Below are positions 1-64,000 of a DNA stretch of 64,000 nt, piece after piece; the stretch's first letter is position 1; every line of letters starts with the position of its first letter. The notes beneath the pieces were generated by a model. It ran no database searches. It was not told where the DNA came from and worked only from the letters and a program-made list of their open reading frames with translations. Source of the DNA: Geothrix sp. Its GTDB lineage: Bacteria; Acidobacteriota; Holophagae; Holophagales; Holophagaceae. Location of the stretch: the NCBI GenBank assembly GCA_019449415.1, contig JAGRPP010000026.1, forward strand, positions 1 through 64,000, read 5' to 3'. The translations under genes and the position numbers were made by a program.

Positions 1-1
1 C

Positions 2-784
2 AAGAGCGATGTCTACTTCATCTCCACCAAGCTCTACAACGACCTGAAGTGGGGCACCTCGAACCCGATCATGATGCGCGACGCCGACTTCGGCATGCTG
101 CGCATCCGGGCCTTCGGCATCTACTCCATCAAGGTGGTGGACAGCGGCACCTTCCTCAAGCAGCTCGTCGGCACCAACGGCGTCTACACCGTGCCCGACA
201 TCAGCGAGCAGCTCCGCAAGACCATCATGAGTCGCTTCACGGATACCCTCGGCGAGTCCAAGATCCCCGCCCTCGACCTGGCCGCGAAGTACGACGAGAT
301 CTCCGACCTCGTGAAACAGAAACTCCAGGATGAGTTCAAGACCATGGGTCTCGAGCTCTCCAAGTTCTTCGTGGAGAACATCAGCCTTCCCGAGGAAGTG
401 GAAGCCATGATGGACAAGCGCACCGGCGTGGGCATGATGGCCCCCGTCATGGGCGCCTACACGCAGATGCAGGTGGCCGACAGCATTCCCCTGGCCGCCC
501 AGAACCCCGGCGGCGTCGCCGGCATGGGCATGGGCGTGGGCCTGGGCTTCGGCATGGGCAATATGATGGGCCAGCAGATGACCGGGGCGGCCCAGCAGAT
601 GGGCCAGCAGGGCTTCCCGGCGGGCAATGCGCCCGCGGCCCCCGCTGCGCCCATGGCCCCCGCGAAGTCCTTGAAGGAGGAGCTCACCGACCTCAAGGAG
701 CTCTTCGACGGCCAGCTCATCACCCAGGCCGAATACGACACGCAGCGCGCCGCGGTCATGAAGAAATTCGGCATGGGGAATTGA
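2..784 (+). CDS. SPFH-domain protein with C-terminal SHOCT domain (5' partial)
   Basis: The reading frame is open from the window edge, so the N-terminus is missing. The visible part carries the conserved run KSDVYFIST..KWGTSNPI and MLRIRAFGIYSIKV of the YdjI/'virion core protein-like' SPFH family, whose members are thought to scaffold membrane proteins. A Gly/Met/Ala-rich linker follows, then about 35 residues typical of a SHOCT oligomerisation domain (LKEELTDLKELFDGQLIT, ending KKFG). No partner gene is visible inside the window. The molecular role is unknown; only the family assignment is firm. The gene ends at a strong hairpin shared with the convergent CDF gene. Confidence 0.85.
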   Translation, partial: KSDVYFISTKLYNDLKWGTSNPIMMRDADFGMLRIRAFGIYSIKVVDSGTFLKQLVGTNGVYTVPDISEQLRKTIMSRFTDTLGESKIPALDLAAKYDEISDLVKQKLQDEFKTMGLELSKFFVENISLPEEVEAMMDKRTGVGMMAPVMGAYTQMQVADSIPLAAQNPGGVAGMGMGVGLGFGMGNMMGQQMTGAAQQMGQQGFPAGNAPAAPAAPMAPAKSLKEELTDLKELFDGQLITQAEYDTQRAAVMKKFGMGN

Positions 785-812
785 GGCCATTCCCAAGGCC
801 CGTTCTTCCCAT

Positions 813-854
813 CTGCAAAATCAAGGGCGGCCTCGGCCGCCCTTGATTTTGCAG
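813..854. terminator. Bidirectional terminator hairpin
   Basis: Two perfect 20-base inverted arms with almost no spacer (ctgcaaaatcaagggcggcc and its complement) lie between the convergent SPFH and CDF genes. Each arm has an A/T run near its outer end, so the hairpin carries T-runs on either strand, as expected for a Rho-independent terminator working in both directions. Confidence 0.85.
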
Positions 855-868
855 CGACCGGAAACGGC

Positions 869-1810
869 CTAATGGTGATGATCCGCTTCCGCATCGTGCT
901 GGTGGATGAACCGGTGGTGATGGCGATCCGCCATGTCCCGGGTCTCGAAGTGCACCGTGAGGTGGCGGACGCCGTGCCGTTCCCACAGCAAGTGCTCGAT
1001 GCGCTCCAGGAAGGCCTCCGTGTCCTCCAGCCGATCGGTGGCCACGATGATGTGGGCCGAGGCGATGGTGAGGTGGCTGCACATCTTCCAACTGCGGAAG
1101 TCCTCCACCCCGAGGATGCCCGGCAGCGCCAACAGCTCGGCCTTCACGGCCTCGTGCTCGAAGGCGGCGCGGTGCATGAGGATGCCCACCGCGTCGCGGA
1201 GCAGGAGCACCGCCCCCCGCAGGATGACCACCAGGATCACCAGGGCGATGGCGGGATCCACCCAGCGCCAGCCCGTGAGGCGAATGAGGATCATGCTCAC
1301 CACCAGGGAGACGCTGGTGAGACTGTCGGCGAAGGCATGCATGTAGGCCGCCCGCAGGCTGGCATCGCGCTCCAGCAGGCTGCGATCGCGCGGCACCAGC
1401 ACCACCGTGGCGAGGATGTTCAGGACCAGCCCGAGAGAGGAGAACACCAGCACCCAGCCGGTCTGGATGGGCACGGGGTGGCGGAACCGGGCCAGGGCCT
1501 CCCAGCCCACCGCCCCTGCCAGGAACAGGAGGAATCCCACGCCCACCAGGCTGTTGAATACTTCGAGGCGATGCCAGCCGAAGGTCCACCGGTCATCGGG
1601 GGCCCGCCGGTTGGCCAGCCAGAGGCTCAGGATCCCGAGGCTGTTCACCAGCACATCATTCAGGTTCTCCAGGCTGTCGCTGACCAGGCCGATGGAGCCC
1701 GTCCAGAGGCCGCCCACGCCCTGAAGGACGAAGCTCACGAAGAAGATCGCCGCGCTCCAGGCCAGGCGGCCGGTGGTGCTGGGCCCATGCTCGTGGGAGC
1801 CGGCCATCAT
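869..1810 (-). CDS. Cation diffusion facilitator (CDF) family metal exporter
   Basis: A 313-residue protein with several hydrophobic segments in the first 210 residues. The metal-site signatures of CDF transporters are present (SDSLENLNDV in the first half, HAFADSLTSV in the second), followed by a cytoplasmic domain with a His-rich tail (HHHRFIHQH..ADHHH). CDF proteins export Zn2+, Co2+, Cd2+, Fe2+ or similar ions by proton antiport at the inner membrane; the metal cannot be read from the sequence. The ATG overlaps the stop of the upstream enoyl-CoA hydratase as ATGA, so the two are probably translationally coupled although no functional link is obvious. Confidence 0.9.
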   Translation of the reverse strand: MMAGSHEHGPSTTGRLAWSAAIFFVSFVLQGVGGLWTGSIGLVSDSLENLNDVLVNSLGILSLWLANRRAPDDRWTFGWHRLEVFNSLVGVGFLLFLAGAVGWEALARFRHPVPIQTGWVLVFSSLGLVLNILATVVLVPRDRSLLERDASLRAAYMHAFADSLTSVSLVVSMILIRLTGWRWVDPAIALVILVVILRGAVLLLRDAVGILMHRAAFEHEAVKAELLALPGILGVEDFRSWKMCSHLTIASAHIIVATDRLEDTEAFLERIEHLLWERHGVRHLTVHFETRDMADRHHHRFIHQHDAEADHHH

Positions 1811-2592
1811 CGACCCCGGTACTGGGGTATGCGCTTCTCGCGGAAGGCCGCCAGTCCCTCCAGGCGATCCTGGGTGGGGATCACCTGAGCGTAGCAGGCC
1901 TGCTCGAACGCGAGACCGGCGCCCAGGTCCAGGCCCTGTCCCCGGTTCACGGCGAGCTTGGCCATGCGGACGGCCACCGGGCCGTTGGGCAGGATCTCCC
2001 GGGCCAGGGCCAGCGCCGAATCCAGGGCCTGTCCCGCCTGGACCACCCGGTCCACCACGCCCAGACGCCCGGCCTCCTCGGCGCCGAGGCGCCGGGCCGT
2101 AAAGATCAATTCCTTGGCCCGCGCCGCCCCGATGAGCCGGGGCAGGCGCTGGGTGCCCCCGGCGCCCGGGATGATAGCCAGGGCCGTCTCCACCAGGCCC
2201 AGCCTGGCGTCGGCCCCGGCGATGCGGAGATCCGCGCACAAGGCCAGTTCCAATCCGCCGCCGAAAGCCGCACCTTCCAGGGCGGCGATCACCGGCATGG
2301 GCAGATCCTCCAGCCCCGTGAAGGCAGAGCGCAGCCCCTGAACGAAGACCGCGACCTCGGCAGGGGCCATCTCAGCCCGCTCTTTCAGGTCGGCCCCGGC
2401 GCAAAAGACCCCGGGCACGAGGCTGTGCAGGACCACCACCCGGATCGAGGGGTCAGAGCCCAGATCCGCCAGGGCCTGCCGGAATTCGGCCATGAGCTGG
2501 CGGCCCAGGGCGTTCTTGGCGGCAGGGCGGTCCAAGCCCAGCAGGACGATGCCCGCATCCTCCCCCGCCAGCCGTTCTTGGCGGACCTCCAT
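1807..2592 (-). CDS. Enoyl-CoA hydratase/isomerase family protein
   Basis: A 261-residue crotonase-fold protein of normal family length. The oxyanion-hole region (FCAGADLKE), the GGGLELAL segment and the catalytic-side segment ETALAIIPGAGGTQR are all present, closest by eye to methylglutaconyl-CoA hydratase (AUH/LiuC)-type enzymes. It should hydrate a 2-enoyl-CoA in fatty-acid or branched-chain amino-acid breakdown. It starts one base into the stop of the biotin-carrier gene (TGATG). A biotin carrier beside a methylglutaconyl-CoA hydratase would fit leucine catabolism, but no carboxylase is in view, so the substrate is inference. Confidence 0.88.
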   Translation of the reverse strand: MEVRQERLAGEDAGIVLLGLDRPAAKNALGRQLMAEFRQALADLGSDPSIRVVVLHSLVPGVFCAGADLKERAEMAPAEVAVFVQGLRSAFTGLEDLPMPVIAALEGAAFGGGLELALCADLRIAGADARLGLVETALAIIPGAGGTQRLPRLIGAARAKELIFTARRLGAEEAGRLGVVDRVVQAGQALDSALALAREILPNGPVAVRMAKLAVNRGQGLDLGAGLAFEQACYAQVIPTQDRLEGLAAFREKRIPQYRGR

Positions 2593-2804
2593 CAGCCCAG
2601 CTCGACGATGGGGTCCCCTTCGTTGAGGAACTGGTCCGGGGTCACGAAGACCTTCTGGACCGTGCCCTCCTCGGGGCTGCCCACGGGAATCTGCATCTTC
2701 ATCGACTCGATGATGACCAGGTCCTGGTCCTCGTTCACGACATCGCCTGCCGCGACGCAGACCTCCAGAACCTTCCCGGCCATCTCGGCACGCACCACAG
2801 CCAT
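2592..2804 (-). CDS. Small stand-alone biotin carboxyl carrier protein
   Basis: A 70-residue protein consisting only of a biotinyl/lipoyl domain. The biotinylation motif ESMKM is intact at the expected central hairpin, so the lysine should be biotinylated by BirA and serve an acyl-CoA carboxylase. An SD-like GAGGT lies 8 bases before the ATG. It is coupled by TGATG to the hydratase downstream and follows a second, motif-less biotinyl-fold gene by about 40 bases. Which carboxylase it serves is not shown here. Confidence 0.88.
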   Translation of the reverse strand: MAVVRAEMAGKVLEVCVAAGDVVNEDQDLVIIESMKMQIPVGSPEEGTVQKVFVTPDQFLNEGDPIVELG

Positions 2805-2843
2805 TCAGTCACCTCATGAGGACGATGGCTCCAGTCTACCCGG

Positions 2844-3080
2844 CTACTCGTCCTTGTCGGTGTCGCCGATGACCACCAGGTCGTCGTCCTCGTAGGCGAA
2901 GTCGCCCTCCTCGATGAGGATCTCGCGGACCTTTCCGCACTCGGGAGCGTTGATGTAGAAGGAGGTGCGGGAGGAGTCCGTGCCCTCGAGGATCAGGAGG
3001 GGCTCATCCTCTTCCACTTCCTGGCCGGGGCGGACGAGTACATCCACCACATAGCCCGGCCATTCCGCCCGCACGATCAT
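2844..3080 (-). CDS. Biotinyl/lipoyl-fold protein lacking the attachment lysine
   Basis: A 78-residue acidic protein that aligns end to end with its downstream neighbour ([19 protein letters not shown] against RAEMAGKVLEVCVAAGDVV). Where the neighbour has ESMKM this one has [10 protein letters not shown], so no biotin or lipoate lysine is available. The start was chosen at the ATG preceded by GGGGAGG five bases upstream; the frame runs further but lacks a ribosome site. It may be a structural partner or decoy of the true carrier. Domain fold is confident, role unknown. Confidence 0.8.
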
Positions 3081-3210
3081 GCTGCCTCCCCGTCTTCGCT
3101 CCACGACCTTGGCGGGGAGAGTATGGCGCCATGCGGCCCCGCGCAAGTCCCGGAAGCCGTTCTTTTCGTCACATCTGCTCTCTGAGATACTGAAAGGCTT
3201 GGAGGATGGA

Positions 3211-4311
3211 ATGGCTGTGGCTTGTGGCATCGTGGGGCTCCCCAATGTGGGAAAATCCACCCTTTTCAACGCTCTCACCCGTGCGGGCGCGGCTTCGGCC
3301 AACTATCCCTTCTGCACCATCGAGCCCAATACGGGCGTGGTGGATGTGCCGGATCCCCGCCTGGCGGCCCTGGCCGAGATCGTGAACCCCCAGCGGGTCC
3401 TGCCCGCGGCCCAGGAATTCGTGGACATCGCGGGCCTGGTCCGGGGCGCCAGCAAGGGCGAGGGCCTGGGCAACGCCTTCCTGGGCCACATCCGGGAAAC
3501 CGATGCCATCGTCCAGGTGGTGCGCTGCTTCGAGGACGGCAATGTCACCCATGTGGAGGGCGGCGTGGACCCGGAGCGGGACCTCAGCATCATCGAGACG
3601 GAACTGGTCATCAAGGATCTGGACGCCGTCGAGAAGGGCCTGGAGCGCCATCGCAAGATCGCCAAGACCGGCAACAAGGAGTCCCTGGCTCTGGTGGCGG
3701 TGCTGGAGCGGGTCTTTGCAGCCCTGGACGGCGGCCAGTGGGCCCGCACCGCAGGCCTGTCGCCCGAGGACAAGGCCCTCATCAAGTCCTACGGCCTGCT
3801 CACCCTCAAGCCCACCCTCTTCGTGGGCAACATCGGGGAGGAGGACATCCGGAACCCCGAGGGCAACACCCACTATGTGAAGCTCCGGGCACTCGCCGCC
3901 GAGCGCCAGGCTCCCTGCATCCCCATCTGCTCCAAGCTCGAGGCCGAGATCCAGGACCTGCCCGAGGAGGATCGCCCCCTGTTCCTGGAGGAGGCCGGTC
4001 TGTCGGAGCCGGGTCTGAATGTCCTGATCCACGCCAGCTACGACCTGCTGGGCCTCCAGACCTACTTCACCGCCGGGGTGAAGGAAGTGCGCGCCTGGAC
4101 CATCCACAAGGGCGACACGGCCCCCCAGGCCGCGGGCGTCATCCACACCGACTTCGAGAAGGGCTTCATCCGGGCCCAGGTCATCGCCTACGAGGATTTC
4201 ATCCATTACCGGGGCGAGCAGGGGGCCAAGGATGCCGGGAAGATGCGGACCGAGGGCAAGGACTATGTGGTGAAAGATGGGGATCTCATGAACTTCCTGT
4301 TCAATGTCTGA
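3211..4311 (+). CDS. ychF: Redox-regulated ATPase/GTPase YchF (OLA1 family)
   Basis: A 366-residue protein (E. coli YchF is 363). The P-loop GLPNVGKST is at residues 9-17, followed by an Obg-type G domain and a C-terminal TGS domain ([16 protein letters not shown] onward). YchF binds ribosomes, prefers ATP, and modulates stress translation. The start is the ATG preceded by GGAGG with five bases spacing; an upstream in-frame ATG six bases earlier overlaps that ribosome site. It is divergent from the biotinyl-fold gene. Confidence 0.96.
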
Positions 4312-4362
4312 ACTCATTCTTCCGGCGCCTTTTCCCGATGCTTTGGGAACGGGTGAGGATCG

Positions 4363-5616
4363 ATGAGCCTGGTCAGGTCAAGCGGGGGGTCCGGACGGGA
4401 ATCGACCGTCGAGGATCCCGTACAGATCCGCCGGGCCCTGACCGACCTGCAGCGCGCTGAATCGGAATTCCCCATCAAGGTGGAGGGCACGCATACCCTG
4501 CCCTACACCGCCTGGGTCCAGCACCTGGACTTCGAGAAGGGCGTCCTCCATCTGAAGCTCATCCGGCCCCTCCCCCATGAGATGGTGAGCGGTGCGCCCT
4601 TCGAGATGCTCTTCGCGGTCGGAGAGCAGCGCTTCGAGGCCCCCCTCACCTTCCTGGGCCGGGAATCCTATCTCCTGTACCGGTTCTCCGTTCCCCTCCG
4701 GATGACGCAGTCGGACCGGCGCACCCACAAGCGGTATCCCTTCCGGCCACGGGAGAAGGCCTATGTGCTGGCCCAGGATTCGGGCCTGCCGGGGTTCGGC
4801 TTCGCAGGGCCCCTCGTGAACCTCTCCCTCGGCGGGCTCGCCTTCCGGGTGGACCGGGTCATGCGGCTGGATGACCACATGCGCGTCACCCCTGGCGTGG
4901 GCTTCTTCGAAAAGGGGAAGGAACTTCCCATGCTGAAGATCCGGGACCTGCCCAAGCACCCCCTCTTCGAGGCCCGGGGCCGGGTGGCCAATGCCTGGGA
5001 GCGGGACGGAGAGATCATCATCGGGGTCCAGTTCCTGGATCTCAAGGACTCGGAACTCAATCAGATCCAGGATGTCCTGACCATCCGGGAGCAGATGCAG
5101 CGCGTGTCCAGCTCGACGCCATCAACCCCTTCCGGCAGCCGGGAGGCCAAGGCCAAGGCCGGGACGGAAAACAAGGGACCTGGCAGCCGCATGAATCCGG
5201 CCGGGGCCGAGACGCCGGACGCCCTGACCCGGTTGGGGCGCCGCGGCACCTGTCTGGTGCTGGCCATGGCCCCCGGTCCGGCCCGCGAGGAGGCCCAGGC
5301 GGCCCTGAGGGCCGCGGGTTACCTCCGCCTGGATCCGGTGGACACCCTGGAGCAGGCCCTGGAGCGCCTTCGGACCGACTCCGGGGCCGCCAGCCGGCTG
5401 CTGGTCCTCGAGGTTCCCCCGGGGTCCGAGCCCCCGGTGACCGACCTCCGCAACCTCCAGCGCGAACTGGGCGAGCTCCGGGAGCTGCCCGTGGCGCTCA
5501 TCCGGTCCGGAGGCATGCCCGTCGAGACCGAGGATCCCCTGATCCGCCCCCTGCCCTGGCCCGGAGCCGGGGAGACCGCCTGGCTGCCCCTTCTGGACGA
5601 ACTCGCGGGCCTGTAG
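4363..5616 (+). CDS. PilZ-domain protein with degenerate receiver-like C-terminus
   Basis: A 417-residue protein. Residues 30-115 form a YcgR-N-like beta-rich region. Residues 116-240 are a PilZ domain with the c-di-GMP signature RRTHKR (119-124) and NLSLGG (153-158), so it probably binds c-di-GMP. A Ser/Pro/Gly-rich linker near 255-290 leads to a last segment (about 293-415) with the alpha/beta rhythm of a response-regulator receiver (CLVLAMAP..AREEAQAALRAAGY..LLVLEVPPG). I cannot place the phospho-acceptor Asp with confidence. It lies 51 bases after ychF and may be read from the same promoter. Confidence 0.85.
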   Translation: MSLVRSSGGSGRESTVEDPVQIRRALTDLQRAESEFPIKVEGTHTLPYTAWVQHLDFEKGVLHLKLIRPLPHEMVSGAPFEMLFAVGEQRFEAPLTFLGRESYLLYRFSVPLRMTQSDRRTHKRYPFRPREKAYVLAQDSGLPGFGFAGPLVNLSLGGLAFRVDRVMRLDDHMRVTPGVGFFEKGKELPMLKIRDLPKHPLFEARGRVANAWERDGEIIIGVQFLDLKDSELNQIQDVLTIREQMQRVSSSTPSTPSGSREAKAKAGTENKGPGSRMNPAGAETPDALTRLGRRGTCLVLAMAPGPAREEAQAALRAAGYLRLDPVDTLEQALERLRTDSGAASRLLVLEVPPGSEPPVTDLRNLQRELGELRELPVALIRSGGMPVETEDPLIRPLPWPGAGETAWLPLLDELAGL

Positions 5617-5643
5617 CCGCGCCTGCCACGCATGGAGTGGCGC

Positions 5644-7839
5644 TTAAAGCGGCGCGACCTTCACCAGCTGCCCATTCCCGTCCACGCGCTGGAAGCCGTC
5701 CTCGATGCGGTTGGCCCCGCGCATCACCGGATCCGCCGCATCCTTCGCCAGCAGGATGCCGCCCCGGGCATTGCGATGCACCACGCACTCCTCCAGCGTG
5801 GCCTGGGAGTCCTCCAGGAGGAGCAGCCCCGTATCCAGGCCGTCCTTGAGGGTGCAGCGCACCAGCAGCAGGCTGCCGCCGGGCTCCACCTGCACCCCGG
5901 CCCCGGCGTTGCCCAGGATCTCGCAGCCGTCGAGCACGCCCTGGCCCCCTTCGGCGCAGTCCACGCCCAGGGATCGGCCCTCGGAGAAGGAGCTGTTCCG
6001 GGCCTGGATCGTGGCTCCGTGGTGGATGAGCAACCCCGCACCCCCATTCGCCTGGACGGTGCAGCCCTCCAGCGTCGCCAGACCCCGGTCCATGACCGAC
6101 AGGCCAAACCCCGCGTTCCCCACCAACCGGCACTGGCGGAGCATGACATTGGCCCCGGCCAGCACATGCGCGCCCGAGCACTCGTGGCCGCCCAGCTCGC
6201 AGGCCTCGAGCACCGCGTGGCTGCGCTCCAGGGCCAGCAGGCCCGCGTAGCGGCTGTCCATCAGGCGGCACCGGGTCAGCTGCACCCGGCCCTCGGGCTC
6301 CACCTCCACCGATCCCGCGGCGGCGGCCAGGCTGCAGTCCTGCACTTCGGCCTGGCCGCGCCCCTGGATCCGCAAGGCCACGCCATCGCCGGGTCCGACC
6401 TGGGTCCCGGCGAGGGAGACCTGGGCCCCGGGCCTCACCAGAACGCCGGCCTCCCGGAACCCCGTGAGCGCCCCGCCTTCCGCCCGGGCCTGGGCCCCCT
6501 GCTCGGTCACCAGGCCCCAGGCCCCCCGGCCCGTGAAGGTGCAGTCCCGGAACAGCGCCGAGGTGCCCGCGCCATCCACCACCGCGCCCGCCAGGCCGCC
6601 TTCGATGACGCACTGCTCCACCAGGGGCGCGCCCCCCGAGATCCTCACTGCGGCCTCACCTTCCATCGCCCGGAGGGTGATCCCCCTAATGACGGCGCCG
6701 CGGGCCTGGATCACCATGGCCGGCCCCGTGGCGCCCTCCAGCACCACCTCGCCCGCTTCCCCCTGGGCCAGGATGGTGACGGCCTTGTCCACCACCACCG
6801 ATTCCCGGTAGGCGCCGGGCAGGATCAGGATCTCCATGCCGGGTTTGGCCTGCCGGAGGGCCACCTTCAGGCTGAGGCACTGCCCCTGCCCACCCTTGCC
6901 AACCCGGATCAGGTGGCCCGAGGTCTCGGCGACCGGCGGAGGAGGGGCGGCAGCGGGCGCCGGGGCTGGGACCTGAGCGGGGGCCACAGCGGGAGCGGGC
7001 GCCGGGGGGGGCTCGACCAGGGCGCTCATGGCCTCGCGGATGGCCATGCCCAGGGCCTCCGCGCCTGGATACCGGTCGCCGGGCTGCTTGGACAGGGCCC
7101 GCTCGACCACGGTCAGCAGGCGGCCGGAGAGGTCTTTCATGTCCGCCGGGCGCAGGGGTTCGGGGGGGTGGAGGAGGATCCGGTTCAGCACCGAGGTGGT
7201 GGTTTCGCCCTGGAAGGGCTTCCGGCCCCCCGTGAGGATCTCGTAGAGGATCACGCCCAGGGCGAAGAGGTCGGAACTCGTCGAAGTCTTGCCTGTGTCC
7301 AGGTATTCGGGCGCCATGTAGCTGGCGGTGCCCATCCAGGTGCCGGTCTGGGTCAGGCCCGAGGGGCCCATCTGGGCGACCCCGAAGTCCATGAGCTTGG
7401 CGTGGGGGCGCTTCCCGTGCCGCGTCACCAGGATGTTCGCGGGCTTGATGTCCCGGTGGATCACCCCTCGATCGTGGGCATAGCCCAGGCCTTCGCAGAC
7501 CTGGATCAGCACCTCCAGGAGTTCGGTCTTGGGGGTCTGGCCTGCCCGGATCAAGGCCTCCAGCTCGTCGCCCTGGATGTGCTCCATGGCCAGGTAGTGG
7601 ACGCCCTCGTCCTCGCCGAACTCGTAGACCGTGACGATGTGGGGATGGTTCAGCATGGCGGCGGCCCGCGCCTCGCGCTCGAACCGCGCCTGGGCCTCCT
7701 CGCCGAAAGCCGACCCGGCGGAGATGACCTTCAGGGCCACCTCCCGGCCCAACTTGGGATCGCGGCCCAGATAGACCTCGCCCATGGCGCCCTTCCCCAG
7801 AAGGCGCACCACCTCGAATTTGCCGAGCCGTTCCCGCAT
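5644..7839 (-). CDS. Ser/Thr protein kinase fused to right-handed beta-helix domain
   Basis: A 731-residue protein. Residues 7-270 are a Hanks-type kinase with GKGAMGEV (15-22), VALK (Lys37), HRDIKPAN (128-135), DFG (151-153) and APE (176-178); all catalytic residues are present. A Pro/Ala-rich linker (about 272-302) leads to roughly 420 residues of repeats typical of parallel beta-helix/NosD-like folds (recurring G..LVRCTL, LEGC.V, ARNSSFS). No membrane segment is visible, so both halves may be cytoplasmic. Most bacterial kinases carry PASTA, WD40 or TPR sensors, so a beta-helix partner is less usual. It is the last gene of the leftward run after htpX. Confidence 0.9.
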   Translation of the reverse strand: MRERLGKFEVVRLLGKGAMGEVYLGRDPKLGREVALKVISAGSAFGEEAQARFEREARAAAMLNHPHIVTVYEFGEDEGVHYLAMEHIQGDELEALIRAGQTPKTELLEVLIQVCEGLGYAHDRGVIHRDIKPANILVTRHGKRPHAKLMDFGVAQMGPSGLTQTGTWMGTASYMAPEYLDTGKTSTSSDLFALGVILYEILTGGRKPFQGETTTSVLNRILLHPPEPLRPADMKDLSGRLLTVVERALSKQPGDRYPGAEALGMAIREAMSALVEPPPAPAPAVAPAQVPAPAPAAAPPPPVAETSGHLIRVGKGGQGQCLSLKVALRQAKPGMEILILPGAYRESVVVDKAVTILAQGEAGEVVLEGATGPAMVIQARGAVIRGITLRAMEGEAAVRISGGAPLVEQCVIEGGLAGAVVDGAGTSALFRDCTFTGRGAWGLVTEQGAQARAEGGALTGFREAGVLVRPGAQVSLAGTQVGPGDGVALRIQGRGQAEVQDCSLAAAAGSVEVEPEGRVQLTRCRLMDSRYAGLLALERSHAVLEACELGGHECSGAHVLAGANVMLRQCRLVGNAGFGLSVMDRGLATLEGCTVQANGGAGLLIHHGATIQARNSSFSEGRSLGVDCAEGGQGVLDGCEILGNAGAGVQVEPGGSLLLVRCTLKDGLDTGLLLLEDSQATLEECVVHRNARGGILLAKDAADPVMRGANRIEDGFQRVDGNGQLVKVAPL

Positions 7840-7973
7840 AGGTCTCCTATCGGCACCCGCCCGGCCCGCGTTCAGTTCAGGCTAATCCTCACTGGGGATT
7901 CCACGATGCTCGCACGGCCCGGGGACCCCCGCGCAGCCCCGCACACAGGCCTTGGGCAAAGCCGAATGGTTGC

Positions 7974-8813
7974 TTACCTCGCCTCGATGGGCATGCGCCG
8001 CAGGCGCTCCACCCGGACCGCCATGGGGGGGTGGGTGGAGAAGAGGCTCATGAGGCCGCCTGCGCTCAGCGGATTCACGATCATCATGTGGGCCGTGGCG
8101 GGCTGAGCGGACTGCATGGGCAGCTGCTGGTTGTAGCTCTGCAGGCGCTCCAGGGCCGAGGCCAGCATGTCGGGGCGGCCCGTCAGGTGGGCGCTGTAGT
8201 CGTCGGCCAGGTATTCCCGCGACCGGCTCACGGCCATCTGGAGCAAGATGGCCGCCAGGGGCCCGAGGATCATGATGGCGATGCCCGCCAGGGGATTGGA
8301 GCGGCCCTCCTCATCCCGGGGGCTCACCCACATGGCCATGCGGGACAGGAACATGATGGCCTGGGCCAGCACGGCCGCCATGCTGCCGATGAGGATGTCC
8401 CGGTGCTTCACATGGCCCAGCTCGTGGCCGAGGACGGCCTCCAGCTCGGGCCGGCTCAGGATCCGCATGATGCCCTCGGTGACGGCCACCACGGCATGCT
8501 CGGGGTTCCGGCCCGTGGCGAACGCGTTGGGGGTGTCCTCGGGGATGATGGCGATGCGGGGCATGGGCAGGCCGGCCCGCTGGGCGAGGTTCGCCACGAT
8601 GGCGTACAACTCGGGGGCCTCGGCCTGGGTCACCACCCGCGCGCCGTAGCTGGCCAGGACGATCTTGTCCGAAAAGAAGTAGCTGATGCCGTTCATCACG
8701 AGGCCGATGGCGAGGGCCATCACCATGCCGGACTGGCCCCCGAAGTAGTCGCCGATCCACACCAGCAGCCCCGTCATGGCCACGATGATGAGAAGGGTTT
8801 TCGCCTGGTTCAT
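7974..8813 (-). CDS. htpX: Protease HtpX homologue
   Basis: A 279-residue M48 membrane metalloprotease. Two N-terminal hydrophobic segments (4-20, 30-48), the zinc motif HELGH (130-134), two further membrane segments, and the third ligand Glu200 (SREYLADD) are present. HtpX degrades misfolded inner-membrane proteins alongside FtsH. It follows the SpoIIE phosphatase by 34 bases and precedes the kinase by 134, so it may belong to a stress-signalling operon. Confidence 0.95.
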   Translation of the reverse strand: MNQAKTLLIIVAMTGLLVWIGDYFGGQSGMVMALAIGLVMNGISYFFSDKIVLASYGARVVTQAEAPELYAIVANLAQRAGLPMPRIAIIPEDTPNAFATGRNPEHAVVAVTEGIMRILSRPELEAVLGHELGHVKHRDILIGSMAAVLAQAIMFLSRMAMWVSPRDEEGRSNPLAGIAIMILGPLAAILLQMAVSRSREYLADDYSAHLTGRPDMLASALERLQSYNQQLPMQSAQPATAHMMIVNPLSAGGLMSLFSTHPPMAVRVERLRRMPIEAR

Positions 8814-8847
8814 GAAGCTTCCTCCATCTTCCAGGATACGGAATCGA

Positions 8848-10419
8848 TCAAGCGCCCATCCGCTTGATGACCACCAGCGTCACATCGTCCCGGAAGCGCC
8901 CCTCTCCCAGGTGCTGGAAGGCCTCCACCAGCAGGGCCTCGAACAGCTCGTCCGCCCCGGCATGGGGGCGACGGAGGACCACCTCGGCCAGGGGACCGTC
9001 GCTCAGTTCTTCCCCGGCGGCGTTCTCCGCCTCCACCAGGCCGTCCGTGAAGGCCACCAGCACATCGCCCAGTCCCATGGCCGCGCGGCCCTCCGCGAAC
9101 TTCACGCCCGGCAGCAGGCCCACCATGGGCCCGGTGGGGGATAGCCGCACGACCTCGCCGCCGGCCCGCACGAGCAGCGGCGGGTTTTGGCCCCCGTTCA
9201 CGAAGCGGAGATCGCCGGTCTGGGGGTTGAGGCTGGCCGCGAAGAGGGTCGTGTAGCGGTTGCCGTCCCGCACATCGTTCATGCGGCGGTTCAGGCGTTC
9301 CGCCAGCCGGCCCCAATGCTCCACCCGGGCATCGCCCATGGCCCTCAGAAACGCGGAGAGCTGGGTCATCATCATGGAGGCGGGCAGCCCCTTGCCGGAG
9401 ATGTCGCCCACGGCGATGTGGAGCCGGTCGCCCAGTTCCTCGTCTCGCGCCATCCACAGGTCGTAGAGGTCGCCACCCACGGCTTGGTAGGGCAGGTTCG
9501 CCGCGGCGCACTGCCAGCCGTCCGGCTCGGGCAGCTCCTTGGGGAGCAGGCTGCGCTGGATGTCCCGGGCAAGGTCCAGGTCCTTCTCCATGCGTCCCGC
9601 CTGGATGCGTGCCTCCCGCAGTTCGAGGCTCGACAGCTGGGAGGAGGTCAGGTTCAGCAGGGTGTGGAGGAACACCTCGTCATCGTCGGAGAGCTTCCCC
9701 ACGGCCGGATCGGCGGCATAGGCGAAGCCGTGGCTGTGGTTCTGGTCCAGCAGCTCCACCGCGTGCACCAGTCCCTTCGCCTCCACCAGCTCGTGCAGGC
9801 GGTCACCTTCGAGCGCTTCCGGCACCTGGCCCAGCCCTTTCGCGTGCAGCACCACCCCCTGGGCATCCACCACCAGGAGCCGCATGATCCGGAACTCGCC
9901 CATGAGCGTGTTGGCCATGAGCCGTACCAGGTCGTGCCGGGTCTCCACCTCGCCCAGGTTGCGGGTGAGCTCGAACACGGTGTTGAGGCGGGAGAGCTGC
10001 AGGGCCAGGGCCTGGTTCTGGGTGCTCCGCACGGCCTCGGCCCGGCGCCAGGCCAGCAGGGGGGCCGAAATGGACAGCAGCAGGGGCACCGCGCCCGGCA
10101 GGTCGTCGGTCTTCAGCACCAGGTGGCCGTAGGTCTCGTCCCCGTACCGCCAGGGCAGCACCTGCCAGCCCTCACCGGGATGGGTGGGGAAGGCCGGTGC
10201 CGAGCCCCGCAGGAAGAGCCACCGCCCGCCGTCCCAGAGACCACCCTGGCCCGCCTTGGCGATGCCCATGGCCGTGATGCCCACCAGGTGGACCAGATCC
10301 TCCTCCGTCCCCTGCTCCGGGAAGGTCTCCAGGAAGTCGATGAGCGGAAGCAGCTCCTGCGCCCCCTCCGGGGTCTTCAGCGCCAGCTGGCGGAGGCGGT
10401 CGAAGGGGTTGGTCGGCAT
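8848..10419 (-). CDS. GAF-like/SpoIIE PP2C serine phosphatase (RsbU-type)
   Basis: A 523-residue protein. Residues about 150-270 resemble a GAF sensor, a short coiled coil (ARIQAGRMEKDLDLARDIQR, 270-289) follows, and residues 300-520 are a SpoIIE phosphatase with GGDLYD (315-320) and VGDISGKG (337-344), the metal-binding Asp motifs. Such enzymes dephosphorylate a STAS antagonist to trigger partner switching. The predicted antagonist and kinase are encoded directly upstream, so this is probably the activating phosphatase of that module. Confidence 0.92.
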   Translation of the reverse strand: MPTNPFDRLRQLALKTPEGAQELLPLIDFLETFPEQGTEEDLVHLVGITAMGIAKAGQGGLWDGGRWLFLRGSAPAFPTHPGEGWQVLPWRYGDETYGHLVLKTDDLPGAVPLLLSISAPLLAWRRAEAVRSTQNQALALQLSRLNTVFELTRNLGEVETRHDLVRLMANTLMGEFRIMRLLVVDAQGVVLHAKGLGQVPEALEGDRLHELVEAKGLVHAVELLDQNHSHGFAYAADPAVGKLSDDDEVFLHTLLNLTSSQLSSLELREARIQAGRMEKDLDLARDIQRSLLPKELPEPDGWQCAAANLPYQAVGGDLYDLWMARDEELGDRLHIAVGDISGKGLPASMMMTQLSAFLRAMGDARVEHWGRLAERLNRRMNDVRDGNRYTTLFAASLNPQTGDLRFVNGGQNPPLLVRAGGEVVRLSPTGPMVGLLPGVKFAEGRAAMGLGDVLVAFTDGLVEAENAAGEELSDGPLAEVVLRRPHAGADELFEALLVEAFQHLGEGRFRDDVTLVVIKRMGA

Positions 10420-10438
10420 GGCGGATGAACCGTGCGGT

Positions 10439-10864
10439 TCAGCTGATCTTCTTGATCAGGCAGCACTCGTTCCGGCCGGAGGCCTCGTCCGCCTTGAACT
10501 GGACCTCGTCCATGAAGCGGCTCATGAGCAGCAGTCCCAGGCCCCCCTTCCGCGGATGCTTGATGTATTCCTTGGGATCCGGCAGCACCATCTGGTCGCT
10601 GCGGATGCCCTGCCCGGAATGCAGAATGTGGATCTCCAGAGCCTGTTCCGTGAAGCGCAGCTCCAGTTCCACCGTGTGCTCGCCTTCGCCGTGATAGGCG
10701 TGGAGGATCACATTGGTCACCGCCTCGTCCACGGCGATGCTCACCTTGGCCGCGGCGGCGTCATCGAGCCCGGCCACCAGCGAGGCCCGCTTGGCCAGGC
10801 CGGTCACGAGATTCAGATAGCGGGTCTGGCTCGGAATGACGAGCTTGAACTGGGCGTGGTCCAT
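10439..10864 (-). CDS. Anti-sigma-factor-type ATP-binding serine kinase (RsbW/BtrW-like)
   Basis: A 141-residue GHKL ATPase domain: the N-box is seen in VDEAVTNVILHAYHG and the lid/G2 region in KGGLGLLLM. Proteins of this family bind a sigma factor or another client and phosphorylate the STAS partner. The ATG is used here; a GTG 12 bases upstream has better spacing from GGAAGG and would add four residues. It lies between the STAS and phosphatase genes. No sigma factor is encoded nearby. Confidence 0.9.
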   Translation of the reverse strand: MDHAQFKLVIPSQTRYLNLVTGLAKRASLVAGLDDAAAAKVSIAVDEAVTNVILHAYHGEGEHTVELELRFTEQALEIHILHSGQGIRSDQMVLPDPKEYIKHPRKGGLGLLLMSRFMDEVQFKADEASGRNECCLIKKIS

Positions 10865-10878
10865 CTTTGCCGCCACGA

Positions 10879-11238
10879 TCAGCCCTTCCGCTCCGGCGTG
10901 GTCGCCGCCAGAGCCTGATCCTCGTTGCCAAAGACCCGGTAGAGCTGGGTGAACCCCAGGGTGTCGAAGATCGCGAAGACATTGTCCTGGAGGTTGGACA
11001 GCAGGATGTCTCCGTCGTGCTCCCGGACCGTCTCGATGAGGCCCATGATGGCGCCCAGGCCGGCCGAGCTGATGTAGTTGAGGTCCTTGCAGTTGAGCAG
11101 GATGGTGTAGTGGCCGTTCTGGACCAGGTTCTCCAGGGCCTCCTCGAATTCCCGCACGGTGTGGGCATTGATGAACCCGGCCGGGAGGAGCACCGACACG
11201 CCCTCGACCTGCCTCACCGCAATGGAAAGATCCGCCAT
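10879..11238 (-). CDS. STAS-domain anti-sigma factor antagonist
   Basis: A 119-residue SpoIIAA/RsbV-type protein. The phosphorylation loop is LNYISSAGLG, with Ser58 the likely phospho-acceptor by comparison with SpoIIAA. The ATG is preceded by GGAG. It is the first gene of the leftward partner-switching set; its upstream region is shared with the divergent gene at 11355. Confidence 0.9.
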   Translation of the reverse strand: MADLSIAVRQVEGVSVLLPAGFINAHTVREFEEALENLVQNGHYTILLNCKDLNYISSAGLGAIMGLIETVREHDGDILLSNLQDNVFAIFDTLGFTQLYRVFGNEDQALAATTPERKG

Positions 11239-11354
11239 CCGCCATCTCCAAGGAACCTGGGCCATCCTATCGGTTCCCTCGGGTAATTGCCAGCGGGCGG
11301 GATTCCGGCCTGAAGTGGGATACCCTGAACCCGAATCCTCTTCCGAGCCCACCG

Positions 11355-12425
11355 ATGAGCGACCCCAGCCCCGCGGACCAGCCTCCCCACGACGCACTCC
11401 GGAGCGAGCTGGAGACCTGGCTGAACCAGCAGAACCAGGTCCTTCTCGAGGAAGTGATCGCCACCTGGCAGGGTGCCGTGGCCCGTTTCCGCCCGGATGA
11501 GGCCCTCCTCGACCGGCTCCGCGGGGCGATTCCGCCCCCCCCTCGGTTCGAAGCGCCCCTGGCGAGCCCGACCGGCGTCGCCGATCAGTCCCTCGCCTCG
11601 GCCCTCGACCTCGTGGAAGGAGCCACCTCCCAGGGTGACCTGCTCAAGCGCCTCCTGGACGCCCTCGTGCCGCTGGTGGAGCGCAGCGCTCTCTTCGTCC
11701 TCAAGCAGGGATTGGCCTCGCTCTATGCCCACCGAGGATTCGAGGCCGGGGCGCCCCTCAGGCCCGGGGCCGTGGTCCCACCGCCGGACCTGGAATCCGT
11801 CATTCAGGGCCTCGGCCGGTCCCTCCGGAAGAAGGGCCCCGGATACGCCGCCCTGCTCGGCCCCCTCAGCCCTTTCGAGGCCGCGGACATGGCCATCCTC
11901 CCCCTGCGCCACAAGCGGAAGACTGTGGCCCTGCTGCTGGTGGACAGCGGGCTCCGCCAGGGGCTGGATCACCCCGAGTTCGTGCGGGCGTTGGTGCTGG
12001 CCGCCTCCGCCACCCTGGCTTCCCTGGCCGCGGGGAAGGAGGATCCCTCCCACACCCAGCCGGGCACCTCTCCTGGCACCTCGCCGGGCATCTCCTCCGC
12101 CAGCGCCCCCACCCAGGTCGTGCCCGAATCCATCGGCGCCGCGCCGCCCCAGGCACTGGATCCGAGGACCCGGGCCGCCGCCGAGCGCCTGGCCCGGGTC
12201 CTCGTCGACGATGTGGAACTGTATTTTCCTGAGAAAGTCGCCCAGGCCCGGGCGAAGGGAAACCTCTACCGCCTGCTCCGGGACGAGCTGGAGCGGAGCC
12301 GGGCCACCTTCGTGGACCGCTTCGGGGAATCAATCGAGGTTCAGCACCGGATTTTCACCAGCACCGTCATCCACCACCTGTGCGAAGGCGATGCCTCCAA
12401 GCTCGGAGAGGCCCCCTGGGCCTAG
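11355..12425 (+). CDS. Hypothetical protein with GAF-like centre
   Basis: A 356-residue protein I do not recognise by name. Residues about 75-215 have the order of a degenerate GAF domain (LVEGATSQGDLLKRLLDALV, VERSALFVLKQG, ILPLRHKRKTVALLLVDS). A Ser/Thr/Pro/Gly-rich linker (about 220-260) leads to a helical C-terminus (AERLARVLVDDVELYFPEKV, LERSRATFVDRFG). It is divergent from the STAS operon and is followed by the FYDLN protein. Confidence 0.7.
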   Translation: MSDPSPADQPPHDALRSELETWLNQQNQVLLEEVIATWQGAVARFRPDEALLDRLRGAIPPPPRFEAPLASPTGVADQSLASALDLVEGATSQGDLLKRLLDALVPLVERSALFVLKQGLASLYAHRGFEAGAPLRPGAVVPPPDLESVIQGLGRSLRKKGPGYAALLGPLSPFEAADMAILPLRHKRKTVALLLVDSGLRQGLDHPEFVRALVLAASATLASLAAGKEDPSHTQPGTSPGTSPGISSASAPTQVVPESIGAAPPQALDPRTRAAAERLARVLVDDVELYFPEKVAQARAKGNLYRLLRDELERSRATFVDRFGESIEVQHRIFTSTVIHHLCEGDASKLGEAPWA

Positions 12426-12506
12426 CCGCCCCGCAAGAGGTTGGTGACAACCGGAGTTGACTCTGGTAGAACCTTGTTCCTTTGGGTACGGACGAGGAAC
12501 GAGTCA

Positions 12507-12800
12507 ATGGCGAATCTTGGCAAGAAATTCACATGTTTCCAGTGCGCGGCGAAGTTTTACGACTTCGGAAAGCCGGAGGCGCTGTGCCCCAAGTGCGGCG
12601 CGAACCAGAAGGCGGCCCCCGCCAAGCCCCGCGCCGTGAAGAAGGAAAAGAGCGTGCATGTCATCGAGGACGACTTCGCGGCCGAGCCTGAAGCCGAGAA
12701 CCTCGAAGAGGCTTTCAGCGAGACCGGCGTGCCCATCGAGCGCGGCCGCGGGGAAGGCTTCGATCCCGGCGACCTGCGCATGGACGACTACGACGAGTAG
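12507..12800 (+). CDS. FYDLN-acid (TIGR02300-like) zinc-ribbon protein
   Basis: A 97-residue protein. The N-terminal zinc ribbon has CFQC and CPKC knuckles around FYDFGKPEALCPKCG, followed by a Lys-rich patch and an acidic C-terminus ending DDYDE, matching the TIGR02300 'FYDLN acid' family. The function of the family is unknown. The start is the ATG after GAGG; the frame extends 22 codons upstream without a ribosome site. Confidence 0.85.
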   Translation: MANLGKKFTCFQCAAKFYDFGKPEALCPKCGANQKAAPAKPRAVKKEKSVHVIEDDFAAEPEAENLEEAFSETGVPIERGRGEGFDPGDLRMDDYDE

Positions 12801-12807
12801 CGAACCC

Positions 12808-12860
12808 CGCCGGATCACGAGCAAGGCTGCCCAAGCAGCCTGCGCAGTGAGGATCCGGCG
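12808..12860. repeat. Nested inverted repeat (structured RNA or terminator)
   Basis: An outer 9-base pair of arms (cgccggatc at 12808-12816, gatccggcg at 12852-12860) encloses an inner perfect 7-base hairpin (aggctgc, loop ccaa, gcagcct). It fills most of the 81-base gap between the FYDLN gene and adenosine deaminase and ends about 20 bases before the latter's GTG. No U-run follows. It may end the upstream transcript or form a leader structure. Confidence 0.55.
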
Positions 12861-12881
12861 AGCGGTGAGCATAATGTCCAA

Positions 12882-13817
12882 GTGAGCTCCGCCGCCCCCT
12901 TTCCTCTCGTTGACCGTCACACCCATCTGGAGGGTTCCCTCGATCCCGCCTGGGTCCGAGGTGAGGCCGAGCGCCGCGGGCTGCCGCTGCCCGGACCTCT
13001 GGAAGCCCTGTGGTCGGGTGGTTCCGTTCCCTTCCCCGGCTTCATCGAGGCCTTCCTCTTCGGCGCTGCGCTGCTAGACAGTCGCGAGGCCGTGCGCGAG
13101 GCCACCCTGGCCGCGGCTCGGCGCACGCGAGCGGCCGGAGGCACGGGATTCGACCTCTGGGTCTCGCCCCACTTCCTGGTGGTCCACCGCGGCCAGATCA
13201 GCCTCGATGCCTTCTGGCACGGGCTGGAGGACGGGCTGGCCGAGGCCCGCGCATGGGGTCTGCGGAGCGCCGTGGTGGTGGATGCCGTGAACCACTTCGG
13301 CCCCCAGCATGGCCACGCGGTTCTCGACCTCGTGCTGCCAGACCTCCCGGCCTTCGTGAAGGGCTTCTCCACCGGCGGCCTGGAGGGCTGCCCCTTCCGG
13401 GACTGGGCCCCTGTCTTCGACCGGGCCCGGGCCGCGGGCCTCCGTATCGCGGCCCATGCGGGCGAGAACGGACCGGGAGCCCATGTCCGCGAGGCCATCC
13501 TGGAGGGCGGCGTGGCCCGCATCGTCCACGGCATCCGGGCCGATGACGCCACCTTGGAACTGCTGGCGGACCGCCGCATCCCCGTCGACATCTGCCCCAG
13601 CTCCAACCAGGCCCTCGCCGCCGATGTGAGCCCCCACCCTCTGCCCCGGATGCTCGAGGCCGGCGTGCGTTGCGCCCTGGGCACCGACGATCCGGGCGTC
13701 ATCCCCTGCGACCTGGGAACCGAAGCCGAGGCCGCCCGGCGCATGGGCCTGGACGAGGCCGCCCTGGCCACCCTCCGGCGGAACGGGGCCGAAGATGCCT
13801 GGTGCCTCGAGGCCTGA
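12882..13817 (+). CDS. add: Adenosine deaminase family protein
   Basis: A 311-residue amidohydrolase-fold protein. Zinc-site and catalytic motifs are in order: HTHLEGS (13-19), HAGENG, SSNQAL and GTDDP. It should deaminate adenosine or a related purine in salvage; the narrower family (Add versus adenine or other deaminases) cannot be fixed by eye. The start is GTG; there is no ATG in a sensible place. The stop codon touches the first copy of a long direct repeat. Confidence 0.88.
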   Translation: MSSAAPFPLVDRHTHLEGSLDPAWVRGEAERRGLPLPGPLEALWSGGSVPFPGFIEAFLFGAALLDSREAVREATLAAARRTRAAGGTGFDLWVSPHFLVVHRGQISLDAFWHGLEDGLAEARAWGLRSAVVVDAVNHFGPQHGHAVLDLVLPDLPAFVKGFSTGGLEGCPFRDWAPVFDRARAAGLRIAAHAGENGPGAHVREAILEGGVARIVHGIRADDATLELLADRRIPVDICPSSNQALAADVSPHPLPRMLEAGVRCALGTDDPGVIPCDLGTEAEAARRMGLDEAALATLRRNGAEDAWCLEA

Positions 13818-13880
13818 GCCAACCCAGGGGTCGAAGCCGCCGGGCGATCCAAGTAGACTTAGCGGATTCGGTGCGCGCCC
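13817..13880. repeat. Direct repeat, copy A (tRNA leader duplicate)
   Basis: A 64-base segment nearly identical to copy B at 13987-14049, with one indel and a few substitutions near tagact. It begins at the adenosine deaminase stop codon and ends in gtgcgcgccc, the bases that in copy B run into tRNA-Arg. It contains the same promoter-like tcgaag-N17-tagact. Confidence 0.9.
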
Positions 13881-13912
13881 GGCTCCGGCCTCCGCGAGCG
13901 GGGCGAGCGGGA

Positions 13913-13934
13913 GGACGCGCCAGAGGGCGCGTCC
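13913..13934. repeat. Perfect hairpin between tRNA leader repeats
   Basis: Nine-base arms ggacgcgcc/ggcgcgtcc with a four-base loop (agag). It lies between the two leader copies and has no T-run. Confidence 0.6.
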
Positions 13935-13950
13935 GATAGGCCACGGGCGA

Positions 13951-13990
13951 GGCTGGATAGAGCCTTCAGCATCCGGCGCTCTATCCAGCC
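13951..13990. repeat. Inverted repeat resembling the tRNA-Arg D-arm
   Basis: Perfect 13-base arms ggctggatagagc and gctctatccagcc flank a 14-base loop. The left arm shares gctggatagagc with the D-arm of tRNA-Arg just downstream, suggesting a decayed tRNA fragment; the hairpin could also stop transcription from copy A. Confidence 0.6.
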
Positions 13991-14049
13991 AACCCAGGGG
14001 TCGAAGCCGCCGGGCGATCCAGGTAGACTAGGGGATTCGGTGCGCGCCC
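13987..14049. repeat. Direct repeat, copy B (leader of tRNA-Arg)
   Basis: A 63-base second copy of the repeat at 13817. Its final six bases (gcgccc) are the first six bases of tRNA-Arg. Confidence 0.9.
14001..14029 (+). promoter_or_regulatory. Candidate tRNA promoter
   Basis: tcgaag, 17 bases, tagact: a sigma70-like pair whose expected start point lies a few bases before the tRNA-Arg 5' end at 14044. The same arrangement is in repeat copy A (13831-13859). No better promoter is visible. Confidence 0.5.
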
Positions 14050-14120
14050 ATAGCTCAGCTGGATAGAGCATCAGGCTTCGAACCTGAGGGTCGGGCGTTC
14101 GAGTCGCTCTGGGCGCACCA
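14044..14120 (+). tRNA. tRNA-Arg (anticodon TCG)
   Basis: A 77-base cloverleaf with acceptor arms GCGCCCA/TGGGCGC, D-arm GCTC..GAGC, anticodon stem TCAGG/CCTGA around loop CTTCGAA (anticodon TCG), T-loop TTCGAGT and encoded CCA. It decodes CGA and related Arg codons. Confidence 0.95.
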
Positions 14121-14143
14121 CCGGTTTGACAATTCGGTTTTTT

Positions 14144-14228
14144 GCGAGCGTGGCGGAACTGGTAGACGCACTGGATTTAGGTTCCAGCGGTTCACACCGT
14201 GTCGGTTCGAGTCCGACCGTTCGCACCA
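14144..14228 (+). tRNA. tRNA-Leu (anticodon TAG)
   Basis: An 85-base class II tRNA: acceptor GCGAGCG/CGTTCGC with one G-T pair, anticodon stem CTGGA/TCCAG around TTTAGGT (anticodon TAG), a long variable arm, T-loop TTCGAGT and encoded CCA. It starts 23 bases after tRNA-Arg, so the two are probably co-transcribed. Confidence 0.95.
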
Positions 14229-14257
14229 CTCCGAAATCGCCTGCGGCGATTTCGGAG
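14229..14257 (+). terminator. Hairpin after tRNA-Leu
   Basis: Thirteen-base perfect arms (ctccgaaatcgcc/ggcgatttcggag) with a 3-base loop immediately follow the CCA end. No U-run is present, so termination may be Rho-assisted, or the stem may protect or process the tRNA 3' end before tig. Confidence 0.6.
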
Positions 14258-14312
14258 CATGGAAATAGAAAGCCGAATGATCCCCGAGCCATTACCGCAT
14301 CACGGAGCCTCC

Positions 14313-15935
14313 ATGTCCGCCACCCTGCACCACCAGTCCCCCACCCGGAAAGCCGTCGAAGTCACGGTGCCCGCCTCCGAAGTGAGCGCCGTCTTCAACG
14401 AGGTGGTGGCGAAGATCGCGCCGCAGGTCCGCATTCCCGGCTTCCGCCCCGGCAAGGCCCCCCGGCCCGTGCTCATGCAGCGCTACGCCCGCGAGATCCA
14501 GTCCGATGTGGCCCAGCAGCTCGTCGAGAAGCACTTCTGGAAGGCTGCCCAGGAAGCGGGCGCCCTGCCCATCTCCCACCCCTCCCTGGAGAAGCTGGAC
14601 CTGAAGGAAGGCGCCGATGCGGTCTTCCGCGCCCAGTTCGATGTCGCTCCCGACATCGAACTTCCCGACTACAAGTCCCTGGTCCTGACCAAGAAGAAGC
14701 GCGCCATCGACGAAGCCACTCTGGATGAGCACATCGAGGGCCTCCGCCAGCGGGCCACCAAGTTCCTCCCCGTGGAAGACGGCGCCGTGGCTCAGGGTCT
14801 CATCGCCACCTGCGACATCCGCGTGAAGCCCCAGGGCCTGAAGGCCCAGACCTACCAGGATCAGGTGCTGGAGATCGATGCGACCCGTCCCTTCGACGCC
14901 CAGCTGGTGGGCCTCAAGAGCGACGAGAAGAAGGCCTTCACGCTGACCCACCCCGCCGACGACGCCAACACCGTCCTGGCGGGCAAGACGCTGGCCTACG
15001 AGGTGCATGTCAAGGACATCCGCCGCAAGGAAGTGCCCGTGGTGGGCGATGAGTTCGCCAAGGATCTGGGCGCCTTCGAGAACCTCGAGGCCCTGAAGAC
15101 CGCCGTGAGGAAGGATCTGGAGGAGGCCACCGAGCGCGACGCCATGGCCCGCCTGCAGGCCACCATGCTGGACACCCTGCTGGATGCCGCGCCCTTCGAG
15201 GTGCCCCGTTCCATGGTGGGGCTGCAGCTCGATGACTACTGCCAGGAGTTCGCCCAGCATGTCGCCCGCCAGGGCATGGACCCCAAGAAGGTGAACTGGC
15301 AGGCCTACCGCCAGTACCGCCTGAACGATGCCGAGCGCGCCGTCCGCAGCGGCTACCTCCTGCAGGCCATCGGCAACGCCGAGTCCATCGAAGTGCCCGA
15401 GGCCGACATCGACGCCGAGATCCGCACCTTCATGGCCGAGAACCAGATCCAGCAGCCCTTCGACGCCTTCAAGGCCGAGCTCGAGCGCCGTGGCAACGCC
15501 ACGGAGATCAAGGGCCGCCTGCGCACCGACCGGATCTTCGACCACCTGCTCACCACCGCCACCGTCACGGAGGAACTGCTCGACAAGGCCGCCTTCGAGG
15601 CCCTGGTCGAGCTGGAGCGCAAGCGCGAGGCCGGGATTCCCGTGAACCGCTTCGATGCCGGCGGCCTGGAGGGTGGCGACCTCGAGAACCAGGAGGGCGG
15701 CGAGCCCGCCGCCGTGGCGCCCGCGGGCCATGTCCACGGCCCCGACTGTGACCATGATCACGAGGACGAGGCGGAAGCCCCCAAGCCGAAGAAGAAGGCC
15801 GCCAAGAAGGCCGAAGAGCCCGTCGAGGAGAAGCCCAAGAAGGCCGCCAAGGCTAAGGAACCCGCGACCGAGGAAAAGGCTGGGGAAAAGGCCGAGGACA
15901 AGCCCAAGGCCAAGAAGCCCGCGGCCAAGAAGTAG
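14313..15935 (+). CDS. tig: Trigger factor with extended His- and Lys-rich tail
   Basis: A 540-residue ribosome-associated chaperone/peptidyl-prolyl isomerase (E. coli 432). The ribosome-binding domain carries [12 protein letters not shown] near residues 45-55, then a central FKBP-type domain ([16 protein letters not shown] region) and the helical C-domain. The last 85-90 residues are extra: [14 protein letters not shown], then a long Lys/Ala/Glu/Pro tail ending [11 protein letters not shown]. The start ATG has GGAG five bases upstream. tig is followed by clpP as in many bacteria, but a terminator separates them. Confidence 0.95.
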
Positions 15936-15957
15936 CCGTCTGCGCGATCTCCATGCG

Positions 15958-15986
15958 GAAGGCGCCTGCGGGCGCCTTCTTGCTTT
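15958..15986 (+). terminator. Rho-independent terminator after tig
   Basis: Nine-base arms gaaggcgcc/ggcgccttc with a 4-base loop are followed by ttgcttt. It lies between tig and clpP, 26 bases before the clpP ATG, so clpP either has read-through expression or a promoter inside tig. Confidence 0.75.
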
Positions 15987-16012
15987 ATCCTGAAACTTCA
16001 GCCGGAGGGCCC

Positions 16013-16609
16013 ATGCCCAGCAGCTACTATCCCCCCATCGTCATCGAGCAGACGCCCCGCGGTGAGCGCAGCTACGACATCTACTCGCGCCTGCTGAAAG
16101 ACAACATCATCTTCCTGGGCACGGCCATCGACGACAATGTCGCCAACGCCATCGTGGCCCAGATGCTCTTCCTCGAGAGCGAGGACCCGGACAAGGACAT
16201 CCAGATCTACATCAACAGCCCCGGCGGCAGCGTCACGGCGGGCCTGGCCATCTACGACACCATGCAGTTCGTGAAGAACGACATCGTCACCTACTGCATC
16301 GGCCAGTGCGCCTCCATGGGCGCCCACCTGCTCGCCGCGGGCACCAAGGGCAAGCGCTTCGCCCTGCCCAACGCCCGCATCATGATCCACCAACCTTCGG
16401 GGGGCGCCCAGGGCCAGGCCACGGAGATCGAGATCACCTTCAAGGAGATCCAGCGCCTGAAGGAGAACCTCGCCGCCACCTTCGCCAAGCACACGGGCCA
16501 GCCCCTGAAGAAGGTCATGAAGGACATGGATCGCGACTTCTTCATGGGCGCCGAGGAAGCCCTGGAATACGGCATCGTGGACAAGGTCCTCTCCGAGCGG
16601 CCGGCCTGA
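16013..16609 (+). CDS. clpP: ATP-dependent Clp protease proteolytic subunit
   Basis: A 198-residue serine protease of normal length. The triad is Ser101 ([14 protein letters not shown]), His126 (MIHQPSGG) and Asp175 (MDRDFF). It forms the tetradecameric chamber that works with ClpX or ClpA. The ATG is preceded by GGAGG; the open frame extends upstream through the terminator and is not used. Its stop overlaps the hisC start as TGATG. clpX, usually the next gene, is not in this window. Confidence 0.97.
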
Positions 16610-17736
16610 TGAGCACGAGCCTCTCCTCCATTCCTGGATTCGAACATCTGTCGCGCATTCCCCTCTATGTGCCCGGCAAGCCCATCCAGGAGGTCCAGCG
16701 CGAACTGGGCCTCACCTCCATCGTCAAGCTGGCCTCCAACGAGAACCCCTGGGGGCCCACGGAGGCCGTGAAGGCCCGGGTGGCTTCGGTCATCGCCGGC
16801 TCGGAGTTCGAAGGCCTGGGCCTCTACCCCGTCAGCGACGGTTACTACCTCCGCCAACGCATCGCGGATCGGAAGAGCCTGACGGTGGACCGCGTGGTCC
16901 TCGGCAACGGCAGCAGCGAAATCCTGGAGATGGTGGCCAAGGCCGCCTTCCTGGATGGCGGCAGCGCCGTCATCCCGAAGCATAGCTTCGCCATCTACGG
17001 CATCGCCACCCAGACCGCCGGCGGCCGCGTCATCGAATCCCGGGCCACGGCCACGGAGCTCGATGTGGACGACATCCTGCGCTCCGTCGCCGAGGACACG
17101 CGCCTCGTCTACCTCGGGAATCCCAACAACCCCACGGGCATCCGCCTGGAGCGCGCCGCCCTGGAGCGCCTCGTGCGCCAGCTGCGCGAGGACATCGTGC
17201 TGGTGGTGGACCAGGCCTATGCCGAGTACGAGGATCCCGCCGGGTACCCGGATGCCGCCGCCTACCTGGATGAGCGCCCGAACCTGCTGGTGCTCCACAC
17301 CTTCTCGAAGATCCACGCCCTGGCCGCCATGCGCATCGGCTATGGCCTGGGCTCGAAGGAACTGATGGGTTTCCTCGAGCGGGTCCGCAGCCCCTTCAAC
17401 ACCAATCACCTGGCCCAGGCCGCGGCGGAAGTCGCCGTCCAGGATCTGGCCTTCGAGGCCTTCTCGCGCCAGAAGAACACCGAGGCCCGCGCTGCCTTCG
17501 TGCGGGAGGCTGCGAAGCATCGCTGCCAGCTCTCGGGCACCAGCGGCAACTTCATCCTCATGGAGACCGCCTTCCCGGCCGCGAACCTGTTCAAGGAACT
17601 CCTCCAGCGCGGCGTGATCGTGCGGCCCATGCAGGGTTACGGCCTGCCGAACCACATCCGCGTGACCTTCGGCAAGCCCGAGGAAATGCAGGCCTTCTGG
17701 ACCGCAGCCGCGCCCCTGCTCGACGGCGGCTGCTGA
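16609..17736 (+). CDS. hisC: Histidinol-phosphate aminotransferase (class I/II, HisC-type)
   Basis: A 375-residue PLP enzyme with KLASNENPWGP (40-50), NPNNPTG (171-177), DQAYAEY (201-207) and the PLP lysine Lys234 in HTFSKIHALAAMRIGYG. It should interconvert imidazole-acetol phosphate and histidinol phosphate; related enzymes act on aromatic amino acids, so the substrate is not certain. No other his gene is present. It is translationally coupled to clpP (TGATG) and abuts recQ. Confidence 0.88.
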   Translation: MSTSLSSIPGFEHLSRIPLYVPGKPIQEVQRELGLTSIVKLASNENPWGPTEAVKARVASVIAGSEFEGLGLYPVSDGYYLRQRIADRKSLTVDRVVLGNGSSEILEMVAKAAFLDGGSAVIPKHSFAIYGIATQTAGGRVIESRATATELDVDDILRSVAEDTRLVYLGNPNNPTGIRLERAALERLVRQLREDIVLVVDQAYAEYEDPAGYPDAAAYLDERPNLLVLHTFSKIHALAAMRIGYGLGSKELMGFLERVRSPFNTNHLAQAAAEVAVQDLAFEAFSRQKNTEARAAFVREAAKHRCQLSGTSGNFILMETAFPAANLFKELLQRGVIVRPMQGYGLPNHIRVTFGKPEEMQAFWTAAAPLLDGGC

Positions 17737-19416
17737 GTGGCGCAGGTTCCAGACGAGATCGGGAGATTGCGCGCCCTGCTCACGCAGGGCGCGCATGTGG
17801 AATGCAGGGAGGGGCTCGCGCGCCTGCGGGACCGCTACCGGATCGAGCCCACCGCTTTCGATGGGGCGGCCATCGCGGCCCTGAAGACCCTGGCCTCCGA
17901 GCTGGAGGCCCCGCCGGACCTCGAATCGGCCCTCAAGGCCACCTTCGGCTACGGCACCTTCCGTCCCGGCCAGCGCACCATCATCGAGGCCGTGCTCGCG
18001 GGCCGCGATGTGGTGGGCATCATGCCCACGGGCGCGGGGAAGTCCCTCACCTACCAGCTGCCCGCCCGGCTGCTGGGCGGCGTCACGCTGGTGGTCTCGC
18101 CCTTGATCGCGCTCATGAAGGACCAGGTGGATGCCCTCACGGAAGCCGGCCTCCGGGCCACCTTCCTCAACTCCAGCCTCCAGGCGGAGGAGCGCCGCGA
18201 CCGCATCCGCGCCCTCAAGAACGGCGAGCTGGAGTTGGTCTACGCCGCGCCGGAGGGCCTCGAGCTCTACCTCGCCGACCTGCTGCGCGAGGTGGACCTG
18301 CGCCTCATCGCCGTGGACGAGGCCCACTGCATCAGCCACTGGGGCCATGATTTCCGCCCCGCCTACCGCACCCTGGCGGGCCTGAAGCAGCGATTCCCCC
18401 AGGTACCGGTGCTGGCCCTCACGGCCACCGCCACGCCCGAGGTGCGCCGTGACATCGCCGTGCAGCTGGAGATGCGGAATCCGCTGGAGGTACAGGGTTC
18501 GTTCTTCCGCTCGAACCTGAAGATCAGCGCCTACCGCAAAAGCGCCGAGGGCCTGCCGCCGGTGCGCGAAGCCCTGCTGCGCCTGGTGCTGGCCCGGCGC
18601 GGGGAGAGCGGCATCATCTACTGCCTGTCGCGGAAGGCCGTGGAGGCCACGGCGGCCTTCCTCGCGGGAGAGGGCGTGCGCGCGGCAGCCTACCACGCGG
18701 GCATGGACGCCGCCGCCCGGTCGGCCGCCCAGGAGGCGTTCCAGCGCGATGATGTGGATGTCATCGTGGCCACCGTGGCCTTCGGCATGGGCATCGACAA
18801 GAGCAACATCCGCTATGTCATCCACCGCGACATGCCCAAGAGCGTGGAGGGCTGGTACCAGGAGATCGGCCGGGCGGGCCGCGATGGCGCCGACGCGGAC
18901 TGCGTCATGTTCTACGGCTGGGGCGATGTCCTCAGCTACGACCGCTTCACGGACGGCCTGGACGCGGGTCTGGCCCAGGCCCAGCAGCGCCAGACCCGCG
19001 ACCTCTTCCGCCTGGCCGAGACTCCGCGCTGCCGCCACCAGGCCCTGCTGGCGCATTTCGGCGAGCAGATGGACGCTTGCGGTACTTCCTGCGATTGCTG
19101 CACGGGCGCCGATCCACTCCAGGCCGCCCCCTCGCCCGGAAAGGCCAAGCGCGGCTCGCCGCGGGGCTCTCGGCCGCCGGTGCCCGAAGGCCAAGTGGAG
19201 GGCGAAGAGGCCCTCTATCGCGAGCTGAAGACCCTCCGGAAGCGCCTGGCCGACGCCAAGGGCGTACCCGCCTATGTGATCTTCAGCGATGCGACCCTCC
19301 AGCAGATGGCCCGGTTCCGGCCCGGTACCGAGGCGGAATTCCTGGCTTTGAGCGGCGTGGGGCCGAAGAAGCTCCAGCAGTACGGCGAAGCCTTCCTGGA
19401 ATTGCTCCGGGGCTGA
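17737..19416 (+). CDS. recQ: RecQ-family ATP-dependent DNA helicase, short form
   Basis: A 559-residue helicase. After a 60-residue N-terminal extension come [10 protein letters not shown] (70-79), Walker A MPTGAGKS (96-103), [15 protein letters not shown] and the Arg-finger region [11 protein letters not shown] zinc segment ([18 protein letters not shown]) follows. There is no room for the RQC winged helix; the sequence passes through a Pro/Lys linker to an HRDC domain at the end ([22 protein letters not shown]). The GTG start follows the hisC stop with no gap. Confidence 0.93.
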
Positions 19417-19586
19417 CGGCCATAGACCTCTGTCACAACCCGGAATTGCTGGGATTGATTTGAATGGAGATAGATAATCAGGCGGCCCAGTACCGTCTTG
19501 CGAATGCCCTGGGAGGAAATTAGGGTGGAAAGAGACATTTCACACTTCGTTGTCGTTTGTCGGTCTTCGTTTAGGGAGGTGGCTTC
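19417..19586. other. 170-base intergenic region before the cytochrome gene
   Basis: It holds a relatively AT-rich stretch (ttgctgggattgatttgaat, then gatagataat) that could be a promoter, and a strong ribosome site agggaggtgg five bases before the cytochrome ATG. No hairpin or gene is seen. Confidence 0.4.
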
Positions 19587-21038
19587 ATGAGTTTGGGTGA
19601 ACGCATCAGAGATCTGGTCCGACTGGCCTTCCAGCTTGGAAACAACTGGATGACCCTGATGGGCGTGGCCCTGACGACGAGCTCGGCCTTTACGCTCGTC
19701 TGGTTCTGGATCATGGAGATGACGAGCTCGAAGTCCGTGCATCCCTACGCCGGCATCCTCCTGTTCCTCATCCTTCCCGCCCTCTTCCTGGTGGGCCTGA
19801 TCCTCATCCCCGTGGGCATCCTCCGCCTGCGCCGCAAGAAGCGGCTGGCGGGCGAAGCGCCCACCCCCCTCCAGAAGGTGGACTTCACCCAGCCCAGCGT
19901 GCGACGCCTCCTGTTGGTGGTGGGCGCGCTCACCTTCGTGAATGTCGGCATCATGGGCACCGCCGGCCTCAAGGGCGTGGAGTACATGGACTCCAACCGC
20001 TTCTGCGGCCTCACCTGCCACACCGTGATGAGCCCCGAGTACACGGCCTTCCTGAATTCCCCCCACTCCCGCGTGGGCTGCGCCCAATGCCACATCGGCC
20101 ACGGCGCACCCGCCCTCGTGCGCGCCAAGATCTCCGGCAGCCGTCAGCTCTTCGCGGTGGCCTTCGGCACCTTCTCCCGCCCCATTCCCAGCCCGGTCGA
20201 GCACCTGCGCCCCGCCCGCGAGACCTGCGAGCAGTGCCACTGGCCCCAGAAGTTCACGGATGACAAGCTGCTCATCCGCACCAAGTACGCCGAGGATGAG
20301 GCCAACACCCCCTCCACCAGCATCCTGCTCCTGAAGATCGGCGGCCACACCGCCAACGGCACCACCGGCATCCACGGCCGCCACCTCGACGCCATGGAGC
20401 GCATCAGCTACATCTCCACCGATCCCCGCCGCCAGGAGATCCCCAAGGTCACCTACCGCGACGACAACGGCCAGCTGGTCGAATATGTCACCGAGGACTT
20501 CAAGAAGCTGCCTCCCGAGAAGCTCGCCAAGGCCTCCGAGCGCAAGATGGACTGCGTGGACTGCCACAACCGTCCCACCCACGCCTTCGAGCTCCCGGAT
20601 CGCGCCGTGGACAAGGCCCTGAATCTCAAGCGCATGAGCGCCGAGCTGCCCTTCATCAAGAAGAAGGCCGTCGAGGTACTGAAGGGCGAATATGCGAACC
20701 GCGACGAGGCCGCCGCCAAGATCACCCTGGCCATCAACGAGTTCTACCGCACCAGCTACCCGGATGTGTTCAAGCACAAGCGGGCCCAGGTGGATGCCGC
20801 GGCCGAGGCCGTGAAGGCCATCTACCTGCGCAATGTCTTCCCCGAGATGAAGATCACCTGGGGCACCCACCCGAACAACATCGGCCACGAGGAATCCGTG
20901 GGCTGCTTCCGTTGCCACGACGGCAGCCACTCCTCCGCCGACGGCCGCACCATCAAGGGCGACTGCGACACCTGCCACACCATCCTGGCCCAGGACGAGA
21001 AGGATCCGAAGATCCTCAAGGACTTCGGCATGAAGTGA
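19587..21038 (+). CDS. Inner-membrane hexaheme NapC/NirT-family cytochrome c
   Basis: A 483-residue protein with three hydrophobic segments (about 22-44, 54-80, 105-125) and six CXXCH sites at 140, 165, 214, 323, 440 and 460. NapC/NirT proteins oxidise quinol and pass electrons to periplasmic carriers. The long periplasmic part and extra membrane helices recall ImcH of Geobacter, which has seven haems, so it is a candidate quinol:cytochrome route for external acceptors. That match is by architecture only. The stop overlaps a possible cmk ATG. Confidence 0.9.
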   Translation: MSLGERIRDLVRLAFQLGNNWMTLMGVALTTSSAFTLVWFWIMEMTSSKSVHPYAGILLFLILPALFLVGLILIPVGILRLRRKKRLAGEAPTPLQKVDFTQPSVRRLLLVVGALTFVNVGIMGTAGLKGVEYMDSNRFCGLTCHTVMSPEYTAFLNSPHSRVGCAQCHIGHGAPALVRAKISGSRQLFAVAFGTFSRPIPSPVEHLRPARETCEQCHWPQKFTDDKLLIRTKYAEDEANTPSTSILLLKIGGHTANGTTGIHGRHLDAMERISYISTDPRRQEIPKVTYRDDNGQLVEYVTEDFKKLPPEKLAKASERKMDCVDCHNRPTHAFELPDRAVDKALNLKRMSAELPFIKKKAVEVLKGEYANRDEAAAKITLAINEFYRTSYPDVFKHKRAQVDAAAEAVKAIYLRNVFPEMKITWGTHPNNIGHEESVGCFRCHDGSHSSADGRTIKGDCDTCHTILAQDEKDPKILKDFGMK

Positions 21039-21073
21039 TGGCAAGGGCGGAAACGGTCCCCCAGAATGAAGGC

Positions 21074-21739
21074 ATGACCGCCTCCGCCCTTCCACTGATC
21101 GCCATCGACGGCCCGTCGGGCGTGGGGAAATCCACCACAGCCCGGCGGGTCGCCTCGCGCCTGGGGTGGCAGTACCTCGATACCGGGGCCATGTACCGGG
21201 CCGCCGCCCTGGCCATCCACCGGGCCGGGCTGGCCCTGGAGGCCCGCGAGGAGCTCGAGCGCGTGCTGGCGGGCCTGGCCCTCACCCAGAAGGGTCCGCG
21301 GATCTTCCTGGCGGGCGAGGATGTCAGCGAGGCCATCCGCAGCCAGGAGGTCACGCGGCGCGTCACGCCCGTGAGCGCAGATGCGCGCGTGCGCGAGGTG
21401 CTGGTGGATCAGCAGCGCCGCATCGGCGCCACCGGCCACTGGGTGGTGGACGGCCGCGACATCGGCACGGTCGTCTTCCCCCAGGCCTGCTGCAAGGTGT
21501 TCCTCACCGCCAGCCCCGAGGCCCGGGCCCGCCGGCGCCTCCTGGAGCTCCAGGCCAAGGGCCAGGTGGCGGTGTTCGAGGAGGTGCTCGCCGATCAGCG
21601 CCGCCGCGACGAGGCTGACAGCACCCGCGCCGTCGCGCCCCTGCGTCCCGCCGAGGACGCCGTGGAGCTGGATTCCAGCGACCTCACCCTCGATCAGGTC
21701 GTGGACTGGATCGTGGCGCGGCACCAGGCCCACCCGTGA
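21074..21739 (+). CDS. cmk: Cytidylate kinase
   Basis: A 221-residue NMP kinase (E. coli 227) that phosphorylates CMP/dCMP. P-loop GPSGVGKST lies near the N-terminus, then YLDTGAMYRA and the strongly conserved GRDIGTVVFP. The ATG here gives the usual 10 residues before IDGP; an in-frame ATG at 21038 overlapping the cytochrome stop (TGATG) is the alternative. Its stop overlaps the next GTG. Confidence 0.94.
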   Translation: MTASALPLIAIDGPSGVGKSTTARRVASRLGWQYLDTGAMYRAAALAIHRAGLALEAREELERVLAGLALTQKGPRIFLAGEDVSEAIRSQEVTRRVTPVSADARVREVLVDQQRRIGATGHWVVDGRDIGTVVFPQACCKVFLTASPEARARRRLLELQAKGQVAVFEEVLADQRRRDEADSTRAVAPLRPAEDAVELDSSDLTLDQVVDWIVARHQAHP

Positions 21740-22284
21740 CCCTCCTGCCCGGCCCCCTCCTGGAGGCCTGGGAGACCGACTGGCAACCCGCCGGCACCGG
21801 GGCCATGGTGGGCGTGACCGCGGGCCTGGGCCTGCTCAGCCTCGTAGCGCTGCGATCCGAACCCGGCTGGATCCCCCTGCTCGACGGCGTGAACCTGGTC
21901 TTCCACGAAGCCGGGCATCCCCTCTTCGGGATCCTCGGCTGGGAGCCCCTGACCATCCTGGGAGGCACCCTCCTGCAGCTGCTCGTGCCCCTGCTCGTGA
22001 TGGGATCCTTCTGGCTCCGGCGCGAGGCCCCCGGAACGGCCGCGGCGGGCATCTGGGGGTTCGAGAACCTGCTGAACATCGCCCGCTATGTGGCCGATGC
22101 GCGGGCCCAGGTTCTTCCCCTGGTGGGGGGCGGCGAACACGACTGGGCCGACCTCCTCGACCGCTGGGGCCTGCTGGCCCAGGACGCCACCCTCGCCCAG
22201 GGCCTCCGCGTCGTCGGTTGGCTGGGCATGGCTGCCTGCTGGGCGTGGCTGGCCTGGCGCTGGCGCCGGGCCAGCCACGCCTGA
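21736..22284 (+). CDS. Small membrane protein with HEAGH motif (putative M50-like)
   Basis: A 182-residue protein with hydrophobic segments at about 24-40, 75-95 and 158-175. It carries FHEAGHPLFGILG (His57, Glu58, His61), a zinc-protease-like HExxH, followed by GGTLLQLLVPL and NIARYVADARAQVLPLVGGG..HDW. I recognise this pattern as a widespread uncharacterised family. It could be an intramembrane metalloprotease, but the second ligand motif is not evident. The GTG overlaps the cmk stop (GTGA). Confidence 0.8.
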   Translation: MTLLPGPLLEAWETDWQPAGTGAMVGVTAGLGLLSLVALRSEPGWIPLLDGVNLVFHEAGHPLFGILGWEPLTILGGTLLQLLVPLLVMGSFWLRREAPGTAAAGIWGFENLLNIARYVADARAQVLPLVGGGEHDWADLLDRWGLLAQDATLAQGLRVVGWLGMAACWAWLAWRWRRASHA

Positions 22285-22289
22285 GCGGG

Positions 22290-23336
<1,047 letters not shown>

Positions 23337-23345
23337 GGCAGCCTC

Positions 23346-24680
23346 CTAGGCCTTCGAGGTGTGGGAGACGGGGCCGTGGGAGATTTCCCGGCCGATCAGG
23401 AAGAGCCAGAGCACGCTCAGCACCACGAAGATCCCCGCGAAACCCAGGGTGGTGAAGGCCGTATGGCCCGCGTTCACCGTGGGGGAGGCGCCGTGGACGG
23501 TGCGCAGGACGCCGTAGATGAGCCAGGGTTGGCGGCCGAATTCGGCCACGGCCCAGCCCGCGGTGGTGGCGATGTAGGGGAAGGGGAACGCCAGCATCAG
23601 GACCCACAGCATGGGCCGGGCCGTATCCAGGCGTCCCTTCCAGAGCAGCAGGGCGGCGAGCCCCATGAGGGCGATCATGATCGTGCCCAGGCCCGCCATG
23701 ATGTGGAAGCTGTAGTAGAGCAGTTCGATGTTCTGCGGCCACTGGTCCTCGGGGAATTCCAGCAGGCCCTTCACATCGCTCGAGAAGCTCCCGTAGGCGA
23801 TGAAGCTCAGCATGGCGGGCACCTGGATCGGGTTCTCGATCCTCCGCCGGGCAACATCCGGCTGGCCCACCAGGGTCAGGTTTGCGCGGGGTCCGCTTTC
23901 GAAGCGCCCCTCCATGGCCGCGAGGGAAATCGGCTGGTACTTGGCCACGAGCTTGCCCTGGATGTCCCCGGTGGGGAAGGCCACCAGGACGCTGAAGATC
24001 AGGCCCATGATGGTGCCCACGCGCAGGTTTAGCTTCGCCTGCTCCGGATGGATGCCCTTGAGGGTCCAGAAGGCCCCGATGGCGGCCACCACGAAGGAGC
24101 CCGTACACACGGCGGCGATCATGTTGTGCGCGTACTGGCCCAGGGCCCACGGATTCAGCAGGAAGGCCCAGAAGCTGGTGAGCTGCAGCGTGCCGTCCGC
24201 GGCCACGATGTAGCCCACGGGGTGCTGCATGAAGGCGTTGGTGGCGATGATGAAGTAGCCCGACAGCCAGCTGCCGATCCACAGCGCCAGCGCCGCACCG
24301 AAGTGGCCCTTCGGCGACAGCTTCTTCTCACCCCAGATCAGCATCCCGAGGAAACTGCTCTCGAGGAAGAAGGCGAACATGCCCTCCATGCCCAGGGTCT
24401 GGCCGATGATGCCGCCGGACAGGCGTGAGAACTTCGCCCAGTTGGTGCCGAACTGGAACTCCAGGGGGATCCCGGTCACCACACCCACGGCGAAGTTGAT
24501 GCCGAAGATGCGGATCCAGAAGCGTGCCGCGTCGTTGTAGCGGGCCTCCCCCGTCCTCAGGCCCATGGCCTTCAGCACGACAATAACCAGCGCCAGTCCC
24601 ATCGTCAGCTGGGGGAACAGGTAGTGGTAGGTCGCCGTGAACCCGAACTGAAGTCTGTGCCAGAAAAGCGGATCGCCCAT
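23346..24680 (-). CDS. cydA: Cytochrome bd-type quinol oxidase subunit I (CioA-like)
   Basis: A 444-residue protein. His19 (TATYHYLFPQLTMG) is the expected high-spin haem ligand, and GRQPW of the quinol-site region is present. The Q-loop is short, as in cyanide-insensitive (CioA) members, giving a length below E. coli CydA (522). With CydB it reduces O2 with quinol without pumping protons, giving high-affinity or sulfide-tolerant respiration. A GGGAGGGA ribosome site precedes the ATG. Confidence 0.95.
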   Translation of the reverse strand: MGDPLFWHRLQFGFTATYHYLFPQLTMGLALVIVVLKAMGLRTGEARYNDAARFWIRIFGINFAVGVVTGIPLEFQFGTNWAKFSRLSGGIIGQTLGMEGMFAFFLESSFLGMLIWGEKKLSPKGHFGAALALWIGSWLSGYFIIATNAFMQHPVGYIVAADGTLQLTSFWAFLLNPWALGQYAHNMIAAVCTGSFVVAAIGAFWTLKGIHPEQAKLNLRVGTIMGLIFSVLVAFPTGDIQGKLVAKYQPISLAAMEGRFESGPRANLTLVGQPDVARRRIENPIQVPAMLSFIAYGSFSSDVKGLLEFPEDQWPQNIELLYYSFHIMAGLGTIMIALMGLAALLLWKGRLDTARPMLWVLMLAFPFPYIATTAGWAVAEFGRQPWLIYGVLRTVHGASPTVNAGHTAFTTLGFAGIFVVLSVLWLFLIGREISHGPVSHTSKA

Positions 24681-24775
24681 GGTCCCTCCCGTCGTACCGG
24701 CCTGCGGTGCATCGAGTGCTGAAACGCGGCCAGTATCCCACGATCGAAGGGGACCTTGAGCGCAACAATCCGGCT

Positions 24776-25201
24776 CTATTTCAGATCGCGGGGATCCTCG
24801 ACCACGATTTCCGAAGTGATCGGCACCGCCGGCCGGAACATGGCGGACACGCCGCAGTAGGTATCCTCGGACAGCTTCACGGCCCGTTCGAGCTTGTCCA
24901 GGGGAAGGTCTCTGCCCCTGAAGAGGTAGCGCACATGGATACCCGTGAAGATTCGCGGGTGCTCATCGCGTGATTCGGCGCTCACCTGGATCTCGAGCCC
25001 GTCGATCGGGACGCGCATTTTTTCCAGAATGCTCACCACATCGATCCCGGTGCAGCCCCCCAGGCCCGAGAGCAGAAGGGCCTTGGGGCGGGGCCCCAGG
25101 TCCCGACCCCCGGCTTCGGGGCTGGCGTCAATCCGGAAGCGATGGCCATCCTGCTCCACCGCGAAGGCAAGGCCGGATTCCCAGGTCACAGAAGTTGTCA
25201 T
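24776..25201 (-). CDS. OsmC family peroxiredoxin-like protein
   Basis: A 141-residue OsmC/Ohr-fold protein with both redox cysteines, Cys50 (LGGCTGIDV) and Cys116 (DTYCGVSAM). OsmC/Ohr proteins reduce organic hydroperoxides and some act on persulfides. The ATG lies 13 bases after GGAGG; a TTG six bases upstream has better spacing and may be the real start. It follows the rhodanese gene by about 20 bases and may be the last gene of the ArsR operon. Confidence 0.9.
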   Translation of the reverse strand: MTTSVTWESGLAFAVEQDGHRFRIDASPEAGGRDLGPRPKALLLSGLGGCTGIDVVSILEKMRVPIDGLEIQVSAESRDEHPRIFTGIHVRYLFRGRDLPLDKLERAVKLSEDTYCGVSAMFRPAVPITSEIVVEDPRDLK

Positions 25202-25226
25202 AGTCAACTTGATGCCTCCTCAGATT

Positions 25227-25586
25227 TCAGTCGGGCAGCGTGCGTATACGGCGCCAGGAGCCCAGATTGGCGACTTCCGCAAACCCGGCGCGCTTCAGTA
25301 CGGCCACCCCGAATCCGCTGCGGCTGCCGGTTTCGCAGCAGACCAGGACGGGCCTCGTCCGATCCAGTTCCCCGGCCCGCGTCTCCAGCTGATCCAGGGG
25401 GATGTTGATCGCGCGAGGATGGGCCTGGCCCTTGAACTCGGCCGTGGTGCGGACATCCACCACCTGGGCGCCCCGTTCCAGCAGGGCCTTCACCTCCGCA
25501 GCGGGCATGGACCGGCGGCTCCACAGAAAATAGCCCACGGCCGCCAAAGGGATCAGGTAGATCCAGTACTCCAGGATCAGGGACAT
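25227..25586 (-). CDS. Membrane-anchored rhodanese (sulfurtransferase)
   Basis: A 119-residue protein: one N-terminal membrane segment (5-22), then a single rhodanese domain with DVRTTAEF and active-site loop CETGSRS (Cys84). It should carry a persulfide sulfur. It follows the DUF6132-like and DUF2892 genes and precedes OsmC, a combination that suggests reactive-sulfur handling. Confidence 0.9.
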   Translation of the reverse strand: MSLILEYWIYLIPLAAVGYFLWSRRSMPAAEVKALLERGAQVVDVRTTAEFKGQAHPRAINIPLDQLETRAGELDRTRPVLVCCETGSRSGFGVAVLKRAGFAEVANLGSWRRIRTLPD

Positions 25587-25637
25587 GGCGGCTCCAGGTG
25601 AGGCTTCAGAGGAAGGTTGCAGGAAATGGCCCCGGGC

Positions 25638-25820
25638 CTACTTCGCCAGGGCCCAGATCAGGCCCAGGACGGCGCCATAGCCGATGCCCCGCAGAGGCGT
25701 GGCCGTCAGGGGACAGGCGCCCGTGCTGCAGCCCACCAGGCGGTGCCAGCCATAGCCGAGGGCACCGCCCACCAGGAGCCCCAGGGCGAGGCGAAGGGCG
25801 GTCGCCTTCACCGGGAGCAT
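25638..25820 (-). CDS. DUF6132-like small membrane protein
   Basis: A 60-residue protein with two membrane segments around the conserved GCSTGACPLTATP motif (two cysteines), as in the small DUF6132 family. The start overlaps the DUF2892 gene by 13 bases. Function unknown; the CxxxC-like pair near the membrane and the rhodanese neighbour make a sulfur or redox role possible. Confidence 0.75.
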   Translation of the reverse strand: MLPVKATALRLALGLLVGGALGYGWHRLVGCSTGACPLTATPLRGIGYGAVLGLIWALAK

Positions 25821-26020
25821 CCCACGCCCGCGCCTTCTGGGACGCCCAGCTTGCGCAGGATCGAGGACATCAGGCACCAGTTGGTGAGGCCGCTCTGGAG
25901 CAGGTTGGCGCCCACGAAGACGGTGAACCAGATCCAGTTGGGATGGTGGAAGCGGGCGAGGGCCAGGCTCAGCAGGATGAAGGTCCCAGCCACGGTATGG
26001 ACGATGCGGTCGACGGTCAT
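25808..26020 (-). CDS. DUF2892 (YgaP-type) inner-membrane protein
   Basis: A 70-residue protein with two hydrophobic segments (VAGTFILLSLAL, FTVFVGANLLQSGL) and the DUF2892 end LRKLGVP. In E. coli YgaP this domain is fused to a rhodanese; here the rhodanese is a separate gene 220 bases downstream. The ATG overlaps the RND stop as ATGA. Confidence 0.88.
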   Translation of the reverse strand: MTVDRIVHTVAGTFILLSLALARFHHPNWIWFTVFVGANLLQSGLTNWCLMSSILRKLGVPEGAGVGCSR

Positions 26021-29000
26021 GAGGGCTCCTGGGGGGCGTTCAGCACGCCTTGGCGTTGCAGGTTGGCCGCGTGGCCCCGGCGGGCCACGAGGTAGTAGAG
26101 GACGGGCACGGCGATACGGGAGAGCAGCGTCGCGGCCACTTCACCGGCCATGAGGCTGATGGCGAGTCCTTGGAAGATGGGATCCGCCAGCATGACGGCG
26201 CTGCCCACCAGCACGGCGGAGGCGGTCAGCAGCATGGGGCGGAAGCGCACCACGCCCGCCTCCTCCACGGCGGATTCCAGCGACATGCCCTCCCTCAGTT
26301 TCAACTCGATGAAATCCACGAGGATGATGCTGTTGCGGACGATGATGCCGGCTCCGGCGATGAAGCCGATCATGCTGGTGGCCGTGAAGAAGGCCCCCAT
26401 CAGCCCATGGGCGGGGATGATGCCGATGAGGGAGAGCGGAATCGGCACCAGGATCACCCAGGGGATCTGGAAGCTCTCGAACCAGCCCACCACCAGCACG
26501 AAGATCAGCACCAGCACGGCGGCGAACGCCAGGCCGAGGTCCCGGAAGACTTCCAGGGTGATGTGCCACTCCCCATCCCACTTCAGCGACAGCGATTCCG
26601 TGTTCTCGGGATGGGCCAGGCCCAGCCTCGGGACCGGACCGCCGCCGGTGCCCTTCATGGCGTCGATCTTCTTGTTCAGCGCGGCCAGGGCATAGACGGG
26701 GCTTTCGATGGTCCCCGCCAGGTCCGAGAAGACATAGGTCACGGGCATCAGGTTCTTGTGGTGCAGCGTGGCCTCTTCCGTCCCCTCCTTCACTGTCACG
26801 AGCTCCCGCACGGACACAGGCCCCCGGGCGCCGGGCACCGTGAGCTGCAGCAGCTGGTCCAGGTGTCGACGCTTCTCCGAGGCCAGCTGGAGCACCACGG
26901 GCACCTGGCTCGAGCCCCGCAGCACATGGAAGGCGCCGGCCTGGTAGCCATACCCCGCCATGGCGAGGGTCTGCACCACCTGGGCCGGAGCGACGCCATG
27001 CAGCGCGGCCTTCTCCCGGTCCAGGACTAGGCTCATCTTGGGGCCCGTGGGGTTCATCGTCGAATCCACATCCACGATGCCGTCGACGCTCTTGAAGGCC
27101 GCAAGCACTTCCCCCGAGAGCCGCGTGCGCTCGGCCTCGGTGGGGCCGTAGATCTCGGCCACGATGGTGTCCATGACCGGCGGGCCGGGCGGGATCTCCA
27201 CCAGTTTCATGCGGGCGCCGGCGGGCCCGGAGATCTTCTCCAGCTCGGGGCGCAGGCGCACCACGATGGCGTGGCTCTGCTCCTTGCGGTCCTGCTTGGG
27301 CACGAGGTTCACCTGCAGATCCACCATCTCCGCGGCCTGCCGCAGGAAGCTGTGGCGGACCATGCCCACGAAGGTGAAGGGCGCCGCCTCGCCCGCATAG
27401 ACCTGGACATCCTTGACGGTGGGATCCTTGAGCAGCCTCCGGGCGACATCCTGGCCCACGGCGAGGGCGTCCTCCTTCGGCGTTCCGGCCGGCAGATCCA
27501 GCTGGACCATGAACTCCGACTTGTTGTCGAAGGGCAGCATCTTCACCTTCACCACCCCCGTGCCCACCAGGGACATGGCGCCCAGCAGCAGGAAGACGAC
27601 GCCGCCGAAGAAGGCCCACCGCACCCTGGGGCGCGTCAGGAGGGCGTGCATCACCGTCCGGTAGAGCCGGGTGAAGCGCGTCTCGGGCACCTCGTCGGGC
27701 CCGGCGTGGTCGGGTTCCGGCGAGGCCGTCTCGGGGCCGCCCGGATGCAGGCCCGAGGAGTCCGTCTCGGGCAGGTGCGCCTCCTGGCGGAACACGATCA
27801 GGCTGGCCCAGGGGCTGATGACGAAGGCGATGACCAGGCTGAACAGCATGGCCAGGCTGGCGCCCACGGGAATGGGTCGCATGTAGGGGCCCATGAGGCC
27901 CCGCACGAAAGCCATGGGCAGGATGGCGGCGATGACCGCGAAGGTGGCCAGAATGGTGGGATTGCCCACCTCGTCCACGGCCTCCACCACCATGCGGGCG
28001 AAGCTCTTCTTCTGGCCCGGCAGGTGCATGTGGCGGTGGATGTTCTCCACCACCACGATGGCGTCGTCCACCAGGATGCCGATGGAGAAGATCAGCGCGA
28101 ACAGCGTGACCCGGTTCAGTGTGTAGCCGAACAGGTAGGTGATGAGCAGGGTCAGGGCCAGCGTGACGGGCACGGCCACGCCCACGACCACGGCGCTGCG
28201 CCAGCCCATGGCCAGCAGGATCAGGGCGATGACGCTGAGGGTGGCGATGAGGAGGTGCTCGATCAGCTCGTTGGATTTGTCGCCGGCGGTCTCGCCGTAG
28301 TTGCGGGTCACCGTGACTGAGACCTCCTTGGGGATGAGGCCTCCCCGGAGGGCTTCCACCTTGGCCAACACGCGCTCGGCCAGGGCCGTGGCGTTGGTGC
28401 CCGCTCGCTTGGAGAGGGTGACGCTCACCGCAGGCTCGAAGCCCTGGACACCACCGCCGGCGAAGAGCGTCACGGGAGGTTCGGGCTCCGGAGCGTCCAC
28501 GATGCGGGCCACTTCACCAAGGTAGATGGGCTTCTGGTTGCGGACGCCCACCACCAGCCGATTCAGCTCGGCAGCCTGGAGGACGAAGCCCGTGGCCTCG
28601 ACTTCGGTGCGGCGACCGCGATCGACCAGGGCCCCGGCGGAAAGCTGGGCCTCGGCGGACTGGAGGGCCGGCTGCAGGTCGCCAAGGGAGAACCCGAGTG
28701 ACCGCAGGCGGTCCGGATCCGGCTCCACGCGCACCATGCGGCGGGCGCCGCCCACCACCTTCACCTGGGCCGTGTCGGGCACCGCAGACAGCTCCTGCCC
28801 CAGCACTTCCGCCAGCTTCCGGAGGCCGCCGGGCGTCTGGTCCGGCCCGTGGAGGGTCAGCACCAGGAAGGGCACATCATCGATCGTCTGCAGCTTCACG
28901 ATGGGCTTCAGCGCCCCCGGCGGCAGCAGCTGGGGGTTCGCGGCCAGTTCCTGGTGCACCTTCACCAGGCTCGGCTCCTGGGGCTCGTTCACCTTGAAGC

Positions 29001-29307
29001 GCACCGTGAGCACCGCCAGGCCAGGCCGGCTCACGCTGTAGAGGTACTCCACACCGGGGATGCCCCAGAGGCGGCGTTCCAGGGGCGTGGAAACCTGGCT
29101 TTCGACCTCCTTGGGGCTCGCCCCGGGGTACGGCACATAGAGATCCACCATGGGCACGACGATTTGGGGTTCTTCTTCCCGGGGCGTGAGCCAGACGGCG
29201 AGGAGGCCCAGCAGCAGCGAGGCCAGGACGAGCAGCGGCGTCAGCTTGCTGCGCAGGAAGCCCTTGGCGAGCCTGCCGGCGAGGCCCAATTGCAGGTCAG
29301 CGGACAT
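26017..29307 (-). CDS. RND efflux transporter permease subunit (AcrB/MdtF-like)
   Basis: A 1096-residue RND pump with N-terminal helix, two large periplasmic loops (PYPGASPKEVESQVSTPLER), the helix IFSIGILVDDAIVVVENIHR carrying the proton-relay Asp pair, and a second bundle. Length fits the family. The start at 29307 overlaps the HlyD stop; an ATG 33 bases upstream lacks a spaced ribosome site. Substrate is unknown. It is the pump of the ArsR-controlled operon. Confidence 0.94.
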   Translation of the reverse strand: MSADLQLGLAGRLAKGFLRSKLTPLLVLASLLLGLLAVWLTPREEEPQIVVPMVDLYVPYPGASPKEVESQVSTPLERRLWGIPGVEYLYSVSRPGLAVLTVRFKVNEPQEPSLVKVHQELAANPQLLPPGALKPIVKLQTIDDVPFLVLTLHGPDQTPGGLRKLAEVLGQELSAVPDTAQVKVVGGARRMVRVEPDPDRLRSLGFSLGDLQPALQSAEAQLSAGALVDRGRRTEVEATGFVLQAAELNRLVVGVRNQKPIYLGEVARIVDAPEPEPPVTLFAGGGVQGFEPAVSVTLSKRAGTNATALAERVLAKVEALRGGLIPKEVSVTVTRNYGETAGDKSNELIEHLLIATLSVIALILLAMGWRSAVVVGVAVPVTLALTLLITYLFGYTLNRVTLFALIFSIGILVDDAIVVVENIHRHMHLPGQKKSFARMVVEAVDEVGNPTILATFAVIAAILPMAFVRGLMGPYMRPIPVGASLAMLFSLVIAFVISPWASLIVFRQEAHLPETDSSGLHPGGPETASPEPDHAGPDEVPETRFTRLYRTVMHALLTRPRVRWAFFGGVVFLLLGAMSLVGTGVVKVKMLPFDNKSEFMVQLDLPAGTPKEDALAVGQDVARRLLKDPTVKDVQVYAGEAAPFTFVGMVRHSFLRQAAEMVDLQVNLVPKQDRKEQSHAIVVRLRPELEKISGPAGARMKLVEIPPGPPVMDTIVAEIYGPTEAERTRLSGEVLAAFKSVDGIVDVDSTMNPTGPKMSLVLDREKAALHGVAPAQVVQTLAMAGYGYQAGAFHVLRGSSQVPVVLQLASEKRRHLDQLLQLTVPGARGPVSVRELVTVKEGTEEATLHHKNLMPVTYVFSDLAGTIESPVYALAALNKKIDAMKGTGGGPVPRLGLAHPENTESLSLKWDGEWHITLEVFRDLGLAFAAVLVLIFVLVVGWFESFQIPWVILVPIPLSLIGIIPAHGLMGAFFTATSMIGFIAGAGIIVRNSIILVDFIELKLREGMSLESAVEEAGVVRFRPMLLTASAVLVGSAVMLADPIFQGLAISLMAGEVAATLLSRIAVPVLYYLVARRGHAANLQRQGVLNAPQEPS

Positions 29308-30337
29308 GCGGCACCCCGGCGATCTCGATGGGTTGGCCATCCTGCAGGCTGCCGGGGCGGTCGATGACCGCCTCGCCGACCTTCAGGCCCGCACGCACGG
29401 GCAGGGAGTCACCGGCTCCCTCGCCCAGGCTGAGCCAGCGCAGCTCCGCATGGCCCTCCCTGGCGATGAAGACGCCCGTGAGTTCCCCGCGCAGCACCAG
29501 GGCGCTGCGCGGCACGCTCAGCCCCTCGGCCCTGACGCCCGGAATGAGCAGGCGCGCGAAGGACCCCTGGCGCAGCCCCTTGGGGGAGAGCACCCGGGCA
29601 CGCAAGGTGCCCTTGTGGCTGAAGGAGTCGCCGCCCGGCGCCAGGGCTGTGATCTGGGCCTCCCCGGTCGCCCCCTCGGACTCGAAGTGGAGCTTCATTC
29701 CCGGCCTCAGGGCCTTGGCCTCGACCTCGGCCAGGCTGGCTTCCAGCTCCTGCTCCCCTTCGCCGACGAGTTCCACCAGCGGGGTGCCCGGAGCCACGAA
29801 GTCGCCTTCGTTGACCTTGCGGGCCTGCACCACGCCCGCAAAGGGCGCGCGGATCTGCGTGTAGGCGAGGTTGGCCTTGATCGCGGCCACGCCGGCCCGG
29901 GCCTGGGCCAGCTGGGCCTGGGCCTGCTCGACTTCGGAGAGTGTGCTGGCCTTCTGGGCGAAGAGGGCCTGGATGCGCCGGTGGTGGGCCTCCACGGTGC
30001 CGAAACCGGTCTCCGCGGCCCGGAGCTGGGCCTGCAGGTCGTCATCGCTCAGCACGACCAGCAGCGTGCCGGCCGCCACGCGCTGGCCCTCCTGGACCGG
30101 GGTCCGCCGGACCTGGGCGGCCATCCGCGTCGACAGCGTGGCCGTCCGCGTGGATTGCAGCGTGGCCGCCACCCAGCTGCCTCCCTCCGCCTGGGAGGAG
30201 GCCGCCAGGGACACGGCCACCTTCGGCAGCACCTTCGCCTGGGGCCGGGCTTCTTTGTGCCCACAGGCCAGGGTGGCCACCAGGGCACCGGCCGCGGCCA
30301 AGGCGGGCCAGGTCGCTGAGGTCGTCATCGCTTTCAT
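29297..30337 (-). CDS. RND periplasmic adaptor (MFP/HlyD family) lipoprotein
   Basis: A 346-residue adaptor. The signal peptide ends in a lipobox (ATLACG), so it is probably lipid-anchored. Barrel-sandwich halves (GQRVAAGTLLVVL, APFAGVV) flank an alpha hairpin, with membrane-proximal domain at the end. It overlaps the TolC stop as ATGA and the RND start by 11 bases. Confidence 0.92.
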   Translation of the reverse strand: MKAMTTSATWPALAAAGALVATLACGHKEARPQAKVLPKVAVSLAASSQAEGGSWVAATLQSTRTATLSTRMAAQVRRTPVQEGQRVAAGTLLVVLSDDDLQAQLRAAETGFGTVEAHHRRIQALFAQKASTLSEVEQAQAQLAQARAGVAAIKANLAYTQIRAPFAGVVQARKVNEGDFVAPGTPLVELVGEGEQELEASLAEVEAKALRPGMKLHFESEGATGEAQITALAPGGDSFSHKGTLRARVLSPKGLRQGSFARLLIPGVRAEGLSVPRSALVLRGELTGVFIAREGHAELRWLSLGEGAGDSLPVRAGLKVGEAVIDRPGSLQDGQPIEIAGVPHVR

Positions 30338-31653
30338 GGTTTCACTCCTTCGATGGGGGCGCCGGTGGCCAGGTCGAGGGCCGCGCGGCTGACGCGCAGG
30401 TCGTAGAGGCTCTGGAGGATGAGGGTGCGAGCCCCCTGCACGGCGGCCTCCGCATCCAGCACATCCGTGAGGGGGGTGAGCCCCTCACGGTGCCGGGCCT
30501 CCCGCAGCCGACGGGATTCCATGGCCGCGGCCAGGGACTCCCGGGCGGCGGCGTGGCGGGCCTCGGCGGCCACCACCGCCTCGCGGGCCGCCCGGACTTC
30601 GTGCTGCGCCTGCTGCCGCTTGAATGTCCACATCTCTTCCGCGGATCGGGCCTGGGCGCGGGCGGCCCGCGCCTTCGACTGGTCCGGGGCCGAGAACACC
30701 TTCCAGCTCACGCCGAGGGCGGCCCAGGTCCAATTACCGCCTTGGCCCCAGGACTGCCTCAGCGTCCCGGCGCCCAGCTCCAGGCCCACTTCGGGCAGGA
30801 GGCTGCCTTTGGCGGCCCGCGCCGCCTGGGCCGCGGCCTTCGCCTGGAATTCGGCGGCCTGGAGATCTCCCCGGGGGCCGCTCGTCGGGGGGGTCGGCGC
30901 AACCGCCGAAGCCTCCGAAAGCGGCGTGGCGAGCGGTCCTTCCACGGGGCCGGTGCCCGTCAGCAAGCCCAGCCCGGAGCGTGCCGTGCGCAGCTGCCGG
31001 GTGGCCTCAGCCCCCTGGGCCTCCACCTGTGCGCCGAAGGCCTTGAGCCGCTGCAGTTCGGCTTCGAGCATCAGGCCCTGGGTGACGCGGGCCCCCACAA
31101 AGGCTTGCAGTTCCTGTACCCAGGTGCGGGTATCCGCCACCCAGACCAGGGCCTGCTCGGCCACCTGGGCCCCGAAATAGGCCTCCACCACCGCCAGGGC
31201 CGCTTCCTGTTCCCGCCGGACCTGGCTGGCGGCCTCACTCTGGGCCGAGAAGTCGCCCGCCGCCCGCGCCGCGCCGAGGCGACCGCCCGTATACAGGGGC
31301 TGGCGGAGGACCGCGGAGCCGCCGAAGCCCGCAATGGGATCGGGCCGGTTCAGGCTGGCCGGATTGAAGTCCATGGCCGTGATGCGGCTCTGGTTCAGCT
31401 TCATGCCGAAGGCCATCATCGGCTCGTCCGTGCGCACGCCCTGGGCGTTCAGGGTGAGGGTGGGCAGCCGTAGGTCCCGCTGGCCGGAGGCCTCCTCCCG
31501 GCGGCTTTCGGCCAGCGCCCGGCCCGACTTCAGGCCGGCCTGATCCTTCCAGGCCCTCCGGATGGCCTCGGAAACCGTGAGCCCGTCCTGGGCCAGGAGG
31601 CCGCCACCAACGGTCAGAAGCAGGGCCAGTGTTCGCATTTTACAAATAATCAT
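30334..31653 (-). CDS. TolC-family outer-membrane efflux protein
   Basis: A 439-residue protein with a signal peptide (LALLLTVGGGLLAQ) and two TolC repeats rich in Ala/Gln coiled-coil helices. The ATG has GGAG nine bases upstream. It provides the outer-membrane duct for the adaptor and pump encoded directly after it. Confidence 0.92.
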   Translation of the reverse strand: MIICKMRTLALLLTVGGGLLAQDGLTVSEAIRRAWKDQAGLKSGRALAESRREEASGQRDLRLPTLTLNAQGVRTDEPMMAFGMKLNQSRITAMDFNPASLNRPDPIAGFGGSAVLRQPLYTGGRLGAARAAGDFSAQSEAASQVRREQEAALAVVEAYFGAQVAEQALVWVADTRTWVQELQAFVGARVTQGLMLEAELQRLKAFGAQVEAQGAEATRQLRTARSGLGLLTGTGPVEGPLATPLSEASAVAPTPPTSGPRGDLQAAEFQAKAAAQAARAAKGSLLPEVGLELGAGTLRQSWGQGGNWTWAALGVSWKVFSAPDQSKARAARAQARSAEEMWTFKRQQAQHEVRAAREAVVAAEARHAAARESLAAAMESRRLREARHREGLTPLTDVLDAEAAVQGARTLILQSLYDLRVSRAALDLATGAPIEGVKP

Positions 31654-31687
31654 AGAGGCATACTCCGAGCCAAAAAAAGGGCCCCAG

Positions 31688-32017
31688 TCATTTTAGGGCC
31701 TTGTAGGTCACGCGAGCCCGATCAGTCACATGGCCGCACACGAGATCGCACAACTCGCCCACCAGGGGCATCACCGGCGCGAAATAGACCGCGTTGCCCT
31801 CGGGATCGCGGCTCACGAGCCCCACGCGCACCAGGCAGGCCAGGTGCTTGGAGGCATTGGCCTGGGAGAGCCCCGAAGCCTCCGCGACGGCCCCCTGGCT
31901 CAGGGCGCCCTTGGCATCGAGCAAAGCCCGCAGGATCTTCAGCCGGGAGGCATCGCCCAGGGCGCTGAAGAGTCCGCTCACTTCTTCAATCATGGGGTTG
32001 CTGAGCTGGTGGTTCAC
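31688..32017 (-). CDS. ArsR-family repressor of the efflux operon
   Basis: A 109-residue winged-helix protein (LGDASRLKILRAL, SGLSQANASKHLACL). Cys61, Cys90 and Cys94 are candidates for metal, arsenite or persulfide sensing. The start chosen is GTG with AAGGAG eight bases upstream; an in-frame ATG 18 bases earlier lacks a ribosome site. It heads the leftward operon, and an operator-like palindrome lies in its own promoter. Confidence 0.9.
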   Translation of the reverse strand: MNHQLSNPMIEEVSGLFSALGDASRLKILRALLDAKGALSQGAVAEASGLSQANASKHLACLVRVGLVSRDPEGNAVYFAPVMPLVGELCDLVCGHVTDRARVTYKALK

Positions 32018-32036
32018 GGAATCAACTCCTTGCATA

Positions 32037-32065
32037 TATGATCATTCAATTTTGAATTCCGTCAA
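32037..32065 (-). promoter_or_regulatory. Candidate ArsR promoter and operator
   Basis: On the minus strand ttgacg (32065-32060) is followed by an AT-rich region with tcatat about 18 bases on. A perfect palindrome, attcaa-tt-ttgaat (32044-32057), sits between them, and atgatcat is adjacent. This placement suggests autorepression by ArsR. Confidence 0.6.
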
Positions 32066-32207
32066 CCCCGAAATCCGTCACCACAGGAAAACTGTATATC
32101 CATTGGAGCATCTTGCAAGCCAAGCATTCCACCTGACTGTCGTTTTTGGGGTGATCGTGACCGGCGTCATGCCCGCCCGAGTTGCTAGGCTGGAGCCGGA
32201 GACTCCC

Positions 32208-32732
32208 GTGGACGACCTGGACCTGCGCGCCGCCAAGATCCGCCTGCTCTGCACCGACATCGACGGAGTTCTCACCACCGGCCTCCTGCACTATGGCGCG
32301 GAACCGGGCCACACCAAGGCCTTCCATGTGCGCGACGGCGCCGCCATCAAGATGCTCCAGCAGGCGGGCATCCCCGTGGCCTTCATCTCGGGGCTGGATG
32401 CCGGGGCCACCGTGAACCGCGCCAAGGATCTGGGCGTGGTGGACTGTTTCGCGGGCCACCTGGAGAAGAAGCCCATCCTCGACCAGCTCTGCGCCAAGTA
32501 CGGCCTGGCCTACGACCAGGTGGCCCACCTGGGCGACGACCTCCCGGATCTGCCCCTGCTGCGGCGCGTGGGCCTGGCCTGCTGCCCATCGGATGCCGTG
32601 GCCGAGGTGAAGGCCGTCTGCCACTGGGCGGCTCCCATGCCCGGCGGCCAGGGCTTACTGAGGGCCGTGGCGGAGCGGATCCTCAAGGCCCAGGGCCGCT
32701 GGACCGACATCGTCACCAAGTACGAGGCCTGA
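32208..32732 (+). CDS. kdsC: KdsC-like HAD phosphatase
   Basis: A 174-residue HAD hydrolase without a cap domain. DIDGVLTTG is the catalytic motif, FISGLDAG and HLGDDLPDLPLL the later ones. KdsC removes phosphate from KDO-8-P in lipopolysaccharide synthesis; no kds neighbour is here, so a related sugar-acid phosphatase is possible. The start is GTG with GGAG six bases upstream; an ATG 39 bases earlier has no ribosome site. Confidence 0.85.
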   Translation: MDDLDLRAAKIRLLCTDIDGVLTTGLLHYGAEPGHTKAFHVRDGAAIKMLQQAGIPVAFISGLDAGATVNRAKDLGVVDCFAGHLEKKPILDQLCAKYGLAYDQVAHLGDDLPDLPLLRRVGLACCPSDAVAEVKAVCHWAAPMPGGQGLLRAVAERILKAQGRWTDIVTKYEA

Positions 32733-32733
32733 C

Positions 32734-33267
32734 ATGAAACCGCTCGCCGCCGCCCTGCTCGCCACGACCCTGGCCCTGCCCGCCCAGGAGGCGGCCACCC
32801 TCGGCGCGCGCGTCCACGCCCTGGTGCCCATGGGGGACCTGCGCGACCTCACCAACAGCCAGGTGGGGCTCGGCGTCGCCGCCTACATCGACATCCCCAT
32901 CAACCGGGGCTTCGTCCTGCGCCCCCTGCTGGGCGCCCAGTTCATCCCCAAGGGCGACACCCTGGGCCTGGCCGGTACGAAGACTTCGATCACCTCGGTG
33001 GACCTGATGGCCGAGTTCCTGTGGTTCCCCGGCGAGGACCCCGAGCGCGGCCCCTACCTGATCGGCGCCCTGGGCGGCCAGCAGTGGCGCCTGAGCGCCA
33101 CCGGCACCAATCCCTCCACGGTCTCGCACACCCGCCTCGGCGCCAGCGGGGGCCTGGGCTTCCAGGCCTCCTCCCGCTTCGGCCTCGAGGTGAGGGGCTT
33201 CTGGAGCCCCATCACCCCGACCCTCACCGCCACGGGGCTGATGGTCGGGGCGACGGTGCGGTTCTAG
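32734..33267 (+). CDS. Small outer-membrane beta-barrel protein
   Basis: A 177-residue protein with a signal peptide (MKPLAAALLATTLALPAQ) and alternating hydrophobic strands ending in an aromatic (GATVRF), the usual C-terminus of an outer-membrane barrel. It starts one base after the KdsC stop. Function unknown. Confidence 0.75.
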   Translation: MKPLAAALLATTLALPAQEAATLGARVHALVPMGDLRDLTNSQVGLGVAAYIDIPINRGFVLRPLLGAQFIPKGDTLGLAGTKTSITSVDLMAEFLWFPGEDPERGPYLIGALGGQQWRLSATGTNPSTVSHTRLGASGGLGFQASSRFGLEVRGFWSPITPTLTATGLMVGATVRF

Positions 33268-33292
33268 GGTCTGTAATGAAAACTGACCCTAG
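33264..33292. terminator. Hairpin between convergent genes
   Basis: Eight-base arms ctagggtc/gaccctag separated by 13 bases span the gap between the barrel protein and the M3 peptidase, overlapping the first gene's stop codon. A weak bidirectional terminator is likely. Confidence 0.55.
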
Positions 33293-35386
33293 CTACTTCA
33301 GCCCGCGCTTCTCGAGCAGGGGCCCCACCTGGGGATCCCGGCCGCGGAAGCGCTGGTAGAGCAGCGCGGGATCCTCGGTGCCGCCCTTCGAGAGGACTTC
33401 AGCACGGAACTTCGCCGCGGTGGCGGGATCGAAGAGGTTGCCCTTCTCCTTGAAGGCCTGGAAGGCGTCGCTGTCCAGCACGGCGCTCCAGATGTAGCTG
33501 TAGTAGCCCGCGGCGTAGCCCCCCATGATGTGGTTGAAGTAGGGGCTGCGGTAGCGGGGCGGGATCTCGGCGATGAGCCCCCACTTGGCGAGCGAGGCCT
33601 TCTCGAAGGCGGCGGTGTCCTGGGGCTTGGTGGTGGTGAGGGTGTGCCAGTCCATGTCCAGCAGCGAGGCGGCCATGTATTCCACCGTGGCGAAGCCCTG
33701 CCCGAAGGTGGCGGCCTTCTTCATCTTCGCCATCAGCGCGTCGGGGATGACCTCACCGGTCTTGTAGTGCTTCGCATAGAGCTTCAGCATCTCGGGCTCC
33801 ATGGACCAGTTCTCCATGACCTGGCTGGGCAGCTCCACGAAGTCGCGGGGCGTGCCGGCCGTGCCGCGGTACTGGCCCTTGTAGAAGAGCCCGTGCAGGC
33901 CATGGCCGAATTCGTGGAAGAGGGTGCGCACCTCGTCCGAGGTCAGCAGCGCCGGGCGGTCCCCCGCCGGCGCCGTGAAGTTGCAGACATTCACCACCAC
34001 CGGGTCCACCTGCTTCCCGTCCTGCACCCAGGCCTGCCGGTAGCTGCTCATCCAGGCGCCGCCCCGCTTGCCCGGCCGGGGATGGTAGTCCACGAAGATC
34101 AGGCCGAGGTGCCGGCCGTCCTGCTCCTTCACCTCGAAGCAGCGCACATCCTTCTGGTAGACGGGCACCTCCTTCTTCTCGGTGAACGAGATGCCGTAGA
34201 GCTTCCCGGCGAGGGTGAAGGCGCCCTGGCGCACGGCGTCGATGGCGAAATAGGGCTTCACCGACTCCTCGTCGAAGTCGTACTTGGCCTGCTTCACCTT
34301 CTCCGCGTAGTAGCGCCAGTCCCAGGGCTCGAGCTTCTGGCCGGGCAGATCCTTCGCCATCATGGCCTGCAGCTCGGCGCGCTCCTTCTTGGCGACCTCC
34401 AGCGCGGGCTTCCAGATCTGGTCCAGCAGGCCGTAGACTCCCTTGGGATCCTTGGCCATGTTCTCTTCGAGCACGAAGTCGGCCCAGGTCTTGTAGCCCA
34501 GCAGCTGGGCCTTCTCGACGCGCAGGGCCGCCACCTTCGCGACGATGGCGTTGGTGTCGGTGTCCCCGCCCTGGTTGCAGCGCTCCAGGTAGCCCGTGAG
34601 GAGCTTCTTCCGCAGCTCGCGGTTCTGCGCGTACTCGAGGAAGGGCCAGATGCTCGGACCATCCAGGGTGAACAGCCACTGGCCGTCCTTTCCGGCCTTC
34701 TTCGCGGCGGCGGCCGCCGCCATGCGCGTGCCCTCGGGCAGGCCCGCAAGGTCGGCGGGCTTCTCCACCAGCAGCTGGAAAGCCTTGGTGGCCTTGAGCA
34801 GGCGGTCGCCGAACTCCACGCCGAGCTTGGACTGCTCGGCATTGATGGCGCGCATGCGGGTCTGCTGGTCGGCGGTCAGCGCAGCGCCCGCCCGGACGAA
34901 GCTCTTGTAGGTACGCTCCAGCAGGCGGCTCTGATCGGGGGCGAGCTTCAGCGCGGCCCGGCCGTCCCACACAGTCTTCACCCGCTGGAAGAGCTGTTGG
35001 TTCAGCTGGATGTCATCGCGGTGGGCGGCCATCAGCGGCATCAACTCGCGGTTCACGGCCTGGAGCTTCGGATTTGTCTCGGCGCCCGTGAGGTTGAAGA
35101 ACACGGAACCCACCCGGTCCATGAACTGGCCCGACCGTTCCAGCGCCACGATGGTGTTCTCGAAGGTCGGGGCTACCTTCGCCTCTGCGATGGCCTTCAC
35201 CTCGGCTTTCTGCCGGGCCATGCCCTCTCGGAAGGCCGGGAGGAAGTGCGCCTCGGTGATCGACGCGAAGGGCGGCACGCCGAAGGGCGTCTTCCATTCC
35301 GTGAAGAACGGGTTGCCCGCCACGGCGGGATCGGCAGCCAGCGCGGGAAGCGTCATGAGAGCGGCCAAAGCGGAAGCAGTGCGCAT
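33293..35386 (-). CDS. M3-family oligopeptidase (Dcp/oligopeptidase A type)
   Basis: A 697-residue metallopeptidase with a signal peptide (MRTASALAALMTLPALAA) and zinc motif HEFGHGLHG. The length and sequence (FEVKEQDGRHLGLIFVDYHP) fit peptidyl-dipeptidase Dcp-like enzymes. The signal peptide places it in the periplasm, where it would trim short peptides. AGGAG lies six bases before the ATG. It is divergent from the DUF900 gene. Confidence 0.93.
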   Translation of the reverse strand: MRTASALAALMTLPALAADPAVAGNPFFTEWKTPFGVPPFASITEAHFLPAFREGMARQKAEVKAIAEAKVAPTFENTIVALERSGQFMDRVGSVFFNLTGAETNPKLQAVNRELMPLMAAHRDDIQLNQQLFQRVKTVWDGRAALKLAPDQSRLLERTYKSFVRAGAALTADQQTRMRAINAEQSKLGVEFGDRLLKATKAFQLLVEKPADLAGLPEGTRMAAAAAAKKAGKDGQWLFTLDGPSIWPFLEYAQNRELRKKLLTGYLERCNQGGDTDTNAIVAKVAALRVEKAQLLGYKTWADFVLEENMAKDPKGVYGLLDQIWKPALEVAKKERAELQAMMAKDLPGQKLEPWDWRYYAEKVKQAKYDFDEESVKPYFAIDAVRQGAFTLAGKLYGISFTEKKEVPVYQKDVRCFEVKEQDGRHLGLIFVDYHPRPGKRGGAWMSSYRQAWVQDGKQVDPVVVNVCNFTAPAGDRPALLTSDEVRTLFHEFGHGLHGLFYKGQYRGTAGTPRDFVELPSQVMENWSMEPEMLKLYAKHYKTGEVIPDALMAKMKKAATFGQGFATVEYMAASLLDMDWHTLTTTKPQDTAAFEKASLAKWGLIAEIPPRYRSPYFNHIMGGYAAGYYSYIWSAVLDSDAFQAFKEKGNLFDPATAAKFRAEVLSKGGTEDPALLYQRFRGRDPQVGPLLEKRGLK

Positions 35387-35504
35387 AGAGGCTCCTGGGA
35401 GTTCATTCCTCACTCTAGCATCATCTTACGAGGGGAGCCGAATCGGGGCCTCCGGGGCTGGGCTATCCTCATTCCCATCTCCCGCCCTTCAAACCGAGGA
35501 TGCC

Positions 35505-36860
35505 ATGCGATCCCCCCTCTTCCGTCCGCTGCCCTCCGGGCTTGCGCCCTGCCTGGCGATCGCGCTCCTCCTACTGAAGTGCGCGCATCAGCCTCCCGTG
35601 GTGCCCCCGGCTCCCGCCCCCAAGCCGGCCCCGGTAGCTGCGCCTCCTCCTCCGCCACCACCCCCCCCACCTGCAGCCTCCGCGCGTCCGCCCAAGCCTC
35701 CGCCGCCCCCGCCGGTGGAGCGCGAGGACCCCCGCATGGCCGAGCGGTCCGACATGCCGCGGAAGGAGGCCCCGTCACGGCGGCCCCTGCCGCCTCTGCC
35801 CGCACCCGCGCCTCTGCCTATGCCCGCGCCTGCATCTGCGGCCGACAATCCCAATGTGGCCCGGGACCAGGCTTTCGCCCGCGTGTCGGTGATGTACGGC
35901 ACCGACCGGAAGCTGGATCCCCGCACCGGAGGCTACGGCGGCGCCCGGGGCACCGGGATCTCCTATGGCGAGGTGGCCGTGAGCATCCCGAAGGGGCACA
36001 AGACCGGCGACATCGAATCACCTTCCATCTGGCGGCTGGAGTTCCGCGAAGACCCCCGGAAGCACATGGTCATCCTCGACCGGACCTTCCACACCCGCCA
36101 GGGTTTCCTCAACCGCGTGAAGGCCCGGATCCAGGCCCAGGGCTCCTCCGGATCGAGCTTCGTGTTTGTCCACGGCTACAATGTATCCTTCGACGACGCC
36201 GCCCGGCGCACGGCGCAGATCACCTTCGACCTCGACTACCGCGGCGTGCCCGTGTTCTACAGCTGGCCCTCGCAGGGGTCCCTCCAGGGCTACACCACGG
36301 ATGAAAACAATGTCCAGTGGAGCGAGGCGAATCTGAAGAAGTTCCTCGTGGACTACGCCCAGAAGAGCGGCGCCAAGGACATCTACCTCATCGCCCACTC
36401 CATGGGGAACCGCGCGCTCACCGGCGCCCTCCGCCAGATCTTCGCCGAGCAGCCGAAGCTCAAGGGACGCTTCAAGGAGATCATCCTCACCGCGCCCGAC
36501 ATCGACGCGGAAATCTTCAAGCGCGACATCGCCCCGGCCCTCGCGGCCGGCTGCGAGCGGATCACGCTCTATGTCTCCAGCGGCGACAACGCGCTTCTGG
36601 CCTCCAAGAAGGTCCACGGCTACCCCCGGGCCGGCGATACCGCCGAGGGCATCGTGGTGGTGCCGGGCATCGAGACCGTGGATGCATCAGGGCTGGACAC
36701 CAGCTTCCTGGAGCATTCCTACTTCGCCACCGCCCCGCCCGTGCTCGGCGACATCCGCCGCGTGATGCAGGAGGGGCTGCGCGCCGCACGCCGGGGCCTG
36801 GAAACCCGGTTGGCGGGCGGCGGCAGCTACTGGAGGCTGAAAGGGGCGCCGCACCCCTGA
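35505..36860 (+). CDS. DUF900-type alpha/beta hydrolase, membrane or exported
   Basis: A 451-residue protein. The N-terminus is a hydrophobic export signal (LAPCLAIALLLLKCAHQ); the cysteine is not in a good lipobox. A 90-residue Pro-rich stretch follows, then a DUF900 hydrolase domain with VMYGTDRK, FVFVHGYN and nucleophile elbow AHSMGN. Substrate unknown. GAGGA lies four bases before the ATG. Confidence 0.88.
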   Translation: MRSPLFRPLPSGLAPCLAIALLLLKCAHQPPVVPPAPAPKPAPVAAPPPPPPPPPPAASARPPKPPPPPPVEREDPRMAERSDMPRKEAPSRRPLPPLPAPAPLPMPAPASAADNPNVARDQAFARVSVMYGTDRKLDPRTGGYGGARGTGISYGEVAVSIPKGHKTGDIESPSIWRLEFREDPRKHMVILDRTFHTRQGFLNRVKARIQAQGSSGSSFVFVHGYNVSFDDAARRTAQITFDLDYRGVPVFYSWPSQGSLQGYTTDENNVQWSEANLKKFLVDYAQKSGAKDIYLIAHSMGNRALTGALRQIFAEQPKLKGRFKEIILTAPDIDAEIFKRDIAPALAAGCERITLYVSSGDNALLASKKVHGYPRAGDTAEGIVVVPGIETVDASGLDTSFLEHSYFATAPPVLGDIRRVMQEGLRAARRGLETRLAGGGSYWRLKGAPHP

Positions 36861-36878
36861 GAGGCCGTCCGGCCCCGA

Positions 36879-37520
36879 TCAATGGGATTTGAGGGCCGTC
36901 ATGCGGTCGAACATGAACAGCTTGCGGTCGAAGTCCCGGTTGGTGCGGTTCATGTCCCTCAGGGACTCCTCGTCGTAGTCGGTCAGGGCCTTCGCACGGT
37001 CGTCGGGGTCGTAGGCGAACCGCGAGGTGAAGTAGGCCCGCGTCAGCTTGGCTTTGCCCTTCGCCACGAGCTTGGCCTTCCACGTGGCGTAGGAAACGGG
37101 TCGGTCGAAGAGCGATGGATCGAGGACCTGGGCCGCCGGGACCTTGCCCTCCCGGACGAACACGACAGGCGCAACATGATAGGACAGGCCCACCTCACCG
37201 AAGCGCTTGCTGTCCACGAAGAGCTCCCCCTCCACCCAGGCCTTGGCCGCTGTCACGCCCCGGTCCTCGAGGATTCGCACCATCTTGTGAGCCCGGGCAT
37301 AGTTGCCGTCCAGCAGGAACCCGTACGGGATGTCGGACCGCCCGGCCAGCTCGGTGAAGAGTCCCCCCGCCTCCTGCGGTTCGATCACGGAGACGGCGAG
37401 GTGCTGGCCGTTGTCCGGGGAGTCCAGGATTTGAGTGGGCCACAGACTGGCGTGTGAACCCTGGGCCACGGCGGCAAGCCCCATCTGAAGGGCCAGGACG
37501 AGGGAAAGGCGCAGGATCAC
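36879..37520 (-). CDS. Protein-glutaminase-like protein lacking the catalytic Cys
   Basis: A 213-residue exported protein (signal peptide LSLVLALQMGLAAVAQG). The core matches the protein-deamidating glutaminase domain: DGNYARAHKM, YHVAPVV and VLDPSLFD. In the Chryseobacterium enzyme the triad is Cys-His-Asp at spacings of 41 and 20; here Asn73, His115 and Asp134 keep those spacings, but the Cys is Asn (codon aac). It is therefore probably inactive or altered. The start is GTG with GGAG six bases upstream. It lies 90 bases after the trihaem lipoprotein. Confidence 0.8.
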   Translation of the reverse strand: MILRLSLVLALQMGLAAVAQGSHASLWPTQILDSPDNGQHLAVSVIEPQEAGGLFTELAGRSDIPYGFLLDGNYARAHKMVRILEDRGVTAAKAWVEGELFVDSKRFGEVGLSYHVAPVVFVREGKVPAAQVLDPSLFDRPVSYATWKAKLVAKGKAKLTRAYFTSRFAYDPDDRAKALTDYDEESLRDMNRTNRDFDRKLFMFDRMTALKSH

Positions 37521-37610
37521 AGTGAGCTCCAACGAAGGATGAACAAGAAATAAGGAAAGACCCATCCCGCCCCTGGCCCCGGGCCGGGATCGAGGATGGC
37601 TCCCCCCGGA

Positions 37611-38270
37611 TCAGCCCTTGTGGGCGTGGACCCGCGCGAAGAGCGCCGCATCGGCCTTCGTGCCGTGGCATTTCCGGCAGAAGTCGATTCCCGGCCTGAC
37701 CAGGCCCGCCGCCCTGGCGGCCGTCGGGTTCTTCATGACGGCCATGGCCTTGTAGTCGGCGCCATTGCCATGGCAGGCTTCGCAATCCAGCCCCTTCTTC
37801 GCATGGGGCGAGGCCGACCAGGAGTCGTGCTGGGTGCGGTGGCACATCCGGCACTTGTCGGGGCCGATGGCCGCGTGGCCGTTGCTTGCCAGCGTCAGCA
37901 TGGGGCCGGATACAACCGGCGCCACGGCAGAAGGCGTGGCTGTGGGGGACTTGGCGGAAGAGGCTGGGGCCGCCTTGGGGGCCAGCTCTGGCGCCGGCTC
38001 TGCAGGGGGCGCCACCGGGCTGGGGGTCACCACCGCGGGTACGGCGGCCGTGGCTGGCTTTGAAGCCAACCCAGCGGGAGCCGCCGGCTTGGAGGCTGAG
38101 ACCTGCGTCCCCCCCGCCGGCGGCGCCTGGGTTCCAGAGGCGGTCGGAGCCGCCCCCGAGGGGGCGGCGGGTGCGGCGGGTGCGGCGGTCGGGGCCTCCG
38201 CCGGCTTCTCGGGTCCACAGCCGAGGAACGAGACGGCAAGCAGGAGGGTCAAACCGACCAATCGGCACAT
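37611..38270 (-). CDS. Trihaem cytochrome c lipoprotein
   Basis: A 219-residue protein with a lipobox-like start (SFLGC), a long Pro/Ala/Ser-rich tether (about 20-125), and three CXXCH sites (CRMCH, CEACH, CRKCH) in the last 95 residues. The haem part resembles cytochrome c554/c3-type modules. It could shuttle electrons at the outer or inner membrane. It lies just after the S9 peptidase and before the glutaminase-like gene. Confidence 0.88.
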   Translation of the reverse strand: MCRLVGLTLLLAVSFLGCGPEKPAEAPTAAPAAPAAPSGAAPTASGTQAPPAGGTQVSASKPAAPAGLASKPATAAVPAVVTPSPVAPPAEPAPELAPKAAPASSAKSPTATPSAVAPVVSGPMLTLASNGHAAIGPDKCRMCHRTQHDSWSASPHAKKGLDCEACHGNGADYKAMAVMKNPTAARAAGLVRPGIDFCRKCHGTKADAALFARVHAHKG

Positions 38271-38298
38271 GGGGGACTCCGGGGTTTGTACCTGGATG

Positions 38299-40377
38299 CT
38301 ACTTTCCGGCCTTGTCGAAAGCCAGGTTCCGCACCATGTCCTCGGTCTTCCAGGGGGCGCCGCCGCCGCCCAGGTACTTCTGGAACCACTCGAGGTGGGC
38401 GTTGTAGTAGACAGGCATGGATTTCAGGTTGTCGGGCCAGTGGCCGTCGTTCTTGAAGACGAGGAGGCGGCTGGGCACACCCATCTCCTGCAGGCCCGTG
38501 AAGAACTGCAGGCTCTGGGTGTAGGGCACGCGGTAGTCGCGCTCGCCGGTGATGACGAGGCAGGGGGTCTTGAAGGCCTGCACATGGCTGCTGGGGTTCA
38601 TGCGGTCGTAGGCGGCGGCCTTCGCCCAGGGCGTGCCCGTGAGGTCGTGCTCGGGGAACCACAGCTCCTCGGTGGCGCCGTGCATGGAGCGCAGGTCGTA
38701 GACGCCCATCATGGCGGCCAGGGCCTTAAAGCGGGTGGTGTGGCCCTCCAGCCACATCATGGCGTAGCCGCCCCAGCTCCAGCCCATGGCGCCCATGCGG
38801 TCCTTGTCCACATAGGGCAGCGCGGCGAGATGGTCTGCCACCTTGTCGATGTCGGTCATCACTTTGCCGTCCCAGTCGCCGCTGATGGCGTCCGTGAAGG
38901 CCTGGCCGTAGCCCGTGGAGCCGTGCGGGTTCGGGAAGGCCACGATGTAGCCGGCGCCGGGATAGACCTGCCAGTCGCCGCGCAGCGTGTCGGACCACAT
39001 CATCTGGGGGCCGCCGTGCACATTGAGGATGAGCGGATACTTCTTGGCCGGGTCGAAGCCGTGGGGCTTCACGAGGAAGACATGGATGTCCTTGCCGTCG
39101 GCCCCCTTCACCCACTGCTCCTCGGCGGGACGGAGATCCACTTCGTCGGCCACGGCCTGGTTGAAGGCGCTCAGGCGCTTCAGCTCCTTGGACTCGAAGC
39201 CGTAGCGCCAGATCTCCGCCGGCTCGCCCACGCGAGTCTTGGTGAGGTAGACCGCCTTCTGGTCGGCGCTCACCACGAACTCCTTGATGCTCTGGCCCTC
39301 GAGCATGCGGGTGACCTTCCCGGTGGCGACCTCCACGCGGAAAAGCGGCCAGCGGCCCTTCTCCTGCACGGTGAACCAGAGGGCCTTCCCGTCCGCCGAC
39401 CACTGGAAGCCGTCCACCCAGTTGTCGATGGCTTCCGTCAGCACCTTGCGGGCCTTCGTCTGGCGATCATAGACGGCCAGGCGGAAGCGGTCGGATTCGT
39501 GGCCCGGCTTCGCCTGGAACTTGTAGGCGATGTAGCGGCCGTCCGGTGAGTACTTCGGGTCTTGGTCCGCCGCCGGGTTGTCGCCGGTGATGCGCTTGGG
39601 GGTGCGGTCGCCCTCCAGCGAGATCAGGAAGAGGTCCTGATTGGTGCTGCGGGCGGCCACCGGGTCGGTGTTGGTGGTGACGCAGAGTTCCTTCCCGTCG
39701 GGACTCAGATCCCAGGCCTGCCAGAAGGCCGGGTAGTCCTGTTTCCCCGAAGTGATGGCTTCGACCTTGCCTCCGAGGGTGGCCGTAAAAAGGTGGCTGT
39801 ACTGGAAATCGCGCCATTCCGTCCAGTGGCGGTAGAGCAGCGAATCCGCGAGGTGCGCCTGCACGGGGCCATTCTCCAGCTTCTCGCTCAGCTCCTTATG
39901 CTTCGCGCCGTCGGCCATGGCCTCGGGGAACACCGAGGCCTCGAATATCACCCGGTTCGCGCCGGGCACGAGCTTCGGCGATCCCACGCCGGGTTCGAAG
40001 CTGGTGACCTTGCGGGCCTCTCCGCCACCGGCATCCAGCGCCCAGAGCTGGCTGCCACCCTCGCGGCTGGAGAGGAAGTAGAGCGTCTTGCCATCCTTCG
40101 ACCACTGGGGCGCCGTGTCGGACTTGCCCGAGTAGGTGAGCTGCTTCGCCTGCCCCGAGGCCGTCTCCAGCACCCAGAGCTGCGTGTTCCGCTTGGCGGC
40201 CTTCAGATCCTGGCTGGACACCTCGAAGGCCAGCCGGGACCCATCCGGGCTCAAGGCCAGGTGCTGGATCCCCTTCAGGCGGTAGAGGTCCTCGATGTGG
40301 AAGGCCCGCTTGTCCGCGGCCACCGCGGGCAGGGCGACGAGGAGGGCGGGGATCAGGAATCGATGCAGCAGGGACAC
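38299..40377 (-). CDS. S9 family prolyl oligopeptidase/acylaminoacyl peptidase
   Basis: A 692-residue exported serine peptidase. An N-terminal signal (FLIPALLVALPAVAA) is followed by a beta-propeller (repeats such as LALSPDGSRLAFEV, KYSPDGRYIAYKF) and a C-terminal hydrolase domain with GWSWGGY nucleophile elbow, GERDYRVP and NDGHWP. It releases dipeptides or N-acyl amino acids from peptides. The start is GTG with GGAGG four bases upstream. Confidence 0.94.
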   Translation of the reverse strand: MSLLHRFLIPALLVALPAVAADKRAFHIEDLYRLKGIQHLALSPDGSRLAFEVSSQDLKAAKRNTQLWVLETASGQAKQLTYSGKSDTAPQWSKDGKTLYFLSSREGGSQLWALDAGGGEARKVTSFEPGVGSPKLVPGANRVIFEASVFPEAMADGAKHKELSEKLENGPVQAHLADSLLYRHWTEWRDFQYSHLFTATLGGKVEAITSGKQDYPAFWQAWDLSPDGKELCVTTNTDPVAARSTNQDLFLISLEGDRTPKRITGDNPAADQDPKYSPDGRYIAYKFQAKPGHESDRFRLAVYDRQTKARKVLTEAIDNWVDGFQWSADGKALWFTVQEKGRWPLFRVEVATGKVTRMLEGQSIKEFVVSADQKAVYLTKTRVGEPAEIWRYGFESKELKRLSAFNQAVADEVDLRPAEEQWVKGADGKDIHVFLVKPHGFDPAKKYPLILNVHGGPQMMWSDTLRGDWQVYPGAGYIVAFPNPHGSTGYGQAFTDAISGDWDGKVMTDIDKVADHLAALPYVDKDRMGAMGWSWGGYAMMWLEGHTTRFKALAAMMGVYDLRSMHGATEELWFPEHDLTGTPWAKAAAYDRMNPSSHVQAFKTPCLVITGERDYRVPYTQSLQFFTGLQEMGVPSRLLVFKNDGHWPDNLKSMPVYYNAHLEWFQKYLGGGGAPWKTEDMVRNLAFDKAGK

Positions 40378-40466
40378 GGGGCCTCCGGGACGGGAATCCT
40401 CAGAATCGCATGGAGCCAGAGCACCGGCCACCCTCGGCCCCCGAACCGACCTTGCTATCCTGGCGC

Positions 40467-41921
40467 ATGGTGAAGCCCGAGCCCTCCGACCAACCCCGCG
40501 GCCGCGGCATCTTTTGCAACCGGACGCTGAACCTGCGTTCCGTGCGGGCCATCGGCTACGACATGGACTACACCCTGGTGGACTACAAGGTGGCGGCCTT
40601 CGAGCAAATGGTCTACGCCCAGGCCCGGGAGCGGCTCGCCTCCGAAGGCTGGCCCGTGGATGGCCTGGAGTTCGACCCCAGGATGGTGGCCCGGGGGCTG
40701 GTCATCGATACCGAACTGGGCAACCTCGTGAAGGCCAACCGCTTCGGTTTCGTGAAGCGGGCCATGCACGGCACCCGGATGCTCGAACATACCGAGCAGC
40801 GGGACGCCTACGCCCAGACCCTGGTGGACCTGAACGATCCGCGCTGGGTCTTCCTCAACACGCTGTTCTCACTGTCCGAAGGCTGCCTCTTCGCCCAGGC
40901 GGTGGACCTGCTGGACCGCGGCGCCCTGCCCCGCCCCTTTGAATACGCCAGCCTCTACCGCCATGTGCGGGCGCGGGTGGATGCCCAGCACCTCGAAGGC
41001 CACCTGAAGGCCGAGATTGCCGCGGCGCCCGAGCGCTATGTGGTGCAGGATCCCGAGGCCGCCCTGGCCCTGCTGGACCAGAAGGCCGCGGGCAAGAAGC
41101 TGCTGCTCATCACCAACTCGGAATGGAGCTTCACCTCGAAGATGATGGCCCACGCCTACGACCGGCACCTGCCGGAAGGCATGACCTGGCGCCAGCTCTT
41201 CGACCTGGTGATCGTGGCCGCCCGGAAGCCTGCCTTCTTCACCGAGCGCGGCCCCTTCTTCGAGGTGGTGGACGAGGCGGGCCTGCTGCGGCCGCTGATG
41301 GGGCCCCTGCGGCCGGGCGGCCTCTATCTGGGTGGCTGCGCTTCCCAGGTGGAGCGGGACCTCGGCATCTCCGGCGACGAGATCCTCTATGTGGGCGACC
41401 ACATGTTCGGCGATGTCCATGTGAGCAAGCGCCTCCTCAGCTGGCGCACGGCCCTGGTGCTGCGGGAACTGGATGCCGAGATGGCGGCCCTGGAGTCCTT
41501 CCGGGAAACGGAACTCCGCCTCATGACCATGATGCGGGAGAAGGAAGGGCTGGAGGCCCGGCTGTCCCAGGCGCGGCTCGCCCTCCAGCGCCTCCACACG
41601 GGGTACGGTCCCGCCCCCACGGCCGATGCGGCCACCCTGGAGGCGCGCGTCCACGACCTCCGCGGCCAGCTGGTGGCCCTCGACGCCGAGATCGCCCCCC
41701 TGGCCAAGGCTGGCACCGAACTGGTCAATGCGAGGTGGGGCCTGCTCACCCGCGCTGGCAACGACAAGAGCCACCTCACCCGCCAGATCGAGCGCTACGC
41801 CGACATCTACACCAGCCGCGTGTCGAACTTCCTCCACGCCACGCCCTTCGCCTACTTCCGCTCCCCCCGGGGAAGCCTGCCGCACGATCCAGCCGGTCCC
41901 GGGATGGAAGCCCAGCCATGA
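40467..41921 (+). CDS. HAD-IG family 5'-nucleotidase
   Basis: A 484-residue protein of the cN-II-like HAD-IG family with catalytic DMDYTLVDYK near residue 34, a large insertion, LLLITNSEWSFT and YVGDHMFGDV. It should dephosphorylate purine nucleotides. The ATG chosen has a poor ribosome site; an upstream ATG at 40410 is possible. Its stop overlaps the thioesterase start (ATGA). It is divergent from the S9 peptidase. Confidence 0.9.
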   Translation: MVKPEPSDQPRGRGIFCNRTLNLRSVRAIGYDMDYTLVDYKVAAFEQMVYAQARERLASEGWPVDGLEFDPRMVARGLVIDTELGNLVKANRFGFVKRAMHGTRMLEHTEQRDAYAQTLVDLNDPRWVFLNTLFSLSEGCLFAQAVDLLDRGALPRPFEYASLYRHVRARVDAQHLEGHLKAEIAAAPERYVVQDPEAALALLDQKAAGKKLLLITNSEWSFTSKMMAHAYDRHLPEGMTWRQLFDLVIVAARKPAFFTERGPFFEVVDEAGLLRPLMGPLRPGGLYLGGCASQVERDLGISGDEILYVGDHMFGDVHVSKRLLSWRTALVLRELDAEMAALESFRETELRLMTMMREKEGLEARLSQARLALQRLHTGYGPAPTADAATLEARVHDLRGQLVALDAEIAPLAKAGTELVNARWGLLTRAGNDKSHLTRQIERYADIYTSRVSNFLHATPFAYFRSPRGSLPHDPAGPGMEAQP

Positions 41922-42391
41922 CCCTGCCGCCGGGCGTCTTCGCCCACGCCTTCGCCGTACCCGAGGCCGCCATCGACGGGAACGGCCATGTCAACAACCT
42001 GGAATACCTGCGCTGGATGCAGGACATCGCCACGGCCCACTCGGACGCGCAGGGCTGGACACTCGTCAGGTATGCGGAAACCCGAACGAGCTGGGTGATC
42101 CGCTCCCACGCCATCGACTACCTCCGGCCCGCCTTCGCCGGAGAGACGATCACCGTGCTGACCTGGATTGGCGGTTTCGACGCCCAAGAATCCCCGCGCC
42201 ATTACCTCTTCTGGCGGGAACGGGACCGGAAGATCCTGGCCAGGGCCAGGACCCTCTGGGTCTTCGTCGATGCCGAAACCGGGCGGGCCCGGGCCATTCC
42301 GGAGGCGTTCCGGGCCGCCTTCGAGGTCGTGGCAAACGAAAGGCCGGTGCTTCAGGCTCTGAAGGCCGGGCCGTCCCCGGCGCTGACATGA
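41918..42391 (+). CDS. Hotdog-fold acyl-CoA thioesterase
   Basis: A 157-residue 4-hydroxybenzoyl-CoA thioesterase-type protein with the signature DGNGHVNNLEYLRWMQDIA. It should hydrolyse an acyl-CoA; substrate unknown. It is translationally coupled to the nucleotidase by ATGA. Confidence 0.88.
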   Translation: MTLPPGVFAHAFAVPEAAIDGNGHVNNLEYLRWMQDIATAHSDAQGWTLVRYAETRTSWVIRSHAIDYLRPAFAGETITVLTWIGGFDAQESPRHYLFWRERDRKILARARTLWVFVDAETGRARAIPEAFRAAFEVVANERPVLQALKAGPSPALT

Positions 42392-42443
42392 CCTGACCAG
42401 GATCCTCCGGTAGCGCTTGCGCCGGGGCCCGCCGGGACCGATC

Positions 42444-42480
42444 GTGTCCCTGCGCCGTGTCCCTGCGCCGTATTCCTGCG
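42444..42480 (+). repeat. Short tandem repeat before MEMO gene
   Basis: Two exact 13-base units (gtgtccctgcgcc) followed by a degenerate third lie just upstream of the GGAGGGG ribosome site of the MEMO gene. Unit-number change here would alter the leader length. Confidence 0.75.
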
Positions 42481-42491
42481 GAGGGGTCGCC

Positions 42492-43292
42492 ATGTTGACG
42501 GTTCGCCCGGCCATCGTCGCCGGCAGGTTCTATCCGGGGGAGCCGCATCGCCTGAGGGAGGAGGTGGACGCCCTCCTCGCGGCGGTGAAGGTGCCACCGG
42601 CCGATTCCATGCCAAAGGCCCTGATCGTGCCCCACGCCGGCTATGTTTATTCGGGCCCCGTAGCCGCCAGCGGCTATGCTCGGCTGATGCGGGAGGGCGG
42701 CACCCTCGAACGGGTCGTGCTGCTGGGACCCAGCCATTACGCGGCCTTCGAGGGGCTGGCCCTGCCCGAATCCGAGGCCTTCGAAACCCCTCTGGGCATC
42801 GTGGAGGTCGACCTGGAGGCCCTCGCCCGCATCCCGCAGATACGCCGCAGCGAGGCCATCCACCGGCCCGAGCATGCCCTGGAGGTGCATCTCCCCTTCC
42901 TGCAGCGGGTGGCCCCGAAGGCCAAGGTGGTGCCCTTGGCCGTGGGCCAGGCCTACCCCGCCCAGGTGGCCGAGGTGCTGGAGGCCCTCTGGGGCGGGCC
43001 GGAAACCATGATCGTCGTGAGTTCCGACCTCTCCCACTACCTGTCCTACCGCGAGTGCCGCAGGGTCGACGCGGAAACCACCCGGCAGATCCTCCACCTG
43101 GACCCGGCCCTGGCCCCGGGGGCCGCCTGTGGAGCGGCCCCGGTGGCAGGGTTCCTCGAAGCGGCGCGGCGCAGGCACCTGCATCCCCTGCTCCTCGACC
43201 TCCGGAACTCGGGTGACACGGCAGGAGGCCAAGATGAGGTCGTCGGCTATGGCGCCTTCGCCTTCTATGAAACCCGCACCGATCGGCCCTGA
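42492..43292 (+). CDS. AmmeMemoRadiSam system protein B (MEMO family)
   Basis: A 266-residue MEMO-fold protein. The site residues are in IVPHAGYVYSGP, GPSHYAAF, SSDLSHYLSY and GAACGAAPV, giving three histidines and a cysteine as in human MEMO1. The system's function in bacteria is unknown; it is defined by MEMO, AMMECR1 and a radical SAM protein encoded together. The ATG is preceded by GGAGGGG. It overlaps the next gene by 26 bases. Confidence 0.93.
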   Translation: MLTVRPAIVAGRFYPGEPHRLREEVDALLAAVKVPPADSMPKALIVPHAGYVYSGPVAASGYARLMREGGTLERVVLLGPSHYAAFEGLALPESEAFETPLGIVEVDLEALARIPQIRRSEAIHRPEHALEVHLPFLQRVAPKAKVVPLAVGQAYPAQVAEVLEALWGGPETMIVVSSDLSHYLSYRECRRVDAETTRQILHLDPALAPGAACGAAPVAGFLEAARRRHLHPLLLDLRNSGDTAGGQDEVVGYGAFAFYETRTDRP

Positions 43293-44922
43293 GCGGCCGG
43301 AACGGGATGGAGGCGAGCTGGCGCGGCTGGCTCGCGCGGCCATCGCCGCCGCTCTGGATGACCAGGAGCCCGGGGTGGCCCTCCCCGAGGGCTTCGACGG
43401 GCCGGGCGCCACCTTCGTGACCCTCACCGTGGACGGGAAGCTGCGTGGCTGCGTGGGCAGCCCCGTGCCGGACGCCTCCCTCATGAAGGGCCTCATCGAC
43501 CACGCATGCGCCGCCGCCTTCCGGGACACCCGCTTCAGACCGCTCGGGCACGAGGAGCTGTCCCGGTCCTCCGTGGAGGTATCCCTGCTCTCCCCACTGC
43601 GCCCCATCGCCTGCGTGGACGAGGAGGATCTCCTGCGCCAGCTCCGACCTGGCGTGGACGGCCTCGTCCTGGACTGCGGCGGAGACAGAGCGCTTTTCCT
43701 GCCCCAGGTCTGGACAACACTGCCCGAGCCCCGGGCCTATCTCTCGGCCCTCAAGCGCAAGGCGGGATGGCCTGCGGCCCTCTGGCCACCGAGCATTCGC
43801 GCCTGGACCTTCACCGCGGAGGCCTGGCATGACGACCCCCCGCAGGCGCACAACCGGGGGCCCGAGGCCGTGGATGGCCTCTACCCCGCCCGTCACTGGC
43901 ACCGGCTCGGGGATGGCCGGCTCCGCTGCGATGTCTGCCCCCACGGTTGCGCCCTGCGGGAGGGACAGCGCGGCCGGTGCTCCGTGCGCCAGCGGAGCGG
44001 CGACCGCATGGTCCTCGCGGCCTTCGGCCGGACCAGCGGCTTTTGCGTGGATCCCATCGAAAAGAAACCGCTCCATCACTTCCTACCGGGCTCCCGGGTG
44101 CTGTCCTTCGGCACGGTGGGCTGCAACCTCTCCTGCCGCTTCTGCCAGAACTGGAAGCTCTCGGGCTCGCGCGACCTGGGCCTTCTCCGAGATCGGGCCA
44201 CGCCTCAAGCCATCGCCGAGGACGCCCGTCGCGAGGGCTGCCGCAGCGTCGCCTTCACCTACAACGAGCCGGCCACCTCCCTGGAGTTCGCTTCGGAGGT
44301 GGCCGAAGCTTGCCATGCGAAAGGCATCGCCACGGTGGCCGTGACGGCGGGTTATCTGAAGGCGGCGGCTCGGCGGGATTTCTTCGCCCATCTGGACGCG
44401 GCCAATGTGGATCTGAAGGCCTTCAGCGACGACTTCTACCGGCGCGTCACGGCCGGCACCCTCAGCCCTGTGCTCGACACGCTGCGTTACCTGGTGCACG
44501 AGACGAAGGTGTGGACGGAGATCACCGCCCTGCTCATCCCCGGCCTGAACGATGCCGACGATGAACTCCGCCGGCTCTCAGCCTGGATCGCCTCCGAGCT
44601 CGGGGTAGAGGTTCCCCTGCACTTCAGCGCCTTCCATCCGGACCATCGGATGCGGGAGCTGCCGCCCACTCCCCTGGCCACCCTCGCCCGGGCCAGGGCC
44701 CTCGCCCGCGAGGCGGGTCTGAGGTATGTCTACACCGGGAATGTGCGCGACCTGGAGGGCTCGACGACCTCCTGTCCCGGCTGCGGCGACGCCGTGATCC
44801 GACGGGATGGCTACCGGGTGGTGGACCTGGACCTCAAGGACGGTGGCAGCTGCGGGCGCTGCGGCCGGCTGATCCCCGGGGTCTTCGCCGCCTCCGACGA
44901 ACCGGCTCATTTCCCGGCGTAG
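43267..44922 (+). CDS. Fusion of AMMECR1 (AmmeMemoRadiSam A) and radical SAM enzyme
   Basis: A 551-residue protein. Residues 14-190 are an AMMECR1 domain with LRGCVGS (59-65). Residues 210-545 are the AmmeMemoRadiSam radical SAM enzyme, with CDVCPHGC, GRCSVR, the cluster motif CNLSCRFC (Cys286, 290, 293), then FTYNEPATS and a C-terminal zinc-like pair CPGC/CGRC. The two parts are usually separate genes. The radical SAM domain resembles pyruvate-formate-lyase activases. The start overlaps the MEMO gene; no good ribosome site is seen, so translation may be coupled. Its 3' end overlaps the convergent gene by 16 bases. Confidence 0.92.
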   Translation: MKPAPIGPERPERDGGELARLARAAIAAALDDQEPGVALPEGFDGPGATFVTLTVDGKLRGCVGSPVPDASLMKGLIDHACAAAFRDTRFRPLGHEELSRSSVEVSLLSPLRPIACVDEEDLLRQLRPGVDGLVLDCGGDRALFLPQVWTTLPEPRAYLSALKRKAGWPAALWPPSIRAWTFTAEAWHDDPPQAHNRGPEAVDGLYPARHWHRLGDGRLRCDVCPHGCALREGQRGRCSVRQRSGDRMVLAAFGRTSGFCVDPIEKKPLHHFLPGSRVLSFGTVGCNLSCRFCQNWKLSGSRDLGLLRDRATPQAIAEDARREGCRSVAFTYNEPATSLEFASEVAEACHAKGIATVAVTAGYLKAAARRDFFAHLDAANVDLKAFSDDFYRRVTAGTLSPVLDTLRYLVHETKVWTEITALLIPGLNDADDELRRLSAWIASELGVEVPLHFSAFHPDHRMRELPPTPLATLARARALAREAGLRYVYTGNVRDLEGSTTSCPGCGDAVIRRDGYRVVDLDLKDGGSCGRCGRLIPGVFAASDEPAHFPA

Positions 44923-46319
44923 ACCGTCACCCCGTAGTGCTCGGGATCCCAGGGTGCATCGCTGTTCCAGTGCCCATAGGCGTGGCTGTCATCCGTGCGG
45001 AAGCGCAGCGTGTAGGTGCCTTTGGGCAGGCTGATCACCTCGTCGGCCAGGCGGTTCTTGGTGGCGCCGCCTGCGTGATGAGTGCGGCTGCGCTCCATGA
45101 ACCAGGCGCGCTTGCCGGCGGCATCCTCGATCCAGGCCTCGTCGGCCATGTCCTCCCCGTCGCCTTCCGCGATGGCGTAGATCCTCACGGAGCGGCCGGC
45201 GGAGAGGGTGAACGAGGCACTGCGGTCCTGGCCGTCGCCCACGCGCACCAGCTCGGCCACCACGGGCCAGGTCAGCGGGTCCGTCAATGCCACCGCCGCC
45301 AGGTCCCCATCCGCCGGCACCGACAGCGTCAGGCCATACATGCCGGGATCGCAGGGAGGCGCGGCGTTCCAGTCCGCAGGGGAATGCGAATCATCCGTCA
45401 CGAAGGATGCCTCGTAGTCGCCCGCAGGCAGCTGGAGGGTCTCCACCTGGCGGCGGTTCTTGCGGGCCCCGCCGGCGAACTGGGCCTTGTCCATGCTCAT
45501 CTCCCACACCCGGGCGCGCGTGTGGGCGTCCGTGATCCAGCCGTAGTCGTGCATGCGCCGGCCGCTGCCCTCGCCTTCGGCATAGACATGCAGCGCGACC
45601 GCCTTCTTCAGGTGGAAGGCCTGGGTCCTGTGGCTGCCATCCGAGACCGCTGGCAGCGCCAGCACGATGTTCTTCCACCGCAGCGGCGCCTCGAAAAGCG
45701 CCACCGTCCCGGCCTCGCCGCCCGGCAGGTAGAGCTCCAGACCGTAGTTGCCCACCTGTTCCCGCCAGTGGCGCAGCATGCTCGCATCGTCCGCCCCGAA
45801 GGCCGCCAGGAAGCCATGGGGCCGATCGGCCCCCTCCCGGTGGAGGGCCCGGCGGTCGATGTTCCGGCTCCACTGGGCGAAGAGCAGGCTCTGCCCGAAC
45901 CCGTGATTGGCGAAGTAGACCTCATAGCTGCCCTTCGGCAGGTCGAGGTACTGGTCGGCCACGCGGTATTCCCAGTCCCGCTTCGTGTTGGATCCGTCCA
46001 TCTGCCACACCACCTCGCGGGTGACGGCGTTCAGGATCCACCCGTAGGCGAAGAGCGGCTGATCCATGGGCGCGCGGCCAAAGCGCCGGAGCCCCCCGCC
46101 CTTGGCATAGACATGGACCTTCATGGCCTGGGGCAGCGTGAAGCCCTGGCTGCGCACCTCAGCGGCCTCGAAGCCCTTGAGGGAAACGATGCGGGGCTCC
46201 GCCTTCGCCTCCGCGCTGTGCAGAACCAGAGGGGCGAAGGCCGTGAGCAGGAGGAAGGCGGTGATCGTCTGGACCACGCGCCCCAGGGCGGCGGCTTCGG
46301 ACATCAGATAGGACAGCAT
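44907..46319 (-). CDS. Exported protein with three tandem beta-rich repeats
   Basis: A 470-residue protein with an N-terminal hydrophobic export segment (about 17-37). It has three repeats, about 60-198, 233-334 and 368-467, each containing an YGWI/AWI strand, AGGA.KNR (second and third) and LPxGxYxxxFxTDDSHxxxxWN..P.DPxxYGxT. No enzyme motif is seen, so it is probably a binding or structural protein. I do not know a named family. The ATG has AGGAG five bases upstream. Confidence 0.8.
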   Translation of the reverse strand: MLSYLMSEAAALGRVVQTITAFLLLTAFAPLVLHSAEAKAEPRIVSLKGFEAAEVRSQGFTLPQAMKVHVYAKGGGLRRFGRAPMDQPLFAYGWILNAVTREVVWQMDGSNTKRDWEYRVADQYLDLPKGSYEVYFANHGFGQSLLFAQWSRNIDRRALHREGADRPHGFLAAFGADDASMLRHWREQVGNYGLELYLPGGEAGTVALFEAPLRWKNIVLALPAVSDGSHRTQAFHLKKAVALHVYAEGEGSGRRMHDYGWITDAHTRARVWEMSMDKAQFAGGARKNRRQVETLQLPAGDYEASFVTDDSHSPADWNAAPPCDPGMYGLTLSVPADGDLAAVALTDPLTWPVVAELVRVGDGQDRSASFTLSAGRSVRIYAIAEGDGEDMADEAWIEDAAGKRAWFMERSRTHHAGGATKNRLADEVISLPKGTYTLRFRTDDSHAYGHWNSDAPWDPEHYGVTVYAGK

Positions 46320-46446
46320 GGGCACTCCTGTCGGGACCCCTTCAAGGTAGGCCCGACCATTCTGCCCCTGGCCGAGGGATCGGCGAATGGCGGATCCGGA
46401 CCGGCGGCTGGCCGCCCCCGTCCGGTCGGGAGTGCCCGGGCATAAG

Positions 46447-46473
46447 GCGAGGGCGGCCCTGAGCCGCCCTCGC
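46447..46473. terminator. Hairpin downstream of the CHRD/PKD gene
   Basis: Eleven-base perfect arms gcgagggcggc/gccgccctcgc with a 5-base loop lie 38 bases past the stop of the leftward CHRD/PKD gene. Only a short T-run follows (cttatg on the minus strand). Confidence 0.55.
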
Positions 46474-46510
46474 GTCCTTCGTCCTTGGCCCCGGAAGCCA
46501 GGGGATCCGT

Positions 46511-49075
46511 TCAGTTGTTGAGCGCGCCCGCGGTGATCCAGGCGGAGATCAGGGACTGATTGGCCGCGGACACATTCCGGTGCCCGCTTGCCAGTTGGAC
46601 GACCAGGGCGCTGGAGGCCGGATCGCCCGGCACGACCCGGAGCCCCGGCAGCGTGGTGGCGGGCACATTCACCAGGTTGGCGTAGGCGCTTCCCGCGGTG
46701 AGGTTCATGCCGGCCGCCCCCCCCGCGTCATGGCAGCCCACGCAGAGGGGCGTGAAGATCTGGGTCTGGATCTGAGTGAGCGTGGGGGCGGTGACTGCCG
46801 AGACGGTGATGGTGCGGACGGGCGGATTCGGATCCGCCAGCCCGTGGGAGTCCGTGGCCGTCAGGCGCACCGTGTAGGTCCCCGGGGCCGCAAAGGTGTG
46901 GGACCCCGGTGCCAACAAGGTCGAAGTCGTCCCGTCCCCGAAGGTCCAGACCACCGTGACCGCATCACCGTCTGGATCGGAGGCTGTGCCCGTGAAGGTC
47001 ACCGACTGGCCGGCGGTGATGGTGACATTGGTCGCAGGAGCGGTGATCGTCGCCGTGGGCGGCTGGTTCACTGGGGCGGCCGTGACGGTGATGGTGCGAG
47101 TGGGTGGATTCGGATCCGCCAACCCGTGGGAATCCGTGGCCGTCAGCCGTGCCGTGTAGGTTCCGGCCGCGGCGTAGGCATGGGCTCCGGGAGCCAGCAA
47201 GGTGGAAGTCCCCCCGTCTCCGAACTCCCAGAGGACCGTGACCGGGTCTCCGTTGGGATCCGAGGCGGTGCCCGTGAAGGTGACCGACTGCCCTGCGACG
47301 ATGCTGACGCTGGCGGAAGGCGAGGTGATCGTGGCGGAGGGCGGCAGGTTCACGGTGGAGGGCTGGACGGTGATGGTGCGGGTGGGCGGATTGGGATCCG
47401 CCAGCCCGTAGGCATCTGTGGCGGTCAGGCGGACCGTGTAGGTCCCGGCCATGGCATAGGTGTGGCTACCCGGCGAGAGGAGGGGGGAAGTGCTGCCGTC
47501 CCCGAAGTCCCAGAGGACCGAGACGGCATCGCCATCAGGATCCGTGGCCGTCCCGGCGAAGGTGACCGACTGCCCGGCCTGGATGGTCGCATCCGCGGCC
47601 GGCGAAGTGATGACGGCCGTGGGTGGGTGATTGGCCGGAGGGGCGGTCGTGGGAAGGATCTGGCCCCGGATCTCGCCGGCGGGATACGCGCGGGTCGGGA
47701 CATTCAGGTAGAGATTCCCGGCTGCGAGGGCGGCGCTGAACCCCGCCCAGTCGCCCGCGTAGGGCCCCTGGAGGTTCCGGAGGCGGATCCGGCCAGCGAG
47801 AGCGAAGCCGCCCACGCCCCCGCTTCCGCTCTCTCTCCCGCTCGTGAGTTCGTCCTCATCGTCATCGAAGTCATCGCCGCGGGGGAGGACGGCCACCAGC
47901 GGCCCCGTGGCGCCTTTGGCGCCTTGGCGGATCTCGATCCTGCGCACGCGGGAGATGCCGGTGATCGTCACCCGGTAGCCGAGCGCCGGGCCGGTGGACA
48001 CCTGGTCATCGGAGAGAGTGGTTCCACTCACGAAGCTGAAGGTCGCCTTCCCGGAGGCCTGGGTCGTGACGGGGGGAACCTCCTCCGCCCCGCTGAGCGT
48101 GGCCGTGAACTGGGCCGGTGCGGCGGGAAGAATGGCAGGCCGCGCCGCCAGGACGAGGCCCCGGCTGGTGCTGGTCCAGTACACGCTGCCGTTGGAAGCC
48201 ACCGCGACCCCCGTGGGCTCAGGATCACCCCGGTGGATGACCGTCCGGGAAAGGGTCGCGAGATCGAGGGCGCTCACGGTATTGGCTCCGCCCGCGGCGG
48301 CGTCCTTGCCCGGCGTGGGCACCTCCGTGAAGTACAGAACATCCTCGGCCGGACCGAGGGCGAGGCCTTGCGGCGACTTCAGTCCGGTGACAAGTACGCT
48401 GCCCTTGCCGTCCGGAGACCGGTGGTAGATGAGCCCGGCAGCGCGACTGGTCCAGTAGAGGTCCCCGGAGGACGCCGCCACCAGGACCGTCTTGTCCGGC
48501 CCTGAAGGATCGGGGATGACCGTGGGTGAGGCACCTCGCACCAGCACGGCGGCCACGCCGCCTCCGCCCTGCGCGGCCGTACCCGCGAGGTACACCCGGT
48601 CTGCGGCATCCACGGCGATGGTCGTGGTCGGGAGCATGCCGCCCGCGTGAAGGACGGCAGGCGACCCCGCGGCCCGGCTCTGGGTCATGAGGGCGCCCTT
48701 CTGCGCATCCACCCAGTAGAGCCTCCCCGCGCGGTTCGCCGCGAATCCGGACTGGACGGCAGTCCCGCCGGCGATCAGGCCCACGCTTCCGGTGTCCAGG
48801 TCGATCCTGGCGAGCGAGGCATCCAGGGGGGCCGCGGGTTGCTGGGAGACCACCAGCGATCGATTGTCCGCCAGGGCGATGCCCGTGGGCTTCGACAGAC
48901 CCGAAGCCACCACGGAGAATGAGAATGGCGCAGCGCTTCCGCCCGGGCCCGGCTGGCTGGCGGAGGTCGTCTGCGCCTGGGAGGCGCTTTTCCCGCAGTG
49001 GAGGACGGGCAGCACCAACGCCACTCCCGCAAGGGTGGCCAGGCTCAGGGAACGGCGGAAGAAGGTGTGGGTCAT
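46511..49075 (-). CDS. Exported CHRD/PKD-repeat protein with C-terminal cytochrome c site
   Basis: An 854-residue exported protein. The signal ends near Cys27 (VLPVLHCG), a possible but non-canonical lipobox. Residues about 40-320 look like a beta-propeller (repeats such as KPTGIALADN, SPQGLALGPAEDVLYFTE). A CHRD domain follows (about 322-470, FTATLSGAEEVPPV), then three near-identical PKD domains (about 480-760, each GTYT.RLTATD.HGLADPNPP), and a final haem site CVGCH (778-782) in a short cytochrome-like segment. A role at the cell surface, perhaps in adhesion or electron transfer, is inference. Ribosome site GGAGAG precedes the ATG. Confidence 0.85.
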   Translation of the reverse strand: MTHTFFRRSLSLATLAGVALVLPVLHCGKSASQAQTTSASQPGPGGSAAPFSFSVVASGLSKPTGIALADNRSLVVSQQPAAPLDASLARIDLDTGSVGLIAGGTAVQSGFAANRAGRLYWVDAQKGALMTQSRAAGSPAVLHAGGMLPTTTIAVDAADRVYLAGTAAQGGGGVAAVLVRGASPTVIPDPSGPDKTVLVAASSGDLYWTSRAAGLIYHRSPDGKGSVLVTGLKSPQGLALGPAEDVLYFTEVPTPGKDAAAGGANTVSALDLATLSRTVIHRGDPEPTGVAVASNGSVYWTSTSRGLVLAARPAILPAAPAQFTATLSGAEEVPPVTTQASGKATFSFVSGTTLSDDQVSTGPALGYRVTITGISRVRRIEIRQGAKGATGPLVAVLPRGDDFDDDEDELTSGRESGSGGVGGFALAGRIRLRNLQGPYAGDWAGFSAALAAGNLYLNVPTRAYPAGEIRGQILPTTAPPANHPPTAVITSPAADATIQAGQSVTFAGTATDPDGDAVSVLWDFGDGSTSPLLSPGSHTYAMAGTYTVRLTATDAYGLADPNPPTRTITVQPSTVNLPPSATITSPSASVSIVAGQSVTFTGTASDPNGDPVTVLWEFGDGGTSTLLAPGAHAYAAAGTYTARLTATDSHGLADPNPPTRTITVTAAPVNQPPTATITAPATNVTITAGQSVTFTGTASDPDGDAVTVVWTFGDGTTSTLLAPGSHTFAAPGTYTVRLTATDSHGLADPNPPVRTITVSAVTAPTLTQIQTQIFTPLCVGCHDAGGAAGMNLTAGSAYANLVNVPATTLPGLRVVPGDPASSALVVQLASGHRNVSAANQSLISAWITAGALNN

Positions 49076-49297
49076 GGGTCTCTCCTGTGAAGACGGGCCA
49101 TCCCCGTCCGCCCTGTGCGGGGCGAAGGATCGGCAAAATGAAAAAAGGGCGCGGGTCTTCACCACCCATGCGGGGCCATGCGGGATGCCAGCCACTCACC
49201 TGGACGGAATGGCCCTCCTGGAACGGCCGGTGTCGATCACCGGAATGGACACCAGATTCGGGCTTCCGGGCATTCACTCCGGAAGTGAGTCGTAAAC

Positions 49298-49504
49298 ATG
49301 GAGCGCAGACTTGCACGCGTCAAGACTCCGTGGCACGAAGTCCGAAGATGCTGCATTGGCGCTGGTTTAGACACTCTTCAAGTAGACACGGAAAGTCTGC
49401 TTCCATCCATCGGGCGCCTCGATCTAAACCTTCCGGATGATCTCGATCATCCGGAAGGCAGTAACGGCTGGCGTCCTGGCGATATCGCGCTGCGCGGAGG
49501 ATGA
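49298..49504 (+). CDS. Doubtful 68-codon ORF in the low-GC gap
   Basis: An open frame starting ATGGAGCGCAGA, with a weak GGAAGTGAG about 12 bases upstream. It uses many A/T-ending codons (ctt, gca, tta, caa, gta), unlike genes around it. The product (..WHEVRRCCIGAGLDTL..) matches no family I know. It may be a foreign remnant or chance; the strong hairpin lies inside it. Confidence 0.2.
   Translation: MERRLARVKTPWHEVRRCCIGAGLDTLQVDTESLLPSIGRLDLNLPDDLDHPEGSNGWRPGDIALRGG
49429..49458. terminator. Strong hairpin, possible mfd terminator
   Basis: Twelve-base perfect arms ccttccggatga/tcatccggaagg with a 6-base loop. On the minus strand it lies about 127 bases past the mfd stop and is followed by gtttag, a poor T-run. 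Termination or RNA protection is possible. Confidence 0.5.
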
Positions 49505-49584
49505 AACAGACCTCATCGGATCGCGGTCGCGTAGATCGTACGAAGGATGAGGCACTCGCCTGGAATCCCTTCAGTCGGGCCGTT

Positions 49585-52500
49585 TCAGGCCGTGTCGAGC
49601 GCCGCCCACTCTGCCAAAACCCGCTGGGCCTGGAGGATGGGTCCGTCGGCCGTGCCCTGCAGCGGCAGGCGCACGGCGCCGTCGGGGCTGAGCTGGCTCC
49701 CCTTCTGCCGGCCCACCCAGGCCATGAGGCGCGTGGGATCCAGAGGCGTCAGGGGACTGAGCCGCAGCTTGAGGACACCCTTCTCCACGGCCACCTCGGA
49801 GACGGCCAGGACCTGGGCCCGGACCTTGACCTTGAGCAGTTCGAAGAACCGCTGGGTCTCCGGATCATCCTCTGGCACGCGGCCGAAGCGGTCCTCCAGG
49901 TCCAGGCGGTAGAGCTCCAGGTCCTTCTCCTCGCGCAGCCGGGAGATGCGCTTGTACGCCACCAGGCGCTCGCTGGCCTGGTCGATCCAGCGGCGGCTGA
50001 GCTGAGCGCCGGGCGCCAGGCCATCCAGCTTCACCTCGAAGGTGCCGCTGGGCTGGCCCTGCAGCTCCTGGAGCGTCTCCTCCAGCAGCTTCACATACAG
50101 CTCGAAGCCGATGTCGTGGATGTGGCCGGACTGTTCGCCGCCCAGCAGGTTGCCCGCACCCCGCAGCTCCAGGTCCATGGCCGCCACGCGGAAACCCGAG
50201 CCCAATTCCGAGAAGTCCTCCAGGGCCTGCAGCCGCTTGCGGGCATCCTCGCTGATTTCGTGCTTGGGCGGAATCAGCAGGTAGGCGTAGGCGGGCACAT
50301 CGCTTCGCCCCACGCGGCCCCGCAGCTGGTAGAGCTGGCTGAGGCCGAAGGCATCGGCCCGGTGCACGATAAGCGTGTTCGCGTTGGGCACATCGAGGCC
50401 ATTCTCGACAATGGTTGTCGCTACCAGGACATCGACGCGGCCCTCCATGAAGGAGACCATGGCCTGCTCAAGCCCCTCGTCCGTCATCTGTCCGTGCCCC
50501 ACGGCCACCCGGGCATCGGGCACCAGTTCCCGCACCCTCGCCGCGATGGAGACGATGGACTCCACGCGGTTGTGCACCAGGTAGACCTGGCCGCCGCGGC
50601 GCAGCTCGAACTGGATGGCCGTCTGCACCAGCTCGTCGCTCCAGGGCGCCACCACGGTCTCGATGGCCAGCCGGTCCTTGGGCGGCGTCTCGATGAGGCT
50701 GATCTCGCGAAGCCCCGTGAGGCTCATGTGCAGCGTGCGCGGGATGGGCGTGGCGCTGAGCGCGAGCTGGTCCACATTGAGGCGCAGCTTCTTCAGCTTC
50801 TCCTTGTGGCCCACGCCGAACCGCTGCTCCTCGTCGATCACCACCAGGCCGAGGTCGGCGAACTTCAGCTTCGCCCCCAGCAGCTGGTGGGTGCCGATGA
50901 CGATCTCCACCTTGCCATCGGCCACCTCCTGGAGGATGCGCTTCTGGTCGGCGGGATCCACGAAGCGGTTGAGCATCTCGATGCGGATGGGGAATCCGGC
51001 GAAGCGCTCCTTGAAGGTTCTGAAGTGCTGGAAACAGAGCACCGTCGTGGGGCACAGCACTGCCACCTGGCGCCCTTCCAGGGCCACTTTCGCGGCGGCG
51101 CGCATGGCCACTTCGGTCTTGCCGAAGCCCACATCGCCCACCAGCAGGCGGTCCATGGGACGCGGCGATTCCAGATCCGCTTTCACCGCCTCGATGGCTT
51201 CGACCTGATCCGGCGTGGGCGTGAAGGCGAAGCTGGCGTCGAAGGCCGCCATGTCCGGGCCGTCGGGCGGATAGGCATGGCCCTTCTCCAGCTTCCGCTG
51301 GGCATAGAGCTTCAGCAGCTCGTCGGCCATGTCGCGGATGGCCTTCTTGGCCTTGCGCTTGACCTTGGCCCAGCTGGCGCCGCCCAGCTTGTCCAGGGGC
51401 GGCAGGTGGCCCTCCGCCCCGGTGTAGCGCTGCATCAGATCGGCCCGTTCCAGGCTCACATTGAGCTGGCCCCCGTCGGCATAGCGCAGCTGCAGGACTT
51501 CCTGTTCCTCACCGCCCACCGTGAGGGTCGCGAACCCCAGGAATTCGCCGATGCCGTGGTCGAGATGCACCACGCGGTCGCCGGGCTTGAGGTCCCGCAG
51601 GTCCGACAGGAAGGCCGCGCTGCGCGATTTCTTGGGCGCGGCCTGGATGGCCTTCCGCCCGAAGATCTCCCGCTCGGTGAAGACCACCAGGGCGGGCTCC
51701 TTGAGGTGGGCCCCTGCACTCAGGGCCAGCTGGATGGCCCGGCAGCCCGTTTCGGTGCCGTAGGCCTGGGGCAGATCGTAGTCCCGGAGGAATTCCGCGA
51801 AGCGGTCCCGCATGCCGGGCGTCGATCCCGCCAGGAAGACCCGATGGCCCGTGAGCGCCAGCTCCTGCACATGCTCGGCCAGGTCCGGCAGGCGCCCCTG
51901 GAACTCCCGCACGGGCTGGGCCGCGAGGGGCACCGTGGCCTCGCTCTGCCACTCGGTGAGGTGGAGGGTGGGCCGGCTGGGATCCGTCGGCTGGAACCGG
52001 TCCTCGAAGTCAGGGCAGATCACGCCGCCCCGGCGGAGCACCGCCAGGCCCTCCTCGATGCGGGTCCGCTCGGCCTCGCGCAGGGCCTCCTCCCAGCCCC
52101 CGTCCAGCCGCACCCGCAGACAGGGCGGCATCCAGTGGACCAGTTGGCCCTTGGGCTGGGCCAGCAGGGGGTGGAATAGCTCTTCGCCGGGGAAATGGCC
52201 GTGGGTGGCGAGCCGGGCCCGGCGGAAGGCCAGGTCGTCGTCGGCTTCTGCCGTGCGGTCTGCACGGGAGGCCACGGCCGCCAGCAGGGCCTGGCCATCG
52301 CCGCGATCGCCCTCAAAGCGGGGATACAGGGTGAGGGATTCCAGAGCCTCTCCCGTGCGGCGCTGGGTATCGGGGTCGAATGGACTTAGGCGCTCCAGCT
52401 CGTCACCGAAGGTCTCCAGCCGCAGGGGCTGGGCCTGGTGGTCGGGCCAGAGGTCCACCACCATGCCGCGGGAGCTGAATTCGCCGGGGGCCGAAGCCAT

Positions 52501-53001
52501 CTCCGTGCGGCGGTAGCCCAGGGCCACCAGGGTCTCCAGCAGCAGCTCCCGGGGCACTTCGGCCCCCTGATGGAGATCCAGCTTCTGCTTCTGGAACCAG
52601 GTGGGATGGGGCAGCTTCTCGCAGGCCGTGAGCGGCCCCGTCACCAGCACCTGGACTTGGCGCTCGAGCAGGCCCACGAGGGTCGACAAGCGCTCCCGCA
52701 GCACCATGCCCGGCGGGCTGCTTTCGCCGCCGGCATAGGGCGCGAACCCCGGGAAGTGGGCCACACCCACGCCGGGCAGCAGGGCTTGCAGGTCCTGGGC
52801 CAGGGTGCGGGCTTCCCCCTCGGTGGGGGCATCCACCCAGAGGGATTGGACCCGGCCTTCGCGGGTGATCCAGCGCGCCAACACCAGGGCCAGGGCGGGC
52901 GGGGAGGTCCATCGGAGACGGGCGCCCGGAGCCCCAAGGGCCTCTGCGGGGGCCTCGGCCAAACGCAGCAGATCCTTCAGCTCGGGGGCGACGACAGTCA
53001 T
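49585..53001 (-). CDS. mfd: Transcription-repair coupling factor Mfd
   Basis: A 1138-residue protein of normal length. In order: UvrB-homology region, RNA-polymerase-interaction domain (LKPGDRVVHLDHGIGEFLG), helicase with Walker A GDVGFGKTE and DEEQRFGV box, ENGLDVPNANT, QLRGRVGRSD, and a C-terminal TRCF domain. Mfd removes stalled RNA polymerase and recruits UvrA. It follows the RND gene by 89 bases, which contain a GAAGGG ribosome site. Confidence 0.97.
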   Translation of the reverse strand: MTVVAPELKDLLRLAEAPAEALGAPGARLRWTSPPALALVLARWITREGRVQSLWVDAPTEGEARTLAQDLQALLPGVGVAHFPGFAPYAGGESSPPGMVLRERLSTLVGLLERQVQVLVTGPLTACEKLPHPTWFQKQKLDLHQGAEVPRELLLETLVALGYRRTEMASAPGEFSSRGMVVDLWPDHQAQPLRLETFGDELERLSPFDPDTQRRTGEALESLTLYPRFEGDRGDGQALLAAVASRADRTAEADDDLAFRRARLATHGHFPGEELFHPLLAQPKGQLVHWMPPCLRVRLDGGWEEALREAERTRIEEGLAVLRRGGVICPDFEDRFQPTDPSRPTLHLTEWQSEATVPLAAQPVREFQGRLPDLAEHVQELALTGHRVFLAGSTPGMRDRFAEFLRDYDLPQAYGTETGCRAIQLALSAGAHLKEPALVVFTEREIFGRKAIQAAPKKSRSAAFLSDLRDLKPGDRVVHLDHGIGEFLGFATLTVGGEEQEVLQLRYADGGQLNVSLERADLMQRYTGAEGHLPPLDKLGGASWAKVKRKAKKAIRDMADELLKLYAQRKLEKGHAYPPDGPDMAAFDASFAFTPTPDQVEAIEAVKADLESPRPMDRLLVGDVGFGKTEVAMRAAAKVALEGRQVAVLCPTTVLCFQHFRTFKERFAGFPIRIEMLNRFVDPADQKRILQEVADGKVEIVIGTHQLLGAKLKFADLGLVVIDEEQRFGVGHKEKLKKLRLNVDQLALSATPIPRTLHMSLTGLREISLIETPPKDRLAIETVVAPWSDELVQTAIQFELRRGGQVYLVHNRVESIVSIAARVRELVPDARVAVGHGQMTDEGLEQAMVSFMEGRVDVLVATTIVENGLDVPNANTLIVHRADAFGLSQLYQLRGRVGRSDVPAYAYLLIPPKHEISEDARKRLQALEDFSELGSGFRVAAMDLELRGAGNLLGGEQSGHIHDIGFELYVKLLEETLQELQGQPSGTFEVKLDGLAPGAQLSRRWIDQASERLVAYKRISRLREEKDLELYRLDLEDRFGRVPEDDPETQRFFELLKVKVRAQVLAVSEVAVEKGVLKLRLSPLTPLDPTRLMAWVGRQKGSQLSPDGAVRLPLQGTADGPILQAQRVLAEWAALDTA

Positions 53002-53090
53002 GGCACCCTTCAGATTGCCTCAAGCGGCGCCCGGAGACGAGCGCTCATATCTCCCGCATGGTCCGCCGGGATGCCACGGCTTCATATAAC

Positions 53091-56000
53091 TCAGGCATCC
53101 GGGGCCTCGGCCAGGGGGCGGACCACCTCGGGCTCCGGCTCGGCTCGGCCCAGCAGGCGCCGGATCCGGGTCCAGACCTTGGCCAGACGGAAGTCCTCGA
53201 CGATCTCGAAGAACACCGGTACCACGATGAGCGTGAGCAGGGTGGAGGTGATGAGGCCCCCCACCACGGCCCGGGCCATGGGCGCCCGCATCTCGGCCCC
53301 GGCACCCAGCGCCAGGAAGAGCGGGAGCATGCCGCCGATCATGGCGAAGCTGGTCATGAGGATGGGCCGCAACCGCACCGTGCCTGCGCGGATGATGGCC
53401 TGGCGACGGGAGATTCCCTCTTCGCGCTCCAGATGCAGGGCATGGTCCACCAGCAGGATGGCGTTCTTGGTCACCAGGCCCATCAGGAGGATCATGCCGA
53501 TGCTCGTCATCATGGACATGGAGTCGCCCGTCACCAGCAGCATCAGCACCATGCCCACCATGGAGAGCGGCAGGCTGGCCATGATGGCGATGGGCAGCTT
53601 GAAGCTCTCGAACTGGCTCGCGAGCACGAAGTAGATGAAGAACACCGCCAGCAGCAGCGAGGTTCCCATGTAGCCCGCGGTCTCCTTCTGGTCCCGGGTC
53701 TGACCCAGGAACTCGACCCGGGTGCCTTCGGGCAGCCTGCCGCTCGCCTTCAGCTCCTCAACCTTCTTGGCGGCGCCGGCGCTGACTTCGCCGAGGGTGG
53801 AGCCCTCGAAGTTCGCATCGACTTCCACTTCTTCCATCAGGTCATGGCGCTGGAGCTTGGCAGGGGCGATGCCCTCCTCGAAGCGCACCACCTGGTTGAG
53901 GCGCACCAGCGGGTGCTTGCCGCCCCCCAGATCCTTGGTGCTCTGCACCGTCATGTTCGCCAGTTGCGTCGTGAAACGGCGCTGCTGATCCTCGAGGCGG
54001 ACGCGCACATCGCGCTGCTCGCCCTTCTCGTCTTCATACTTCGCCACCTTCTCGCCGTCCACCAGGGGGCGCACCATCTGGGCCACCAGGGCCGGGCTCA
54101 CCCCCAGATCGGAGGCTGCCTTGCGGTCGATGACGAGCTTCAGCTCGGGCTTGCCGGTGTCCAGGCTGGTGGTCACATCCACGGCACCCGGAACGCTGCG
54201 CAGGGCCTCCTTCACCAGAGGCACGGCCTGGATGACCGCGTCCCGGTCCGGCGCCTGCACGGCCACCATGATGGGGAAGGCCATGCCCCAGTCGTTCACC
54301 GGCCCCACGGCCGCATCCACGCCGGGGATGGAGCGGAAGGCTTCGCGGATCTGGCGGCGGATGATCACCTGGTTGGGACGGCGGCCTTCCTTCAACTTCA
54401 CATAGATGCCGCCGGAATTCACGGTGCCGTTCAGGCCCGTGCCGATGGTGGTGTAGGTGAAGGCCACGCCAGGGATGGCCTTGATGGAGGCTTCCATGGC
54501 CTGGGCCTTGTCGCGGGTGGCGGCCAGGCTGGAGCCTGGTTCGGCCTTGAAGGTCACCTGCAGGTCGCCCCGATCATAGTCGGGCATGAAGTTGTTGCCG
54601 AGCAGGCCCGAGAGGCCCATGGCCAGCACGAAGCTGCCGCCGCCCATGGCCATGACCGTCTTGCGGTGGTTCAGGGACCACTCGATGGCCGTCTTGTAGA
54701 GCTGTTCCCAGCGGTCGAGCATGCGGCTGAAGGCCTCCACGCTGCGCATGATGGGATTGCGACCCCGGTAGTGCACATGGGCGTCGGAGCTCTTCTCGTG
54801 CTCTGGATCGGGCCACACGGCGCTCAGCATCGGGTCGAGCGTGAAGCTCACGAACAGCGAGATCGCCACGGCAAAGGCCACGACGATGCCGAAGGGGAAG
54901 AAGAACTTGCCCACGATGCCGCCCATGAAGGCCACGGGTACGAACACCGCCAGGATGGACAGCGTCGTGGCGATGACCGCGGGACCGATCTCCGCCGTGC
55001 CCTCGCGGGCGGCGGTGATGTGGTCCTTGCCCATTTCCGCGTGCCGGGTGATGTTCTCGCGCACCACGATGGCGTCGTCGATGAGGATGCCGATGGCGAG
55101 GCTGAGGCCCATGAGGGTCATGGTGTTCAGGGTGAAATCCAGCACCCGCATGATGATGAAGGTGGAAATGACGGACACGGGCAGCGTGAGGCTGGTGATG
55201 AGGGTGGACCGCCAGCTCTTCAGGAAGTAGAAGACGATGATCACCGTCAGCAGGCCACCCAGGTAGATGGACATGTTCACATCGTCGACATTGTCGATGA
55301 TGAAGCGGGCGTTGTCCTTGGCCGTGACCACTTCCACACCCTGCTTCTGCAGCTCGGGCTTCATCTCTTCAAGCGCCTTCTCCACAGCCGTCACCATGGC
55401 GACGGTATTGCCGCCGGTCTGCCGCTGGATTTCCAGGGCAACCACATCCTTGCCGTCCAGGCGCGCGAGGCTGCGGCGCTCCTTGATGCCATCCACGATC
55501 GTCGCCACTTCCTGCAGCTCGATGGGGCGGCCTTCCTTGTTGCCCACGATCACATGGTTGAAGTCGGCCACGGTGCGGGCCTTGGCATCCACCTTCACGG
55601 ACACTTCGCGGTTGCCCTGGAGCAGGTTGCCGCTGGGAATGGCCATGGTGTCGCTGCCCAGGGCGCTCTTCACGGCCTGGAGGGCCAGGCCCTGGGATTC
55701 CAGCTTCTTGGGATCGATGTTGACGAGGATCTCGCGGGTGCTGCCCCCCGCCGGATCCACCTTGCCCACCCCGTTGATGTTCTCGATGCGCCGCTTGAGG
55801 AAGTCCTCGGCGATGCGGGTGAGCTCCCGGTCGTTCATGTCCGCATGCTTGGCATCCGGCTTCACCACCAGGGAGAGCACCGGGAGCTGCGCGGGGTCGA
55901 ACTTGGAGATGACGGGCTCCTCGATGTTGCTGGGGAGATCCCGGCGGATCTGGCCGATCTTCGTGCGCACATCATTCAGCGCGTTGTCGACATTGCGGCC

Positions 56001-56291
56001 CAGGTGGAACTGGATCACGAGCGTGCCCAGGCCCTCCTGGCTGGTGGAGCTGATCTCCTTGATCTTCTCGATGGGGTTGACGGCCTCTTCGATCTTCCGG
56101 ACCACATCCTGCTTGACGGACTCGGGACTGGCGCCGGGGTAGATCACGGAGACGGTGACGGTGGGGATGTCGGTGTTGGGGTACTGGTCGATGCCCAGGC
56201 TCTTCACAGAGAAGAGCCCCAGCACCACCAAGGCCAGCATGATGCAGACGGTCAGGACCGGCCTGCGGATGGAGAGGTCAGACAGGAACAT
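53091..56291 (-). CDS. RND efflux permease subunit (HAE1 family)
   Basis: A 1066-residue RND pump (MFLSDLSIRRPVLTVCIMLA start, YPGASPESVKQDV, ILIDDAIVVRENITRH with the Asp pair). It belongs to the hydrophobe/amphiphile exporters and would expel drugs, dyes or lipophilic compounds. It follows the MFP gene by three bases and TolC further up, under TetR control. Confidence 0.95.
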   Translation of the reverse strand: MFLSDLSIRRPVLTVCIMLALVVLGLFSVKSLGIDQYPNTDIPTVTVSVIYPGASPESVKQDVVRKIEEAVNPIEKIKEISSTSQEGLGTLVIQFHLGRNVDNALNDVRTKIGQIRRDLPSNIEEPVISKFDPAQLPVLSLVVKPDAKHADMNDRELTRIAEDFLKRRIENINGVGKVDPAGGSTREILVNIDPKKLESQGLALQAVKSALGSDTMAIPSGNLLQGNREVSVKVDAKARTVADFNHVIVGNKEGRPIELQEVATIVDGIKERRSLARLDGKDVVALEIQRQTGGNTVAMVTAVEKALEEMKPELQKQGVEVVTAKDNARFIIDNVDDVNMSIYLGGLLTVIIVFYFLKSWRSTLITSLTLPVSVISTFIIMRVLDFTLNTMTLMGLSLAIGILIDDAIVVRENITRHAEMGKDHITAAREGTAEIGPAVIATTLSILAVFVPVAFMGGIVGKFFFPFGIVVAFAVAISLFVSFTLDPMLSAVWPDPEHEKSSDAHVHYRGRNPIMRSVEAFSRMLDRWEQLYKTAIEWSLNHRKTVMAMGGGSFVLAMGLSGLLGNNFMPDYDRGDLQVTFKAEPGSSLAATRDKAQAMEASIKAIPGVAFTYTTIGTGLNGTVNSGGIYVKLKEGRRPNQVIIRRQIREAFRSIPGVDAAVGPVNDWGMAFPIMVAVQAPDRDAVIQAVPLVKEALRSVPGAVDVTTSLDTGKPELKLVIDRKAASDLGVSPALVAQMVRPLVDGEKVAKYEDEKGEQRDVRVRLEDQQRRFTTQLANMTVQSTKDLGGGKHPLVRLNQVVRFEEGIAPAKLQRHDLMEEVEVDANFEGSTLGEVSAGAAKKVEELKASGRLPEGTRVEFLGQTRDQKETAGYMGTSLLLAVFFIYFVLASQFESFKLPIAIMASLPLSMVGMVLMLLVTGDSMSMMTSIGMILLMGLVTKNAILLVDHALHLEREEGISRRQAIIRAGTVRLRPILMTSFAMIGGMLPLFLALGAGAEMRAPMARAVVGGLITSTLLTLIVVPVFFEIVEDFRLAKVWTRIRRLLGRAEPEPEVVRPLAEAPDA

Positions 56292-56294
56292 GGT

Positions 56295-57437
56295 TCACTT
56301 CCCTCCTGCGGCAAGGCCGCCATTCGCACTGGTTGGGGCGGCCCCGCTGATCACGCGAAGGCGGGTACCCTCGCCCACCAGGTCCTTGCCGCTGTCGACC
56401 ACCTGCGCGCCGACCGCGAGCCCGCTGACCGGACGGAAACCGTCCTGCTCGGGTCCCAGGACGACCTTCCTCCGGCGCGCCACCTCCTGCTCCACGATGT
56501 AGATCTCGGCGTCGCGGTCCTGGGCCTTCAGCAGGGTGGCCGGCAGCGCCGGACTCTTGGTCTCGCCCTCGCCGAGGATCACGCCTTCGACGAAGAGGCC
56601 GCCCTTGAGCGCGCCATCCGGGTTGGGGACCTCCACCCGGACGCGCAGGGTGCGGCCGTCCTGGGACAGGCTGGGGCTCACCTGGGCGACGCGGCCTTCG
56701 ACCAGGCGGTCCAGGCCGATGGCCCGGAAGGTGGCGCGCTGGCCGACCTTCACCTGGGCCATGGCCTCCGTGGGAAGGTCCGCACGGACCTCCAGCTTGC
56801 GGTTGTCCACCACTTCGAAGGCGACCTGGCCGGGGTTCAGCATCTCGCCGGGCTGCACCGCACGCCGGGCCACCTGCCCCGCGAAAGGCGCCACGAGGCG
56901 GGCCTTCTTCAGGCGCAGCCGTGCCATCCCCAGGTTGCTTTCGGCGGCCTGGGCAGCAGCCCTGGTGGCGTTGTAGGCGGTCTCGGCCTGCTGGGCGGCT
57001 TGGCGCGTGATGCTGCGCTTCTCCAGCAGGGCCACGGAGCGGTCATTGTCGCGCTGGGCCTGGAGGGCCTGGGCCCGGGCCTGGGCCGCCTGGGCCTCGG
57101 CCGCCTGGACGCCCAGCTGGTAGTCGTCTTCGTCCTGGGCTCCCAGAAGCGCGCCGGCGGCGACGGTGTCGCCTTCCTGCACGGCCACCCGGGTCACCCG
57201 GCCGGTGACCTCGGCTTTCAGCTCGGCCCGGTTCACCGCCAGCAGGGTGCCCGTGAAGGCCACGGCGGGGCGGAAGCTCCGCTCCTGGACGGGGACCAGG
57301 GTCACGGGTACCGTGCCCTCGGACTTCACCGTGGCCTGGTGATCCAGCTCATTGTTGCGCTTGCCGCGGTGGAAGCTGGCCGCCCCGGCGATCACGATGG
57401 CGGGCACGGCGATGTAGAGGATGGCTTTGCGGTTCAT
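56295..57437 (-). CDS. RND periplasmic adaptor (MFP) subunit
   Basis: A 380-residue adaptor with an N-terminal membrane segment (ILYIAVPAIVIAGAA), barrel-sandwich halves (GDTVAAGALLGAQD, APFAGQVARR), an alpha hairpin between them and a beta-barrel domain. It links the pump to TolC. It is separated from TolC by a 120-base gap with a hairpin. Confidence 0.93.
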   Translation of the reverse strand: MNRKAILYIAVPAIVIAGAASFHRGKRNNELDHQATVKSEGTVPVTLVPVQERSFRPAVAFTGTLLAVNRAELKAEVTGRVTRVAVQEGDTVAAGALLGAQDEDDYQLGVQAAEAQAAQARAQALQAQRDNDRSVALLEKRSITRQAAQQAETAYNATRAAAQAAESNLGMARLRLKKARLVAPFAGQVARRAVQPGEMLNPGQVAFEVVDNRKLEVRADLPTEAMAQVKVGQRATFRAIGLDRLVEGRVAQVSPSLSQDGRTLRVRVEVPNPDGALKGGLFVEGVILGEGETKSPALPATLLKAQDRDAEIYIVEQEVARRRKVVLGPEQDGFRPVSGLAVGAQVVDSGKDLVGEGTRLRVISGAAPTSANGGLAAGGK

Positions 57438-57505
57438 GGTCGGCTCCTGGAAATCGTCGGATTCGAGCGCGCCGTCAGGCTTCGCCTGGTGGCGAGGTGG
57501 GGGGC

Positions 57506-57551
57506 TCCGGGGGGGACATCGCGAGCGAAGCGAGCGGGCGGTCCCCCCCGG
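57506..57551. repeat. Intercistronic hairpin between TolC and MFP genes
   Basis: Arms tccgggggggac and gtccccccgga (one extra G in the left run) enclose about 23 bases rich in gcgagcg repeats. It lies between tolC and the adaptor gene on the same strand and could adjust their ratio by stopping or stabilising the transcript. Confidence 0.6.
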
Positions 57552-57557
57552 ACAGCA

Positions 57558-58865
57558 TCAGAGAGGGGGCAGGCCGAGGGATCGGCGCTGATCGAAGCGG
57601 GCGGACCAGAGTCCGAGCTCAGCCCGGCGGCGCTGGCTTTCGGCCTGGCGCTCGGCGCGCTCCGCCTGCAGGAGGTCGAGGGAGGTGATGAGCCCCTGTT
57701 CGAAGGATTCGCGGCTCATGCGCAGGGCCTCGGCGGTGGCGTCATGGGCCCGGCGGGCGGCCTCGTTCAGGGCCATGGCCTTCTCCAGCTCGCGGTCCGC
57801 CGTGCTCTGCTCGATGGCGACGGTCCGCTCCCGGTCGATACGGGACTGCTTCACCTGTTCGAGCTGGGCCGTGTTCTGGGCCCGCTTGCCGGAGCTGCGC
57901 AGCCCGTCGAAGATCGGGAACTTCATCGTGACGCTCACCTTCCAGGTGTCGTACGGCTCCTTGAAGAGGTTGTCGCTCTTCCCGGCCTGGTAGCCGTAGC
58001 TGGCGCTGAGGTCGAACTTGGGCCGCAGATCCGAGGTGATGATCTTCTCGTTGGCCCGGTACATGGCCTCCTGCTGCTTCAGCTGGGCCAGCTCGCTCCG
58101 CTCGGCGCCCGCCGGCTTGGGAGCGGCTTCCGGCAGACCGAGGGGCGCCAGGGCGAGGGGTGCCTTGGGATCCAGGCCCAGCTGCCCGTTCAGCACCTCC
58201 ATGGCCCGCTTCACATTGGCCTCCGCCTGGAGGGCCTCAGGAATGACCGCCAGCAGCTCGCTCTCGGCCCGCAGGCGGTCCAACTCGGTGGCGGTCTGGG
58301 CCTCCAGCCGGGCCTTCACATCCGCCACGAACTGCTCCGCCGTCTTCCGGCGGGTCTCGATGACCTCCTGCTCGGCCTGGGCCGCCTGCACCCCGAGGTA
58401 GGCCTTGGCGACGCCGTGCAGGACATCCAGCTCCGAGGTCGTGTAGGCCAGGGTGGCTTCCTGTTCGCCCATCTTGGCGATGTCCACGGCCGTGCCCAGC
58501 TTGCCCCAATAAAACAGGGGCTGGGTCAGGTTCGCCTGGCTGGTGTAGATGCTGCGGGCGCCCACCAGGGAGGTCGGCGACAGGCCGAAGGTCGCGGCGC
58601 TGTCCGCGAAGCCGCTGTTGAGGATGGAGACATCCCGCACGCGGGTGAAGTCGCCCACGAGGGTGAGCTGCGGCAGGGCGTCGGCCCGGGTGCTGGTGAT
58701 GAGGCCGCGGCGCTCGTCCACTCGGGCCTTGGCGGCCCGGAGCAGCGGGTTCTCATGCCTGGCCCGGGTCAGGGCGCCAGCCAGGTCCAGCGTCAGCGGA
58801 GCCTCGGGGGCGGGTGCCGTGGTCGGCGCCGGAGCTTGGAGAACGGGAGGGGCGAATAAAAACAT
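57558..58865 (-). CDS. TolC-family outer-membrane efflux protein
   Basis: A 435-residue protein with two TolC repeats (LDLAGALTRARHENPLLRAA; SYGYQAGKSDN) and coiled-coil helices. The N-terminus has only a short hydrophobic run, so signal-peptide prediction is uncertain. GAGGA lies seven bases before the ATG, inside the end of the TetR gene. It is the duct for the following MFP and RND subunits. Confidence 0.9.
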   Translation of the reverse strand: MFLFAPPVLQAPAPTTAPAPEAPLTLDLAGALTRARHENPLLRAAKARVDERRGLITSTRADALPQLTLVGDFTRVRDVSILNSGFADSAATFGLSPTSLVGARSIYTSQANLTQPLFYWGKLGTAVDIAKMGEQEATLAYTTSELDVLHGVAKAYLGVQAAQAEQEVIETRRKTAEQFVADVKARLEAQTATELDRLRAESELLAVIPEALQAEANVKRAMEVLNGQLGLDPKAPLALAPLGLPEAAPKPAGAERSELAQLKQQEAMYRANEKIITSDLRPKFDLSASYGYQAGKSDNLFKEPYDTWKVSVTMKFPIFDGLRSSGKRAQNTAQLEQVKQSRIDRERTVAIEQSTADRELEKAMALNEAARRAHDATAEALRMSRESFEQGLITSLDLLQAERAERQAESQRRRAELGLWSARFDQRRSLGLPPL

Positions 58866-58867
58866 GG

Positions 58868-59557
58868 TCAGATCCTCGGCTGGGGGAAGGCTTCGGGGAT
58901 GCCGAGCCCACGCAGGCTGAAGTCGGTGAAGTGCCGGATGACCTCCTCGAGATCCTCCGGATAGTTCGGGTTGCCGCGGATGAGCCGGGCGATGCCCAGG
59001 GAGTTGCGGAAATAGAGCAGCTGCCCCTGGATGCTCATGCCCATGTTCAGGAGCTCGCCCCAGGAGAGGTCCGGGCGCAGCACCTGCAGGCACTGCATGA
59101 GGTGGTCCACATGGGGCCGGATCTGCTCCATGAGGAGGGCCGAGGACACCGGGCGGGGCGCCTGCATCTCGCGGGCCATGAGCGCCATGGCCGCCTCGCC
59201 CAGGGGATCCTGGGGATCAGCTGGATCGCAGGCCATCAAGTCCTGCATGAAAGCCCAGATGTGGTTCTTGAGCTGCTGGAGCGCGGCCGCGCGGGCGTCC
59301 GGCCCCTCGGGGGAGGGGGCGGCGGCCAACTCGGCCACGCGGCAGGCCTTCCGGGCGAAGATGAACCGGAGGCATTCCAGATAGAGCCCCTCCTTGCCGC
59401 TGAAGTGGTAGGTCACGAGGGCGGAATTGGCCTTAGCCCGCTGGGCGATCTCGCGGATGCCGGCCCCGTCAAAGCCCTTTTCGGCAAAGGTCAGGATCGC
59501 CGCCTCGATCAGGCGTTGGCGGGTATCAAGGGAGGCATCGGTCGGTTGAGCGTTCAT
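58868..59557 (-). CDS. TetR/AcrR regulator with DUF1956-type C-domain
   Basis: A 229-residue regulator. The helix-turn-helix is TFAEKGFDGAGIREIAQRAK, then a long helical ligand domain (NHIWAFMQDLMACD) as in CerR/CecR-type proteins. The ATG has GAGG four bases upstream. It is the first gene of the leftward efflux operon and divergent from a second TetR gene. Confidence 0.9.
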   Translation of the reverse strand: MNAQPTDASLDTRQRLIEAAILTFAEKGFDGAGIREIAQRAKANSALVTYHFSGKEGLYLECLRFIFARKACRVAELAAAPSPEGPDARAAALQQLKNHIWAFMQDLMACDPADPQDPLGEAAMALMAREMQAPRPVSSALLMEQIRPHVDHLMQCLQVLRPDLSWGELLNMGMSIQGQLLYFRNSLGIARLIRGNPNYPEDLEEVIRHFTDFSLRGLGIPEAFPQPRI

Positions 59558-59580
59558 GGTTCCTCGGCTACGACTCACCA

Positions 59581-59594
59581 ATCAAACGGTTGAG
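59581..59594. promoter_or_regulatory. Candidate TetR box 1
   Basis: atcaaacggttgag, an imperfect palindrome of the form nTCAAnCGnTTGAn. It lies in the leader of the leftward TetR gene, 33 bases from box 2. Confidence 0.55.
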
Positions 59595-59607
59595 CAACAG
59601 GTTCCAA

Positions 59608-59635
59608 GGATTAATCAATCGTTTGATCCAGTCAA
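59608..59635 (-). promoter_or_regulatory. Candidate promoter of the leftward TetR operon
   Basis: On the minus strand ttgact (59635-59630), 16 bases, taatcc (59613-59608). TetR box 2 fills the spacer, so bound TetR would block RNA polymerase. Confidence 0.55.
59614..59627. promoter_or_regulatory. Candidate TetR box 2
   Basis: atcaatcgtttgat, a near-perfect 14-base palindrome (arms atcaa/ttgat) lying between the -35 and -10 elements of the leftward promoter. Confidence 0.6.
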
Positions 59636-59672
59636 GACCAAAATAGCCGTCGGCGTGATTTGAAAAGGTGAC

Positions 59673-59700
59673 TTGACGGTAATAATTAAAATTCTAAATT
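59673..59700 (+). promoter_or_regulatory. Candidate promoter of the rightward TetR operon
   Basis: ttgacg, 16 A/T-rich bases, taaatt. The start of transcription would fall near 59707, supporting translation from the ATG at 59725 and not the one at 59707. Confidence 0.5.
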
Positions 59701-59724
59701 CGGAATATGAATTCGGAGTCTCCG

Positions 59725-60339
59725 ATGACCATGGACCGAAAGAGTCTTGAAAAGCAGCAAAGAAAAGATTTGCTTTTGGAAGCAGCGGGCACGGTGTTCG
59801 GCCGGAAGCCCTTCGACGAGGCCACCATGCAAGAGGTCGCCGCCGAAGCCCAGATCGGGATGCAGGGCCTCTACGAGCACTTCCCCTCCAAGCAGGAGCT
59901 CTACGAACAGGTCATGCTCCGCCGGGCGGAGCAGTTCTTCGTCCAGGCGGAGGCCCTCCTCCACACCGACCGCCCGCCCCTGGAGCAGCTGCGGGCCATG
60001 TTCCTGGCTTACGCCGACCAGTTCAAGGGCCGGGCCATCTGGCTGCCCATGTTCATCCATGACCGGGTCTACTTCGACTGGGGCTTCGAATCCCGGTTCC
60101 TTCCCCGCCTGAAGGAGATCTACGAAACGGAACGGAGCCGCCTGAAGGCCATCCTCCGCCAGGCGGTGGGGGCCGGCCAGCTCCAGGACCTTGGTGAGGA
60201 GTTCCTCGCGCAGCTCTGCTTCGGGGTGCTCGAGGCCTCCCTCTATCACAGCCACCGGAGCGGCATCGACGAGTCTCCCGGGGCCTGCGTGGACCGCGCC
60301 ATCGCTTGCTTCCTCCGGGGGGCGGGGGCCCCCGCATGA
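59725..60339 (+). CDS. TetR/AcrR family regulator of the EmrAB-type operon
   Basis: A 204-residue regulator with helix-turn-helix FDEATMQEVAAEAQIGMQGL and a helical ligand domain. The start has GGAG six bases upstream; an ATG 18 bases earlier has none and coincides with the predicted transcript start. Its stop overlaps the TolC ATG (ATGA), so it is the first gene of the rightward operon. Confidence 0.9.
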   Translation: MTMDRKSLEKQQRKDLLLEAAGTVFGRKPFDEATMQEVAAEAQIGMQGLYEHFPSKQELYEQVMLRRAEQFFVQAEALLHTDRPPLEQLRAMFLAYADQFKGRAIWLPMFIHDRVYFDWGFESRFLPRLKEIYETERSRLKAILRQAVGAGQLQDLGEEFLAQLCFGVLEASLYHSHRSGIDESPGACVDRAIACFLRGAGAPA

Positions 60340-61678
60340 GAACTGCGACCGCCTTCCTGCTCGGCGCCTTCCTGGCCAGCGCCATTCGGGGCGGCGAACC
60401 CCTCAGTCTGGCCAGGGCCCTGAGGCTGGCCGGAACGGCCTCCCAGGCTGCGGATGCCTCCCGGCTCAGTCTGGCGGGGGCCCGGGAGGAGACCGCCCAG
60501 ATAAAGGGGCTCTACTGGCGGGAATTCAGTTCCAGGGGGGCTATCGGGTCGTGGACCATCGGCCGGAACTGCTGAGCCAGCCCATGAGGATCGGGCCCCT
60601 CGCCGTGCCCTCCCAGGTCTTCCCCATCGAAGATCGGCAATCCTGGCGCTACAAAGCCTCCATCCAATACCTGCTGTGGGATTTCGGCCGGCGGGAAGGG
60701 GCGATGTCGGCCTCCCGCGCCCGGGAGGAGGCCGTGGCGCACGCCGGTCAGGCCGACCTGCAGAAAACGCAGGGCGAGGTGGCCGCACGGTATTTCAGCC
60801 TCCTGAACCTGAAGGCCCAGAAACGGGTTCTGGCCCAGCGTGGCAAGGCCCTGGAAAGCCATCTGGGCCAGGCCAGGGCCCTCTTCGAGCAGGGGGTGGT
60901 GGCCCGCAACGACCTCCTTCGCACCGAAGTGGCCCTCCGCGCCGTGGGCGACGCGGACCATGCCCTGGATCAGGCCTACGCTTCCGCCCTCGAGGCGCTC
61001 AATGTCGCCATGGGCCTTCCCGCCGAAACCCCGCAGGAGCTGCCGGAGACTCTTGAGGGCCCGCCCGCCCTGCCCTGGGATGAGCCTGCCTGCCGGACCT
61101 TGGCCACCAGCCGGAACGAAACCGTGCGCAGCGCCCGGGCCAAGATCCAGGCCCTGTCGGATCAGGCGGGGTACCGCCGCAAGGACCGCCTGCCGACGGT
61201 GGCCGCGGAGGCGAGCCACACCTACGCCCAGAACCCCTACATGGTCCATGACCACGACACGAGCCTCTTCGTCGGCCTGTCCTGGAAGGTCTTCGACGGG
61301 GGGATCCGCACTGCCCGGATCCGCCAGGCGGAAGCGGAAACCACCCGTGCCCGCCGGGATCTCCAGGAAGCGGAGCGCCAGGCGGGTCACACCGCGGCAG
61401 CGGCCCTGAGGGCCTTCCGGCAGTCCCTGCGCGAAATGGAAACGGCCGGAATGAATATGGCCTCGGCCGAGGAGAACCTCCGCATCGTGGGCGACCAGTA
61501 CCGCGAAGGGCTGGTGCGGAACACGGATGTCCTGGACGCCGAGTCCGTGCTCGCCGAAAGCCGCAGCGCCCTGGCAGACCGCAGATACCGGGCCTATGCC
61601 CAGCAAGCCGCCCTGCTGGTGGCACTGGGCGAGGACCTTCCGGCCTTCTTTGAAACGCGTTCCCCCCGGGAGAAGTGA
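60336..61678 (+). pseudogene. TolC-family efflux gene with one-base frameshift
   Basis: The frame from ATG 60336 (overlapping the TetR stop) encodes a signal peptide and the first TolC helix up to QIKGLYWRE, then shifts and stops at 60575. The rest of TolC (QFQGGYRVVDH to the end at 61678) is open in another frame. Reading gaaattcag in place of gaattcag near 60521-60525 would restore a 447-codon gene. Everything after the shift looks well conserved (YLLWDFGRREGA, FDGGIRTARIRQAEAET). It may be a recent mutation, a sequencing error, or recoding. Confidence 0.8.
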
Positions 61679-61679
61679 G

Positions 61680-62681
61680 ATGGATGCCCCTGCGAAGAAG
61701 AAATGGATCTCCCTGGCGGCCATCCTCCTCCTCGCCGGCAGCGGTACGCTCTGGGCCCTCGTCCGGTGGCGCCACGGGCAGGTCTTCGTGAGCACCGACA
61801 ATGCCTATGTGAAGGGACATGTGACGGCCCTGGCCAGCCGCATCCCAGGGCCCCTCCTGGCGGTGTCGGTGCAGGAGAACGAGGCCGTCCGGGCCGGCCA
61901 GCCCCTGGCCACCTTGGATCCCCGGGACTACGACGCGGCCATCGCCCGGGGCGAAGCTTCGGAGGCGGAGGCCCGCAGCGCCCTCGCGCTGAACCAGGCC
62001 CAGATCGCCCAGGCCCAGGCCCAGCTCCAGTCCACCGAAAGCCAGCGAGCCCTGGCGGATCTCGAGAGGAAGCGCATGGCCGCCCTCTTCGAGCGGCAGT
62101 CCCTTCCCCGGCAGAAATACGACCAGGCCCTCACCGCCGAAGAGGTGGCCCGCGCGCAGGTGGCCGCCGCCCGGAAGCAGGTGGCCGCCGCCCAGGGGAT
62201 GCTGGGCGTGAGCCAGAGCAAGGTCCAGGTGGCCCAGGCGGCCCTGGCCCAGGCCCGGCTCCAGCGCTCCTACTGCACCCTCTTCGCCCCTTGTGATGGC
62301 GTGGTGAGCCGGAAGCTGGCAGAGCCCGGCATGGTGGTGGCGGCCGGGCAACCCCTGCTGGCCGTGGTGCCCCTGGGCCACTCGGATCTCTGGGTCGAGG
62401 CCAATTTCAAGGAGACCCAACTGCACCGCGTCCGCCCCGGTCAGAGGGTCCGGATGAGGACCGACCTCGATGACCGGACCTTCATGGGGACCGTGGAAAG
62501 TCTCTCCGCAGGCACGGGCGCGGCGTTCAGCCTCCTGCCGGCGGAGAACGCCACGGGGAACTGGGTGAAAGTCGTCCAGCGGCTGCCCGTGAAGATCCGG
62601 CTCGATGCGGATGCGGACCCGGACCATAAGCTCCGGCTGGGGTTGAGCGTGGAAGCCGAGATCGACACCCGGAGCCGCTGA
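61680..62681 (+). CDS. EmrA-type HlyD membrane fusion protein
   Basis: A 333-residue protein with an N-terminal membrane segment (ISLAAILLLAGSGTLWAL), then STDNAYVKGHVT typical of EmrA/HlyD partners of MFS pumps, a long coiled-coil hairpin and a C-terminal barrel (SDLWVEANFKETQL). The ATG lies two bases after the TolC stop with GGAG upstream. It pairs with the EmrB-like pump that follows. Confidence 0.93.
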   Translation: MDAPAKKKWISLAAILLLAGSGTLWALVRWRHGQVFVSTDNAYVKGHVTALASRIPGPLLAVSVQENEAVRAGQPLATLDPRDYDAAIARGEASEAEARSALALNQAQIAQAQAQLQSTESQRALADLERKRMAALFERQSLPRQKYDQALTAEEVARAQVAAARKQVAAAQGMLGVSQSKVQVAQAALAQARLQRSYCTLFAPCDGVVSRKLAEPGMVVAAGQPLLAVVPLGHSDLWVEANFKETQLHRVRPGQRVRMRTDLDDRTFMGTVESLSAGTGAAFSLLPAENATGNWVKVVQRLPVKIRLDADADPDHKLRLGLSVEAEIDTRSR

Positions 62682-62688
62682 GGTGGCC

Positions 62689-64000
62689 ATGGACGCTCCC
62701 CGCGGCCCTTCTCGCAAGTGGATCGTGGCCCTGACGACCATGCTCGGGACCTTCATGGAGGTCCTGGACACTTCCGTCGCGAATGTGGCGCTGCCCCACA
62801 TGAAGGGCACCTACGCCGCAGGCACGGACGAGATCACCTGGGTCATCACGAGCTACCTCGTCGCCAACGCCATCATCCTGCCCATCACCGGCTGGCTGGG
62901 CAGCTTCTTCGGCCGGAAGCGCCTCTACCTCTTCTGCCTGGCGCTCTTCACCCTCGCCAGCTTCGGGGCCGGGGCGGCCCCCACCCTGGGCTGGCTGATC
63001 CTCATGCGCGTGGTGCAGGGCCTGGCAGGTGGTGCGATGGTGCCCATGTCCCAGGCCATCACCCTCGAGGCCTTTCCCCAGGAGGAGCATGGCATGGCCT
63101 CCGCCCTCTTCGGCATCGGCGTCATCTTCGGGCCCATCCTTGGTCCCCTGGTGGGGGGCTGGATCACGGACAACTGGAGCTGGCCCTGGATCTTCTGGAT
63201 CAACATCCCCGTGGGTGTCCTGGCCTACTACCTGGCCTTCAGCTTCGTGGAGGATCCCGCCTACCTGCACAAACCCGAAGGCGCGGTGGACTACTGGAGC
63301 CTCATCTTCATCGCCGTGGGCCTGGGCTGCCTGGAACTCTTCCTGAGCCGCGGCGAGCGCCTGGACTGGTTCGCGTCGAACGCGGTGAAGGTCTTCGCCG
63401 GGCTGGCCGCTCTGGGGATCACGCTGTTCATCTGGCGTTCCCTCACCGCCGAGAACCCCCTGGTGGACCTCTCCATGTTCCGCCTACCGGAATTCGCCGG
63501 CGGCATGGCGCTCATCTTCATCGTGAGTTTCGGCCTCTATGCCGCGTTCATCCTGCTGCCGCTCTTCGTCCAGAACCTGCTGGGCTTCACACCCACCTGG
63601 GCTGGGCTCCTCCTAAGTCCCGGCGGCGTGGCCTCGGTGGTGGCCATGATCGCGGTGGGGCTGGCCATGGGCAAAGTGGATGTGCGGCTCATCGTGGCTG
63701 CCGGAGCGGCCTCCCTGGCTTATTCAGCCTGGCTGCTGACGCATGTGAACCTCCAGACGGGCATGGCCTACCTGGTCATGGCCTGGATCTTCCACGGACT
63801 GGGCCTCGGCTTCGTGTTCGTCCCCATCGCCACCGCCTCCATCCAACGCATCCCGCCGGCCCTCGTCGGCACCGCCTCGGGCATGTTCAACCTCATGCGG
63901 AACGAGGGCGGCAGCGTGGGCATCGCCGTGGCCAGCACGATCCTGGCGCAGCGGGCCCAGTTCCACCATGCCCGCCTCGCGGAACACATCACCCCCTTCA
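62689..64000 (+). CDS. EmrB/QacA-type MFS drug exporter (3' partial)
   Basis: The first 437 residues of a 14-helix DHA2 transporter, cut by the window edge. It has TTMLGTFMEVLDTSVANVAL (helix 1 motif), the loop GWLGSFFGRKRLY (motif A) and GPILGPLVGGWI (motif C). It would export drugs or fatty acids with proton influx through the EmrA adaptor and TolC. The ATG is preceded by GAGGTGG; it starts eight bases after the EmrA stop. Confidence 0.93.
   Translation, partial: MDAPRGPSRKWIVALTTMLGTFMEVLDTSVANVALPHMKGTYAAGTDEITWVITSYLVANAIILPITGWLGSFFGRKRLYLFCLALFTLASFGAGAAPTLGWLILMRVVQGLAGGAMVPMSQAITLEAFPQEEHGMASALFGIGVIFGPILGPLVGGWITDNWSWPWIFWINIPVGVLAYYLAFSFVEDPAYLHKPEGAVDYWSLIFIAVGLGCLELFLSRGERLDWFASNAVKVFAGLAALGITLFIWRSLTAENPLVDLSMFRLPEFAGGMALIFIVSFGLYAAFILLPLFVQNLLGFTPTWAGLLLSPGGVASVVAMIAVGLAMGKVDVRLIVAAGAASLAYSAWLLTHVNLQTGMAYLVMAWIFHGLGLGFVFVPIATASIQRIPPALVGTASGMFNLMRNEGGSVGIAVASTILAQRAQFHHARLAEHITPF

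Follow-up and report, generated by a model that had tools for sequence, protein, structure and literature searches.

How far does a surface-type scaffold carry the single haem that the end of this gene appears to encode, and what would that haem do? The gene lies in the window, the whole 64,000-nucleotide stretch of a Geothrix contig that was analysed. Its open reading frame, read directly from the sequence, has exactly the limits given in Table 1 and encodes 854 amino acids from an ATG start. Starting instead from the in-frame GTG at 49195 would lengthen the protein by 40 residues; the ATG is preferred because the signal peptide starts at or near it in all congeners. The genome of origin comprises 2.15 Mb in 31 contigs and is 64% complete. 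Judged from sequence, the product would be a modular c-type cytochrome with one haem, exported and probably anchored by lipid, on a surface-type scaffold, a reading that we hold with moderate confidence.

Table 1 Features of the gene, numbered by position in the window
Feature	Residues	Position	Strand	Basis
Coding sequence, propeller-CHRD-PKD x3-monohaem cytochrome protein		46511..49075	-	Open reading frame and orthologs
Shine-Dalgarno sequence AGGAGA, 5 nt upstream of the ATG		49081..49086	-	Direct reading
Signal peptide (LHC-GKS), probable lipoprotein signal with atypical -1 residue	up to conserved Cys27	48995..49075	-	Ortholog comparison
Likely six-bladed NHL/YWTD-like beta-propeller	~50-318	48122..48928	-	SGL near cut-off, PDB search, model
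CHRD domain	323-473	47657..48109	-	PF07452, E 4.2e-19
PKD domain 1	482-575	47351..47632	-	Repeat period and Pfam
PKD domain 2	576-669	47069..47350	-	Repeat period and Pfam
PKD domain 3	670-763	46787..47068	-	Repeat period and Pfam
C-terminal monohaem c-type cytochrome domain (~91 residues)	764-854	46514..46786	-	Profile matches and alignment
Haem c attachment motif CVGCH	778-782	46730..46744	-	Direct reading and orthologs
Gly831-His832-Arg833, invariant, where relatives have the distal-Met loop (xRMPxG); His832 a candidate distal ligand	831-833	46577..46585	-	Alignment

The original prediction placed a haem site at the C terminus, and the CVGCH motif there does lie within a domain homologous to a c-type cytochrome family. 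A Pfam scan of the full-length protein made no call for this tail. The profile search of the tail that had been proposed as a check recovered two matches, both under their cut-offs: Pfam PSCyt1 (PF07635) at 16.0 bits (E 0.019; cut-off 22 bits) and the NCBIfam model for the LIC11213 lipoprotein (NF047812) at 24.3 bits (E 2.6e-5; cut-off 100 bits). Since no Pfam family exceeds its cut-off, annotation would miss the haem domain. The corresponding domain of the only copy found outside the genus, in a genome from another family of the phylum (G116), passes the PSCyt1 cut-off with 26.5 bits. A profile built from Met-type relatives only, i.e. those that keep the distal methionine, gave the haem domain of the window 68 bits (E 6e-18), and the best of 200 shuffled sequences reached 5.4 bits. 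A chance CxxCH was rejected on the basis of these scores (68 bits against at most 5.4), the invariance of the motif and a low dN/dS. The latter is 0.055 and 0.037 for the haem domain in comparisons with two close genomes, and about 0.10 for the whole gene; the domain is under strong purifying selection and is maintained. Covalent attachment of haem c via C778 and C781 is thus predicted with high confidence.

Whole-genome searches identified the haem domain family in 59 of 396 genomes of the phylum, where its members are often lipoproteins of about 130-230 residues. Their shared frame reads CxxCH ... GLxL..AY.nLVNVpS ... RVxPGDPxxSYLxxKl ... GxRMPxgGpxLs...i..WIxxGAxNN. Both haem domains of FoxE (PDB 5MAB) also match the family profile (7.5e-14). 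A DNA search of plasmids found nothing, and a scan of genome contigs returned PKD proteins only, with no gain for the haem domain. A single-sequence AlphaFold model of the domain (pLDDT 39) was useless, with no readable ligand geometry.

The earlier reading missed that the distal-Met loop is absent from this haem domain. We collected 42 distinct CxxCH domains (one row incomplete), among which 34 keep a methionine in the loop and seven have GHR, all seven belonging to proteins with the propeller-CHRD-PKD x3 architecture. In every copy of that architecture the loop is deleted or shortened to GHR. Both CxxCH and GHR are invariant in each complete copy, including that of G116, which shares 54% identity in this domain. 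According to the published description of FoxE (PMC10654088), each haem has as its distal axial ligand a methionine from the opposite domain. By residue count these ligands, 53 and 57 residues from CxxCH, are the RMP methionines of our alignment.

Searching plasmids with tblastn recovered two lipoproteins of 235 residues, from Bacteroides xylanisolvens (E 3e-13) and Parabacteroides distasonis (E 3e-5). They are without RMP, and in a MAFFT alignment have a histidine in the His832 column, so a His-type subgroup seems to be present in more than one phylum. On the Bacteroides/Parabacteroides plasmids, the gene for this His-type mono-haem lipoprotein (L240, 2096-2803; L241, 2099-2806) sits between genes for a porin and a Rid-family protein, with a di-haem-type CxxCH/oxidoreductase gene upstream in both.

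The presence of GHR in place of the Met loop points to either His/His or open haem coordination. We put the chance that His832 serves as the distal ligand at about even. Open coordination would suit a different role, in which deletion of the loop leaves a five-coordinate haem that binds a small ligand or peroxide, as a sensor or peroxidase-like protein, with no electron relay. The deletion of the loop in all copies is in keeping with this, as is the location of the Parabacteroides lipoprotein gene near a gene of the di-haem oxidoreductase family and adjoining a porin. However, an invariant histidine stands where a ligand is expected and aligns in the distant Bacteroidota relatives, and no set of catalytic residues is recognised; we consider such a function improbable. 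Electron relay is preferred over small-molecule binding, since the nearest relative of solved structure, FoxE, works in electron transfer; we give such a role a reasonably good probability.

The scaffold that precedes the haem domain was largely as predicted. Its CHRD domain scored 70 bits against a Pfam cut-off of 24.1, and the PKD profiles (PF18911/PF00801) matched three stretches across residues ~482-763 with 186.7 bits (cut-off 27; E 6.8e-56). Where the G116 copy (L151) and a gene from another family (L130) have the CHRD stretch GHIHxG/AHIHxG, the genus of the window has RIEIxQG; a binding site may have been lost. The propeller proposed for the N-terminal region is likely to be six-bladed, but is not proven. 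The Pfam SGL profile fell just below its cut-off at residues 113-309 (24.3 against 26.3 bits), and a PDB sequence search had the YWTD propellers of LRP6 among its matches. Residues 41-327, modelled from the single sequence, gave a low-confidence structure (pLDDT 45) that is nearly all beta, with 23 strands; the best Foldseek matches of this model were the six-bladed propellers PknD/Pizza6, followed by LRP. The earlier assignment therefore holds as a probable one.

The PKD copies had been described as almost identical and as the result of recent duplication, and neither description survives comparison. Each copy has 94 residues, and the three follow one another in exact tandem (a 282 bp period). 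Any two are 71-76% identical in protein and 73-78% in DNA, and differ synonymously at 25-27 codons. The suggested comparison of copy number between genomes gave a constant three. In a tree of 15 PKD copies from five genomes there was no clustering of copies within one genome, and those of the two closest species paired by position, although most deeper forks were weak. Given three copies in every relative, the duplication is old.

Export is indicated by the signal peptide, which together with the CHRD and PKD domains agrees with the expectation of an exported protein with surface-type modules. The only cysteines in the whole protein are Cys27, C778 and C781. Cys27 is kept in every copy of the genus, where its context is LNC, FNC or IHC followed by GK in congeners, and is absent from G116. 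The lipobox rule of A, G or S at -1 is broken, as histidine or asparagine precedes Cys27; among 23 lipobox-like hits, drawn from 40 stretches that were roughly surveyed in a complete genome of the species, 18 had A, G or S there. The apparently ordinary signal peptide of the G116 copy also weighs against a lipid anchor. We read the protein as exported and probably lipid-anchored at Cys27.

On which side of the outer membrane it would reside is less clear, and we regard a location on the outer face as an evenly balanced call. The protein could instead be a lipoprotein anchored in the inner leaflet of the outer membrane and facing the periplasm, where it would carry electrons or assist assembly. 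There is no sequence sign of outer-membrane translocation, and the small relatives of the haem domain resemble ordinary lipoproteins. Yet a make-up of PKD, CHRD and propeller is met more typically in exposed proteins, and a published account has the PKD cytochromes of Methylococcus attached to the cell surface (PMC4257694), which makes a periplasmic site somewhat unlikely.

The complete gene occurs in seven of the 47 genomes of the genus. One further copy (G033) is cut by a contig end, and part of the PKD region is masked in the copy from G116. With so patchy a distribution, the protein is not a core respiratory part. The gene is flanked by mfd and acrB on one side and, on the other, by a gene for an exported protein with three repeats, an arrangement common only to near-identical species. 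In several other congeners the upstream neighbour of the ortholog is instead a transporter-like gene. Synteny is gone beyond the near-identical species, and no conserved neighbour ties the gene to an electron-transfer pathway; the gene travels alone and its context yields no pathway.

The downstream gene (44907-46325, minus strand) encodes an exported protein of ~472 residues with three repeats of ~130 residues, the second and third of which are alike in 54 of 131 aligned columns; it had no significant Pfam match and no NCBIfam match. An operon with this gene as a general feature was rejected, as the adjacency is found only in near-identical species. Further along, at 42417-44922 on the plus strand, are two apparently overlapping open reading frames, which we take to encode Memo-like and AMMECR1/radical-SAM (AmmeMemoRadiSam-type) proteins.

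The absence of an electron-transfer neighbour and the patchiness within the genus would fit a protein that is mainly concerned with surface adhesion or the matrix, its haem domain being structural or binding and without a redox role, and the bulk of the protein does consist of modules typical of surface proteins. Against this, few parts of the protein are as well conserved as the haem domain, which has 77-81% identity to distant congeners compared with 64-73% for the propeller and a dN/dS of 0.04-0.06, and CxxCH is never lost. We view a mainly adhesive function with no redox role as quite improbable.

The original prediction also assumed an organism with other multihaem cytochromes, and these were found. 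The genome encodes a protein with ten CxxCH motifs, MtrC/MtrF domains (PF22113, 1e-48) and a lipoprotein-type signal, which is classified from its sequence as an MtrC/OmcA-like lipoprotein (L227). A cytochrome c assembly gene is present, and the window itself encodes a NapC/NirT-like protein with five CxxCH motifs. In a complete genome of the same species, two 5-haem and three 10-haem genes lie together in a cluster (L204, L205). As judged from sequence, this set of haem genes is in keeping with a bacterium able to transfer electrons outward.

We propose that the protein would be exported by Sec and receive its haem after export, and that Cys27 would be lipidated to form a tether. The propeller and CHRD domain would then lie near the membrane with a binding or assembly role. 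From the anatomy of the protein, the three PKD domains could be a stiff spacer that holds the ~91-residue cytochrome domain away from the anchor. The haem, bonded through C778 and C781, would have His782 as its proximal ligand, and replacement of the distal methionine by His832 would lower its redox potential. This single haem might exchange electrons with other haem proteins or with an outside partner, decahaem lipoproteins of the OmcA/MtrC type being present as well.

If so, single-haem redox proteins borne on a scaffold would join the surface inventory of bacteria for which accounts of outward electron transfer deal almost only with multihaem cytochromes, and a His-for-Met variant of a common, poorly annotated cytochrome module would be defined. 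Tentatively, and with more doubt than confidence, we suggest an undescribed class of surface cytochrome. Its members would have a rigid, adhesin-like stalk (propeller, CHRD, PKD x3) and a single FoxE/PSCyt1-type haem at the tip, with His for Met making that tip low-potential or ligand-binding, in hosts with outward electron transfer; the His-type subfamily would occur in Bacteroidota as well. In the library that was searched, no paper names a CHRD domain, a PKD domain and a cytochrome together.

Several known systems share parts of this design. Methylococcus capsulatus has surface c-type cytochromes with PKD domains (the c5530 family, MCA0423 and MCA0338; PMC4257694). Like the protein of the window, they combine PKD with a c-type haem and are exported, surface-associated or released; compared by description only, they differ in that no propeller/CHRD/PKD x3 layout is described for them. 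FoxE (PDB 5MAB; PMC10654088) is similar in that each of its haem domains matches the family profile, but it has two haems with methionine distal ligands, whereas the window protein has one haem, no such methionine and a fusion to surface modules. The PSCyt1 proteins (PF07635, planctomycete cytochrome C) and the small Acidobacteriota/Leptospira-type lipoproteins (NF047812, LIC11213) have a homologous CxxCH domain with the frame VxPGDPxxSxL...WIxxGA. The members found are mostly Met-type and stand-alone, unlike the window domain, which is fused and scores under the curated cut-offs.

Another family of the phylum has CHRD-PKD-cytochrome fusions (G337, G390 and G396). They join CHRD-like repeats to one or two PKD domains and end in a haem domain related to that of the window protein. 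These fusions keep RMP and are thus Met-type; they have no GHR, and no propeller in the stretch that was read. At L130, L132 and L135, in three genomes of another family, a Met-type CHRD-PKD-cytochrome gene stands beside one for a small mono-haem lipoprotein that shares its haem domain and may be its redox partner. PKD surface cytochromes and Met-type CHRD-PKD-haem fusions are therefore already known, and the testable new point is His832.
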